Source of the DNA: an uncultured Ruminococcus sp.
Lineage (GTDB): Bacteria; Bacillota_A; Clostridia; Oscillospirales; Ruminococcaceae
Assembly (NCBI GenBank): GCA_947303535.1
Contig: CAMYYQ010000130.1
Span: 1 to 5,121 of the forward strand
Reading direction: 5' to 3'
Length of the DNA: 5,121 nt
Under the pieces are notes generated by a model. The model was given only the letters and a program-made list of their open reading frames with translations, was not told the DNA's origin and did not search any database. This document shows positions 1 through 5,121 of this stretch, in pieces. Position numbers and translations under genes: made by a program. The first letter of the stretch is position 1. The number at the start of each line of letters is the position of its first letter.

Positions 1-215
1 CAGGCGGCGATCTTGAAAAGACTCCTGACGGAAAGTGGAAATTCGTTATCGCTCCCAACGGACTTGAGCGTGACAGAACTACCGAAGAGGGCCGTGGAGT
101 ACACTGTGACGAGATAGCCGAAGTACAGGGCGGATTCTTCATGGATCCAAATGCCCGTGCAGAGGTTGCGCAAAAGCTTGAAAAATACAAGAAAATAACC
201 TTTAAAGGGATCTGA
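1..215 (+). CDS. C-terminal fragment of an unrecognised protein
   Basis: An open frame enters from the left edge (first full codon at base 3) and runs 70 codons to TGA at 213-215, followed at once by an in-frame TAA (216-218). The visible tail is soluble-looking and charged, with no membrane segment. It has a Gly/Asp-rich start, the stretch RGVHCDEIAEVQGGFFMDP, and ends in a Lys-rich helix-like tail (VAQKLEKYKKITFKGI). The single Cys next to His could be functional, but I recognise no family signature and assign no function. The other two + frames have stops in this interval, so this frame is the coding one. The gene ends 15 bp before a strong hairpin and is convergent with the lipoprotein gene at 293-943, so it is the last gene of its transcript. 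Confidence 0.75.
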   Translation, partial: GGDLEKTPDGKWKFVIAPNGLERDRTTEEGRGVHCDEIAEVQGGFFMDPNARAEVAQKLEKYKKITFKGI

Positions 216-230
216 TAAGTGTAAAACCAA

Positions 231-267
231 GACAAACGGCAGAGCTTTTTCAACTCTGCCGTTTGTC
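231..267. terminator. Bidirectional intrinsic terminator hairpin between convergent genes
   Basis: A perfect 14-bp inverted repeat has arms at 231-244 and 254-267 and a 9-nt loop. It lies between the stop of the + strand gene (215) and the stop of the - strand lipoprotein gene (293). Neither side has a long pure T run. Read on the - strand the stem is followed by TTGGTTTTAC, and read on the + strand by a weaker AT-rich tract, so it probably serves both transcripts. A second, imperfect hairpin (290-311, arms of nine with one mismatch) overlaps the stop codon of the lipoprotein gene and could contribute on the - strand. Confidence 0.85.
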
Positions 268-292
268 CATTACTATATTTATTCAGAAAAGC

Positions 293-943
293 TTACTTTT
301 TAAAGAAAGCTCCACTGCCTGCGTTATCGACATCGTCTACCCAGCTCATGCCTGTATCGTCTGCTCCTCTTTCGGAAACAGTGATATAGCCTGATCCGTT
401 GGTATAAACTGTCTCGGTCGAAACAGAGCCGTCATCACTTGTCTTCATTATGCTCTTTGAGCAGTTTTCATAGTGCAGTACAGCTCTGCCGTCGAACATA
501 CCGGTGAGATACCACTGAGTTGTTTCGCCGGGCGATGTCTTATGTGAAATAGTGACTTTGTATTCACTGTCACCGAGATTGTCTATTGACATATAGAAGC
601 TGCCGTCATTTTCATCACCGTACAGACCTGCAAACGGGTCTGAGGCCGATAAGGAAGAATGAGAACCTGCGGCATTTGCTTCGGAAGCCGCTTCAGCTGC
701 TGAGGTATCGCCTGATACTGCATCAGCGGCAGTAGTTGTGGTCTCAGCGGCTGTATCAGCAGCAGTTGAAGTTGTTGCAGCTTCAGCTGCTCCTTCCTGT
801 GAAGCGGCTGTAGTTACCTCATCGGAAGCTGCGGCAGTAGTTGCAGCTGTGGAAGAATGTTTCTGCTTCTGATGAGTTTCTTCCTGACCGCAGCCGCAAA
901 GCAGCATTGTCATTATAAGTACACAAAATAATCTTTTTTTCAT
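293..943 (-). CDS. Lipoprotein with Ala/Thr-rich tether and C-terminal beta-rich domain
   Basis: This is a 216-residue secreted lipoprotein of unknown function. The start at 943 is chosen because AGGAGAG (950-956) lies just upstream and because it gives a standard signal peptide: a MKKR n-region, a hydrophobic stretch at 5-16, and the lipobox LCGC with the lipidated Cys at 18. A longer in-frame start at 1045 would bury the signal peptide and run through the predicted promoter. Residues about 29-100 are a low-complexity linker rich in Ala, Thr, Ser and Glu, probably a spacer holding the rest away from the membrane. Residues about 102-216 look like a small beta-rich domain (SFYMSIDNLGDSEYKVTISH, then QWYLTGMFDGRAVLHYENC, ending SWVDDVDNAGSGAFFKK). 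From memory, similar tails occur in other Clostridia lipoproteins, but I cannot name the family. The gene is transcribed away from the xylanase gene. Its upstream region carries the same promoter-like element as the ECF sigma operon, which suggests it belongs to that regulon. Confidence 0.9.
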   Translation of the reverse strand: MKKRLFCVLIMTMLLCGCGQEETHQKQKHSSTAATTAAASDEVTTAASQEGAAEAATTSTAADTAAETTTTAADAVSGDTSAAEAASEANAAGSHSSLSASDPFAGLYGDENDGSFYMSIDNLGDSEYKVTISHKTSPGETTQWYLTGMFDGRAVLHYENCSKSIMKTSDDGSVSTETVYTNGSGYITVSERGADDTGMSWVDDVDNAGSGAFFKK

Positions 944-949
944 AATATT

Positions 950-956
950 CTCTCCT
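950..956 (-). promoter_or_regulatory. Ribosome binding site of the Ala/Thr-rich lipoprotein
   Basis: Read on the - strand, AGGAGAG is followed by six bases and then ATG at 943. It fixes the start at 943 rather than at the upstream ATG at 1045. Confidence 0.85.
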
Positions 957-978
957 GTTTTATAAAATGGTCTCAATG

Positions 979-996
979 TGCGAAATACTTTTCGCA
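979..996 (-). other. Small hairpin in the leader of the lipoprotein mRNA
   Basis: TGCGAAA (979-985) and TTTCGCA (990-996) form a perfect 7-bp inverted repeat around a 4-base loop. It lies downstream of the predicted transcription start and about 35 bases before the start codon. No T run follows, so it is not a terminator. It could stabilise the 5' end, affect translation, or be an operator. The role is unknown. Confidence 0.5.
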
Positions 997-1000
997 TAAG

Positions 1001-1044
1001 AGCTTTCACATCATACAAACGACGTGAAAAAGAAAAATGTGTCA
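1001..1044 (-). promoter_or_regulatory. Predicted ECF-type promoter of the lipoprotein gene
   Basis: Read on the - strand: TGACAC (1044-1039), a 17-bp spacer, CGTTTGTAT (1021-1013), three bases, then GTGAAAGCT (1009-1001). TGACAC differs at one position from TGAAAC, a common ECF -35, and CGT is a typical start of an ECF -10. Transcription would begin near 1009, giving a leader of about 65 bases. The same arrangement, with an identical spacer length and 18 of 21 identical bases from CGTTTG onward, lies before the ECF sigma gene at 2658-2701. A sigma-A reading (TATGAT as -10) is possible, but no -35 fits at 16-18 bp. Confidence 0.65.
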
Positions 1045-1062
1045 TTATTTTTTTGATTTCGG

Positions 1063-1102
1063 CGTTTTACACAACAAAAATAACCTTATGTTATGTAAAA
1101 CG
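1063..1102. repeat. Long inverted repeat, possible operator
   Basis: The arms are CGTTTTACA (1063-1071) and TGTAAAACG (1094-1102), a perfect 9-bp match. After one mismatch they continue inward for four more pairs (AACA 1073-1076, TGTT 1089-1092), leaving a 12-base centre. No T run follows in either direction, so it is not a terminator. It lies about 20 bp upstream of the lipoprotein promoter's -35 and about 130 bp upstream of the xylanase promoter. The spacing suits a dimeric regulator, which cannot be identified from the sequence. Confidence 0.5.
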
Positions 1103-1135
1103 AGTATAATTATTGCACTTATCCGTATGCATTAA

Positions 1136-1159
1136 ATTATCATAACAGTATTATCATAA
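1136..1159. repeat. Two direct copies of ATTATCATAA
   Basis: ATTATCATAA occurs at 1136-1145 and 1150-1159, 14 bp apart start to start. Within each copy TTAT-C-ATAA is itself a palindrome. This could be a paired operator, but the region is so AT-rich that chance is a real alternative. Confidence 0.35.
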
Positions 1160-1192
1160 AGTATAGGTGCAGTGCGCGAGAAGCTTAATGCT

Positions 1193-1231
1193 ACCGCAAA
1201 ATTCGACTTGCCCACCGCAAAAAATGACTTG
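1193..1231 (+). promoter_or_regulatory. Tandem 18-bp repeat, LytTR-like activator site of the xylanase promoter
   Basis: Two copies of ACCGCAAAA-N3-GACTTG lie at 1193-1210 and 1214-1231 with a 21-bp period, about two helical turns. The 9-bp halves ACCGCAAAA are 12 bp apart. LytTR-family response regulators are known to bind 9-bp direct repeats spaced 12-13 bp, with consensus [TA][AC][CA]GTTN[AG][TA]; these repeats agree at six of the eight constrained positions. The second copy ends inside the weak -35 of the xylanase promoter, the usual place for such an activator. No LytTR gene is in the window, so the regulator's identity is an inference. Confidence 0.5.
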
Positions 1232-1256
1232 TAAAAATAATGCTATATGTTAAAAT
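1229..1256 (+). promoter_or_regulatory. Extended -10 promoter of the xylanase gene
   Basis: A weak -35 TTGTAA (1229-1234) is followed by 16 bp and the -10 TAAAAT (1251-1256), which is preceded by TGT (1248-1250) and so has an extended -10. The predicted start near 1263 leaves a leader of about 45 bases. The ribosome binding site is GAGAGG (1291-1296), 11 bases before ATG, which is rather far. The poor -35 next to a repeated motif fits a promoter that needs an activator. Confidence 0.55.
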
Positions 1257-1307
1257 CAAATTATCGGATTTAAATGGGCAGTAACAGAAAGAGAGGTAAA
1301 TTGCAGA

Positions 1308-2576
1308 ATGATCAGAAATGTTCTGAAAAAGATATCTGTGATCGCAGCTTTTGCCTGTATCATGGGTACATTCACAGGCTGCAGCCAGAATAATAAGGAA
1401 AACAGCGGAAAAACTCAGGTATTCCATGAGAATACTACGGGTACTGCTGACGGATATGATTACGAATTATGGAAGGACGAAGGAGATACCACCTTCAATG
1501 TAGAGCCCGGCGGCGGTAATTTCTCATGCGAATGGGAGAATATTAACAACGCTCTTTTCCGCCGCGGTAAAAAGTATGACTGCACAAAGACCTATCAGGA
1601 GCTTGGAAATATGTCCATTGACTACGGTGTTGACTATCAGCCTGTAGGCAATTCGTATATGTGCGTATACGGCTGGACAAGAGAGCCACTTGTAGAGTAT
1701 TACATAGTAGAATCATGGGGAAGCTGGAGACCGCCCGGAGCTCCTGCTGCACTGGGTACGGTCACAGTTGACGGCGGTACTTATGATATATATAAGACCA
1801 CAAGATATGAACAGCCTTCTATCGACGGAACTCAGACCTTTGACCAGTACTGGAGCGTAAGACGTAAAAAGCCTGACAGCAGCGGAAATAAAATAGAAGG
1901 TAAGATCTCTATCTCAAAGCATTTTGATGCATGGAAAAAGTGCGGACTTGAGCTTGGAAAAATGTATGAGGTAGCACTTACCATAGAGGGCTATCAGTCA
2001 CAGGGAAAGGCTACTATATATAAGAATGACCTGAAAGTCGGCGGAACATATTCCGAGGCAGATGATATAGATGTCACAGTGGACTATGATGCTATCGCAA
2101 AGCTTGAAAGCTCAGTCTCAGAGGGTGATCCTACGGAAGCAGGCTTTTTCGATATCAGCTTTGAAAAGGGTGCTGAGGGCTGGATACCTCGCGGCGGCTC
2201 GCTTGTGACTGTAGACAAGGAAAATGCATCTGACGGAAAACAGTCACTGTTTGTAAGCGGCAGAACGGATAACTGGAACGGTGCAGCCATAATGCTGAGC
2301 AGCGATACCTACAAGCCGGGCAAGGCATATAAATTCTCGGCAAAGGCAATGCAGAAAAGCGGCGAAGATGTAACAATGAAGCTTACCATGCAGTACAACG
2401 ACGGTACAGAAAAGTACGATGAGGTGGCATTGGTAACAGCCAAGAGCGGAGAATGGGTTACACTTTCCAATGATGCATATGTTATCCCCGAGGGAGCAGA
2501 GATGCTTCAGCTTTATGTAGAGTCTCCCGACAGTCTTACTGATTTTTATGTTGACGAGGTATCAGGAGCAGAATAA
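1308..2576 (+). CDS. Lipid-anchored GH11 endo-1,4-beta-xylanase with CBM22-like module
   Basis: This 422-residue enzyme is predicted to cut internal beta-1,4 links of xylan by the retaining GH11 mechanism. Signal peptide 1-24 ends in the lipobox FTGC (Cys25), so the enzyme should be tethered to the outer face of the membrane. The GH11 domain is about 48-247. It shows [27 protein letters not shown], the nucleophile motif [13 protein letters not shown] (Glu130), the thumb PSIDGTQTF (170-178), and the acid/base motif [11 protein letters not shown] (Glu227). Gln232 stands where the signature usually has Ser, Thr, Ala or Asn. An acidic linker (248-277) leads to a CBM22/CBM4_9-like domain (279-420; [37 protein letters not shown]). 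There is no dockerin or sorting motif. The catalytic residues are intact, so it should be active. It is monocistronic, with its own promoter and terminator. GH11 assignment is very sure, CBM22 fairly sure, and lipid anchoring likely although Phe at lipobox -3 is less common. Confidence 0.96.
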
Positions 2577-2606
2577 GCTATAAATACCTGTAAATCGCAG
2601 ATGATC

Positions 2607-2637
2607 GAGCTGATCCCAGTGGTCGGCTCTTTCTTTT
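2607..2637 (+). terminator. Intrinsic terminator of the xylanase gene
   Basis: A 9-bp stem (2607-2615 with 2621-2629, two G-U pairs) around the loop CCAGT is followed by TTTCTTTT. It lies 31 bp after the xylanase stop and separates that gene from the sigma operon. Confidence 0.85.
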
Positions 2638-2644
2638 ATTAGAT

Positions 2645-2660
2645 ACAAAAAATTTTTTGT
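2645..2660. repeat. A6T6 palindrome upstream of the sigma operon
   Basis: ACAAAAAATTTTTTGT is a perfect 16-bp palindrome overlapping the -35 of the predicted ECF promoter. Runs of this kind bend DNA and can act as UP elements for RNA polymerase. It may also simply be AT-rich sequence following the terminator. Confidence 0.5.
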
Positions 2661-2701
2661 GACGAAATGCTGCAACTTGACGTTTGTATAGAGTGAAAGC
2701 T
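2658..2701 (+). promoter_or_regulatory. Predicted autoregulated ECF-type promoter of the sigma operon
   Basis: TGTGAC (2658-2663), a 17-bp spacer, CGTTTGTAT (2681-2689), three bases, and GTGAAAGCT (2693-2701) match the element before the lipoprotein gene at 1044-1001. Transcription would begin near 2693, giving a leader of about 82 bases. ECF factors commonly activate their own operon, which fits. An overlapping sigma-A promoter is also possible: TTGACG (2677-2682), 18 bp, TACCAT (2701-2706). It could supply basal expression. Confidence 0.65.
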
Positions 2702-2715
2702 ACCATGGAAGCTTT
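2696..2715. repeat. 20-bp near-perfect palindrome at the start of the sigma operon transcript
   Basis: AAAGCT-A-CCATGG-A-AGCTTT is symmetrical except for one A:A pair. It starts just after the predicted transcription start and covers the -10 of the alternative sigma-A promoter, so it could be an operator or a 5' hairpin in the mRNA. The lipoprotein leader also has AAAGCT at the same place followed by a hairpin, although a different one. Confidence 0.45.
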
Positions 2716-2727
2716 AAGCGGCTGTGC

Positions 2728-2741
2728 TCCTGTACACAGGA
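2728..2741. repeat. 14-bp inverted repeat in the sigma operon leader
   Basis: TCCTGT and ACAGGA flank two bases (AC), making a near-perfect 14-bp palindrome about 33 bases before the sigma factor start codon. It could be an operator, but it is too short to judge from one copy. Confidence 0.35.
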
Positions 2742-2760
2742 CATGACTGCAAAAAACAAA

Positions 2761-2767
2761 AAGGAGG
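2761..2767 (+). promoter_or_regulatory. Ribosome binding site of the sigma factor gene
   Basis: AAGGAGG lies seven bases before ATG at 2775. It decides the start against an in-frame GTG at 2724, which would add 17 residues and has no such site. Confidence 0.9.
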
Positions 2768-2774
2768 GTACCGC

Positions 2775-3347
2775 ATGACAGGCGGCGAATATATTGATCT
2801 TCTGGAAAAGTCTCAGAAGAAAGCGCATGAGAAACTGTTTGAGGAATATTACAGCTATGTCCGTGCAATAGCATATAACAGGCTCAGGAGCGTTGGTACG
2901 AATGAGGATGTGGAGGAGTGTATCAGTGATATATTTGCACGTATATTCTTTACATTCGGCGAAAAGTATAACAACGGCGATATGAAGCCATTTATAGGAG
3001 TAGTGGCTAAGCGGATCAGCATTGACCATTACAGGAGCCTTATGCGCCATACTGATAAAACATTTTCTATAGACGAAGATACGAGCCGTGAACTGAGTTC
3101 GGACGAAGATCTTGTAAGCGAAAGCGAAAAGACGGAACTCAGGCGTATACTGCTGGATAGTATCAATTCGTTGGGAGAACCCGATTCTACCATAATAATA
3201 CAAAAGTACTATTATGCAAAACGGTCACAGCAGATCGGGGAATTACTTTCAATGAAACCGTCAACCGTGCGAATGAGATGCAAAAGAGCAGTTGAAAAAC
3301 TTCGCAGTATACTTGTTAAGAGAGGTATAAAGGAGGAAATGATATGA
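2775..3347 (+). CDS. ECF-type RNA polymerase sigma factor (sigma-70 family)
   Basis: This 190-residue protein has the size and layout of an extracytoplasmic-function sigma factor, which directs RNA polymerase to a small set of promoters. Region 2 spans about 18-92: EKLFEEYYSYVRAIAYNRL, then DVEECISDIFARIF in the core-binding part, and FIGVVAKRISIDHYRS in the -10-recognising part. An acidic linker (about 97-118, rich in Glu, Asp and Ser) replaces region 3. Region 4 spans about 119-182, with the helix-turn-helix SQQIGELLSMKPSTVRMRCK contacting the -35. There is no region 1.1 and no C-terminal extension. The start at 2775 is set by AAGGAGG seven bases upstream. The stop overlaps the next gene's start by ATGA, so the two are translationally coupled, typical of a sigma factor and its anti-sigma factor. 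The upstream region carries the element shared with the lipoprotein gene, which I take as its own target promoter. Exact ECF group not determined. Confidence 0.93.
   Translation: MTGGEYIDLLEKSQKKAHEKLFEEYYSYVRAIAYNRLRSVGTNEDVEECISDIFARIFFTFGEKYNNGDMKPFIGVVAKRISIDHYRSLMRHTDKTFSIDEDTSRELSSDEDLVSESEKTELRRILLDSINSLGEPDSTIIIQKYYYAKRSQQIGELLSMKPSTVRMRCKRAVEKLRSILVKRGIKEEMI
3331..3336 (+). promoter_or_regulatory. Ribosome binding site of the anti-sigma gene, inside the sigma gene
   Basis: AGGAGG sits seven bases before ATG at 3344, within the last codons of the sigma gene, whose TGA (3345-3347) overlaps that ATG. Coupling of this kind helps keep the two proteins in balance. Confidence 0.9.
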
Positions 3348-4615
3348 GAGATCTAAAGCTTGACATACTTGACAGAGCCGATGATGACATCATTGATAGA
3401 CTTGTTCCTTTTTCGTCAGATGACAAAAAGACTAAAAAGCGAATACTTGCAATGAGCGAGAAAAAATTAGCAGAATTACAGAGAGGTTCAGAAACAGCAG
3501 CAAACGAAATAAGCGTTCGCGGTGTTGAACAGTACCGCAGACCAATGTGGTATAAACCGTTAAGCATCGCAGCAGCTCTTGTATTTATGGCCGGCGGAAT
3601 CGGTATGTTCGCATTGCTGAACAGAACAAAGGTAAATCAGTTCAATGATCCTGACCAAAACAACGTTGCAGCTACAACAGAAGCAGTTACAACCGAAGTC
3701 CAGACCACAGAAGCACCGACAGAACCGGATACTCTTCTTAGTGAAGAAGAAATGAAGGCGACATTTGACAGGCTTCTTCCTGTACTTTATGAATCTGAGT
3801 CGTATAATTTCCTTTCTATGGATCGTACAGATCTTAGCGGAGAGACAGTGACACTTCATTCAACACACTTTAATGAAGACATTCTTTATGAGAAGCTCGG
3901 CGATGATCGCTTCACCTCATACAATGACCTGATAGAGTACTACAAACCGTATTTCACTGACCCGACAAGATATTTCTACTGCTATATAGTAGACGGCGAT
4001 GATATTTCAGTACTGGCAAATGATGAAAACATACATGATGTCATTGAACTGGGCGGTGAATTATACATTCACAAAAATGCAAAATCATTGAGATCAGATC
4101 ATTCGGACATAGAGCCTGTATCTGAACAAGCATATTACGTAAGCTCAGACTCATTCCAGTGGGAGAGAGTTATCCCCGCACAGGAGGACGATGCTTATGG
4201 TATTGGCGAAAACAATTTCACTGTTCTTGATGTAGTATTCCAGAAGGACGATGACGGAGTATGGAAAATAGTATCATCTCTTGAGTCTACGAGTCAATAT
4301 TCAGATGATGAGCTGAATTCAGGCTTACCTTTAACAGAATCTTTGATTCGTCCATCTGAAATGAATGGCATAGACACTGAGACTGCATATGAAAATGCAA
4401 AGGAATACGCAAAGAGCAATTATGATTATACAGGCAAGTTCACATGGAATAACATAGACGAGCTTTACGAGGATACAGAGATCATAACAAATGACTATGT
4501 AAACAACAATAACTGGATGACCTGTACTTGCAGTGATCTTCTCCATGACGGAGGCTGTCTGATACTTTTCCTTGATGAAAACGGAACAGTTTTCGCACAA
4601 AAAATAACACATTAA
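3344..4615 (+). CDS. Putative membrane-spanning anti-sigma factor with large extracytoplasmic domain
   Basis: A 423-residue single-pass membrane protein, proposed to hold the upstream ECF sigma factor inactive until an outside signal arrives. Residues 1-70 are cytoplasmic and charged (RADDDIIDRLVPFSSDDKKTKKRILAMSEK is the core, rich in Asp and Lys). One hydrophobic segment spans about 71-92 (PLSIAAALVFMAGGIGMFALL), preceded by RRPMWYK, so the N-terminus should be inside. A Thr/Glu-rich linker (109-128) leads to a large outside part (about 132-423) in which FTSYNDLIEYYKPYFTD and LGGELYIHKNAKS recall NTF2-like or IseA-like folds, though I cannot confirm this. Cysteines lie at 213, 394, 396 and 405 outside the membrane, and CTC at 394-396 could form a disulfide or bind metal. 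There is no HxxxCxxC zinc motif of classical ZAS anti-sigma factors. The role rests mainly on gene order, ATGA overlap and topology. Confidence 0.85.
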   Translation: MRDLKLDILDRADDDIIDRLVPFSSDDKKTKKRILAMSEKKLAELQRGSETAANEISVRGVEQYRRPMWYKPLSIAAALVFMAGGIGMFALLNRTKVNQFNDPDQNNVAATTEAVTTEVQTTEAPTEPDTLLSEEEMKATFDRLLPVLYESESYNFLSMDRTDLSGETVTLHSTHFNEDILYEKLGDDRFTSYNDLIEYYKPYFTDPTRYFYCYIVDGDDISVLANDENIHDVIELGGELYIHKNAKSLRSDHSDIEPVSEQAYYVSSDSFQWERVIPAQEDDAYGIGENNFTVLDVVFQKDDDGVWKIVSSLESTSQYSDDELNSGLPLTESLIRPSEMNGIDTETAYENAKEYAKSNYDYTGKFTWNNIDELYEDTEIITNDYVNNNNWMTCTCSDLLHDGGCLILFLDENGTVFAQKITH

Positions 4616-4621
4616 CAGCAT

Positions 4622-4655
4622 CTCTCCTTCGGCTCAGGTCGGAGGAGAGTTTTTT
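4622..4655 (+). terminator. Intrinsic terminator of the sigma/anti-sigma operon
   Basis: A 10-bp stem (4622-4631 with 4640-4649, one G-U pair) around an 8-base loop is followed by six Ts (4650-4655). It begins six bases after the anti-sigma stop codon and ends the two-gene operon. Confidence 0.93.
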
Positions 4656-4716
4656 ATACTTTTATGCCTCACATAAAGGAAGTATATATTGTTGGAAAAT
4701 TGATACAAATTGTCAA

Positions 4717-4745
4717 TTGACTGAAAAAATAATGTTTGTTATAAT
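4717..4745 (+). promoter_or_regulatory. Near-consensus sigma-A promoter of the downstream lipoprotein gene
   Basis: TTGACT (4717-4722), exactly 17 bp, and TATAAT (4740-4745) give 11 of 12 consensus bases. Transcription would begin near 4752, leaving a leader of about 35 bases. The small palindrome AATTGTCAATT (4708-4718) overlaps the -35 and could be a repressor site. The ECF-like element of the sigma operon is not present here. Confidence 0.88.
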
Positions 4746-4759
4746 ATACTTATTATTAA

Positions 4760-4771
4760 GGACATATGTCC
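4760..4771. repeat. Perfect 12-bp palindrome in the lipoprotein leader
   Basis: GGACATATGTCC is perfectly symmetrical and lies between the predicted transcription start (about 4752) and the ribosome binding site. The position suits an operator that blocks a strong promoter. Chance cannot be excluded for a single 12-bp site. Confidence 0.45.
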
Positions 4772-4786
4772 GAAGGATATAGAGGT

Positions 4787-5121
4787 ATGAGTATTATGAT
4801 AAAAATTAATCTGAAAATGGCAGCTGTTTTACCGCTTACAGTTCTGCTTGTGGGCTGCGGAAGAGTGACTATCGACCCTAATGACTACCTTGAAGTAAAT
4901 TTTGAGGGAATGGATTCCGTCGCAACTGCTGATTACAGCATCGACTATGAGAAAATGGTTACGGATAACCTCAAGGCTTTCGACATCAAAAGCAAGAAAG
5001 ACGAAAAGGCTATCGAAAAAGCAGCAAGAAAGCTCGAAAAGTATCTCGGCGGTGAGCTTGACAACTCAAGAAAGCTTTCAAACGGTGATACTATCACATT
5101 CGAGTGGAACGATGACAAGGT
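4787..5121 (+). CDS. N-terminal part of a lipoprotein of unknown function
   Basis: The frame is open from ATG 4787 to the window edge (111 full codons). A signal peptide with hydrophobic core (MAAVLPLTVLLVGC) ends in the lipobox LVGC, with Cys at residue 24 counted from 4787. The mature start, RVTIDPNDYLEVNFEGMDSV, resembles a motif I recall from lipoproteins and zinc-ribbon proteins of gut Firmicutes (N/D-P-x-D-Y-L-x-V-x-F-x-G), with no function known to me. A Lys/Glu-rich helical stretch follows (about 63-87, KSKKDEKAIEKAARKLEKYL), then SNGDTITFEW. A second in-frame ATG at 4796 is equally plausible. AAGGA (4773-4777) serves 4787, while GAGGT (4782-4786) serves 4796, each nine bases ahead. 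The 4796 start gives a more standard signal peptide, MIKINLK plus core. It is a separate transcription unit after the sigma operon terminator. Confidence 0.85.
   Translation, partial: MSIMIKINLKMAAVLPLTVLLVGCGRVTIDPNDYLEVNFEGMDSVATADYSIDYEKMVTDNLKAFDIKSKKDEKAIEKAARKLEKYLGGELDNSRKLSNGDTITFEWNDDK

Follow-up and report, generated by a model that had tools for sequence, protein, structure and literature searches.

A promoter-like element common to a lipoprotein gene and an ECF sigma factor operon of Ruminococcus, with a conserved sequence at the predicted transcript start

Why should a gene for a lipoprotein and an operon for a sigma factor, lying on opposite strands, be preceded by the same promoter-like element? 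The question is raised by the stretch of 5,121 nucleotides analysed here, hereafter the window, in which the lipoprotein gene (943-293, minus strand) is followed by a gene for a GH11 xylanase, an ECF sigma factor gene and an overlapping gene for a protein with a single transmembrane segment (TM):

293-943, minus strand: gene of an Ala/Thr-rich lipoprotein of 216 aa, lipobox LLCGC (judged by eye)
1308-2576: GH11 xylanase with a CBM_4_9 domain, between the two promoters
2607-2629, plus strand: intrinsic terminator-like hairpin 3' of the xylanase gene (terminator scan)
2775-3347, plus strand: ECF-type sigma factor gene, 190 aa (TIGR02937)
3344-4615, plus strand: gene of a single-TM protein, candidate anti-sigma factor, with a 4 bp overlap with the sigma gene

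The lipoprotein has no Pfam match. The terminator-like hairpin is weak by itself, because shuffled sequences average 1.4 such hairpins and the scanned region holds 2. The window has no near match among plasmids, and a viral origin was rejected, since no relative is encoded at any of the 10 pattern matches in viral contigs.

The element consists of the following parts, which are compared below with Ruminococcus flavefaciens strains YAD2003, Y1 and ATCC 19208 (G001, G002 and G003, respectively) and with a Ruminococcus MAG (G006):

1039-1044, minus strand: -35 element TGACAC of the lipoprotein promoter (TGACAC also in the three strains, TGAAAC in G006)
1013-1021, minus strand: -10 element CGTTTGTAT of the lipoprotein promoter (also in G001 and G003; CGTTTGTTT in G002, CGATAGTAA in G006)
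1001-1009, minus strand: GTGAAAGCT, predicted transcript start (inferred +1 near 1009) and conserved initial transcribed sequence
2658-2663, plus strand: -35 element TGTGAC of the sigma operon promoter (alignment of 62 sigma promoters)
2681-2689, plus strand: -10 element CGTTTGTAT of the sigma operon promoter (exact match; same alignment)
2693-2701, plus strand: GTGAAAGCT, predicted transcript start (inferred +1 near 2693) and 5' arm of a terminal hairpin

The block CGTTTGTAT-N3-GTGAAAGCT is found at 1021-1001 (minus strand) and at 2681-2701 (plus strand) with 0 mismatches each. No third site is present in the window with up to 3 mismatches allowed, and 200 dinucleotide-preserving shuffles of the window gave a mean of 0 and a maximum of 0. 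TGACAC (1044-1039, minus strand) and TGTGAC (2658-2663, plus strand) each stand 17 bp from CGTTTGTAT. The repeat on both strands that the initial annotation had described is thus borne out. The TGNNAC that it proposed as the common -35 stands as TG..AC with a 17 bp spacer and fails as a full description, the sigma-type -35 being TGTGACAC or a variant and that of the lipoprotein gene TGACAC. The two sites also take the top two places in the window (18.5 and 13.8 bits, vs 4.8 for the runner-up) under R1, a model of sequence alone that was made from 62 sigma promoters and trained without lipoproteins. Its training set includes the window's sigma site and leaves out its lipoprotein site. The same scan gave no strong site 5' of the GH11 xylanase gene.

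In our opinion, the ECF sigma factor encoded at 2775-3347 quite probably recognises both sites as promoters, with GTGAAAGCT as the 5' end of the mRNA, a view that is built on sequence, spacing, conservation and gene neighbourhood. The sigma operon, encoding the sigma factor together with a membrane-bound candidate anti-sigma factor, would then activate itself, and the lipoprotein gene would be a second target. The sigma factor would contact the -35 (TG..AC) and the -10 (CGTTTGT), and transcription would start at the G of GTGAAAGCT, which would represent a conserved initial transcribed sequence of the Ruminococcus sigma family and of a number of its likely targets.

The sigma factor scores 76.7 bits against the ECF model TIGR02937 (cut-off 42.9), the best above-cut-off NCBIfam model for this protein among the best 25 of 47 models; in Pfam, region 4 is above the cut-off and region 2 just below it (23.7 vs 24). 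The protein has sigma regions 2 and 4 only at a length of about 190 aa, as an ECF factor should. Its closest counterparts are those of R. flavefaciens YAD2003 (98%), ATCC 19208 (96%) and Y1 (94%). A scan of species genomes yielded 429 stretches encoding sigma relatives, the best 80 of which were analysed. A closely spaced gene lies 3' of the sigma gene in 79 of the 80, and 76 of these 79 products have one hydrophobic segment around residues 65-111, with an ectodomain whose length varies. Because the sigma genes of relatives are so closely followed by one-segment partner genes, the 3344-4615 product is a candidate anti-sigma factor. It matches no Pfam family at E 0.001, its ectodomain has no CBM or similar match, and the fold search gave no Foldseek match at E 0.001. 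The ectodomain model (residues 131-314) is nearest to the IseA and NTF2-like folds, a likeness too weak for assigning function, and confidence is low over most of the N-terminal 130 residues. IseA is an inhibitor of cell-wall DL-endopeptidases; the modelled likeness may hint at envelope sensing.

The layout TG..AC–N17–CG…–N6–TGAAAG is present 5' of most genes examined in a large family of ECF sigma factors from R. flavefaciens relatives. Of the 80 sigma loci, 73 were scanned for arms (L022, L029, L040, L044, L046, L057 and L063 were left out); no arm was found by the script in L015, L064, L067 and L069, the first of which has the element by eye, and the alignment on TGAAAG or its variant took in 70 leaders, that of the window and those of 69 loci. 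The best TGTGACAC match lies at an identical distance in 63 of the 70. All of these except L028 make up the gapless alignment A2 of 62 sigma promoters, which reads TGTGACAC-N15-CGAATGT-N6-TGAAAGC and follows the pattern nTTnTGTGACACTTT...CGAATGTTnTTTATGAAAGC with T5, G6, C10, G29, G42 and A44 invariant. The distance from the -10 to GTGAAAGCT at the lipoprotein site of the window is the same as in these 62 promoters. The -10 varies within the family (CGAATGT, CGTTTGT, TGAATGT, CGATAGT), CGATAGT being confined to 3 of the 70 sigma promoters. The agreement of the window with the AAC-type -35 and CGT-type -10 expected of ECF promoters is loose, with AC rather than AAC and a spacing of 17. The element is kept 5' of orthologous sigma operons and also of paralogous ones. 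In four sigma paralogues (L040, L044, L046, L063), the conserved upstream region is another one, CGAGTATATTTGCAGAGCG..., and TGAAAG is absent.

The lipoprotein promoter can be followed into relatives as well. Its spacing is identical in the window and in G001, G002 and G003, in which it reads TGACAC-N17-CGTTTGTAT or CGTTTGTTT, then TGAAAGC or TGAAAAG, and the -10 CGTTTGT is common to the lipoprotein and sigma genes in the window and in these three close strains. In G006, the lipoprotein homologue (34% identity) is encoded on contig C3 and the sigma gene on C2. The two promoters read TGAAAC-N17-CGATAGT-N6-TGAAGG (lipoprotein) and TGTGAC-N17-CGATAGT-N6-TGAAAG (sigma), so that the -10 of the lipoprotein gene in this fourth genome matches the changed -10 of its sigma gene. 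No other single item of sequence evidence for one regulon is as strong as this common change to CGATAGT at two unlinked places. G006 has three TGNNAC-N17-CGATAGTA sites, and TGAAAG or TGAAGG follows the lipoprotein and sigma sites only. It should be noted that over three genomes the 8 real TGNNAC-N17-CGATAGTA sites barely exceed the 6 reversed controls; therefore, the weight lies in where the sites are located and in what follows them. Similarly, with TGNNAC-N17-CGTTTGTNT at no more than 1 mismatch, the reversed pattern turns up roughly as often as the real one (72 vs 78), and for this reason a -35 and -10 alone are weak evidence at a single place.

More distant homologues bring in the question of whether the lipoprotein gene is instead read by a paralogous or a housekeeping sigma factor, the likeness of the two sites being a general likeness of ECF promoters in the genus. 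The genomes do hold several paralogous sigma factors with similar promoters. Lipoprotein homologues of 41-42% identity in G004, G014 and G007 have a similar promoter layout, G004 and G014 having CGAAAAT and AGAAAC and G007 having TGTACC, CGTTTAT and TGAAGG; the sigma -10 in G004, G014 and G007 (CGATTGT, CGATTGT and CGAATGT) differs in each case from the lipoprotein -10 of the same genome. These lipoproteins and their nearest sigma factors may not be the true pair. Against such a separate reader stand the CGTTTGT that both genes have in the window and in the three close strains, the CGATAGT common to both in G006, and the outcome of a consensus scan of the lipoprotein strand between the divergent genes, in which the only sigma-70-type site sits within the leader (976-947). 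We consider a different sigma factor distinctly unlikely. In 13 further relatives, the lipoprotein homologue is absent in 9 (E 1e-8), partial in 3 and full-length in 1.

Genome-wide searches point in the same direction as the conservation of the two promoters. Run over 12 genomes, R1 recovered the lipoprotein promoters of G006 (E 7e-4), G001 (0.03) and G003 (0.26); that of G002 is absent among the R1 matches listed. Of 90 R1 matches examined, which form part of the table, 47 lie 5' of sigma paralogues and 28 are 5' of genes for lipoproteins or secreted-type proteins, signal peptides and lipoboxes having been judged by eye. One set of 30 comprises 19 sigma paralogues, 9 secreted or lipoprotein-like products (L220 among them) and 2 without assignment, and another set of 60 comprises 28 sigma paralogues, 19 secreted or lipoprotein-like products, 3 other reading frames and 10 without assignment. 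The proposal of the initial annotation that this is the target promoter of the sigma factor, with the lipoprotein in its regulon, is supported at the level of sequence by the retention of the element in relatives and by these downstream genes.

Because R1 itself includes TGAAAG, the search was repeated with the -35 and -10 only as bait, which gave 43 sites in 25 genomes vs 4 for the reversed pattern, the bait having been chosen with the sigma promoters already known. Half of the 42 distinct sites (21) are at sigma genes, and 20 of those have an exact TGAAAG, while in L321 it is shifted by one; these sigma rows overlap the R1 training set. At the other 21 sites, none of them matched to a sigma gene in this search, TGAAAG is exact in 7, matched at 5/6 in 4, at 4/6 in 2 and at 3 or fewer positions in 8. 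Six of the 7 exact sites are at secreted-protein genes, and the products at 5 of these 6 look by eye like one secreted family, so these five are not independent. The seventh (L216) is at an interrupted sigma-like frame.

Several observations from these searches deserve mention in their own right. In several genomes, one sigma subfamily and a group of secreted proteins that look like one family (L301, L298, L313, L314, L320 and L244) have the leader TGAAAGGTCGAYC or TGAAAGATCGATC in common. The sigma-like frame of L216 is preceded by a complete promoter and leader of the sigma type (1501-1650, reverse strand); since the frame is interrupted, it is possibly a decayed sigma gene or an assembly error. 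Finally, TGTCAC-N17-CGTTTGTAT is present without TGAAAG in G001, G002 and G003, 5' of a gene (read in L146) that we take from its sequence to be GtrA-like, the sites in these three R. flavefaciens genomes being L138 1501-1532, L146 1501-1532 and L151 1501-1532 (opposite strand). Judged by its promoter, this gene is a possible third target of the same sigma factor.

What, then, is the sequence downstream of the -10? The usual distance from an ECF -10 to the transcript start puts the start at the A or G before TGAAAG, which is accordingly the predicted and likely start. The initial annotation had left a choice between an initial transcribed sequence and a site for a second protein, and the former fits best. 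The motif most likely serves initiation or promoter escape by the form of RNA polymerase that carries this sigma factor. In many sigma leaders, the first nucleotides would moreover pair with a downstream segment to give a small 5'-terminal stem-loop, and the lipoprotein leaders examined would form stem-loops of unrelated sequence just after the motif. The folds predicted in the window are:

2696-2715, plus strand: sigma-leader hairpin AAAGCT-ACCATGGA-AGCTTT, with the core CCATGG at 2703-2708 (fold)
979-996, minus strand: lipoprotein-leader hairpin TGCGAAA-AGTA-TTTCGCA (fold)

The first 40 nt of the window's sigma leader fold at -7.6 kcal/mol with the AAAGCT/AGCTTT stem, and the first 44 nt of its lipoprotein leader at -9.8 kcal/mol (z -1.94 vs mononucleotide shuffles). 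Six lipoprotein leaders, that of the window and 5 others, were folded over their first 44 nt; each is predicted to form a stem-loop of its own (z -1.9 to -3.5, mononucleotide shuffles), and none of the six has the CCATGG hairpin. The TGAAAG of sigma leaders is able to pair with CTTTC-type segments further along the leader, the best helix scoring 5.1 on average vs 3.5 in shuffles, and arm pairing exceeds that of shuffles at 0.05 in only 37 of 70. Among the 26 leaders that depart from TGAAAG, some of which are probably not promoters, pairing with the leader's own arm is better than with the consensus arm in 13 and no better in 13, kinship among rows inflating the count. Clear cases of compensation are L004 (9 pairs), L261 and L263 (GAAGA with TCTTC), and L042 and L075 (AAGA with TCTT). 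Compensatory changes in the hairpin arms thus exist in the sequences and are not general. The hairpin alignment, A3, holds 48 hairpins, and their right arms were misaligned by MAFFT.

Perfect palindromes of at least 8 bp directly 3' of TGAAAG are over-represented, being present in 22 of 45 leader clusters vs 3.6 expected (shuffle maximum 9; the count is inflated by kinship among rows), and the palindrome differs by sigma subfamily (CCATGG, GGTCGACC, GCAGATCTGC, CGTATACG). Both features, together with arm compensation in no more than half of the 26 departing leaders, would suit a DNA operator composed of GTGAAAGCT and the palindrome that follows, at which a dimeric regulator represses or co-activates, the RNA hairpin being a by-product. 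Several observations speak against such an operator: the distance between arm and palindrome varies, L005 and L006 keep the arms with the palindrome lost, and the lipoprotein site of the window is without such a palindrome. Moreover, single imperfect pairs in near-palindromes are more often G-U (22) than A-C (6), with 13 other, as would fit RNA on the transcribed strand; kinship inflates these counts too, and 4 of the 6 A-C rows form one related group in which the mismatch would fall in the four-base loop. The excess of G-U over A-C favours selection on the RNA, many of the rows being related, and an operator is in our view rather unlikely. Highly improbable is a further reading, in which the apical palindrome pairs two transcripts in a loop-loop dimer as a dosage signal at the RNA level: self-complementary cores do recur in sigma subfamilies of unrelated sequence, but they are lost in L005, L006 and several targets, and the computed stems are weak in many leaders.

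Returning to a sigma-dependent promoter with a conserved transcript start, the stem-loop most likely protects the 5' end or tunes the translation of short leaders. A more far-reaching version of this reading, offered tentatively and in our estimate doubtful, is an ECF promoter of three parts: besides the -35 and the -10 there would be a fixed motif at +1, (A/G)TGAAAG, after which comes a self-complementary box specific to the subfamily. The transcripts of one regulon would then carry the same 5' hairpin tag, to be read by the polymerase, by a ribonuclease or by a dedicated protein that binds RNA or DNA, and the box would follow the type of sigma factor in sigma genes and unlinked targets alike (e.g., GGTCGAYC).

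A search for the CCATGG hairpin showed it to be rare, with 29 matches spread over 19 places in 12 genomes vs 3 for the reversed control; 13 of the 19 are known sigma leaders. The other six were rejected as targets; they have no such promoter 5' and look like chance or other hairpins. With Rfam at E up to 1, the 4 matches in the window all lie outside 1001-1044 and 2658-2720 and fall short of the gathering score, and in seven relatives no family lies over the leader at the gathering score. A leader peptide translated from (A/G)TG AAA GC as a leaderless open reading frame was also rejected: relative to the sigma start, the motif is distributed over all three frames (28, 23 and 17 of 68), and many candidate frames stop or run on. 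The leader of L012, upstream of 6001, has an extra hairpin-like insert between its TGAAAGG arm and the CCATGG box.

Autoregulated ECF operons are already a known kind. Stabilising stem-loops at the 5' end of a transcript are likewise familiar, for example, from the ompA leader. According to the excerpted text of PMC8103513, autoregulated ECF systems have an AAC-type -35 and a CGT-type -10, and the locus resembles the sigma/anti-sigma operons described there in its two-domain sigma factor, single-TM partner, AC-type -35 and CG-type -10. Unlike general ECF operons, it has TGTGACAC or a variant rather than plain AAC as the -35, a -10 that varies, a conserved TGAAAG at predicted +2, often a 5' hairpin, and a candidate anti-sigma factor outside Pfam families at E 0.001. 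The SigI/RsgI systems of cellulosome-forming clostridia, as portrayed in part of PMC12484212, share with it a fibre-degrading Firmicute host, paralogous pairs of sigma factor and membrane protein, and varied ectodomains; here, in contrast, the best sigma family is ECF, and the ectodomain is without a Pfam match such as CBM. The predicted stem-loops resemble those of papA and aprE, on which PMC3997798 cites earlier work, in being short, at or next to the 5' end and before the ribosome binding site. Unlike those of ompA, papA and aprE, they are tied to one sigma family and some likely targets, and have a fixed starting sequence. A review, in its excerpted text, records ECF262 from Ruminococcus albus (PMC8999054). 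Among the matches listed in the literature searched, mostly without subscription papers, there was no description of the promoter signature and leader and no study of this sigma family of rumen fibre degraders.

The comparison provides a regulon that can be tested in a sigma family of major degraders of rumen fibre. It turns an odd repeat into a predictive signature, with which genes for lipoproteins and secreted proteins may be placed in sigma systems by their sequence. Should initiation or the fate of the RNA depend on the +1 motif, ECF promoters would gain a third element, one that is transcribed.
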